A program made the position numbers and the translations under genes. A stretch of DNA of 32,837 bases, taken from NCBI GenBank assembly GCA_946055095.1, contig CAMGEM010000006.1, positions 1 to 32,837 of the forward strand. The letters are read 5' to 3'. The notes under the pieces are model-generated. The model saw nothing but the letters and a program-made list of their open reading frames with translations. It was not told the DNA's origin and searched no databases. The stretch comes from an uncultured Parabacteroides sp. GTDB lineage: Bacteria > Bacteroidota > Bacteroidia > Bacteroidales > Tannerellaceae. This document shows positions 1 through 32,837 of this stretch, one piece after another; within the stretch, counting starts at the first letter, position 1, and every line of letters starts with the position of its first letter.

Positions 1-67
1 AGTGAACAAACTTCGGGAAGTGCTTCGACAAATGTTTTGCGAATAACTTCACCGAAGTTTATTCCAC

Positions 68-655
68 TCAGAACCTCTTTAGCTCTTGATAGAGCCGCTG
101 AACGGGTAGCCCCATCACATTATAGAAACTGCCATGGATGGATTGCACACCCACGTAGCCGATCCACTCCTGAATGCCATAACCTCCGGCCTTGTCATAC
201 GGACGATAACGATCCAGATAGTAGTTGATCTCCTCATCCGAGAGGGCAGCGAAGCAAACCTCTGAGACTACAGAAAAGGCGACCTGCCGCTCTTTGGTGG
301 TTATGACCACACCCGTTATGACCTGGTGTACATGGTCAGAAAGTGCCCGCAACATGGCAAAGGCCGCCTCCCGATCCTTTGGTTTTCCCAACACGCCATT
401 AAAGGTCCAAACAATCGTGTCCGCCGTGATCAGCAACTCATCCGCTGCCATCGTAGCGCGATAAGCCTCAGCCTTCGCTTTCGCGATATGCAGCGGGATC
501 TCTGTCGAGCGCAAGGTTGCCGGATAGGACTCGTCGATACCACTGATCGTACGCACCTCAAACGGCACATCCAATCCCGCCAGCAGCTCCTTTCGTCGTG
601 GAGAGTTGCTGGCGAGAATAATCTTGTATTTGTGTAAATTAGTCAACATAGCCAT
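68..655 (-). CDS. maf: Maf-family nucleotide pyrophosphatase
   Basis: Members of the Maf/HAM1-like family hydrolyse non-canonical or methylated nucleoside triphosphates to monophosphates in the cytoplasm (house-cleaning); older names call it a septum formation inhibitor. Visible family marks are the N-terminal ASNSPRRKELL nucleotide-binding motif, the central TADTIV with the catalytic Asp, and the C-terminal DKAGGYGIQ and FYNVMGLP motifs. At 195 aa the length is normal. An in-frame ATG lies further upstream inside the preceding gene; I chose the ATG at 655 because it overlaps the stop of the KdsC-like gene as TAATG, which suggests translational coupling. It is the last gene of a four-gene overlapping string. 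The exact substrate cannot be read from the sequence. Confidence 0.93.
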   Translation of the reverse strand: MAMLTNLHKYKIILASNSPRRKELLAGLDVPFEVRTISGIDESYPATLRSTEIPLHIAKAKAEAYRATMAADELLITADTIVWTFNGVLGKPKDREAAFAMLRALSDHVHQVITGVVITTKERQVAFSVVSEVCFAALSDEEINYYLDRYRPYDKAGGYGIQEWIGYVGVQSIHGSFYNVMGLPVQRLYQELKRF

Positions 656-1176
656 TACCAACCAAAGGCCTCCTCGCCAAACCAATGTCCCTGCGCACGC
701 ATCGTCTGCTCTATCACATCACGTGCCACACCTTCGCCACCTCGCCGAGCGGAGATATACTTGGCGATCTCCTTTATCTCGGGAGCCGCATCCGCCGGTG
801 CTACCGGCAAACCCACTAACTTCATCACCTCATAATCGGGAATATCATCGCCCGCATAGAGCACCTGCTCCGGCTGCAACCCCGTCTTTTGCATGAAGTC
901 TGCGAAGTCATGCTTCTTCACCGCGCTCCGCATGTAAATGTGCTGCACACCCAAACGGGAGTAACGGATCTTGACAGACTCAGTGTAACCACCAGTAATG
1001 ATCGCCACCTCATAACCCTTCTTCACGGCCAACTGCATCGCATAGCCATCTTTTATGTTCACGGTACGCATCGGGTCGCCATTGGGATGTAACGAGATCA
1101 CATCGCAAGAAAGCACGCCATCCACATCGAACACGAAGGCTCGAATCTTTTTCAAATCGTAATTGATACTACTCAT
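655..1176 (-). CDS. kdsC: KdsC-type HAD phosphatase (KDO-8-phosphate phosphatase)
   Basis: A 173-aa, cap-less C0-type HAD hydrolase, the size and architecture of KdsC, which dephosphorylates 3-deoxy-D-manno-octulosonate 8-phosphate during lipopolysaccharide core synthesis. Motif I is [10 protein letters not shown] with both aspartates near residues 16 and 18. The [12 protein letters not shown] stretch fits motif II, and the late [11 protein letters not shown] stretch is motif IV, which binds magnesium. The ATG overlaps the stop of the upstream DUF2520 gene as ATGA and the stop overlaps the maf start, so it sits inside a coupled operon. Close relatives include YrbI-like phosphatases with other sugar-phosphate substrates, so the KDO assignment is by family only. 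Confidence 0.85.
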
Positions 1177-1940
1177 GATTTACAATGTTGGTGAATACTT
1201 TGGCTCATCAAAGTGTAGATCGCTTGCTTAGCCGGATCCGCTTCGAGTTGTGCCAACTGTTTCTGAATTACATGCTCATCATAACGAACCGCCGGACCAG
1301 TCTGCGCGGCCAAAGGAGACATGTCATGCACCTTCGCTGCCGTCTCGTCGATCAGCGGCAACAAGAAATGGGTATCTATTCCCTCTTTCTCCAACAACTC
1401 GCCCCCCAATACATACAGATGATTCACGAAATTGCATGCGAAGACCGCTGCCAAATGCAGGCTCTTCCGCTTCTCCGATGAGAGTCTTTGCACAGATGCT
1501 GAGAGCAATCCCGCCAATGCGCAAAGCCGCTCCTCCGTCTCCGCATCACTCCCCTCAATGAAGAAGGGCACTTTCGATACATCGACTGCTCTGGTCTTAC
1601 TGAAAGTTTGTAACGGATAGCAAACGCCATACTGCTTCGCATGACCGGCGAAGAGCGTCATCGGCATACTGCCTGCCGTATGCACCCAAGTGCCCTCGTT
1701 AGGGCTCAGTCGAGCCACCACTTCCGGCAAAGCCGTATCTTTCAAAGCGAAGAAATAGTAATCTGCATCCGATCTCACTGCCGCCAAGTCACTTGTCCAA
1801 GCACAATCCAACTGCTGAGCCAACGTCGCCGCATGGCTCTCTGTCTGACTATATACCTGCAAAATAGTTATACCCGCAGCTCGCATAGCCAAAGCAATGC
1901 GGGTCGCCAAATTGCCTGCACCTATCCAAACGACCGTCAT
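1173..1940 (-). CDS. Rossmann-fold DUF2520 protein
   Basis: A 255-aa cytoplasmic protein with an N-terminal NAD(P)-binding Rossmann fold ([15 protein letters not shown] right after the start) and a C-terminal helical domain resembling DUF2520 ([17 protein letters not shown], then [10 protein letters not shown]). The architecture resembles the ketopantoate reductase / 6-phosphogluconate dehydrogenase superfamily, but the substrate is unknown. The frame is open further upstream to 2006; I chose the ATG at 1940 because it overlaps the nitroreductase stop as ATGA and places the glycine-rich loop at the N-terminus, as in relatives. It is coupled to the downstream kdsC gene by a second ATGA overlap. 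Its linkage with nitroreductase, KdsC and Maf genes is a recurrent Bacteroidales arrangement, from memory. Confidence 0.85.
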
Positions 1941-2503
1941 TCCTGCGCTCCTTCCTGAGGCGCGGCTTGAGGCATCGTATATTGACCGATATGCACCTTC
2001 TCCCATGCCAAGTTCGCCTCGTCAAACGGTTTGCGAGTGACTGCCTTATGGCCAAAGCCGATGATCGAGAGCACCTCCATCTGATAGGGGATGTTGAACA
2101 GCTGACGCACGTAGGTAGCCGAATCGCCATCATCCTCCCGGTCACGACCCCGCACCTGGCACCAACAGCTGCCCAAGCCTAAATCCTCCGCCTGCAACTG
2201 CATATAGATCGAGGCAATCGAGCAATCCTCTATCCAAGCATCGCTCTCCATCACGTTGCCCATCACGATGATCGCCAAAGCACAATCCGCCAAGAAAGCC
2301 GCACCCGCCGGCTTACACTCTGCCAACTTTGCCAACATCTCTTTCTCCTCCACGACCACGAATTGCCAAGGTCGTTTATTCTTAGAGGTCGGTGCCATCA
2401 AACCGGCACGCAAGATCGCCTCCACCTGCTCGGGCGAAAGCAACTCTTTCGTAAACTGCCGACTACTTCGCCGGCTTGCTATCAATGTCTTAAAATCCTT
2501 CAT
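1937..2503 (-). CDS. Nitroreductase-family flavoprotein
   Basis: A 188-aa FMN-dependent oxidoreductase of the nitroreductase superfamily. The N-terminal SRRSSRQF and the following GLMAPTSKNKRPWQFVVVE are the FMN-phosphate-binding segments of the family. The middle LQAEDLGLGSCWCQV and the C-terminal IIGFGHKA are also typical. Family members reduce nitroaromatics, quinones or other acceptors with NAD(P)H; the natural substrate cannot be inferred. It starts 8 bases after the sugar transporter stop and its own stop overlaps the next gene's start, so it may be part of one long transcript from the DUF4434 gene onward. Confidence 0.9.
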   Translation of the reverse strand: MKDFKTLIASRRSSRQFTKELLSPEQVEAILRAGLMAPTSKNKRPWQFVVVEEKEMLAKLAECKPAGAAFLADCALAIIVMGNVMESDAWIEDCSIASIYMQLQAEDLGLGSCWCQVRGRDREDDGDSATYVRQLFNIPYQMEVLSIIGFGHKAVTRKPFDEANLAWEKVHIGQYTMPQAAPQEGAQE

Positions 2504-2511
2504 ATACTCAA

Positions 2512-3939
2512 TTAAACATTACTTCTTTCAATCTCCTCCAACGAACGCCCGGTCGTCTCAGGAACCCAACGCCACATGATCAACAGATAGGGCAAACACA
2601 TGCCAGCGAACAGCAGGAAGGTGCCCTCGGGTGTCAGATGCTTCAACATCCAAGGTGTGAGCTGTCCGATCAGGTAGGTGCCAATCCACAAGGCAAAGCC
2701 AGCGATCGACATCGCCAAGCCACGCACCCGGAGCGGGAACATCTCCGACAGCAACACGAATACTACCGCACAGATGGAAATGGCACAGCAAAAGATATAG
2801 AACAGAAAACCGATCAGCAGGAACAGGCTTGAAACGCCTTGCGCTTGCCCATAGTGGAAGTAATAGGCGATGGCCAACAGCCCGATGATCATGCCTGATA
2901 CACCCCAATAGACCAGCTTCTTCCGCCCTACTCGATCAATGATGAAGAGCGCGATGACCGTTGTCAACAGGTTGACCATACCTACCAGTACCTGATAGAA
3001 CAGTGAGTCTCCCCCCGACAAACCACTTTGCTCGAAAATGCTGGGGCCATAATAGAGCACGGCATTCACCCCCATGAACTGTCCCAAGATGGCAATCGCA
3101 CTACCCACGGCCACTAATTTCAAGACCGCCGGACGCAACAAGTAGCTCCACTTGCCCTCCTCCAATCGACGGGTATCCTCCAACAGTTGAAGAATGGTCG
3201 AACGTTGATGATCCGCTGCCTCCGGATGACTATAGATGCACCGCAGTACCCGATCCGCATCCCCCATGCGCTGCCTCAAGAGTAGCCAACGAGGACTCTC
3301 CGGAATTAAGAAGAGTACACCAAAGAAAAGCACCGCCGGCAATGCACAAAAGCCCAACATCGCTCGCCAACTCTCCACGTAGAAAAGTCGCTCGAACAAG
3401 GTAGGATCGCCTACCACAGGCAGCGTAGCCATCCCCCGCTCCGCCACGCCAAGCAACAGATGGTTCACGCCATAAGCCGCCACGATACCAAAGGTGATGC
3501 CCAACTGATAAAGCGACACCAAACTGCCCCGGTAGCGATCGACCGCAATCTCCGAGATGTAAAGCGGGGAGACGATGGAGATCACGCCAATACCTACACC
3601 CACTAAAATACGGGAGAGCACCAAAGTGGTGAAATCGACGCTCAACGCACAGCCCACCGCTGAGAGGCAGAAGATCACCGCCGCAAACAACATTGTCCGC
3701 TTCCGGCCAAACCGATCGCCTAACTCCCCAGCTATGGCCACACCGCCAATCGAACCGATCAACGCACAACCCACATACCAGCCTAACTGCATCTCATCCA
3801 GTCCGAAACGCAAGGCCACCTGCTGGTTGGTACCCGAAACTACTGCCGTGTCATACCCGAAGAGGAAACCGCCCAATCCCGCTACCAACGAGAGGAAGAG
3901 CAGATAAGCGAAATGCACATCCTGATTGTTCTGCCGCAT
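2512..3939 (-). CDS. Sugar porter MFS transporter (XylE/GLUT type)
   Basis: A 475-aa inner-membrane protein with the hallmarks of the MFS sugar porter family: GGFLFGYDTAVVSG in helix 1, GDRFGRKR in the loop between helices 2 and 3, PESPRWLL after helix 6, DRVGRKK in the second half, and PETTGRSLEEIE at the C-terminus. The roughly 12 hydrophobic segments and the length match XylE-like proton/sugar symporters. The substrate is not determinable, but a hexose or pentose is expected from the family. The gene begins 12 bases after the DUF4434 lipoprotein stop, so the pair probably forms a carbohydrate uptake unit; the genes downstream are housekeeping-like. Confidence 0.93.
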   Translation of the reverse strand: MRQNNQDVHFAYLLFLSLVAGLGGFLFGYDTAVVSGTNQQVALRFGLDEMQLGWYVGCALIGSIGGVAIAGELGDRFGRKRTMLFAAVIFCLSAVGCALSVDFTTLVLSRILVGVGIGVISIVSPLYISEIAVDRYRGSLVSLYQLGITFGIVAAYGVNHLLLGVAERGMATLPVVGDPTLFERLFYVESWRAMLGFCALPAVLFFGVLFLIPESPRWLLLRQRMGDADRVLRCIYSHPEAADHQRSTILQLLEDTRRLEEGKWSYLLRPAVLKLVAVGSAIAILGQFMGVNAVLYYGPSIFEQSGLSGGDSLFYQVLVGMVNLLTTVIALFIIDRVGRKKLVYWGVSGMIIGLLAIAYYFHYGQAQGVSSLFLLIGFLFYIFCCAISICAVVFVLLSEMFPLRVRGLAMSIAGFALWIGTYLIGQLTPWMLKHLTPEGTFLLFAGMCLPYLLIMWRWVPETTGRSLEEIERSNV

Positions 3940-3951
3940 AAATAATTGCTA

Positions 3952-5052
3952 TTACAGGTTGAAATACTCTTTGTACCGATTATAGAGGTGTCCCGCTGAG
4001 GTGAACATCGACTGTGGACTCATAAAATGGGAGAACTCAAAGGTAATCGCCTTGTCGTAGTGCTGGCGAGCCGCCGCCTCCAGCTTCAAGCGCAACTTAT
4101 CGAACTTGATCGGCATGAAACGAATCGGCATATCCCGATCGAAAGACTCGGCGTTGGTCCAGCACTGGATGCCATATTTATCCGCCATTTTCTTGTTCAC
4201 ACTGAAGAAAGCGTCCAGCTCGTCATAGTCGATATGTCCATCCTGGAAAGCGCACGCATCCACATAGTCATGAATGCCCTCGAAAATCTCCGACCATTCC
4301 CGCTCGTGCGCCTCCACGGACACCGCCTGCTCCTTCGTCAAACTGCCTGAGGCCGCATCAACCGCCTTCTTGCCATCAATCCAAGGGGAGATCAACGTAG
4401 GCAGACCACCCGATACCTCCTTGCACTGCTTGCCTAAGCTGGCAAAAGCGTTTATCGCCCCCTTCGTCGCTCGGCTGATCTCCTGTGAGAGATACCATCC
4501 GCCAAAGCTCTTATGGTGACCATATTTCTTCCAAACCTCCTCGATCACAAACAGATTGGAATCTATTTCCCAGCTCATATCACCGGTGTCCCAATATTTA
4601 CCAGAGTCATAGAGGCCAAAATAGAACTTCATATCGTATTTATCCGCCAAACGCAGATACATATCAATCAGATCCACCGATGGCATATAGCAACCGAAGG
4701 TCTTCATCAGATACTCCGAGGGATAGGTAATAAACTTCCGATAGCCCGAACGGATCACGATCACGGTGTCGATACCGATCGCCTTCATGTGGGCGAAGTC
4801 GCGATCCCACTCCTGCTCACCCCAATTCTGATGAACGATGTCGTGCGAGATCTCATCGAGAAATGTACCCGTAATCTTCAGCCCCTGTGCCTTGGGTACA
4901 ATTAATGGATTGTTAGTAGTAGAGACGTAGCGCGCTACGTCTTTACCATCATTCGGCGCTGCACATCCAGAAAGGGATCCGGCAGCCAACGCCGCGCTGC
5001 TGACGGATAATTGCTTGATAAAATTTCTTCTACTGTTCGTCATGGTTTCCAA
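3952..5052 (-). CDS. DUF4434 TIM-barrel protein, Tat-exported lipoprotein
   Basis: A 366-aa exported protein. The N-terminus carries a twin-arginine motif (SRRNFIKQL, residues 7-15), an Ala/Ser-rich hydrophobic stretch and a lipobox LSGC with the acceptor Cys at residue 30. The body resembles DUF4434 (ITGTFLDEIS, MKAIGIDTVIVIRSGY), a glycosidase-like TIM barrel common in Bacteroidota; enzymatic activity is unproven. An alternative start lies three codons downstream (5043). Residues just after the lipidated Cys (the KDVARYVS region) are encoded by a long DNA palindrome that also occurs between genes at 26149-26178, so this linker may derive from a repeat insertion. It is followed after 12 bases by a sugar transporter. 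Confidence 0.82.
   Translation of the reverse strand: METMTNSRRNFIKQLSVSSAALAAGSLSGCAAPNDGKDVARYVSTTNNPLIVPKAQGLKITGTFLDEISHDIVHQNWGEQEWDRDFAHMKAIGIDTVIVIRSGYRKFITYPSEYLMKTFGCYMPSVDLIDMYLRLADKYDMKFYFGLYDSGKYWDTGDMSWEIDSNLFVIEEVWKKYGHHKSFGGWYLSQEISRATKGAINAFASLGKQCKEVSGGLPTLISPWIDGKKAVDAASGSLTKEQAVSVEAHEREWSEIFEGIHDYVDACAFQDGHIDYDELDAFFSVNKKMADKYGIQCWTNAESFDRDMPIRFMPIKFDKLRLKLEAAARQHYDKAITFEFSHFMSPQSMFTSAGHLYNRYKEYFNL
4919..4946. repeat. REP-like palindrome inside the DUF4434 coding sequence
   Basis: Arms GTAGAGACGTAGC (4919-4931) and GCTACGTCTTTAC (4934-4946) face each other across 2 bases and pair at 12 of 13 positions. The same palindrome, with 14-base perfect arms, is present between genes at 26149-26178. 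Here it is in frame and encodes part of the linker after the lipidated Cys of the DUF4434 protein. This is seen directly; that it is a mobile REP-type element is inference. Confidence 0.8.
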
Positions 5053-5073
5053 CTTTTATAGTTTCAACGACCC

Positions 5074-5081
5074 CAAAATTA
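5074..5081 (-). promoter_or_regulatory. Candidate -7 element for the DUF4434 gene
   Basis: On the minus strand this reads TAATTTTG, an exact match to the Bacteroidota TAnnTTTG element, 22 bases before the DUF4434 ATG. No convincing TTTG was found 19-21 bases upstream, so the call rests on the -7 box and its position in a 95-base intergenic gap. Confidence 0.35.
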
Positions 5082-5147
5082 GCTATTAATTATGATTTAT
5101 TGGCCCATGCGATAAGAAAACATCAAGATCCATCCAGAAACGTTCTA

Positions 5148-6752
5148 CTATACGATCCCTAAATAGGCGGCGGCTCCCTCCGCACAGCGTTCGCCATCGA
5201 TAGCGGCAGAGACAATGCCTCCAGCATAACCCGCTCCCTCCCCACAGGGGAAAAGGCCGGCCACAGTGATGTGCTGATAGCTATCCCGGTCACGCAGGAT
5301 GCGCACAGGCGAGGAGGTGCGTGTCTCGACACCGATCATCGTGGCTTCGTGAGTGAGGAAACCTTTGGACACCTTGCCGAAATAGCGGAAGCCCTCCCGC
5401 AAACGGGTGGTGATGAACTCGGGCATCCAGAAATGGAGCGGGGAGGCCAATAACCCAGGGGCATACGAAGAGACAGGCAGGTCGAAGGAGTTGCGCTTCT
5501 GGATAAAGTCAGTCATGCGCTGTGCGGGAGCCGTTTGCCTACGACCGCCATTCTGCCAACAGAGCGCCTCCAGACGCTCTTGGAAAGCCATCAACGCTAA
5601 GGGTGAATCGGGCGACACGGGTGTTCCATCTGGGTCAAAGAGGGTCTCTCCACCCGTCAAGGTAGTGTAATCCTCGGGATGCAACTCGACAACCATACCT
5701 GAGTTCGCCCATTTAGAGCCTCGATTTGAGGGTGACATACCATTAACCACCACCTGATTAGGGCCGCTGGCAGCAGGCACGACAAAGCCTCCGGGGCACA
5801 TGCAGAAGGAATAGACGCCTCGCTCTTGCACCTGCGTCACGAAGCTGTACTCCGCCGCCGGCAGGTAGTCGCCACGCCCCTCCTTGCGGTGGTATTGGAT
5901 CTGATCAATCAGCTGCTGCGGATGCTCCAAGCGGACACCGACAGCCAATCCCTTCGCCTCGATAGGGATGCCCGAGGCATAGAGGTAACGATAGACATCC
6001 CGTGCGGAGTGGCCGGTCGCCAAGATCACAGGGCCCATAAAGGTCTCGCCGCTGTTGGTCTCCACCCCGATCACCCTGCCTTCCCGCAGGATAAAGCGAT
6101 CCATGCGGGTTTGGAAATGCACCTCGCCTCCACAACGCAGGATCTGCTCACGCATCCGCTCGATCACTCGTGGTAGCTTATCGGTGCCTATATGAGGATG
6201 GGCATCGACCAAGATCGTAGGGCTTGCCCCATGCTGACAAAAGACATTCAGGATTTTATCGACGGAACCCCTTTTCTTGCTGCGTGTGTAGAGTTTCCCA
6301 TCGGAATAGGCACCGGCACCTCCCTCGCCAAAGCTGTAATTCGACTCGCTGTTGACAGTATGCGCCCGGCTAATCAGTGCGATGTCTTTCTTCCGTTCGT
6401 GCACATCCTTGCCTCGTTCGAGGATAATCGGGCGTAACCCCAACTCAATCAGGCGCAGGGCGGCGAAAAGACCTCCAGGCCCTGCACCCACCACCACGAC
6501 CGACTGCGCATCCGACACATCCCGGTATTCCACCGATTGGTACTCAGGTTCGGTCGGCTGCTCGTCGATGAAAAGCCGCAACTTAAGATTGACAAAGATC
6601 GTACGCTGACGGGCGTCGATCGAACGTTTCAACATGCGCACCGCTTGAATCCGATTAACGGCCACAGCGGTTTCTCTTGAGGCTACACGCTTCAACGACT
6701 GCTCGTTGGCCGCCTCTTCCGGTACTATTCTGACTTGAATTTCCTTGATCAT
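5148..6752 (-). CDS. COG2509-like FAD-dependent oxidoreductase
   Basis: A 534-aa flavoprotein. Residues 1-70 form a small N-terminal domain typical of COG2509-type dehydrogenases. Next comes a Rossmann dinucleotide-binding motif VVVGAGPGGLFAALRL with the FAD-ribose-binding acidic end (LRPIILERG). Then come NYSFGEGGAGAYSDGKLYTR and ATGHSARDVYRYL, and a C-terminal GEGAGYAGGIVSAAIDG that contacts FAD. The family is conserved in many bacteria but its substrate is not established. The gene lies 12 bases after radA and probably shares its transcript; a 95-base gap with a candidate promoter separates it from the DUF4434 gene. Confidence 0.87.
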   Translation of the reverse strand: MIKEIQVRIVPEEAANEQSLKRVASRETAVAVNRIQAVRMLKRSIDARQRTIFVNLKLRLFIDEQPTEPEYQSVEYRDVSDAQSVVVVGAGPGGLFAALRLIELGLRPIILERGKDVHERKKDIALISRAHTVNSESNYSFGEGGAGAYSDGKLYTRSKKRGSVDKILNVFCQHGASPTILVDAHPHIGTDKLPRVIERMREQILRCGGEVHFQTRMDRFILREGRVIGVETNSGETFMGPVILATGHSARDVYRYLYASGIPIEAKGLAVGVRLEHPQQLIDQIQYHRKEGRGDYLPAAEYSFVTQVQERGVYSFCMCPGGFVVPAASGPNQVVVNGMSPSNRGSKWANSGMVVELHPEDYTTLTGGETLFDPDGTPVSPDSPLALMAFQERLEALCWQNGGRRQTAPAQRMTDFIQKRNSFDLPVSSYAPGLLASPLHFWMPEFITTRLREGFRYFGKVSKGFLTHEATMIGVETRTSSPVRILRDRDSYQHITVAGLFPCGEGAGYAGGIVSAAIDGERCAEGAAAYLGIV

Positions 6753-6764
6753 ACTTGCTTTTAT

Positions 6765-8135
6765 TTATCCAAACAACCGGGCAAATGCCTCCTCTACTTT
6801 CCGCACCTGCACAATCTCGATCGACGTCTTCGCCGTATCGAACCCCTTCAAATTGTTGTGGGGGATCAGGATGGTAGAGAATCCCAATTTCTCCGCCTCC
6901 ATGATGCGTTGCTCGATGCGATTCACCGGGCGAATCTCGCCAGAGAGCCCTACCTCGCCAGCCATGCAAATGCCTGGCTCTATGCTGATGTCTAAACTGG
7001 AGGAGAGGATGGCCGCCAACACGGCCAAATCAATGGCTGGGTCATTCACCTTCAATCCTCCGGCGATGTTGAGAAACACATCTTTCTGAATCAACTTGAA
7101 GCCTGCCCGCTTCTCCAAAACGGCCAAGAGCATGTTCATGCGTCGCAGGTCGAAGCCGGTGGCACTGCGTTGGGGGGTGCCATACACCGCCGAACTCACC
7201 AAGGCTTGCGTCTCGATCAGGAAGGGACGGATGCCTTCGATCGCCGCCGCTATGGAAACGCCACTCAATCCCTCATGGTTTTGCGTCAACAACAGCTCGG
7301 AAGGGTTGCTCACCTCACGCAAGCCATTCTGCCTCATCTCATAGATACCCAACTCCGCCGTGCTTCCGAAACGGTTTTTGATGCTGCGCAGGATGCGATA
7401 CATGTAATGCTGATCGCCCTCGAATTGCAACACGGTATCCACAATGTGCTCCAACACCTTAGGGCCGGCGATACTGCCCTCCTTGTTGATATGGCCGATC
7501 AAGAGCACAGGCACTCCGCTCTCCTTGGCGTATTTCAAGATCATCGCACTGCACTCACGCACCTGCGAGATGCTGCCGGGAGAGGATTCTACCAACTCAG
7601 TGAAGATGGTTTGGATAGAGTCGATGATCAACAGGTCGGGTTGGATATTAGCCGCCTGCGTGAAGATCTGCTCCAAATTGGTTTCGCAGAGGATGAAACA
7701 TTGCGGGTTGTCGTGCGCCAACCGATCGGCTCTCAGTTTCAATTGCCTACTGCTCTCCTCGCCGGAGACATAGAGCGTCTTCCACTCTGTCAACCCCAAC
7801 ACCGTTTGCAGTACCAACGTCGATTTGCCGATGCCCGGCTCTCCGCCAATCAGCACCAAGGAACCCCTCACCAAGCCACCCCCTAACACCCGGTTCAACT
7901 CCGCATCATGAAGGTCGATGCGCTCTTCCGACTCAGTCGTGATGTCACGCAACAACTGAGGACGGCTATGCCCCCTCTCCACCATGCCGGGTACCGGCCG
8001 TTTGACGGCCGGCTCTTTGGAGACGATCTCCTCCACGTAAGTGTTCCATTCGCCACAATTGGGGCACTTCCCCACCCATTTCGGCGAGGAAGCCCCACAA
8101 TTGGAACAGATATAAACCGTCTTAGCCTTTGCCAT
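6765..8135 (-). CDS. radA: DNA repair protein RadA
   Basis: A 456-aa homologue of RadA/Sms, a RecA-like ATPase that drives branch migration of recombination intermediates. Domains in order: an N-terminal four-cysteine zinc finger (CSNC, then CPNC, residues 10-29), a RecA-type ATPase core with Walker A GEPGIGKST and hydrophobic Walker B LLIIDSIQT, the RadA-specific KNRFG motif (IKNRFGSTAELG), and a C-terminal Lon-protease-like domain (GEVGLSGEIRPV) that lacks protease function in this family. Length and all motifs are complete. It lies between the PNPOx-like lipoprotein gene (13-base gap) and the COG2509 oxidoreductase (12-base gap). Confidence 0.97.
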   Translation of the reverse strand: MAKAKTVYICSNCGASSPKWVGKCPNCGEWNTYVEEIVSKEPAVKRPVPGMVERGHSRPQLLRDITTESEERIDLHDAELNRVLGGGLVRGSLVLIGGEPGIGKSTLVLQTVLGLTEWKTLYVSGEESSRQLKLRADRLAHDNPQCFILCETNLEQIFTQAANIQPDLLIIDSIQTIFTELVESSPGSISQVRECSAMILKYAKESGVPVLLIGHINKEGSIAGPKVLEHIVDTVLQFEGDQHYMYRILRSIKNRFGSTAELGIYEMRQNGLREVSNPSELLLTQNHEGLSGVSIAAAIEGIRPFLIETQALVSSAVYGTPQRSATGFDLRRMNMLLAVLEKRAGFKLIQKDVFLNIAGGLKVNDPAIDLAVLAAILSSSLDISIEPGICMAGEVGLSGEIRPVNRIEQRIMEAEKLGFSTILIPHNNLKGFDTAKTSIEIVQVRKVEEAFARLFG

Positions 8136-8148
8136 TACACTAACAAGA

Positions 8149-8763
8149 TCACCACTTATACAGCTCTACGGTGCCATCCGCTTTCGACAGCTCCACTAAA
8201 GCATGTTCAAAATAGAAGTTGCCTAACTTCTGCCCTGTCTGCTCGTTATACATGGTCTTCAAGTGCGGACGAGAATCTAACGCTTGATTGGACACCGCCT
8301 CATCATCGACACAAGTGGCCTCTCCGGAAATGCGAATCCACTCCCGATCCTTTCCGACCGATACGATCTCGACATGCGGATCTTGCAAGATCTGCTGATA
8401 GACTCCTTTGCTCTGCCCTACATGGAACCAGATCTTATCTTGGAAGAAAGTCACGACACCTGTCGGACGCACACGGGGCAATCCCTGCTCCACGGTAGCC
8501 ACGAAGAAGGGCATACTCCCTTTCAAGAACTCCATCGTCTTGTTCATCGCCTCCGCAGGAGCCAACTCCACCGCCTTCACACCCAAGCCAGTCGCACCGG
8601 TTGTCGCATCGGTAATCTCCGCATAGGTAGTCGGTTTCGCCTCCACCACCTGTGCGGTATTCGGTGCTTTCCCCTCGTCATCACTTGTCTCAACACTCAC
8701 CTTCGCCGTACAAGCAGCCAACAGCAAAGCTACACACCCGGCACTCCAAAGATACTTTTTCAT
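8149..8763 (-). CDS. PNPOx-like split-barrel lipoprotein
   Basis: A 204-aa protein. The first 18 residues are a lipoprotein signal (hydrophobic VALLLAAC, acceptor Cys at residue 18), followed by a Thr/Glu/Asp-rich linker to about residue 55. The rest resembles the pyridoxamine-5-phosphate-oxidase-like flavin-binding split barrel (FFVATVEQGLPRVRPTGVV, IWFHVGQSKGVYQQIL, WIRISGEATCVDD). Most relatives are soluble cytoplasmic proteins that bind FMN or F420-like cofactors, so anchoring at the cell envelope is unusual. It opens a probable operon with radA and the COG2509 oxidoreductase. The cofactor and the reaction are unknown. Confidence 0.75.
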   Translation of the reverse strand: MKKYLWSAGCVALLLAACTAKVSVETSDDEGKAPNTAQVVEAKPTTYAEITDATTGATGLGVKAVELAPAEAMNKTMEFLKGSMPFFVATVEQGLPRVRPTGVVTFFQDKIWFHVGQSKGVYQQILQDPHVEIVSVGKDREWIRISGEATCVDDEAVSNQALDSRPHLKTMYNEQTGQKLGNFYFEHALVELSKADGTVELYKW

Positions 8764-8817
8764 ACTGATAAATTTACATTGATTTATACCTCAAAAATTT
8801 GCTAATCGTTTACTCAC

Positions 8818-9831
8818 TTATTTTCCAACGGTGACAACCTTCTGCCCGATCGCACACCCTTTCTTTACCTCGGAGCTGCCCTTCTCCTTATAGAGGAAGC
8901 CACGGAACATGCCTTGGCTGTTATATGGCATCGCAAAATTACCCTTGCGATCCACGGCGATCAAACCACCATTTCCCGCATCCGTGTTCAACTCTTTGTG
9001 AATGATGTAATCGGCAGCCTGCTCAACCGTCTCATTCAAATACTTATAGCGTGCGCAAAGGTTAAAGGCTACGGCATGACGGATGAAATACTCGCCATGC
9101 CCCGTACAAGACACCGCACAGCTGGCGTTATCGGCATAGGTTCCCGCACCGATCACCGGCGAATCACCGATGCGTCCCCATTTCTTGCGTAACATACCGC
9201 CCGTGCTCGTTCCTGCCGTCAGGTTGCCCTGCTTATCCAACACCACGCAGCCCACGGTACCGTTCTTCTTACTCTCCTCCTTGAACTGCTCTACCCACTT
9301 CATGGTTTTCGGCGTAGCGAAATAGAGGTTGTCTTCCACCATCTCCAAGCCCTGCTCACGGGCGAACTCCTCCGCACCGACACCGCTCAACATCACATGG
9401 GGGGATTGCGTCTTCACGGCGTAGGCCGCATTGATCGGGTGTTTTACATGCTCCACACCGGCTACCGCACCGGCACTCAGGTCTTTCCCCTCCATGATCG
9501 AGGCATCCAACTCAAAAGAGCCATCAGCTGCCACCGTCGCACCGATACCCGCATTGAAGAGCGGATTTCCCTCGAAATAGTTGATCACCGCTCGCACTGC
9601 CTCGTGGCCCTCGCCTCCAGCCGCTAAGATCTTGTCGCCAATTAACAACGCAGAATCCAACGCATTATAATACTGCTGAGCGATCTCTGGCTTTTCCTCC
9701 AAAGAACCCATCGCTCCGGCTCCACCATGCACGACGATCACATACTCACGCTCTTGCGCCATCGCCGCTGTGGACACCAACAAGGCCGCAGCCACCAACC
9801 ACTGTTTCATTCCATTCTTTTTCATATCCAT
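8818..9831 (-). CDS. Exported isoaspartyl peptidase / L-asparaginase (Ntn hydrolase)
   Basis: A 337-aa plant-type asparaginase/isoaspartyl dipeptidase of the Ntn-hydrolase superfamily. Relatives self-cleave in front of a threonine, here Thr192 in NGTVGCVVLD, whose new N-terminus is the nucleophile. The downstream GTSTGG motif and the early HGGAGAMG motif fit the family. A signal peptide (LVAAALLVSTAAMAQ, cleavage near residue 25) points to the periplasm. Substrates are beta-aspartyl dipeptides or asparagine. Three early methionines make the start uncertain by a few codons. It follows the GH106-like gene after 18 bases and is probably co-transcribed. Confidence 0.92.
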   Translation of the reverse strand: MDMKKNGMKQWLVAAALLVSTAAMAQEREYVIVVHGGAGAMGSLEEKPEIAQQYYNALDSALLIGDKILAAGGEGHEAVRAVINYFEGNPLFNAGIGATVAADGSFELDASIMEGKDLSAGAVAGVEHVKHPINAAYAVKTQSPHVMLSGVGAEEFAREQGLEMVEDNLYFATPKTMKWVEQFKEESKKNGTVGCVVLDKQGNLTAGTSTGGMLRKKWGRIGDSPVIGAGTYADNASCAVSCTGHGEYFIRHAVAFNLCARYKYLNETVEQAADYIIHKELNTDAGNGGLIAVDRKGNFAMPYNSQGMFRGFLYKEKGSSEVKKGCAIGQKVVTVGK

Positions 9832-9849
9832 TTGTTTATTATTTGTTTG

Positions 9850-12800
9850 TTAATGCTCACTATATTTCAATACGACAGGTCCCATCAAACCGCTCTTCCG
9901 CAAGGGGGCATTGGCTTTAGGACCAGAAATCGTCCACGTCTTACGCTCCGCCTCGGGCAACCCGGCATCATACACTAAACGATTGAACCAAGTGCTGGTC
10001 ACCTCGATCGTCAGCTCATTCTTGCCCGCCCGCAAAGCCGATGAGAGATCCACCGCATAGGGTGCACACCACACAGTGCGTAGCTTCTTTCCGTTCAACG
10101 TGACCGTGGCGATCATGTCCACCTCACCCAAATCCAACCAGCAAGGCGCATCAGTCGGCTGTTGATTCCACTGGAAGGTAGTGGTATAGGTAGCCGTCCC
10201 TGAGAACGCTTTTCCCTCCGCCGAAGGCAACAGTTCACACCAAGGCTTCAGTTCCTTAACCTTCAGCTGGCGAGGAGCCCCCCATCCGTCGGGGAAGGCC
10301 AACGTCCATTTGCCCTCCAACACTTGCTGCTTCGTCAACGCAGGCACAGCCTTCGTCTGATCCGCCTCGCCCGGTGCGTTGAATACCACGAAACAGGAGC
10401 CCGCCTCAGGCAAGTTCAACTCCACCTGCGTGTAATCGCCTTGCGACGTAGCAGGAAGGGCACGGCTCTCACCCGTCACCGGATCCCACAGTTCCACGGA
10501 TCCTCCCGCACGGAAAGCCAACGTACCTTGGAAAGCCTTGCCGATCGGTGCACAAACAAAATACCAATCTGCTCCAGCTGTTTGGCGATGCGTCCACAAA
10601 GCTCCCTCACCCTTCACGTCCGGCTTCACCTGCAGGGTTCGTAAGGCCTCCTCCAACGTACAATTCGCCAGCACTTTGCCTTTACCCACTGTACGTACAC
10701 CCGTCGGCTGATCGCCCCACAGCTGCCGCACCACTTGTTGAAACGCCTGTTCCGCCGTCTCACCACCACTCAAGGTGGCCATGCCCTTCGGGGCATTCCC
10801 CACGACAATCGCTCCTGCCTCTACCAAAGCCAGCAGCTTCTTCACCGTTGCGGGCAACATCCGCTCCGTATCGGGCATCCAAAGCAACCGATAGCTCAAT
10901 CCCTCAGGTGTCACTAAACGGCCATCCCGCACGGAAAGGCGATTCAACAACACATCCGGATTGCAATAATCATATTTATACCCCGCAGGGAAAGGCGCCT
11001 GCTGATCAGGCTTATGGTTCATCTCATCGCCCAAATACCACAACACGTCTGACACCGGCACGCCTCGCTCCAGCAGATAGCCGCAACGGGCCAGATAGCC
11101 CGTCAGCTCCGGCATGTGCTTCCACCATGTTTGTCCACGCAAGAAGGGGGTACCGATCAAGGAACCAAAAGAGGTACCCGGTTGCAAGAAGTCGGTGCGA
11201 GGATTGTGCGTATAGGTATGGAAGACATTATGCGTCACTCCCTCCACGAAATGGAAATTGGCGATCTCTTTCAACATCTCCCAATGCTCGTCCCACGTCA
11301 AGGCGAACGAGGTGAACGATTCCGCTGCCACCCGAGGCTTGCCATACAGACGGGCCGCCGAGGCGGTTGGCTTGATCGGCTTGAAATTCAATGAACCGAC
11401 GTAATTGGTCATGGTCGGTTGCCAGAACTCACACATCGGCACGTCGGCATACTTGAAGAACTTCATAATATCCGTAGGGAATACATCGCCCGAAGCGGTC
11501 TCGTAGGCGATGGAAAGTCCCTGCTCCTTCGCCAAGGTAGCCATCCGTCCAAAGAACTTATTCACATAGAGATCGTCGATGGTTTGTCGCCAATCCAACA
11601 GGAAACGATCCGTCGTCTCCGGATCATCCACCACATAGCCAAACACGGCAGGCAGCCAACGACGCAACGCATAACCCGACACCCGTTGAAACTCCTGCTC
11701 CATCGCCGGTGTCCAGGTCTGCGTCTTACATTCCCAGCTATCTAATAGCATACCATTCAGCAATCCACCTTGCAATGCTCCAGTAGCCAACTTCCCTATG
11801 TAACCCGCAAAATGGGCATTCGGCCCTGACTCCGACAGTTTATCACACTCCCAACCCGTTCCTTCAGGAGGAGCCGGAGCGTTCTTCATGCCCGTATTGA
11901 CATGCCCGATGCGCAGAATCGTCCACGCCCCCGCTTGGGGAGCTGTCCAACGGAGAGAGCCATCTGGCTGCATGGAGCTGGTTATGTCTTGTATTTCTGA
12001 AGCCTTCACATAGGATAATGGGGATTGCCAAATGCCATCCGCCGAGCGGTCAATGGAACGAAGTGTCCAACCCGCCTCCGACTCCCAACTATGCTTGCGA
12101 GCCGCACTGTAAAGACGGACGCTACTCAGTTTCAGGTCATGTGCGTTTATGATTTCCAAGCGATAACGATCTACCCCCGAGACCTCTTGACAAGCTATTG
12201 TGAAAGGACTGTCATCCTGCCAATTGCTCTGTGGAAGATCCGTTGAGGCCACCTCTACAGGCTTGCCCAAACGAGGCAATGCCAGCAAACGCACCTTCAC
12301 ACCGGGCTCATAGACCCAAGCGCTGTTCATGCTGTTAATGGCTGGTAACTCCAACGTGCGCACCACGGTTTCCTCCGGAAAACGCACCTCCACCCAATGA
12401 GGCGTATGCTCGTCAGCAGGCGACAATTTCAACCGGGCACCATTAGGATCGGTCAAGCAGGCTTGCCAATCCTCCTCGTCACTACCCTTTATCTCAATCG
12501 GCTGCAACGGCTTGCCCGTGTCGCCCAACGGTGTCGGGAAAGCCAAAACCGTCACATCCCTGTAATCACGCCACTCCTCCGCACTCGGTTCAGGAAGGGG
12601 CAACTGCGCCATCACGACATCTCCGGTCACATGCACGTCCGTCCGGCTATACACCAAATGGCGCATGGCGTTAGAGGGAGCGATCCAAGGGCCTCCAGAC
12701 ATAGCCCATCCAGGGCAGTTTTGCATCGTTAAGCGCAACCCCAACCGGCGGCACTCCTCAGCGGTATGGCGTACGGCATTTTCCCATAACGGACTCAAAC

Positions 12801-13128
12801 AGGCAATTTGTGGATCCACACCCGGCCATTGCCCACCAAATTGACCATGAAACAGTTGTACGCCTGAAATTCCAGCCGAAGCGATCGCCTCCAAATCTGC
12901 CGTGATGCCCTCCAGTGAGACATTGCCACCAATGTAATGAAACCACGTCTCCGGATAATAGATCTTATCCGGTTGACGGAAAGTGGAACGATCTTGCTCT
13001 GCAAAAGGACGACTCAGCACCGCTCGATCAGGCACAGCAGCCACTTGGGCGGAAACGAAGTTTCCTCCACCAACCAAAGCCGCAACCACTGCCCAACATT
13101 TAATATGTAACGTATTCCTCCAGTTCAT
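9850..13128 (-). CDS. GH106-like glycoside hydrolase (putative alpha-L-rhamnosidase)
   Basis: A 1092-aa exported enzyme. A signal peptide (KCWAVVAALVGGGNFVSAQ) is followed by a family opening typical of GH106-like proteins (WFHYIGGNVSLEGITADLE, GVQLFHGQFGG). Conserved catalytic-domain stretches near the middle include AYETASGD, VPMCEFWQP and RVAAESFTSF, whose glutamates are candidate catalytic residues. The C-terminal 120 residues look like a GH2-type jelly roll (CWLDLGEVDMIATVTLNGK, APYAVDL). GH106 enzymes remove alpha-L-rhamnose from pectic and other glycans; the substrate here is unproven. The frame is open upstream to 13206, but I chose the ATG at 13128 because it starts right before the signal peptide and avoids overlap with a 34-aa reading frame. 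No SusC/SusD genes are in view. Confidence 0.85.
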   Translation of the reverse strand: MNWRNTLHIKCWAVVAALVGGGNFVSAQVAAVPDRAVLSRPFAEQDRSTFRQPDKIYYPETWFHYIGGNVSLEGITADLEAIASAGISGVQLFHGQFGGQWPGVDPQIACLSPLWENAVRHTAEECRRLGLRLTMQNCPGWAMSGGPWIAPSNAMRHLVYSRTDVHVTGDVVMAQLPLPEPSAEEWRDYRDVTVLAFPTPLGDTGKPLQPIEIKGSDEEDWQACLTDPNGARLKLSPADEHTPHWVEVRFPEETVVRTLELPAINSMNSAWVYEPGVKVRLLALPRLGKPVEVASTDLPQSNWQDDSPFTIACQEVSGVDRYRLEIINAHDLKLSSVRLYSAARKHSWESEAGWTLRSIDRSADGIWQSPLSYVKASEIQDITSSMQPDGSLRWTAPQAGAWTILRIGHVNTGMKNAPAPPEGTGWECDKLSESGPNAHFAGYIGKLATGALQGGLLNGMLLDSWECKTQTWTPAMEQEFQRVSGYALRRWLPAVFGYVVDDPETTDRFLLDWRQTIDDLYVNKFFGRMATLAKEQGLSIAYETASGDVFPTDIMKFFKYADVPMCEFWQPTMTNYVGSLNFKPIKPTASAARLYGKPRVAAESFTSFALTWDEHWEMLKEIANFHFVEGVTHNVFHTYTHNPRTDFLQPGTSFGSLIGTPFLRGQTWWKHMPELTGYLARCGYLLERGVPVSDVLWYLGDEMNHKPDQQAPFPAGYKYDYCNPDVLLNRLSVRDGRLVTPEGLSYRLLWMPDTERMLPATVKKLLALVEAGAIVVGNAPKGMATLSGGETAEQAFQQVVRQLWGDQPTGVRTVGKGKVLANCTLEEALRTLQVKPDVKGEGALWTHRQTAGADWYFVCAPIGKAFQGTLAFRAGGSVELWDPVTGESRALPATSQGDYTQVELNLPEAGSCFVVFNAPGEADQTKAVPALTKQQVLEGKWTLAFPDGWGAPRQLKVKELKPWCELLPSAEGKAFSGTATYTTTFQWNQQPTDAPCWLDLGEVDMIATVTLNGKKLRTVWCAPYAVDLSSALRAGKNELTIEVTSTWFNRLVYDAGLPEAERKTWTISGPKANAPLRKSGLMGPVVLKYSEH

Positions 13129-13160
13129 TGGATTACCTATTTTGTATTGAATGAAATCAT

Positions 13161-13265
13161 TTATAAACTTGTCAACCACTTTTTTCCTCGCTTCGTATAA
13201 GTCCAAGCAAGTATGCCACCAATGATCACACCCAATACAATCAATAAAAACAAAAATGTATCCAT
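13161..13265 (-). CDS. 34-aa single-span membrane peptide
   Basis: Read directly from the minus strand: ATG at 13265 to TAA at 13161, giving a 34-aa peptide that begins MDTFLFLLIVLGVIIGG and ends in a Lys-rich tail. It has one hydrophobic segment (about residues 4-21) followed by WTYTKRGKK, so it should insert N-out/C-in by the positive-inside rule. It starts 4 bases after the stop of the 73-aa membrane protein and ends 32 bases before the GH106-like ATG. Spacing and composition argue that it is a real gene. The function is unknown. Confidence 0.6.
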   Translation of the reverse strand: MDTFLFLLIVLGVIIGGILAWTYTKRGKKWLTSL

Positions 13266-13269
13266 CACT

Positions 13270-13491
13270 TTACGGTTTTAAGATTCGACAACCAAGCCAT
13301 GCAGACATTACAGAAATCATAATGCCTATGACTATCACTATATAATTAACACCTACTGATGATCCTGTGAAAATCGGGCTCATGCCTCCTATCACAACAC
13401 CTGTAAGCACTATTTTAGCTATATCAATGAAAAGCTTCGAAAGCGTCTCACGATACCTGTAATTCCGTTCTCTTAGATCGCTCCTATCCAT
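13270..13491 (-). CDS. 73-aa two-span membrane protein
   Basis: A small protein with a charged N-terminus (DRSDLRERNYRYRE), then two hydrophobic segments (roughly residues 23-42 and 49-68) and a short Lys-Pro tail. It resembles small DUF6722-like membrane proteins of Bacteroidota, a similarity recalled from pattern only. A candidate -7 box lies 39-46 bases upstream. The next reading frame (34 aa) begins after 4 bases and also encodes a membrane peptide, so the two may work as a pair. No catalytic motif is visible. Confidence 0.65.
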   Translation of the reverse strand: MDRSDLRERNYRYRETLSKLFIDIAKIVLTGVVIGGMSPIFTGSSVGVNYIVIVIGIMISVMSAWLGCRILKP

Positions 13492-13529
13492 ATGTTATAC
13501 ATTTATCATAGCTATTTGGTTTTATCTCG

Positions 13530-13537
13530 CAAAAATA
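13530..13537 (-). promoter_or_regulatory. Candidate -7 element before the small membrane protein genes
   Basis: The minus strand reads TATTTTTG, matching TAnnTTTG, 39 bases before the 73-aa gene's ATG. No good TTTG lies at the expected upstream distance. If real, it would also serve the GH106-like and asparaginase genes, as no other clear promoter is seen before them. Confidence 0.35.
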
Positions 13538-13568
13538 AGACTTTTCTCTCTTTCTTTCCCTCATATTA

Positions 13569-14807
13569 TCAAAATTGTTTCAAGAGGAAAGAGGGATTAA
13601 TCCGCATACAAACGGAAGCGGAGAAACCAGATCCACTACTTGCAGAGATAGGCAAGCCATCAGCTCCTTGCAACTGATCCGAAAGACGTTGAAAATAATC
13701 GACCTCCACCAAGAAATGGAAGCCTTTTCCCAACGAACGACCATACTCCGCCCCGAAATAGAGCAACTTAGGATTTGCGAAGGTTGCCCCTGGATCGGTC
13801 AACGAAGCCGCACTGAAATAGGGATTGCCGAACAGCGAGATGAAATCCTTCGCCTGCCAATAAGCGCCCTTCAAACGGAAATCACGCACATCCGCAAAAA
13901 GACGGGCATACACTCCATAGCCTTGATCCAATGGCCAAAGCGTGCCGGCTTGCTGGTAATACCCCAACAGATCGACCTCGAAACCCATCCGTCGCAAGTA
14001 GCGATAGCCCGGTTGCCAACAGACTCCCACTCCCACGGCTCCATTCATTAATGTCTGTACCGATTGCGTCGTGATCGTATCAATCTCCCCTCCTCGATGC
14101 TGCACCAATGCCTGCACCGGCGAATAGAAATGAAACGGGGCGGAAGGATCATTATACTTCACCCGACCGGAAACACCAACCGTAAAAGCCTCCTGATGCG
14201 AGTCTTCCTTGAAAATAAAACTTTGCCAATTCACCCACGCATCCAGATCGAAACGCCTTGCGTGATAAAGCACCTGCAACCCCATCTCTGGATCACATGT
14301 TAAATTCAACTCCGGGTTGTACAATGGCTCGATTAAACGATGATTGGCAGCACCATAGAGATTGCCCAGCACCACATCTACCTGCTCCGAAAGGGCCATC
14401 TGTGCCCGGAAATAGGGCAAGATATGTGTTCCTTTTTGATACTGACTCCCTTTCCATTGCGCAATATCTTGATAAGCCATACTGGGATATTTGTTCGCCC
14501 CATGATACACCAAAAGGTGTGCCCCCAACTCCACCTTCATACGCTCTAACGGGTAATAAACCAACTTGGGTTGTAGCCAAAATCCCGGCAGCGAATACCC
14601 CTTTACCACCTTTCCCGAATACTCATTGTCTTTGAAAAAACTGAGGTTATCCAATTCTACCGACAACTGTCGCACCCGTTCAACCGCCACATGAGAATCA
14701 GCGATATAGGCACCTTCCGCCCCTTGCGCGCACACGACATCCTGCCATAAGGCACTCATCAATCCGATCGCACCACAGCATAAACCCCGTATAATCGCTC
14801 TTTTCAT
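13569..14807 (-). CDS. Outer-membrane beta-barrel-like protein
   Basis: A 412-aa exported protein of no named family that I recognise. It has a signal peptide (residues 1-29, ending VVCAQG), then alternating hydrophobic/polar segments rich in aromatic residues (WLQPKLVYYPLERMKVELG, HFLVEVDYFQRLS) and a C-terminal phenylalanine, all features of outer-membrane barrels. The frame is open upstream to 14879; I chose the internal ATG at 14807 because it starts directly before the signal peptide. It faces the plus-strand CDP-alcohol operon divergently across 180 bases. Transport, adhesion or lipid export roles are equally possible. Confidence 0.65.
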   Translation of the reverse strand: MKRAIIRGLCCGAIGLMSALWQDVVCAQGAEGAYIADSHVAVERVRQLSVELDNLSFFKDNEYSGKVVKGYSLPGFWLQPKLVYYPLERMKVELGAHLLVYHGANKYPSMAYQDIAQWKGSQYQKGTHILPYFRAQMALSEQVDVVLGNLYGAANHRLIEPLYNPELNLTCDPEMGLQVLYHARRFDLDAWVNWQSFIFKEDSHQEAFTVGVSGRVKYNDPSAPFHFYSPVQALVQHRGGEIDTITTQSVQTLMNGAVGVGVCWQPGYRYLRRMGFEVDLLGYYQQAGTLWPLDQGYGVYARLFADVRDFRLKGAYWQAKDFISLFGNPYFSAASLTDPGATFANPKLLYFGAEYGRSLGKGFHFLVEVDYFQRLSDQLQGADGLPISASSGSGFSASVCMRINPSFLLKQF

Positions 14808-14904
14808 CGTTCTATTTCTTTGTCCATCACCTCGCGAACTTAACGAAAAAAGCGACAAAAGGACGTTTTCATAGCACATTTATCCTCTTTTGTTTCCTTT
14901 CGGA

Positions 14905-14912
14905 CAAATATA
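14905..14912 (-). promoter_or_regulatory. Candidate -7 element for the barrel protein gene
   Basis: The minus strand reads TATATTTG, an exact TAnnTTTG match, 98 bases before the chosen ATG of the barrel protein. An upstream TTTG at standard spacing is missing. The long leader would be consistent with post-transcriptional control, but no specific structure is evident. Confidence 0.35.
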
Positions 14913-14926
14913 AGACACTCGAAGTG

Positions 14927-14957
14927 TTTCTCCTTTGCTGAAAAAGGGCTACCTTCG
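14927..14957 (+). promoter_or_regulatory. Candidate promoter of the four-gene CDP-alcohol operon
   Basis: TTTC at 14927-14930, 19 bases, then TACCTTCG at 14950-14957. Each box differs by one base from the TTTG / TAnnTTTG consensus and the spacing is standard. The start codon follows 31 bases later. A second -7-like TATTTTTG at 14964-14971 has no partner at the right distance. Confidence 0.45.
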
Positions 14958-14987
14958 CGGGGTTATTTTTGCGATAAATATAGAAGT

Positions 14988-15686
14988 ATGGATTATGCGA
15001 TCATTGCCGCAGGCGAAGGATCTCGCTTAGCGCAAGAAGGAATAAAGTGGCCCAAGCCTCTGGTCAAGTTGAACGGTATAGCATTAATTGATCGGTTAAT
15101 CGACGTGTTCCTTCGGAATAACGCCAGTTCCATCAATATCATTGTCAACGAGCAAATGACTGAGGTGCAAGACCATTTGAAGGCTTTACAGCTACCTGTT
15201 CCCTTCCATCTATTAATCAAGTCAACGCCCAGCTCCATGCACAGTTTCTACGAGTTGAGCCAAATATGGCAGGGTGAGGAGATCTGTTTGACAACAGTGG
15301 ACACCATTTTCCGGGAAGAGGAGTTCAGCGGATATATCCAAGCTTTTCGTCAAGAGAAGACGTTGGATGGATTGATGGCCGTCACCGATTACATCGACGA
15401 CGAGAAGCCACTCTACGTCCAAACCAACGAACAGTTGGATATCGTTAACTTCCTCGATCGCTCGAACGGCGATTGCCGTTACATCTCCGGTGGCATCTAT
15501 TGCTTGCGTAAGCCAGCCATCGGTGTGTTGAAGAAGGCGATAGACGAGGGCATGTCACGCATGCGCAACTACCAGCGCCAGCTGATCGCTGAGGGATTGC
15601 GACTGAAAGCCTATCCGTTCAGCAAGATTATTGATGTGGATCACGCAGAGGACATCGTGAAGGCAGAGGCCTTCGTGCAAGCATAA
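14988..15686 (+). CDS. Nucleotidyltransferase (sugar-1-P/phosphocholine-type NTP transferase)
   Basis: A 232-aa nucleotidyltransferase with the GT-A-like NTP transferase fold. The nucleotide-binding signature IIAAGEGSRL (residues 5-14) is followed by WPKPLV, the lysine contacting phosphates, and a metal-binding Asp in TTVDTIF (Asp105). Single-domain enzymes of this kind make CDP- or NDP-activated small molecules such as CDP-choline or CDP-inositol. The neighbouring CDP-alcohol phosphotransferase makes CTP the likely nucleotide, which is inference. It is the first gene of a plus-strand set; the next gene begins 33 bases after its stop. Confidence 0.82.
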   Translation: MDYAIIAAGEGSRLAQEGIKWPKPLVKLNGIALIDRLIDVFLRNNASSINIIVNEQMTEVQDHLKALQLPVPFHLLIKSTPSSMHSFYELSQIWQGEEICLTTVDTIFREEEFSGYIQAFRQEKTLDGLMAVTDYIDDEKPLYVQTNEQLDIVNFLDRSNGDCRYISGGIYCLRKPAIGVLKKAIDEGMSRMRNYQRQLIAEGLRLKAYPFSKIIDVDHAEDIVKAEAFVQA

Positions 15687-15719
15687 AACTTTACGACAAA
15701 AGAGAGACGAACGAACAAA

Positions 15720-16586
15720 ATGAAGGAATTAACATTAGCTGGCATCCGGAGAGGAAACCAATTCTCTCCCAATCATGTGGGAAATGATGCCGCCATTTTC
15801 GCCTTGACGGCGGAACACCTGCGCAAATTGGGATGCAAAGTCAATGAGCACATCGAGTCAGACCTGCTCCTTGGCGATCCTACCGAGCAAGGTATATTTA
15901 ATATGGTAAGAGATTGGAAATCGATTCATAAATTGCAGGCGTTGGAAGATCGTGGCTACTGCGTGGTCAATTCCGGCTACGGCATTGAGAACTGTACCCG
16001 CGAGAAGATGACCCGCTTGCTGCTCTCCAACCACATCTCTCATCCCCGTAGCTTGATTCTCCAAACCACGGAGGACCCGATCGCCCAGATGGAAGAGGAG
16101 GGCTTCTACAACTGCTGGATTAAACGAGGTGATTTCCATGCGATCCACCGTGAGGACGTGACCTATGTGCGCAACCCGGAAGAGGCACGCACGATTTTGA
16201 AAGAGTATGCCATCCGCGGCATTCCCTCAGCCGTGATCAACGAGCACTTAGTGGGAGACTTGGTGAAGTTCTACGGCGTGGCAGGCACCGACTTTTTCTA
16301 CTGGTTCTATCCCTCCAACATGCACCACAGCAAGTTCGGATTAGAGGCCATCAATGGCACCGCCAAAGGGTTGCCATTCGATGAGCAGACCTTGCAAACG
16401 CTTTGTAACGAGGCAGCGAAGGTGTTGCACGTAGAGGTATATGGTGGAGATTGTATCGTAGATGAGGAGGGTACGATCCGACTGATCGACTTCAACGACT
16501 GGCCCAGTTTTGCCCCTTGTCGGGAGGCAGCCGCCCCCTACATCGCCCGTCGCATCTACGACATCATGAGCGAACGGCTTTCATAA
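15720..16586 (+). CDS. ATP-grasp-like enzyme of unknown substrate
   Basis: A 288-aa soluble protein that looks like an ATP-grasp enzyme, though I cannot name its subfamily. Supporting motifs are a lysine in NCWIKRGDFHAI (Lys135), the hinge-like INEHLVGDLVKFYGV (Glu175, Lys183), and the C-terminal metal-binding pair GGDCIVDEEG and RLIDFNDWPSF, with Asp257 and Asn259 in the classical D-x-N arrangement. ATP-grasp members are ligases joining amines to carboxylates, or kinases such as the inositol-phosphate 5/6-kinases. Placed between a nucleotidyltransferase and a CDP-alcohol phosphotransferase, it probably modifies the headgroup precursor or product. Confidence 0.65.
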   Translation: MKELTLAGIRRGNQFSPNHVGNDAAIFALTAEHLRKLGCKVNEHIESDLLLGDPTEQGIFNMVRDWKSIHKLQALEDRGYCVVNSGYGIENCTREKMTRLLLSNHISHPRSLILQTTEDPIAQMEEEGFYNCWIKRGDFHAIHREDVTYVRNPEEARTILKEYAIRGIPSAVINEHLVGDLVKFYGVAGTDFFYWFYPSNMHHSKFGLEAINGTAKGLPFDEQTLQTLCNEAAKVLHVEVYGGDCIVDEEGTIRLIDFNDWPSFAPCREAAAPYIARRIYDIMSERLS

Positions 16587-16618
16587 ATTTCATACACGAC
16601 AATTAACAACTTCACAGC

Positions 16619-17524
16619 ATGAAAGAACAACCGCAAAAGCCCAGCTTGGAATCGACATTGAAGTCGATGGACACGGAAGAGTTTATCGATATCCATTTCT
16701 ATCGGCCGATTGGCTATCAGTGGGCTTTGTTTTTTAATAAGTTGGGTGTCACACCCAATGCCATCACCGTAGCCAGCATCTTCATCGGTATTGCCGCTGG
16801 TATCTGCTTTTATCCCAAAGATCTGATCACTAACGTGATCGGTATGCTTTTGCTCATCTGGGCAAATTCGTATGACAGCGCCGACGGACAGTTGGCACGA
16901 ATGACCGGACAGAAAAGCGCACTCGGACGTATTCTCGACGGTACGGCAGGCGACTTTTGGTTTATCGCCATCTACGCTGCTATCTGCCTCCGCTTGACAC
17001 CTGAATGGGGCATCTGGATCTGGCTCTTAGCCGCCGTGACCGGTTGGTTTCACAGCAAACAGGCAGCGATGGCCGACTATTACCGCAACATCCACCTCCT
17101 CTTTCTCAAAGGGAAATCAGGCAGTGAGCTCTCTCACTCTCCGCAGCTGAAAGAGAACTTCAAGAAGATGAGTTGGAAGAAGGATTTCATCTACAAGCTT
17201 TTCGAGATGTTCTACATCAACTACACGCAGGGGCAAGAGGCATGGACACCTCGTTTCCAAGCGATGATGCAACGCATCCGCACGAAGCACAACGGGCAAG
17301 CACCAACCGAGTTTTGCCAAGCGTTTCGCTTGCGCAGCCTTCCGTTGATGAAATACACCAACATGCTCTCGTTCAACACGCGTGTGATCGCCCTCTTCGT
17401 GAGCCTATTCATCGACATGCCTTGGCTCTACTTCGTGTTCGAGATGACCGTGCTCAATAGCATGTTGCTCTACATGATCCGTACCCACGAACGCATTTGC
17501 AAAGAAATGATTGATAGTTTATGA
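16619..17524 (+). CDS. CDP-alcohol phosphotransferase family membrane enzyme
   Basis: A 301-aa integral membrane protein with the CDP-alcohol phosphotransferase signature DSADGQLAR (residues 86-94), then G103 and D107. The family normally has a fourth Asp three residues after the third; here the next Asp is Asp112, so one residue appears inserted. Hydrophobic segments surround the motif (residues about 50-66, 72-84, 113-125, 130-145) and a further hydrophobic region lies at the C-terminus. A hydrophilic insertion separates them at about 150-240, longer than usual. The enzyme should move a phospho-alcohol from a CDP carrier to an acceptor alcohol or lipid; both substrates are unknown. Its stop overlaps the HAD gene start as ATGA. 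Confidence 0.85.
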   Translation: MKEQPQKPSLESTLKSMDTEEFIDIHFYRPIGYQWALFFNKLGVTPNAITVASIFIGIAAGICFYPKDLITNVIGMLLLIWANSYDSADGQLARMTGQKSALGRILDGTAGDFWFIAIYAAICLRLTPEWGIWIWLLAAVTGWFHSKQAAMADYYRNIHLLFLKGKSGSELSHSPQLKENFKKMSWKKDFIYKLFEMFYINYTQGQEAWTPRFQAMMQRIRTKHNGQAPTEFCQAFRLRSLPLMKYTNMLSFNTRVIALFVSLFIDMPWLYFVFEMTVLNSMLLYMIRTHERICKEMIDSL

Positions 17525-18234
17525 TTGAGACAACGAGAATAAAAGGTCTTCTTTTCGATTACGGAGGAACGATCGACAGCAACGGGCTCCATTGGGCAGA
17601 AGTTATCTGGCAGGCATACGAAGCCCTGCAAGTCCCTGTAAGCAAGGAATGTTTCCGGGAGGCATACGTCTATGGCGAACGTACCTTAGGTAAGAACCCG
17701 ATCGTGCAGCCACACCACACCTTCTTGGACATGCTGCGCTTGAAATGCAACCTGCAAATCCAATGGTTGCAACAGGAGGGACATCTTTCCATGGAAGTGA
17801 ACCCAGCGAATGAGATCGCAGAATGGTGCTATGCCTATGCGCACCAAGCAATCAACCAAGCACGCCCTATCTTGAGGCAGTTGGCAGAACGCTATCCCAT
17901 GGTGTTGGTTTCTAATTTCTATGGTAACATCGAGAGCGTGCTCCATGATTTCGAGTTGGACAACCTATTTGGTTCGATCGTAGAGTCGGCCGTGGTAGGT
18001 GTACGCAAACCGAATCCCGCCATCTTTCAGATGGGCGTTGATCGTCTATGTATGAAACCGGAAGAGGTGGTTGTGATCGGCGACTCGTACGATAAGGACA
18101 TCGTACCTGCCACCCAAATCGGCTGCCAAACCGTTTGGCTAAAAAGTATTGGCTGGGCACCCTATCGAGGTGATGAGACAGCGGATGCGGTCATCTCCGA
18201 CTTCCAGGAGCTGAAAGCCGTCTTTGGACTTTAG
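17521..18234 (+). CDS. HAD-superfamily phosphatase
   Basis: A 237-aa C1-capped HAD hydrolase. Motif I is LLFDYGGTID, where the usual second Asp is Gly, as in several active HAD enzymes (for example the YihX-like DLGN type). Motif II is VLVSNFYG, motif III is the Lys in GVRKPNP, and motif IV is VVIGDSYDKDI. All catalytic positions needed for phosphoaspartate chemistry are present. The ATGA overlap with the CDP-alcohol phosphotransferase suggests it removes a phosphate from that enzyme's product or precursor. It ends the plus-strand operon; a 23-base tandem repeat array follows. Confidence 0.85.
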   Translation: MIETTRIKGLLFDYGGTIDSNGLHWAEVIWQAYEALQVPVSKECFREAYVYGERTLGKNPIVQPHHTFLDMLRLKCNLQIQWLQQEGHLSMEVNPANEIAEWCYAYAHQAINQARPILRQLAERYPMVLVSNFYGNIESVLHDFELDNLFGSIVESAVVGVRKPNPAIFQMGVDRLCMKPEEVVVIGDSYDKDIVPATQIGCQTVWLKSIGWAPYRGDETADAVISDFQELKAVFGL

Positions 18235-18276
18235 TCCGCTATCCCTCTTTCCGCTCTCATGCTGGCTTGATCTATG

Positions 18277-18368
18277 TTTCATCGGAGAAGCAAGTAATAC
18301 TTCTCCGACAAAGTAAGTACTACTTCTTCGGCAAAGTAAGTATATCTTCTCCGAAATATCAGTAGTAC
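18277..18368. repeat. Tandem array of four 23-base units (array 1)
   Basis: Contiguous units at 18277-18299 (degenerate, about 15/23 matches), 18300-18322, 18323-18345 and 18346-18368. Core units begin CTTCTCCGACAAAG or CTTCTTCGGCAAAG and continue with TAAGTA. Units 0 and 1 also form an inverted repeat, CGGAGAAG (18283-18290) against CTTCTCCG (18300-18307), and AAGTA/TACTT pairs recur at unit joins. It fills the gap between the convergent HAD phosphatase and DUF3267 genes, where a bidirectional terminator would be expected. Confidence 0.75.
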
Positions 18369-18383
18369 TGCTCAAAAAACGCC

Positions 18384-19025
18384 TTACCGCACGTAAGCCA
18401 CCAAGCCAGGGAGAGTAGGATGGTCGCAAAAGAGTGCTTCTTTACCACTCACACGAAACGTCATCAGCTTCCAGATGATCAGCATATCTCCTCCACCACC
18501 GATCACCATCAGCAAGGCGATTACAAACCATCCCCAATCATTCATCGCTATGGCGATAAATGCAGGCAGAAAGCCCACTATAATCGTTGGCATAGCCGCT
18601 CCCCAAATATATTGCCTCCGTGTCAACGGTTCGATGCAGGCGCAATAGGGCGTCAACATCGACCAGATCACGCCAAATTGAATGGCCTTGTAGCGATGTG
18701 GGGCAAACCATCCGAACACAGCCCCATGAATCAACTCATGCAACACCGTGAGTAGCAATACGATCGCCACCACAACCAAAGGGAAGAAGGAGGCTTCCGC
18801 CATGTCCCATCCTTCATAATCCATCGGTGTCAGCAGAGTGAACAACCCCATCAGTACCAATACAAAGGGCATCGACATAACAAAGCCTAACCAGTTCGCT
18901 TTCGAAACGCTCACCGTCAAGTCATGCCGCTCATAACCTTCCGCTATCCGACGCTCATTCTCCGCATCAAAAGCCTCTTTTCGGAGCAACTCTGCTTTCG
19001 ATAGTTTTCGTTCTTTTGTCATCAC
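18384..19025 (-). CDS. DUF3267 membrane zincin-like protein
   Basis: A 213-aa membrane protein with a zinc-protease-like HELIH motif (His96, Glu97, His100) inside a hydrophobic segment (VLLLTVLHELIHGAVFGWF). The arrangement matches the DUF3267 putative zincin family, which resembles M50 site-2 proteases. Other hydrophobic segments lie near residues 45-65, 80-95, 133-160 and 165-180; the first 40 residues are charged and cytosolic. Substrates are unknown. It starts 12 bases after the transglutaminase-like lipoprotein gene and closes that operon. Confidence 0.8.
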   Translation of the reverse strand: MMTKERKLSKAELLRKEAFDAENERRIAEGYERHDLTVSVSKANWLGFVMSMPFVLVLMGLFTLLTPMDYEGWDMAEASFFPLVVVAIVLLLTVLHELIHGAVFGWFAPHRYKAIQFGVIWSMLTPYCACIEPLTRRQYIWGAAMPTIIVGFLPAFIAIAMNDWGWFVIALLMVIGGGGDMLIIWKLMTFRVSGKEALFCDHPTLPGLVAYVR

Positions 19026-19037
19026 TCATCTGTTTAT

Positions 19038-20375
19038 TTATTCATCCAAATAATCGATTTTTAGGTCGTAATCCCACTGATCAAAATAGAGATTACCGCC
19101 AGCCCATTCCACCTCGCCTCTCTGGAAATCAACGGTCTCACTGCGAGGATAGCGTTTCTCTGGATCGAGAGGCATTCCATAGTCATTGTTGACAATCCAG
19201 CGCCAAGCATCGATACCGCCCAAGAAGAACCAATGCTCATCCTCGTTCCGCGCAAAGGTAGGCACGCCAAAAGACTGATCAACAGGCACCCAACCTACAC
19301 CCTCGAAATAGATCTCACCCCAATCGTGCAGGTTCCATTCCCCGGGATGAAGCATGAAACCGCTCTGGAAATGGGAAGGAATACCACAGAGCCGACAAAG
19401 CGTCAAGAAGAGCAGAGTGACCTGGCCGCAGTCGCCATGCCGATTGGTCAACACATATTCCGGAATATGATCAATGGTCGAATATTCCCGTGCGGATGCC
19501 CATGGGAAATGGTCATTGACCCATTGGAAAAGCAGACGAGCCTTCCGAAGCGGATGCTCCTCGCCCGCAGTCAACTCAGCCGCCAACTGGCGCAACCGAG
19601 GTGTGAAACGGATGTGCTGATCCCGCTCTCCTGTATAGGTTCGATAGAGCACTGTAGTCGTATCGTAGGGAAGCACCTGCTCGGGACGCAAGTCATGCCA
19701 TTCCGCAGCAGAGGCAAATGAGAAGGTCTCGCTGAAAACTGTCGGCTGCCCCTTCACAGCAGGTTTCTCCATGTAGAGCGTGCTATGCATACAGCCCTCA
19801 GCCGAATGCTGATAGTGTTTCTCACTGGTTGCCAAAAGTTTCACCTCAGATTGACGAGACACATCCATGCGTGGAAAAGGCAACCAGCAACGCACCCGTT
19901 CACCTGCGGGTACCGCATCGGCTTCAACAGTCAGCGTGTAAGTGATCCGAAAACGTTTAGTCTCCACAAAGGGTGTCTGTTGCGCACGAACCGCACGAAT
20001 CACTTCCGGCAAATGTCGCTGATTCACCTGTTCGCTACCGCTGAGCGCGCTTCCCTCCTTGGCGATCTTCAAAGCCCGACATACCGAATCAATCCGGAAA
20101 AGATTAGGTGCCGCATTGCGGAAATAGCGCTTCTCCCCGTCGATGAGCATACATTCCAAGGCTCCCTGCTCCTCCCATTGCCGCAACTGTGCCTCGCTCA
20201 CGTCGGGGATATATTGCTCGATATAGGCTTTCACCTCCGCCTCTGTCCGACAGAAATCCAAGCTCAACCGATGGTGTAAATCCTCTTCCCAGCTGTAGGC
20301 TTCCCTGTTTGATGTTGGCTGACAAGCCATCATCAAACTGACGAATGCCATGCCATAGATCCACAATCTCTTCAT
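19038..20375 (-). CDS. Transglutaminase-like lipoprotein
   Basis: A 445-aa lipoprotein. The signal (LWIYGMAFVSLMMAC) ends in a lipobox with the acceptor Cys at residue 18 from this start. The C-terminal half holds a transglutaminase-like cysteine protease fold with the Cys in NRHGDCGQ, the His in NLHDWGE and the Asp in PVDQSFG, a complete catalytic triad; the N-terminal half is unassigned. Such bacterial domains are usually peptidases or amidases. The ATG four codons upstream (20387) is possible, but the one at 20375 directly precedes the basic MKRLW start of the signal. Neighbours suggest work on murein-derived or other peptides. Confidence 0.82.
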   Translation of the reverse strand: MKRLWIYGMAFVSLMMACQPTSNREAYSWEEDLHHRLSLDFCRTEAEVKAYIEQYIPDVSEAQLRQWEEQGALECMLIDGEKRYFRNAAPNLFRIDSVCRALKIAKEGSALSGSEQVNQRHLPEVIRAVRAQQTPFVETKRFRITYTLTVEADAVPAGERVRCWLPFPRMDVSRQSEVKLLATSEKHYQHSAEGCMHSTLYMEKPAVKGQPTVFSETFSFASAAEWHDLRPEQVLPYDTTTVLYRTYTGERDQHIRFTPRLRQLAAELTAGEEHPLRKARLLFQWVNDHFPWASAREYSTIDHIPEYVLTNRHGDCGQVTLLFLTLCRLCGIPSHFQSGFMLHPGEWNLHDWGEIYFEGVGWVPVDQSFGVPTFARNEDEHWFFLGGIDAWRWIVNNDYGMPLDPEKRYPRSETVDFQRGEVEWAGGNLYFDQWDYDLKIDYLDE

Positions 20376-20411
20376 ACTTGCAATCATTTAATAGGTAAAA
20401 CGACTCATGCT

Positions 20412-21581
20412 CTATACTAATTCAACACCGATACCGGGTCTATCCGACAAGGTAATCTTGCCATTGACCACCTCCATACCCCGAAAACGGTCATTGGCGA
20501 TGAGCAAATTGCCATCGAGATCGGCAAAATCGACCGCAGGAGAAAGTTGAGCCGCCGCAGAGCAAGCACAGGAGGTCTCCGTCATGCAACCGACCATTAC
20601 CTTCATGTCCAAGGCTCTCGCCAAAGTGAGCATTTTCCATGCCTCCCGCATCCCCGTGCATTTCATCAGCTTAATATTGATGCCGCTGAATACGCCCTTC
20701 AAAGCAGCCACATCCTTGAGTCGCTGGATCGACTCATCCGCAAAAACAGGCAACGGACTACGCTCCGTCACCCAAGCGATGTCGTCGATCTGTCCCTTCG
20801 GCAAGGGCTGTTCGATCATCACGATGCCTCGTTCTTTCAGCCAATGTATCATGTCCAGCGCCTGCTGCCGCTCTTTCCATCCCTGATTCGCATCAATGGC
20901 AATAGGCAGATCGGTCACGGAACGGATGGTCTCGATCATCTCCTTGTCATTGTCTCGCCCCAATTTCACCTTGAGGATGTTGAAACGCTCCGCACATTCA
21001 CGGGTTTTCTGACGAACCACGTCAGGGGTATCAATGCCAATCGTAAAGGTGGTAGAGGGAGTCTTCTCCCGATCCAACCCCCAAATGCGGTACCAAGGAG
21101 CCTGTAGCAGCTTGCCAACCAGATCATGCAGGGCAATATCTACCGCAGCCTTAGCCGCCGCATTCCCTGCATCCAGCGCATCGATCTTCGCCAAGATCTC
21201 CTCCAACTGAAAAGGATCGGAGAAGTCACCAATCATACGTTGTACCCGTGCCAAAAAGGCTTGCACGCTCTCCATCGACCCCAATTCCTGTTGCAAGTAG
21301 GGAGGCATGGAGGCCTCGCCATAGCCGGTCAGTCCCTCATAGTGGATTTCCACTTGGACATCTGGGGTCGTGGAACGAGAATAGGAGGCCACGGTAAAGA
21401 CATGGCGCAGCTTCAGCTCATAGGGAAAGAAACGAAGCGTCATCTTCGGTTTGGCTCCCACGATGTGGTTGAGATAATAGGGTGCAGGGAAGGCCGTTCG
21501 AGCCGCACCTACTTGTGGCAACAACACACCTCCAAGGGTGGTCAGTGTCGCCTGCTTGATGAAATTCCGCCGTGTAATCAT
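20412..21581 (-). CDS. Dipeptide epimerase (L-Ala-D/L-Glu type), Tat-exported
   Basis: A 389-aa enolase-superfamily enzyme. The catalytic pattern is complete: LKVKLG (Lys204, Lys206), metal ligands Asp230 (AIDANQGW), Glu257 (MIEQPL) and Asp282 (FADES), and the opposite base Lys304 (NIKLMK), as in L-Ala-D/L-Glu epimerases of murein-peptide recycling. A twin-arginine signal (TRRNFIKQ, then TLGGVLLPQ) predicts folded export. The ATG overlaps the stop of the NlpC/P60 gene as ATGA, so an enzyme that releases L-Ala-gamma-D-Glu would be made together with one that epimerises it. Substrate specificity is inferred from that context and could be another dipeptide. Confidence 0.88.
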   Translation of the reverse strand: MITRRNFIKQATLTTLGGVLLPQVGAARTAFPAPYYLNHIVGAKPKMTLRFFPYELKLRHVFTVASYSRSTTPDVQVEIHYEGLTGYGEASMPPYLQQELGSMESVQAFLARVQRMIGDFSDPFQLEEILAKIDALDAGNAAAKAAVDIALHDLVGKLLQAPWYRIWGLDREKTPSTTFTIGIDTPDVVRQKTRECAERFNILKVKLGRDNDKEMIETIRSVTDLPIAIDANQGWKERQQALDMIHWLKERGIVMIEQPLPKGQIDDIAWVTERSPLPVFADESIQRLKDVAALKGVFSGINIKLMKCTGMREAWKMLTLARALDMKVMVGCMTETSCACSAAAQLSPAVDFADLDGNLLIANDRFRGMEVVNGKITLSDRPGIGVELV

Positions 21582-22828
21582 AACTGATAAAATGGATTGG
21601 TTCGTGTCGTATGGAGTTCAGGCTGCTTGTCAATAACAGGAAGCACCCGTGCCGCAAACAGTAAGCGTCCTAAATTGTAGGCATCAAAAAGGGGATCTTC
21701 CGGGTCGAAACTGCTAATGTGCACATCGCCTTGGGAATGAATGAACCGTTTGTTGCCCAAGTAAAAAGCCACATGGATCACCCGCTCTTTACGTTCTGGG
21801 GTGGCAGGCTTACCGAAAAAGATCAAGTCTCCCGGCTGCAGGTTACTAAAGTCAGGCGCAATATCGATGTGCTCTCCGGTATAGGCCTGCTGCGAGGCAT
21901 CCCTGGGAATGAGAATGTCATGCATGAAGAGTGTCGTACGCACGAAACCACTGCAATCGACCCCTTTGGGGGAAGTTCCAGCCCAAAGGTAGGGAATACC
22001 CATCATCTGTTGGGCTGTACGCAGGATACTCCCCGCATCCTGCTTGAGTTGCCGACGCCAAATCGATTCCGGCTGTGCCAAGGATTGCGCAATGTACCCC
22101 TCTCGTCCATCGGGATAGGCCACCTGATAGAAACCTTTCTTTTTCCCCATCAATTTGAACCGATTACCTGCCACACAGTCTGAAACCGGTTGCGCATGAA
22201 GGTTAGGCTCTTGATAAACCGTACCATAGAGCGCAGTCACGATCAATTTCTCCGCTTGGTTCCAAGCAGTGAGTTCCTCCCGTGTCACGGGGTATATACC
22301 AACATGATGTACCCACCCTATGTAGCGATCCGGAGTCTGAATGCGATACCATCCCTCATCTTGCAGCAACTTTACCGGCATACCGAGCAGGGCTTGTGTG
22401 GACATCTCCGACGAGAAATCAGCCGCAGTACGCAGGTTGCAGACCGAGACATTCACGATACCATAGCAGCGACCCTTTAGCTCCTCCGCTTCAGGAAGCA
22501 ATTTCAAGCAATCCATCACGGTGTAATTCCGCTCCGCCAGTCCTCGCAGCAGGGCTTGCTTGGCCTCAGCGGAAGTGGTTACCCCACGCAACATCACCCG
22601 ATGCGCATCACAGGTATAATCCACTTGGAAAAGTGCCACCCGTTGATCGGGCGCATAAAGTTGACGCAAACTGTCGTTGAGATGGACAATCTCAGTAGGA
22701 AGTACCGGATCTCCCGCCTGGGCTGGCATAGCGACCATGCCCCACAAGAGAAAGAGCACCAATAGCCAACTCCCCCCGATAACCGATCGGCCATTAAACT
22801 TGACTTGATGTAGATACATACGTTTCAT
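21578..22828 (-). CDS. NlpC/P60 endopeptidase with SH3-like domains
   Basis: A 416-aa exported protein. After a signal peptide (VLFLLWGMVAMPAQA) come an N-terminal region (about 40-130), two SH3b-like modules (about 130-180 and 195-250) and a C-terminal NlpC/P60 domain. The catalytic Cys is Cys292 in GVDCSGF; His352 (VIHVAFYLG) and His364 (RFIHSQG) complete the active site, and GDLIFFG is also typical. This is the layout of gamma-D-glutamyl-diamino acid endopeptidases, which free L-Ala-gamma-D-Glu from stem peptides. It is translationally coupled to the dipeptide epimerase. Confidence 0.9.
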   Translation of the reverse strand: MKRMYLHQVKFNGRSVIGGSWLLVLFLLWGMVAMPAQAGDPVLPTEIVHLNDSLRQLYAPDQRVALFQVDYTCDAHRVMLRGVTTSAEAKQALLRGLAERNYTVMDCLKLLPEAEELKGRCYGIVNVSVCNLRTAADFSSEMSTQALLGMPVKLLQDEGWYRIQTPDRYIGWVHHVGIYPVTREELTAWNQAEKLIVTALYGTVYQEPNLHAQPVSDCVAGNRFKLMGKKKGFYQVAYPDGREGYIAQSLAQPESIWRRQLKQDAGSILRTAQQMMGIPYLWAGTSPKGVDCSGFVRTTLFMHDILIPRDASQQAYTGEHIDIAPDFSNLQPGDLIFFGKPATPERKERVIHVAFYLGNKRFIHSQGDVHISSFDPEDPLFDAYNLGRLLFAARVLPVIDKQPELHTTRTNPFYQL

Positions 22829-22954
22829 GATTTATTTTGTTACTAACTCAAGGAAAACACGAAACCCCTCCAGCGTACGCATAAATGCGAAATCGGCCGA
22901 AGGGGTTCCGCGATGTGATTGCCTCTGAAAGAAGAGGCATCCTGCGTGTCCGTT
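22829..22954. other. Structured intergenic region after rpiB
   Basis: A 126-base gap holding two inverted repeats: TGCCTCT (22920-22926) against AGAGGCA (22933-22939) with a 6-base loop, and AACCCCT against AGGGGTT around 22863-22906. Neither is followed by a T-run on the minus strand, so this is not a textbook intrinsic terminator, though it is placed to end the tkt-rpiB transcript. Confidence 0.4.
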
Positions 22955-23392
22955 CTATTTCTGCAAAGGAATCTTACCTACTCGACGTTGATGGCGACCA
23001 CCTTCAAAATCCGTATCTAAAAAGGTCTCCACCAAGTTCTTGGCCAACACGTTAGCCACAAAACGACCTGGCATCACCAAAACATTCGCATCGTTATGCT
23101 CTCGTGCCAAGCGAGCGATCTCCTCGCTCCAGCAGAGTGCCGCACGTACACTTTGATGTTTGTTCAACGTCATGCTGATACCATTTCCCGTACCACAGAT
23201 AGCGATGCCTGGATATACCTCGCCCGCCTCAATAGCCATGCCCAACTGATGGGCAAAATCGGGATAATCGCAACTCTCTGACGAGAAACAGCCAAAATCC
23301 TTGTAAGATAACCCCCGTGCGTCGAGCACAGTTTTCACAAACTCCTTTAACTCGTAACCAGCGTGGTCACAACACAAACCTACTATCGCCAT
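22955..23392 (-). CDS. rpiB: Ribose-5-phosphate isomerase B
   Basis: A 145-aa enzyme of the RpiB/LacAB family that interconverts ribose 5-phosphate and ribulose 5-phosphate in the non-oxidative pentose phosphate pathway. Visible marks are CDHAGYELK at the N-terminus, the anion-hole and catalytic Cys segment ICGTGNGISM, and the later EHNDANVLVMPGR. Length is standard. It begins 3 bases after the transketolase stop, so the two pentose phosphate enzymes are co-transcribed. Confidence 0.95.
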   Translation of the reverse strand: MAIVGLCCDHAGYELKEFVKTVLDARGLSYKDFGCFSSESCDYPDFAHQLGMAIEAGEVYPGIAICGTGNGISMTLNKHQSVRAALCWSEEIARLAREHNDANVLVMPGRFVANVLAKNLVETFLDTDFEGGRHQRRVGKIPLQK

Positions 23393-23395
23393 GCT

Positions 23396-25426
23396 TTATG
23401 CTAAAAATTCCTTTACTTGTTGATATACATGCTGCGCCGTGAAACCGAGCTTCTCATCGAGCACCTTGTAAGGAGCGGAGAAGCCGAACGACTCGAGACC
23501 CCAGATCTTACTGTTAGATCCTACCAAGCCCTCCAAGGTCACTGGCAAACCTGCTGTCAAGCCAAACACTTTGCTTCCTGTCGGGATAACAGACTCTTGA
23601 TATTCCTTGGATTGCGCACGGAACAGACCTTCTGACGGAGCGGATACGATACGCAACTTGATACCATCGGCACGCAACAACGCAGCACCCTCTACCAATG
23701 TAGATACCTCTGAACCGGAAGCGACCAAGATCACATCGGGGTTGGCATCCTCATTGACAATGTAGGCACCCTTCGCTGCCTGCAACGCCTCTTGATAGCG
23801 ATCTGTATCAGCAGGCAAATTATTGATATTCTGACGAGAGAAAATCAATGCAGTCGGTGTGGAAGTATTCTCCATCGCCAACTTCCAAGCCACGGTAGCC
23901 TCCTCTACGTCAGCCGGACGAAGCACGAGCATAGAGCTCTTTCCCTTATGGTTCTTCAGTTTTTCCAACAGACGGACTTGTGCCTCCTGCTCAACCGGCT
24001 CGTGCGTCGGGCCATCCTCGCCGACACGGAACGCATCGTGTGTCCAGATGAACTTCACGGGCAACTCCATCAACGCAGCCATACGCATCGCAGGTTTCAT
24101 GTAATCAGAGAAGACAAAGAAGGTACCACAAGCAGCGATCACACCTCCATGCAGGCACATACCGATGCAGATACATGCCATCGTCAGCTCAGCCACACCG
24201 GCCTGGAAGAAGGCACCGCTGAAATCGCCTTTCACAAACGCATGGGTCTTCTTCAAGAAACCGTCGGTCTTATCAGAGTTAGAAAGGTCGGCCGAAGCCA
24301 CCACCATGTTCTCTACCTGCTCAGCCAAAACACCTAATACCGTGGCTGAACCCGCACGAGTTGCCTGATTCGGCTTTTGCTGAATAGCTGCCCAGTCAAT
24401 AGCGGGCACCTGGCCAGAGAACCATTGCTCCAACTTGGCTGCCAAATCGGGATGCGCCTCGCTCCATGCCTTCTTAGCGGCGTAACGCTCGGCAACGATA
24501 GCCTCCAACTCCGCACGACGCTTCGCATAGATCGCCTCCACCTCGGGGAAGATCGTGAAGGGATGCTCCGGATCACCACCCAAGTTCTTAATGGTCTCAG
24601 CGATAGAAGCACCAGCTGCAGAGAGCGGTTGACCGTGTGTGCTCACCTTGTTCTCATAGCTGCTTTGGTCGGGACCCATAGCACCCTTACCCATCAACGT
24701 ATCACCGATGATCAATGTAGGACGCATGCTCTCAGCCTTCGCCTCTGTCAAGGCCGCACGAATCTGCTGAACGTCATTGCCATTGATATGCAAGACTTTC
24801 CATCCCCATGCCTCATATTTTTTCTGTACGTCCTCAGCATCCACCTCGTCCACTTTCGTAGAAAGCTGAATGTTGTTGGCGTCATAGAACATAATCAAAT
24901 TACCCAAGCCTAATGTACCAGCCACACGACCTGCGCCTTGAGAGATCTCCTCCTGAATGCCACCATCAGAGATATAGGCATAGATGGTTTGGTTCATGAC
25001 CTCCTTACCCAAACGTGCCTGAAGGAACTTCGCCGCGATAGCAGCACCCACCGCATAAGTATGTCCTTGTCCTAACGGACCAGAGGTATTCTCGATGCCT
25101 CGGCAGACATCCACCTCGGGGTGTCCCGGTGTCACGCTACCCCATTGACGGAACTGTTGCAGCTCCTCCAACGTGTACTTGCCACACAACGCCAAGACAC
25201 TGTAAAGCATTGGTGACATGTGACCCGGATCCAAGAAGAAGCGATCACGCCCCTCCCACTTCGGGTTCTGAGGATCATATACTAAAAATTCCGAGAACAG
25301 CACGTTGACAAAATCCGCGCCACCCATTGCGCCACCCGGATGGCCGGATTTCGCTTTCTCCACCATAGACGCAGCCAGGATACGGATGTTATCCGCTGCT
25401 CGGTTCATCACTTGAATATCGTTCAT
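23396..25426 (-). CDS. tkt: Transketolase
   Basis: A 676-aa thiamine-diphosphate enzyme moving two-carbon units between sugar phosphates. Visible are the N-terminal KSGHPGGAMGGADF, the ThDP/Mg-binding stretch ISDGGIQEE with a downstream DANN, the pyrimidine-domain segment VAELTMACICIGMCLHGG, and DAFRVGEDGPTHEPVEQ. The SDG form of the ThDP motif (instead of GDG) is a variant I associate with Bacteroidota transketolases. Four codons upstream is another in-frame ATG (25438); I chose MNDIQVMNRA because relatives start there. It is coupled to rpiB. Confidence 0.95.
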   Translation of the reverse strand: MNDIQVMNRAADNIRILAASMVEKAKSGHPGGAMGGADFVNVLFSEFLVYDPQNPKWEGRDRFFLDPGHMSPMLYSVLALCGKYTLEELQQFRQWGSVTPGHPEVDVCRGIENTSGPLGQGHTYAVGAAIAAKFLQARLGKEVMNQTIYAYISDGGIQEEISQGAGRVAGTLGLGNLIMFYDANNIQLSTKVDEVDAEDVQKKYEAWGWKVLHINGNDVQQIRAALTEAKAESMRPTLIIGDTLMGKGAMGPDQSSYENKVSTHGQPLSAAGASIAETIKNLGGDPEHPFTIFPEVEAIYAKRRAELEAIVAERYAAKKAWSEAHPDLAAKLEQWFSGQVPAIDWAAIQQKPNQATRAGSATVLGVLAEQVENMVVASADLSNSDKTDGFLKKTHAFVKGDFSGAFFQAGVAELTMACICIGMCLHGGVIAACGTFFVFSDYMKPAMRMAALMELPVKFIWTHDAFRVGEDGPTHEPVEQEAQVRLLEKLKNHKGKSSMLVLRPADVEEATVAWKLAMENTSTPTALIFSRQNINNLPADTDRYQEALQAAKGAYIVNEDANPDVILVASGSEVSTLVEGAALLRADGIKLRIVSAPSEGLFRAQSKEYQESVIPTGSKVFGLTAGLPVTLEGLVGSNSKIWGLESFGFSAPYKVLDEKLGFTAQHVYQQVKEFLA

Positions 25427-25453
25427 GTTATGTAACAAAATTATTTTCTGCCG

Positions 25454-25461
25454 CGAAGATA
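25454..25461 (-). promoter_or_regulatory. Candidate -7 element for tkt-rpiB
   Basis: The minus strand reads TATCTTCG, one mismatch to TAnnTTTG, 28 bases before the tkt ATG. No TTTG is present 19-21 bases upstream. Confidence 0.3.
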
Positions 25462-25574
25462 GCCATTCTATTTTATTTATGAGGGATTATTTTCGCAGAC
25501 AAAAAGAAAAAACTTCTCTTTGAGCCAAAGTAAGAGACACTTTATGGTAAAAATCCTACCTTTGTAGAAAATCA

Positions 25575-25611
25575 GAGGGCGCACCAAATCTATTCGATTT
25601 GATACGCCCTC
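25575..25611 (-). terminator. Two-tier hairpin after the small barrel protein gene
   Basis: Outer arms GAGGGCG (25575-25581) and CGCCCTC (25605-25611), inner arms CAAATC (25585-25590) and GATTTG (25596-25601), loop of 5 bases. On the minus strand, where it follows the barrel gene's stop by about 13 bases, a short TTTT follows. On the plus strand TTTTTT follows at 25618-25623. Confidence 0.7.
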
Positions 25612-25624
25612 ACCCCATTTTTTC

Positions 25625-26107
25625 TTAGAAGTTATAGCCTACACGCACAGCGAACATGGCTTGATCCATGTCTTTGATGATGTTGTATTTCAGATCCAGA
25701 CCGATCGTGAACTGGCTCGTGGCATAGAACTCACCACCTAAACCGATATTTGCACCTAAGCGGGTCTCGTTGTGAGAGAGGTCATTACCCGCATCCCAAT
25801 TCCAGAAAGAGAGGCTTAAACCTGCCAATGGATAGAAACCAAACTGATCACTCAACCGGAACAGATAATGCGCATTCATATCAATCGCCCAAGCACTATG
25901 GCCATCGTTCTTCGCGAAATAGGTCAAACTGGGATTCAAACGGAACTCATCGGTGAGGTTGTAGCGATAATCCACACCTAAGGTCGCATTCTCTGAGTCA
26001 AAACCATATCCAATGTTGAAACCCACTTGTTGATCTCCTTGGCGATTCTGTGCAAACGCACCGAGGCTGATAACAGCCAACATAAGCATTACGAATAACT
26101 TTTTCAT
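25625..26107 (-). CDS. Small outer-membrane beta-barrel protein
   Basis: A 160-aa protein with a clear signal peptide (LMLAVISLGAFAQ) followed by short amphipathic strands (VGFNIGYGF, LGVDYRYNL, GLDLKYNI) and a C-terminal VRVGYNF ending in Phe, the signature of outer-membrane barrels assembled by BamA. Size and pattern fit the OmpA/OmpW-like 8-stranded porin-type families of Bacteroidota. No specific ligand can be named. It has its own hairpin terminator; upstream lie two palindromes separating it from the C69 dipeptidase gene. Confidence 0.85.
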   Translation of the reverse strand: MKKLFVMLMLAVISLGAFAQNRQGDQQVGFNIGYGFDSENATLGVDYRYNLTDEFRLNPSLTYFAKNDGHSAWAIDMNAHYLFRLSDQFGFYPLAGLSLSFWNWDAGNDLSHNETRLGANIGLGGEFYATSQFTIGLDLKYNIIKDMDQAMFAVRVGYNF

Positions 26108-26148
26108 ACGTTCTTCCTTTTTTAGTTTAACAATCAGATTTTTCTGTT

Positions 26149-26178
26149 AGTAGAGACGTAGCACGCTACGTCTCTACT
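26149..26178. repeat. Long REP-like palindrome (intergenic copy)
   Basis: Perfect 14-base arms AGTAGAGACGTAGC (26149-26162) and GCTACGTCTCTACT (26165-26178) around AC. A near-identical palindrome lies inside the DUF4434 gene at 4919-4946. Here it sits between the C69 dipeptidase and barrel protein genes. A REP-type repeated element is the likely class. Confidence 0.85.
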
Positions 26179-26186
26179 GGCTTATG

Positions 26187-26208
26187 AACATGTTGCTCGC
26201 AACATGTT
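26187..26208. repeat. Second palindrome, reaching the dipeptidase stop codon
   Basis: Perfect 10-base arms AACATGTTGC (26187-26196) and GCAACATGTT (26199-26208) around TC. The right arm includes the last base of the C69 dipeptidase TAA. It stands 8 bases from the first palindrome. It could act as a stem for transcript ending or as part of a compound repeat. Confidence 0.75.
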
Positions 26209-27848
26209 TATTTGACTTTCAAACGCTCTCCTGCGCTTTTCACAATCGAGCGATAATATTCCTCATCATAGCCGGGGAAGTCAGGATAAGCCGGAAGACC
26301 ATAGGCGTTACGCTTGAACTGGCCGTTCTCCTCCTTCTTCACATTGCCGTCGATATACTTCACGACCAAGTATTCTCCCAACTTCTTCCAACGAGCGGTC
26401 GCATTGTCGGCCGTAGAGGTACTGAACCAAGTCAAGAACTCCACAGCCTCCTTCGGATCTTTCGCATACAACTCTTGCGCAGCCTTATCGATCGCTGGGA
26501 TCACCTCCTGATAGTGGTTCTCCAACTCTTGCTGCACCTTGCGAATATCCTGAATCATGAAACTGTATTTATTGTAGGCCATGTTCGCTACCCAGTTGTG
26601 CATCCAGAAGGCAGAGGTCCAAGAGAAGTTGAGCAAATCGCCATTACCTACCCGGTAGCACTCCGGTACACGGACAGATGAGGCATAGACGGGGTTGAAT
26701 ACGGCCATATCGGCATCATCCACACCAAACCATAAGATACCGCCAATCGCATCGGGCAGCCACTCACGCATCTGCGGCACGATCACAAAGCCGGTCTGCT
26801 GCGTAGCGATGGCACGCTCGTTGGTATATTCCACGCCATCCACCTTGAAGGTCATCGGACGCCAACGGTAAGGCACCTTGTAGGGACCTGCACCCGCATC
26901 TTTCGTCATATCCAAATCGGTTCCCTCATAGTGGTTACGCATACCTTGCTGCACATCCTGCACAGAGAGTTTACGGTTCGGCTTTATATAAAGTGGCATC
27001 GGCTGCTTTGTCGGATCACCCTTGATGAAGTCAGTGTATTGATCCATCGCAGGGTCATACTGACGGAAGAAAGACCAGACACGTGCCTCACAGCCGCGCA
27101 ACGCTCCGAAATCATACGGGCAATAGGCCTGCTGGAAGCTGAAATCGGCATCCTTTCCCTTGAAATAGCCCTTCTCACGTGCAAAAGAAACCACATCCGG
27201 CGCATAGAGACAGTTCTCCTTATCATCAAACGGTATCTGCTGGATGCGAGATTGATTAGCATGTGCCGAGATACAATCATCGGGGATGCGGATTGCTACC
27301 CAGATTGCCCCTTTACGACCGGGACCTTTACCGACCATCTCCATGACCCAAGCCTCGTGCTTATCAGCGATCGAGAAAGTCTCACCTCCACTGTAATAGC
27401 CATACTCAGCCACCAAGTCTGTCATCACCTTAATGGCTTCACGAGCGGTCTTCGCACGCTGCAAGGTAATGTAAATCAAGCTACCATAATCCATGATGCC
27501 CGCCGTATCACGCAACTCACGACGGCCGCCGAACGTACTCTCGGTGATGGCCAACTGATGCTCGTTCATATTGCCCACCACGTTATAGGTACGTTCCACC
27601 TGAGCGATCGTACCTAAAGGTTTGCCAGTGTCCCATTCCACCACGTCGAGCGTAGCACCCTTAGGCCAAGTAGCTGCCGGCCAATGATACATCTCCCCAT
27701 ACAGGCCATGTGAATCCGCCGCATAACTAATCATCACGGAACCATCAATGGATGCCTTCTTTCCCACCAACAGTCCGGTACAAGCCAATGCCTCCACGCC
27801 AGACAAGAGCAAGGCGCAACAGGCAACCAGAAGTCCTTTCTTTTTCAT
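26208..27848 (-). CDS. C69-family dipeptidase
   Basis: A 546-aa Ntn-hydrolase peptidase of MEROPS family C69 (PepD-like), cleaving dipeptides. The signal peptide ends at LACTGLLVGKKAS; Cys23 is the expected N-terminal nucleophile exposed by processing. Conserved family segments include SYAADSHGLYG, NVVGNMNEHQLAITEST and GGETFSIADKHEAWVMEM. The Cys also sits in a lipobox-like context, but the family mechanism favours its use as nucleophile. Located in the envelope, it could complete breakdown of peptides taken up from host or diet. It follows endonuclease IV after 39 bases. Confidence 0.92.
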   Translation of the reverse strand: MKKKGLLVACCALLLSGVEALACTGLLVGKKASIDGSVMISYAADSHGLYGEMYHWPAATWPKGATLDVVEWDTGKPLGTIAQVERTYNVVGNMNEHQLAITESTFGGRRELRDTAGIMDYGSLIYITLQRAKTAREAIKVMTDLVAEYGYYSGGETFSIADKHEAWVMEMVGKGPGRKGAIWVAIRIPDDCISAHANQSRIQQIPFDDKENCLYAPDVVSFAREKGYFKGKDADFSFQQAYCPYDFGALRGCEARVWSFFRQYDPAMDQYTDFIKGDPTKQPMPLYIKPNRKLSVQDVQQGMRNHYEGTDLDMTKDAGAGPYKVPYRWRPMTFKVDGVEYTNERAIATQQTGFVIVPQMREWLPDAIGGILWFGVDDADMAVFNPVYASSVRVPECYRVGNGDLLNFSWTSAFWMHNWVANMAYNKYSFMIQDIRKVQQELENHYQEVIPAIDKAAQELYAKDPKEAVEFLTWFSTSTADNATARWKKLGEYLVVKYIDGNVKKEENGQFKRNAYGLPAYPDFPGYDEEYYRSIVKSAGERLKVK

Positions 27849-27887
27849 ATTTTCCTTTTTTTATTTGTTTGTTCGTCTTTCGTTTGT

Positions 27888-28733
27888 TTATGCACCTGCC
27901 AATGTGTAAAGCAAGCGGATCTCCTCCGCCCAAAGCGACTCGTCGGGTGTCTCCAAGATAATCGGTATATTGTCAAAACGAGAATCTTTCATCAACATGC
28001 GAAACAGGTCCATGCCCATCACGCCCTTGCCCACACTATCGTGTCGATCGACTCGTGTACTCAATTCTTTTTTGGAATCGTTTAGGTGAATACCTCGCAG
28101 GTAGTGGAAACCGATCACCTCATCGAACCGTCGGAAGGTATCGGCATAGCCCTCCGCCGTACGGATCTCATAGCCAGATGCCAACGTGTGCGCCGTGTCG
28201 ATGCAGACACCCACCCGACTCTTATCCTCCACCTGTTCGATGATGGTAGCGATCTGCTCAAACGTGTAACCCAAGTTGGTACCTTGTCCCGCTGTGTTCT
28301 CAATCACTGCCGTGACCCCTTCTGTTTGCGCCAAGGTCCAGTTGATGGACTCGGCAATCAAAGCCAAGCAAGTCTCTGGCTCCATCTTATTCAAATGACT
28401 GCCCGGATGGAAATTCAACAGCTTCAAACCCAACTGCTCACAACGACGCATCTCATCCAAAAACGCATCCCGCGATTTCGCCAACCCTTCGGCATCCGGA
28501 TTGCCTAAGTTAATCAAATAACTATCATGAGGCAGAATATGTTCCGGAGCAAAACCATATTCCGCACAACGCTCCTTGAACAAGGTAATACTCTTCGCAC
28601 TCAGCGGCGTCGAACGCCATTGACGTTGATTCCGTGTAAACAGTGCGAAAGCCTTTGCTCCAATCTCCTGCGCATGAAGCGGCGCATTCTCCACACCTCC
28701 TGAACTACTCACATGAGCACCAATATATTTCAT
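27888..28733 (-). CDS. nfo: Endonuclease IV (AP endonuclease)
   Basis: A 281-aa TIM-barrel enzyme that cuts DNA 5' of abasic sites in base excision repair and binds three zinc ions. The zinc-binding and active-site segments are all visible: [65 protein letters not shown] and IPIILETP. Length is standard. A minus-strand gene follows after 39 bases (C69 dipeptidase), and a terminator separates it from the arginine decarboxylase gene upstream. Confidence 0.97.
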
Positions 28734-28800
28734 TTATCGTCTCGTTAATGGATTTAATCAAACAACAATCCCTCTTTGGATTTTGTTGGTAAAAGTAACA

Positions 28801-28835
28801 AAAAAAGCCGATCTCCCACCACGAGAGTCGGCTTT
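28801..28835 (-). terminator. Intrinsic terminator of the arginine decarboxylase gene
   Basis: AAAGCCGA (28804-28811) pairs with TCGGCTTT (28828-28835), extended by TCTC/GAGA inner pairing. On the minus strand the stem is followed by a run of T. It lies 25 bases after the stop of the decarboxylase gene. Confidence 0.85.
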
Positions 28836-28859
28836 ATCTGTCAAAAAGACCATATTTTA

Positions 28860-29399
28860 CTACCCTTCGATCTCCGGCTGCAAGAAATCCACGAAGCAGA
28901 GTGCGGCCAAAGCCGTACCATAACGCTTCTCGATCGTGATTCCTTCAGTGATGAAGTTGAGCTCACCCAAGTAATACTGTCCATAAGTCTTTTGATGAAG
29001 ATCGTTGATCACACGGATCAAACGAGACTCCAACTCCTCGATGCGATAACGACCGCTCACCTCACACACCAGTCCTCCAACCTTCTCATCGAAGTTCTCA
29101 TCTTTATACATCCAGGCGTAAACCACACCTGCAGATACGAACTCATCCTGGTATCCATGTGATACCGCCATGATCGTCTTCATCTCCGAACCAAAAGGAG
29201 GAAGATCAATCTCATCCATAGTCACCAGATGCGCTGTCGCAGGTATCACTGATGAATAGGTCATAATATTGAAATCAGAAATACCGGCGTCATAAAGAGC
29301 CATGTGATAGGAGCCCGCATGCTTCTCCAAGTCAGACTCACCACTTCCCTTCGTAATAAAAAAGGTGTTTGGAATCAAGTTCCCAACTTTCTTTACCAT
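28860..29399 (-). CDS. Pyruvoyl-dependent arginine decarboxylase
   Basis: A 179-aa proenzyme of the pyruvoyl-dependent arginine decarboxylase family, converting arginine to agmatine and CO2. Self-cleavage is expected within MTYSSVIPA between Ser49 and Ser50, the second serine becoming the pyruvoyl cofactor. Other family-like parts are ESDLEKHAGSYHMALYDAGI near the start and VSAGVVYAWM. Agmatine feeds polyamine synthesis or supports acid resistance; which applies is not visible, as no agmatine-processing gene or antiporter lies in the window. It is a single-gene unit with its own candidate promoter and terminator. Confidence 0.92.
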   Translation of the reverse strand: MVKKVGNLIPNTFFITKGSGESDLEKHAGSYHMALYDAGISDFNIMTYSSVIPATAHLVTMDEIDLPPFGSEMKTIMAVSHGYQDEFVSAGVVYAWMYKDENFDEKVGGLVCEVSGRYRIEELESRLIRVINDLHQKTYGQYYLGELNFITEGITIEKRYGTALAALCFVDFLQPEIEG

Positions 29400-29441
29400 C
29401 TACAAAATATGTTTACCAGTTAATAAAAGATTAAACGCACG

Positions 29442-29449
29442 CAAAAGTA
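29442..29449 (-). promoter_or_regulatory. Candidate -7 element for the arginine decarboxylase gene
   Basis: The minus strand reads TACTTTTG, an exact TAnnTTTG match, 43 bases before the ATG. The matching TTTG box is not found at standard spacing. Confidence 0.4.
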
Positions 29450-29583
29450 GGAACAATTTATGAAACCATCTCTCCCTTTATCGGATAAAACACTGCCGCC
29501 AAACAAATTTTCACGAAAATGTAATATGCGTACCTGTCGCATTCGCTATACGCTCCTCACGAAAACAAAAAATGCGTTCAAAA

Positions 29584-29614
29584 TTTGCGTCATTCAAAAT
29601 TATGACTACCTTTG
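29584..29614 (+). promoter_or_regulatory. tRNA-Tyr promoter (Bacteroidota consensus)
   Basis: TTTG at 29584-29587, exactly 19 bases, then TACCTTTG at 29607-29614. Both boxes match the Bacteroidota housekeeping consensus without error. The mature tRNA begins 18 bases after the -7 box. Confidence 0.85.
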
Positions 29615-29631
29615 CACCCGCAAACAAGCAA

Positions 29632-29714
29632 GGGCAGTTACCAGAGTGGCCAAATGGGGCTGACTGTAACTCAGCTGGCTTACGCCTTCGGTGGTTCGAA
29701 TCCATCACTGCCCA
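29632..29714 (+). tRNA. tRNA-Tyr (anticodon GTA)
   Basis: An 83-base class II tRNA. Acceptor arms GGGCAGT (29632-29638) and ACTGCCC (29707-29713) pair perfectly and the discriminator base is A. The anticodon stem GCTGA/TCAGC encloses CTGTAAC, placing GTA at 29666-29668. The extended variable arm and TTCGAAT loop agree with tRNA-Tyr. The 3' CCA is not encoded (CGC follows). No integrase or att-like duplication is seen next to it. Confidence 0.95.
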
Positions 29715-29717
29715 CGC

Positions 29718-29754
29718 AAAAAAGACGCATCTCAATGAGGAGCGTCTTTTTTTG
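29718..29754 (+). terminator. Intrinsic terminator after tRNA-Tyr
   Basis: AAAAAAGACGC (29718-29728) pairs with GCGTCTTTTTTT (29742-29753), giving a GC-rich stem, with a loop containing CTCA/TGAG that can pair further, and a T-run. It lies between the tRNA and the convergent HxlR gene and is nearly symmetrical, so it may serve both. Confidence 0.9.
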
Positions 29755-29765
29755 TTTCATAGCGA

Positions 29766-30152
29766 CTATAAAGAATCCGGGATCAGCTGCGGGTCATGCT
29801 GCTTGCGGTGATCCATGATTATTGGCATGTTGCGCAAAGCCCATTGAGTCAGCTCATGAATGATGGGCATCAACGATTGCCCCATCTCTGTCAATGCATA
29901 CTCCACACGGGGCGGCACCTCCGGATAAACCGTCCGCCTCACCAATCCATCGGCCTCCAAGACCTGCAACGTGCTCGATAGCACTTTCGACGAGATGTCG
30001 GGAATATATTTTCGCAACTGGTTGAAACGCATACATCCCTCTTCGTTTAGAATCAACAGGATCAGTAGCGCCCACTTGTTCCCGAAGCGGGCAATGACAT
30101 TCCGAATCGGGCAGGCCGCTATATTCAAAAATTTATCTTCTATTTTTGCCAT
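29766..30152 (-). CDS. HxlR-family winged-helix regulator
   Basis: A 128-aa DNA-binding protein. The family pattern is visible from the conserved Cys in AACPIRNVIARFGNKWALLIL, through the recognition part FNQLRKYIPDISSKVLSSTLQVLEADGLV, to the wing RRTVYPEVPPRVEYALTEMG. HxlR/YodB-type proteins sense redox-active or electrophilic compounds, often through that Cys. I chose the ATG at 30152 (MAKIEDK) over an upstream one at 30188 because the extra 12 residues have no family counterpart. It diverges from a secreted-protein gene; an inverted repeat between them could be its operator. Confidence 0.88.
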   Translation of the reverse strand: MAKIEDKFLNIAACPIRNVIARFGNKWALLILLILNEEGCMRFNQLRKYIPDISSKVLSSTLQVLEADGLVRRTVYPEVPPRVEYALTEMGQSLMPIIHELTQWALRNMPIIMDHRKQHDPQLIPDSL

Positions 30153-30177
30153 AGTAAATGCTTTATTATGAATAAAA

Positions 30178-30201
30178 GTGAGCCGCAAGTAACCTGCTCA
30201 C
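30178..30201. promoter_or_regulatory. Inverted repeat, possible HxlR operator
   Basis: GTGAGC (30178-30183) and GCTCAC (30196-30201) form 6-base arms around 12 bases, and GTAAC recurs at 30189-30193 and 30208-30212. The site lies 26 bases upstream of the hxlR-like start codon in the divergent gap. Assignment as its operator is inference. Confidence 0.4.
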
Positions 30202-30214
30202 CTTTTTGTAACTT

Positions 30215-30246
30215 CTTGCTTATGAATAAAATTCCCCGCAACTTTG
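30215..30246 (+). promoter_or_regulatory. Candidate promoter of the secreted two-domain protein gene
   Basis: CTTG at 30215-30218, 20 bases, then CAACTTTG at 30239-30246, each one base off the TTTG / TAnnTTTG consensus. The ATG is 70 bases downstream. The leader contains GTCGG (30251-30255) and CCGAC (30271-30275), which could form a small hairpin. Confidence 0.4.
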
Positions 30247-30315
30247 CACTGTCGGAAAAGAGAAGATTATCCGACGCAAAGGTAATTCAACTATTTAATT
30301 CAACAAACAGAGCAG

Positions 30316-31536
30316 ATGAAAAAGCGTATGCAAGCACTCCGAATCTGGGCACTCCTTTGGCTGACTCTTTCAGCATTGCAGGCCCAAACCGCCCACCTCC
30401 AAGTGTATGGCGAAGGGAAACCAGTCTTATTATTAACCGAGGATGGCTCAAGAGTAAACAGCGAATTGACTGACAAGCTGACCGCTCACTCCATTCAAGT
30501 CATTGTACCCGACATCCATGCCTACAAAGAAGCTTTACAACAAAAAGACTCGTTGAGCGACGACCGATTAGCTATGGCGCTAATGACTACCGCCACTCGC
30601 CTCTCCCGGGAACCGATCGCCATAGTAGGATGCGGAGATCATACCACAACGGCCTGTCGCATCGCTCAACTCTATCCGGCACAAGTGGATCGAATCGTGG
30701 CTCTTGGCGAGGCGACAAAAACACTTCTGCCCTGCCCCATCCGACAAGTGTCGGAAGGAAAGCAGGCATGGAAAGCGATAGAGTCCTTCTTGCAAGCAGA
30801 TTTGAAGATGCTGCTCGCTGAGGGAAAACCGCAGGATACGAAGTGGAAGCGTATCTTGTTCGACCTGTCGCATAGTCAATGCACAGACACGTACAATGGA
30901 TACGAGACCTATCCCTACCTCCTCCCAGCATACGAGCGTATGTTACAGGAGCTGGATCATTCAGCTGAGTTGATCATCCATGAGCAGGGAGAGCTTACTA
31001 CCGAACTATTGGCTGAGGCAGATGTCGTTTTGATGCTCTCTCCGCTCAACAAGGGGCTGCAAAAGAATCTGACAGAAGCAGAACGCAGAAACTTGGTACG
31101 CTATGTGGCAGAAGGAGGCTCCCTACTCTTCTTCATTGATGACGCACACCGGGTGGATTGGCAGGCCTATGGAGCCGCCGACGTAGTCGGACCTTATGGC
31201 ATCTCGTTTGGAGCTAATGTTCCACTGCCTGGCAATGTCGGAGCGATTGCCTTCCCGAACCGCATCTTCAAGGAGCGTTATGAGATTCCTTATAGCGGAG
31301 CCTGCCTGATGCGTGGTGGAGAGCCTGTCAGCGTCTGCATGGAGGGAGGCTACCTGCACGGAACCGTCGTGGAGTTGGCGAATGGCGGTAAACTATATGT
31401 TGGCGGAGACACGATGGTTGGCCTACTTTTAGGCTTTACTGATGGCGAACGCCTCGTTTTCGACAAGATGGCTACTCGCTGGTGGGGCAAGGATTCTTGG
31501 AACTACATGAAGGAGTTGCTGAACTGGGCACTTTGA
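30316..31536 (+). CDS. Secreted two-domain protein: hydrolase-like remnant plus GATase1/DUF4350-like domain
   Basis: A 406-aa exported protein that I cannot place in a named family. The signal peptide (ALLWLTLSALQAQ) is followed by a region (about 25-165) resembling an alpha/beta hydrolase: VYGEGKPVLLL, then IAIVGCGDHTTTACRIA and VDRIVALGEA. The nucleophile elbow that should be G-x-S-x-G reads G-C-G-D-H, so the Ser position is Gly and hydrolysis is unlikely. Residues about 178-285 resemble a GATase1-like/DUF4350 fold (ILFDLSHSQCTD, ADVVLMLSPLNKG, LVRYVAEGGSLLFFID). The remaining 120 residues are rich in Gly (VGGDTMVGLLLGF). It is monocistronic, divergent from the HxlR gene. Confidence 0.7.
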   Translation: MKKRMQALRIWALLWLTLSALQAQTAHLQVYGEGKPVLLLTEDGSRVNSELTDKLTAHSIQVIVPDIHAYKEALQQKDSLSDDRLAMALMTTATRLSREPIAIVGCGDHTTTACRIAQLYPAQVDRIVALGEATKTLLPCPIRQVSEGKQAWKAIESFLQADLKMLLAEGKPQDTKWKRILFDLSHSQCTDTYNGYETYPYLLPAYERMLQELDHSAELIIHEQGELTTELLAEADVVLMLSPLNKGLQKNLTEAERRNLVRYVAEGGSLLFFIDDAHRVDWQAYGAADVVGPYGISFGANVPLPGNVGAIAFPNRIFKERYEIPYSGACLMRGGEPVSVCMEGGYLHGTVVELANGGKLYVGGDTMVGLLLGFTDGERLVFDKMATRWWGKDSWNYMKELLNWAL

Positions 31537-31592
31537 ACTAAGGGGAAAGTATCCATAAATAGGTATCTCTGCTTACAAGAGCAAGGGGCAGT

Positions 31593-31684
31593 CATTACTA
31601 TTGACGAAGGCCGGTCATTACTATTAACGAGGGTTAGTCATTACCAATGATGAGGGTCTGTCATTACTATTGACGAGGGTGCAT
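31593..31684. repeat. Tandem array of four 23-base units (array 2)
   Basis: Exactly abutting units at 31593, 31616, 31639 and 31662. All begin CATTAC; the first 15 bases of units 1 and 4 are identical, and all contain GACGA or a near match followed by GG. Each has short internal TCA...TGA-type symmetry, best in unit 3 (TCATT ACC AATGA, 31638-31650). The array lies between convergent genes and runs into a terminator hairpin. Confidence 0.85.
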
Positions 31685-31710
31685 CCCTGCTATGACAGGG
31701 GATGCACCCT
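31676..31710. terminator. Bidirectional hairpin at a convergent gene junction
   Basis: AGGGTGCATCCCTG (31676-31689) pairs with CAGGGGATGCACCCT (31696-31710) with one bulged base and a 6-base loop. The left arm overlaps the last unit of the 23-base array. Placement between convergent genes suggests it ends transcripts from both sides. Confidence 0.8.
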
Positions 31711-31724
31711 TACTAAGCATGTTT

Positions 31725-32837
31725 TTAGGGGTTCGCTGTCAACTTCTCCGTTTGATAGATGATCGGATAATCCAGGCTATGATCATCCAATACGAAGAAC
31801 TGGAACTGCTCACCTCCCGGATAGACACGCAGCACCACATGGCCCGCTGGCTTAATCTGCTCACCCTCTGCTCCCAAACGAGCACGATTACTGCCTACCA
31901 TTCCCGCAGCAAAAACCATGCGCTCGCCGGGATAGAGTTCCTTGGAGAGCATGTTGTTTAGCGAAGTTGGCTGGGGATGATAGAAATCCCACACCGGAAG
32001 GATAAAGGCTTGTGGTTTCACAGCAGCCACATAGGGAGGAAACATCGCATCCGAATAGGCATGGTGGTTAGCCACAACCACATCTGTCTCGCCCAACAGT
32101 TGCCCGACTGCAGTCTCTATGTCAAACCATTCCGGTTTATTCTTATCCTCCGCTTGAATATCTCCCCCTGAGAAATAATCAAAATCACCATACGTAATGC
32201 GTATGCCACAGCTGCAACGATTCTCGTTCAAAAACAGATCTGCCGGCGCATCAGCGGGGACAATCTCTCGAAACGCTTCCCCCGCTCCTGTCCATAGCTT
32301 TCCATTGCCCACCATGTTGCGAATCTCGAAATTAGGATAAGCTCCTGCATCCTTGAGCAATCGGAATTGTTCGTTGCTGCCCACCTGGAATCCTTCCGTA
32401 GGGGCTCCTTCCGCATCTCGGGCTGCCACGAATCGCAGATAGTTCTTCACATGCTCCTTGGCAAAGTGCTGCTCATTCGGATAGGTATAGTTCGGATAAT
32501 CTCGATCGATCAGTTTGTGGATAGGCAGCAAGTTCGCCACATGACTGATGCCTGTCAACTTATAATCTAAGCCCTCTTTTTCCACAGCCAAAGGCCCGTT
32601 ATCGCCGATATGATCATTGTCAAAGTGGGTCATCAACGCATAGTCAATCGCCCCGCCATTCTTCAACGGCGCAGAGAAATGAGTAATATAACGTACAATC
32701 CATTCAGCCGGACGCAGTGAATCGTTGGGCATTGGCTGCATGATCTCCTGTGGCCCTCGGCTTACCCCTAAATCGCCCGCATCAATCAACATCGTCGTAC
32801 CATCGGGCAAAATCAGGAAGGCGGCATTTCCCCGGCC
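31725..32837 (-). CDS. Metallo-beta-lactamase-fold hydrolase (ComEC C-terminal type), partial
   Basis: At least 371 aa; the reading frame continues past the window edge, so the N-terminus is missing. The visible start GRGNAAFLILPDGTTMLIDAG and THFDNDHIGD (the H-x-x-x-D-H zinc motif of the fold) resemble stand-alone relatives of the ComEC/Rec2 C-terminal domain. Further possible metal ligands appear in YFSGGDIQ and VVANHHAYSD. These enzymes hydrolyse phosphodiesters or related bonds; no substrate can be given. A start at 32810 using TTG is possible on paper, but the upstream codons fit the family, so the true start lies outside. Confidence 0.82.
   Translation of the reverse strand, partial: GRGNAAFLILPDGTTMLIDAGDLGVSRGPQEIMQPMPNDSLRPAEWIVRYITHFSAPLKNGGAIDYALMTHFDNDHIGDNGPLAVEKEGLDYKLTGISHVANLLPIHKLIDRDYPNYTYPNEQHFAKEHVKNYLRFVAARDAEGAPTEGFQVGSNEQFRLLKDAGAYPNFEIRNMVGNGKLWTGAGEAFREIVPADAPADLFLNENRCSCGIRITYGDFDYFSGGDIQAEDKNKPEWFDIETAVGQLLGETDVVVANHHAYSDAMFPPYVAAVKPQAFILPVWDFYHPQPTSLNNMLSKELYPGERMVFAAGMVGSNRARLGAEGEQIKPAGHVVLRVYPGGEQFQFFVLDDHSLDYPIIYQTEKLTANP

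Follow-up and report, generated by a model that had tools for sequence, protein, structure and literature searches.

Inositol lipids in Bacteroidetes and related pathways

Inositol lipids are rare among bacteria and common in gut Bacteroidetes, and those of Bacteroides thetaiotaomicron influence fitness in mice as well as resistance to antimicrobial peptides (PMC9246714). The experimentally characterised BT_1522-1526 cluster works from CDP-diacylglycerol and inositol phosphate via a PIPS, a PgpA-type phosphatase and a PI-DHC synthase. Heaver et al. 2022 predicted an "alternative" inositol-lipid cluster in gut Bacteroidetes, found in Bacteroides vulgatus and Prevotella, with a putative NTP transferase, CDP-alcohol phosphotransferase and HAD hydrolase; myo-inositol-phosphate synthase (MIPS) is usually nearby, with exceptions such as P. 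copri (PMC9246714). B. vulgatus, which carries this cluster type, produces PI-DHC (PMC9246714); ceramide-PI was found in it, and diacyl-PI was not detected (PMC10056535). We found no later experimental test of the alternative pathway in the open literature.

A cytidylyltransferase and a CDP-alcohol phosphotransferase also work together in archaeal and Thermotoga di-myo-inositol-phosphate synthesis (IPCT/DIPPS). In Caulobacter, the COG1213 cytidylyltransferase CpgD supplies a sphingolipid head group (ceramide diphosphoglycerate), which makes it similar by description; its substrate, however, is phosphoglycerate, and no linkage to MIPS is known for it. Other COG1213 enzymes take phosphocholine or phosphoglutamine (PMC12275187).

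A probable four-gene inositol-lipid cassette in Parabacteroides

The window, a 32,837-nt stretch of an uncultured Parabacteroides sp. genome, contains four real, closely packed genes on one strand (Table 1). Intergenic spacers of 33 and 32 nt separate the first three. The CDP-alcohol and HAD ORFs share an ATGA overlap, as a prior sequence-only reading had described. That reading reasoned from archaeal di-inositol phosphate synthesis towards a polar-lipid head group, and both the unit and this logic hold up; its statement that the set had no named product does not, since the NTP transferase, CDP-alcohol and HAD set had already been published as a putative inositol-lipid cluster (PMC9246714). 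The four genes very probably represent this alternative cluster, from which the window differs in that MIPS is not adjacent and an ATP-grasp gene lies between the NTP transferase and CDP-alcohol genes.

Table 1. Features of the cassette and its upstream flank (positions within the window)
Feature	Position	Strand	Remarks
LpxZ-family gene, divergent neighbour	13569..14879	-	NF052651 504 bits, cut-off 460
TATTTTTG, Bacteroidetes -7 box match (TAnnTTTG)	14964..14971	+	17 nt 5' of first start codon
NTP transferase, COG1213/NTP_transf_3 type (proposed CTP:inositol-phosphate cytidylyltransferase)	14988..15686	+	232 aa
ATP-grasp protein (proposed inositol or inositol-phosphate kinase)	15720..16586	+	288 aa
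CDP-alcohol phosphotransferase, membrane protein	16619..17524	+	301 aa
HAD hydrolase (proposed pathway phosphatase)	17521..18234	+	237 aa

Pfam cut-offs were exceeded for NTP_transf_3/NTP_transferase (PF12804, 33 bits; PF00483, 32 bits), CDP-OH_P_transf (PF01066, 41.9 bits, cut-off 22) and HAD (PF00702, 60 bits). The NTP transferase and the CDP-alcohol protein each give a weak match to one half of the archaeal IPCT/DIPPS model NF041135 (29.7 bits over half its length and 25.6 bits, respectively), but both scores are far under the curated cut-off of 580 bits, and the window proteins are encoded by separate genes in a lipid context. By profile, the NTP transferase matches Thermotoga maritima IMPCT (4jd0, 2e-6) and RmlA (3hl3, 7e-7), with sugar nucleotidyltransferases scoring slightly above IMPCT. 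The CDP-alcohol enzyme is nearest to AF2299 (1e-10) and IPCT-DIPPS 4mnd (7e-5), and the same two structures lead by fold. Its family motif, D-x2-D-G-x2-A-R-x8-G-x3-D-x3-D, is complete except for the fourth Asp, which is Gly here and Gly or Ser in every cluster member examined, usually with D/E/N/Q one residue later; the PIPS of the B. thetaiotaomicron type retain this Asp. The HAD protein falls among diverse HAD phosphatases, with no NCBIfam equivalog above cut-off and no match to solved structures at 1e-15. The -7 box match TATTTTTG is only suggestive, because the window contains 20 such sites against 13.4 expected.

Conservation and MIPS linkage

Nearly all of 80 named loci keep the genes in the order NTP transferase, ATP-grasp, CDP-alcohol, HAD; this rules out a chance array and bears out the neighbourhood conservation on which the sequence-only reading had staked its proposal. 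Within this set, the NTP transferase gene lies directly 5' in 71 of 74 eligible loci and the CDP-alcohol gene directly 3' in 75 of 78; 67 of 72 have the HAD gene no more than 2.6 kb away. Relatives from the genome scan come mostly from Tannerellaceae, Dysgonomonadaceae and Muribaculaceae; in one large family, assigned as Muribaculaceae by contig identity, the ATP-grasp gene is present in 228 of 247 genomes, making the alternative route almost universal there. Other genomes contain fusions of the NTP transferase and ATP-grasp genes and, in one case, an 820-aa ORF that joins NTP transferase, ATP-grasp and CDP-alcohol domains. The ATP-grasp gene is thus a core member of the cassette; it is absent from the text of PMC9246714.

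In other families, the cassette is adjoined by LPG_synthase_TM and DUF5686/carboxypeptidase-regulatory genes, matching neighbours named in PMC9246714, and our tentative identification with BVU_RS13095/13105/13115 is based on gene content and these neighbours. The BVU locus tags skip 13100 and 13110, which is consistent with the ATP-grasp and LPG-synthase-TM genes found here.

MIPS adjoins the cassette in 43 of the 80 named loci (16 directly upstream, 27 downstream). Across 393 Bacteroidales genomes, 52 carry the ATP-grasp gene, 62 carry MIPS and 47 carry both, so that MIPS occurs in 47/52 ATP-grasp carriers versus 15/341 non-carriers (Fisher p ~1e-41, a value that is no true probability, as the genomes are related). 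Most of the 47 pairs (38) lie within 6 kb. PI-DHC synthase is encoded by 14 of the 15 genomes with MIPS that lack the ATP-grasp gene, compared with 7 of the 52 that have it. The sequence-only reading had pointed to a missing MIPS; this is correct for the window, but the genome does have MIPS, on a 3.4-kb contig (C224) that may be a contaminant (the assembly is 84% complete) and for which we looked for synteny with P. bouchesdurhonensis and found none. In P. distasonis-type genomes the cassette is present and MIPS is wholly absent.

Exchange with the B. thetaiotaomicron-type cassette

In Parabacteroides, the cassettes share a common chromosomal site, with LpxZ and MIPS on one side and a metallophosphatase and a 208-aa gene on the other. 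P. goldsteinii and relatives have the window-type cassette at this site, while six Parabacteroides genomes (G002, G013, G014, G021, G023 and G129) have the B. thetaiotaomicron-type cassette there; in the stretch examined from G002, the metallophosphatase side did not appear. The one checked by profile, G013, encodes PIPS (NF052561, 388 bits, cut-off 350) and PI-DHC synthase (NF052609, 559 bits, cut-off 480), along with PgpA and GtrA. The LpxZ gene borders both cassette types and is probably a marker of the site outside the pathway. Exchange with a BT-like cluster at a sister site is likewise described for the alternative cluster (PMC9246714).

The window's cassette therefore resembles BT_1522-1526 in presumed product class and in chromosomal site, but lacks its PIPS, PgpA-type phosphatase and PI-DHC synthase: the PIPS score is 21 bits against the cut-off of 350, and NF052609 has no match in the window's genome. 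A merged cluster in another genome (G337) combines NTP transferase, ATP-grasp, PgpA, GtrA, PIPS, PI-DHC synthase, CDP-alcohol and MIPS genes; PI-DHC synthase and PgpA occupy the expected place of the HAD gene, which was not found there.

Altogether, the product is very probably an inositol lipid. The exchange with a lipid cassette argues against a solute pathway, which we rejected. The suggestion that the alcohol may differ from inositol was wrong or too weak: COG1213 cytidylyltransferases vary in substrate and some genomes have the cluster without MIPS, but the MIPS linkage, the one-site exchange with a characterised inositol-lipid cassette and the merged cluster led us to reject another activated alcohol, and hence a different lipid head group or solute, as highly improbable.

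The ATP-grasp protein and the proposed route

The ATP-grasp protein matched no Pfam family, including PF05770 (ITPK), and gave only weak NCBIfam matches to RimK/LysX-type ligases (rimK_fam TIGR00768, 26.4 bits, cut-off 143.4). Its AlphaFold (AF2) model (pLDDT 90) has an ATP-grasp fold, for which Foldseek matches to ArgX/LysX (3e-15), Ddl (2e-14) and ITPK1 (2e-13) do not tell kinase and ligase apart. A diverse profile likewise matched both, with PsnB as best single match (3e-8), then ITPKs (2e-6, a remote similarity) and RimK (2e-4). The metal motif IIDFNDWPSF, however, has the D-x-N-x-x-P-(S/G)-(F/Y) form of ITPKs, unlike the E-x-N of PsnB and LysX, and D-x-N is kept in nearly all family members. 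From the fold and this motif, the protein appears somewhat more likely than not to be an inositol or inositol-phosphate kinase, as the sequence-only reading had hinted.

We consider it likely that the four genes form an alternative Bacteroidetes inositol-lipid cassette, and infer its catalytic steps as follows. Inositol phosphate would come from MIPS, encoded elsewhere in the genome, or the ATP-grasp protein would make it by phosphorylating scavenged inositol. With CTP, the NTP transferase would convert the inositol phosphate to CDP-inositol, and the CDP-alcohol phosphotransferase would pass phosphoinositol to dihydroceramide, and possibly diacylglycerol too, yielding phosphoinositol-dihydroceramide. 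The HAD protein would serve as pathway phosphatase; its candidate substrates are CMP, the inositol-3-phosphate that MIPS produces and a phosphorylated intermediate. Direct transfer to ceramide, to which we give an even chance, fits the lipids of B. vulgatus (PMC10056535). Counting against the route are the slightly closer match of the NTP transferase to sugar nucleotidyltransferases, the varied substrates of COG1213 enzymes, the missing fourth Asp, a fold comparison that leaves kinase and ligase equally plausible for the ATP-grasp protein, and the distance of MIPS from the window's cassette.

The published proposal has MIPS and the NTP transferase providing CDP-inositol, the CDP-alcohol enzyme making PI-diacylglycerol and an AUR1-like HAD protein converting it to PI-dihydroceramide (PMC9246714); under this scheme the ATP-grasp protein would be accessory. 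The replacement of the HAD gene by PI-DHC synthase and PgpA in the merged cluster agrees with this, but the undetected diacyl-PI of B. vulgatus does not, and no role is given to an ATP-grasp gene that is equally conserved and fused to the NTP transferase gene. HAD enzymes are hydrolases or phosphotransferases that act on small phosphoesters, and lipid-to-lipid head-group transfer would be unusual for one; we regard the scheme as unlikely. Just as unlikely is a kinase that makes a bisphosphate from inositol-3-phosphate, with a phosphorylated PI lipid built from it and the extra phosphate stripped by the HAD protein. ITPKs do use inositol phosphates, and such a route would require the kinase even with MIPS present and account for the near-constant retention of the phosphatase, but it is wasteful and leaves MIPS-less P. 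distasonis unexplained unless free inositol is also accepted. The top fold matches (ArgX and Ddl), PsnB and the RimK-type NCBIfam matches favour a carboxylate-amine ligase, which would decorate the final lipid by joining an amino acid to its inositol head group or to some other acceptor. The ITPK-like motif speaks against this, as do the lack of an amine-forming gene in the Bacteroidales clusters and a genome (G163) in which the ATP-grasp gene sits beside PIPS and PI-DHC synthase without an NTP transferase gene, and we hold the ligase to be a rather doubtful alternative.

Through the one-site exchange, the putative alternative route is now tied to the characterised cassette, with the ATP-grasp protein added as a core enzyme. 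That its gene is retained in P. distasonis and relatives without any MIPS points to inositol salvage. It is possible, though at slightly less than even chances, that the protein founds a new bacterial family of inositol or inositol-phosphate kinases feeding CDP-inositol synthesis, that the P. distasonis group builds inositol sphingolipids wholly from scavenged inositol, and that the CDP-alcohol partner is active without the fourth Asp. Inositol import is then predicted to be obligatory for P. distasonis to make inositol lipids, which renders the remaining steps of the pathway directly testable.

Organization and conservation of the four-gene cassette

The sequence-only reading had placed a nucleotidyltransferase (NTP transferase), an ATP-grasp-like enzyme, a CDP-alcohol phosphotransferase and a HAD phosphatase in close array on one strand, and this was confirmed: the successive gaps are 33 nt and 32 nt, followed by an ATGA overlap. 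A TATTTTTG box, 17 nt 5' of the first start codon, is weakly consistent with a Bacteroidetes promoter. The gene immediately 3' of the cassette, for a DUF3267 putative zincin peptidase, occupies the same place in the near-identical MAG L049. The assembly containing the window (G000, Parabacteroides) is 84% complete.

Features of the window and of related loci
Feature	Location	Coordinates	Strand	Remarks
LpxZ-family gene	window	13569-14879	divergent	upstream of the four genes
NTP transferase	window	14988-15686	+	Pfam above cut-off
ATP-grasp protein, 288 aa	window	15720-16586	+	AlphaFold model
CDP-alcohol enzyme	window	16619-17524	+	Pfam above cut-off
HAD protein	window	17521-18234	+	Pfam above cut-off
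DUF3267 putative zincin peptidase	window	18384-19025	opposite	
Metallophosphatase and 208-aa protein	L020	8510-9923		
NTP+ATP-grasp fusion and lipid kinase	L089	4528-7037		
Lipoprotein-like gene	L104	7881-9653		
PfkB-family kinase	L222	3114-4049		
Second CDP-alcohol cassette	L035 (C92)	2729-5676	-	

The four genes, read earlier as one pathway, do form a conserved neighbourhood across genomes. Scanning the genomes of 84,980 species with an ATP-grasp alignment yielded at least 576 relatives, of which 80 were kept, almost all in records labelled Bacteroidales or its families; two MAGs labelled Lachnospiraceae and Clostridium are probably misbinned or misnamed. Among loci whose flanks allow scoring, the NTP transferase gene lies directly upstream of the ATP-grasp gene in 71/74, the CDP-alcohol gene directly downstream in 75/78, and a HAD gene within 2.6 kb in 67/72. 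Myo-inositol-phosphate synthase (MIPS) is encoded upstream in 16 of the 80 loci and downstream in 27. In 393 genomes taken evenly across the order, the ATP-grasp gene occurs in 52, MIPS in 62, and both in 47 (Fisher 1e-41, kinship among the genomes ignored), with the two at most 6 kb apart in 38 of those 47. One family, indicated to be Muribaculaceae, carries the ATP-grasp gene in 228 of 247 genomes.

MIPS was not found by either Pfam domain in Parabacteroides distasonis and relatives that carry the cassette (G001, G005, G011, G016 and G017, each listed as 99% complete). The assembly of the window's own genome includes a MIPS of a second type on another contig (C224, L034), possibly a contaminant. 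This MIPS is 91% identical to that of another Parabacteroides, 88% to those of P. bouchesdurhonensis and a probable Muribaculaceae genome, and 65% to the cassette-linked type; the gene flanking it has no counterpart at the P. bouchesdurhonensis locus.

Predicted functions of the cassette enzymes

The ATP-grasp protein had no match in a Pfam search, and its AlphaFold model (pLDDT 90, pTM 0.87) clearly predicts an ATP-grasp fold. Several genomes encode it as a fusion with the NTP transferase, and in G207 a single 820-aa ORF joins both to the CDP-alcohol enzyme. A diverse ATP-grasp profile matches PsnB best (3e-8), ahead of seven inositol-phosphate kinases of the ITPK type (2e-6 to 0.2) and RimK (2e-4 and weaker), and by fold ArgX, Ddl, ITPK and RimK score close together. 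Its metal motif, IIDFNDWPSF, differs from those of PsnB and LysX (LELN, NELN) and has the Asp of ITPK motifs (VVDVNVFPSY, IVDLNYLPSF, VIDINAFPGY); of 29 diverse members examined, nearly all retain this Asp. The simplest reading is that the protein would be a kinase for inositol or an inositol phosphate; a ligase is less probable.

The NTP transferase profile matches Thermotoga maritima inositol-1-phosphate cytidylyltransferase (2e-6) and RmlA (7e-7) about equally. By both profile and model, the CDP-alcohol enzyme is nearest to AF2299 and archaeal IPCT-DIPPS. All cluster CDP-alcohol enzymes examined share D-x2-D-G-x2-A-R-x8-G-x3-D-x3-[G/S], in which the fourth Asp is missing and D/E/N/Q usually stands one residue further on, whereas PIPS of the B. 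thetaiotaomicron type has the canonical motif. B. vulgatus is reported to make ceramide-PI, with diacyl-PI undetected (PMC10056535); we therefore favor direct transfer from CDP-inositol to ceramide rather than a route through PI-diacylglycerol.

Relation to known inositol lipid clusters

For B. vulgatus and Prevotella, Heaver et al. (PMC9246714) described an alternative cluster in which genes for an NTP transferase, a CDP-alcohol transferase and a HAD hydrolase lie close to MIPS. They proposed CDP-inositol chemistry with functions stated as unconfirmed; an ATP-grasp gene is not mentioned in that description. Two further genes would fit into the gaps between the B. vulgatus locus tags (RS13095, 13105, 13115), compatible with the ATP-grasp gene and with an LPG_synthase_TM gene, which in other families we found between the genes for the CDP-alcohol and HAD proteins. 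From gene content and neighbours, we infer that the window's cassette is this cluster; it very probably makes an inositol lipid by the published, unproven route. New relative to the literature searched are the ATP-grasp core gene, the carriers lacking MIPS, the non-canonical CDP-alcohol motif and the cassette exchange described below.

In Parabacteroides, a single chromosomal site lies between LpxZ plus MIPS and, at its other border, a metallophosphatase plus a 208-aa gene; it holds the window-type genes in P. goldsteinii, P. faecis and others. The same site instead holds PgpA, GtrA, PIPS and phosphoinositol-dihydroceramide (PI-DHC) synthase in G013, G014, G021, G023, G129 and G002 (in G002, the metallophosphatase border is absent from the stretch examined). 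The G013 set, identified by NF052561 (388 bits, cut-off 350), NF052609 (559 bits, cut-off 480) and, for PgpA and GtrA, Pfam, is that of BT_1522-1526, which makes inositol lipids (PMC9246714). PI-DHC synthase occurs in 14 of 15 genomes with MIPS but without the ATP-grasp gene, and in 7 of the 52 that carry it. Given this split and the shared site, the two cassettes are largely alternatives for the same job. G337 has a merged cluster (NTP transferase, ATP-grasp, PgpA, GtrA, PIPS, PI-DHC synthase, CDP-alcohol, MIPS; HAD absent), and in G163 the ATP-grasp gene lies within GtrA, PIPS, PI-DHC synthase and MIPS, in a region without NTP transferase, CDP-alcohol or HAD genes. The metallophosphatase (calcineurin-like) and the 208-aa protein (no Pfam match) adjoin both cassette types in Parabacteroides but do not occur in the window.

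Variant and second clusters

Seven loci from another class of the phylum (L212, L213, L215, L216, L218, L219, L220) have one or two tandem ATP-grasp genes and add an MlaE permease, ABC ATPase, MlaD protein, class-III aminotransferase and Gfo/Idh/MocA oxidoreductase (Pfam for L212, L216 and L220; sequence similarity and order for the others). These additions point to an amino-inositol lipid that may have a dedicated Mla-type transporter. One genome, G753, has two versions (L213, L214), one with two ATP-grasp genes, the aminotransferase and the oxidoreductase, and one with a single ATP-grasp gene and neither extra gene.

At the expected CDP-alcohol position, L089 has a YegS/diacylglycerol-kinase-type lipid kinase after its fusion gene, and Dysgonomonas sp. 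25 (L104), which retains NTP transferase, ATP-grasp, HAD and MIPS, has a 590-aa lipoprotein-like gene; the sole CDP-alcohol match elsewhere in that genome is weak (3e-5). L222 places its kinase beside the ATP-grasp cluster, with no MIPS within the 14 kb examined. The second cassette of the window's genome encodes a TagD-type cytidylyltransferase, an SDR, a CDP-alcohol paralogue (41% identical, likewise without the fourth Asp) and an acyltransferase, and is probably another phospho-head-group pathway.
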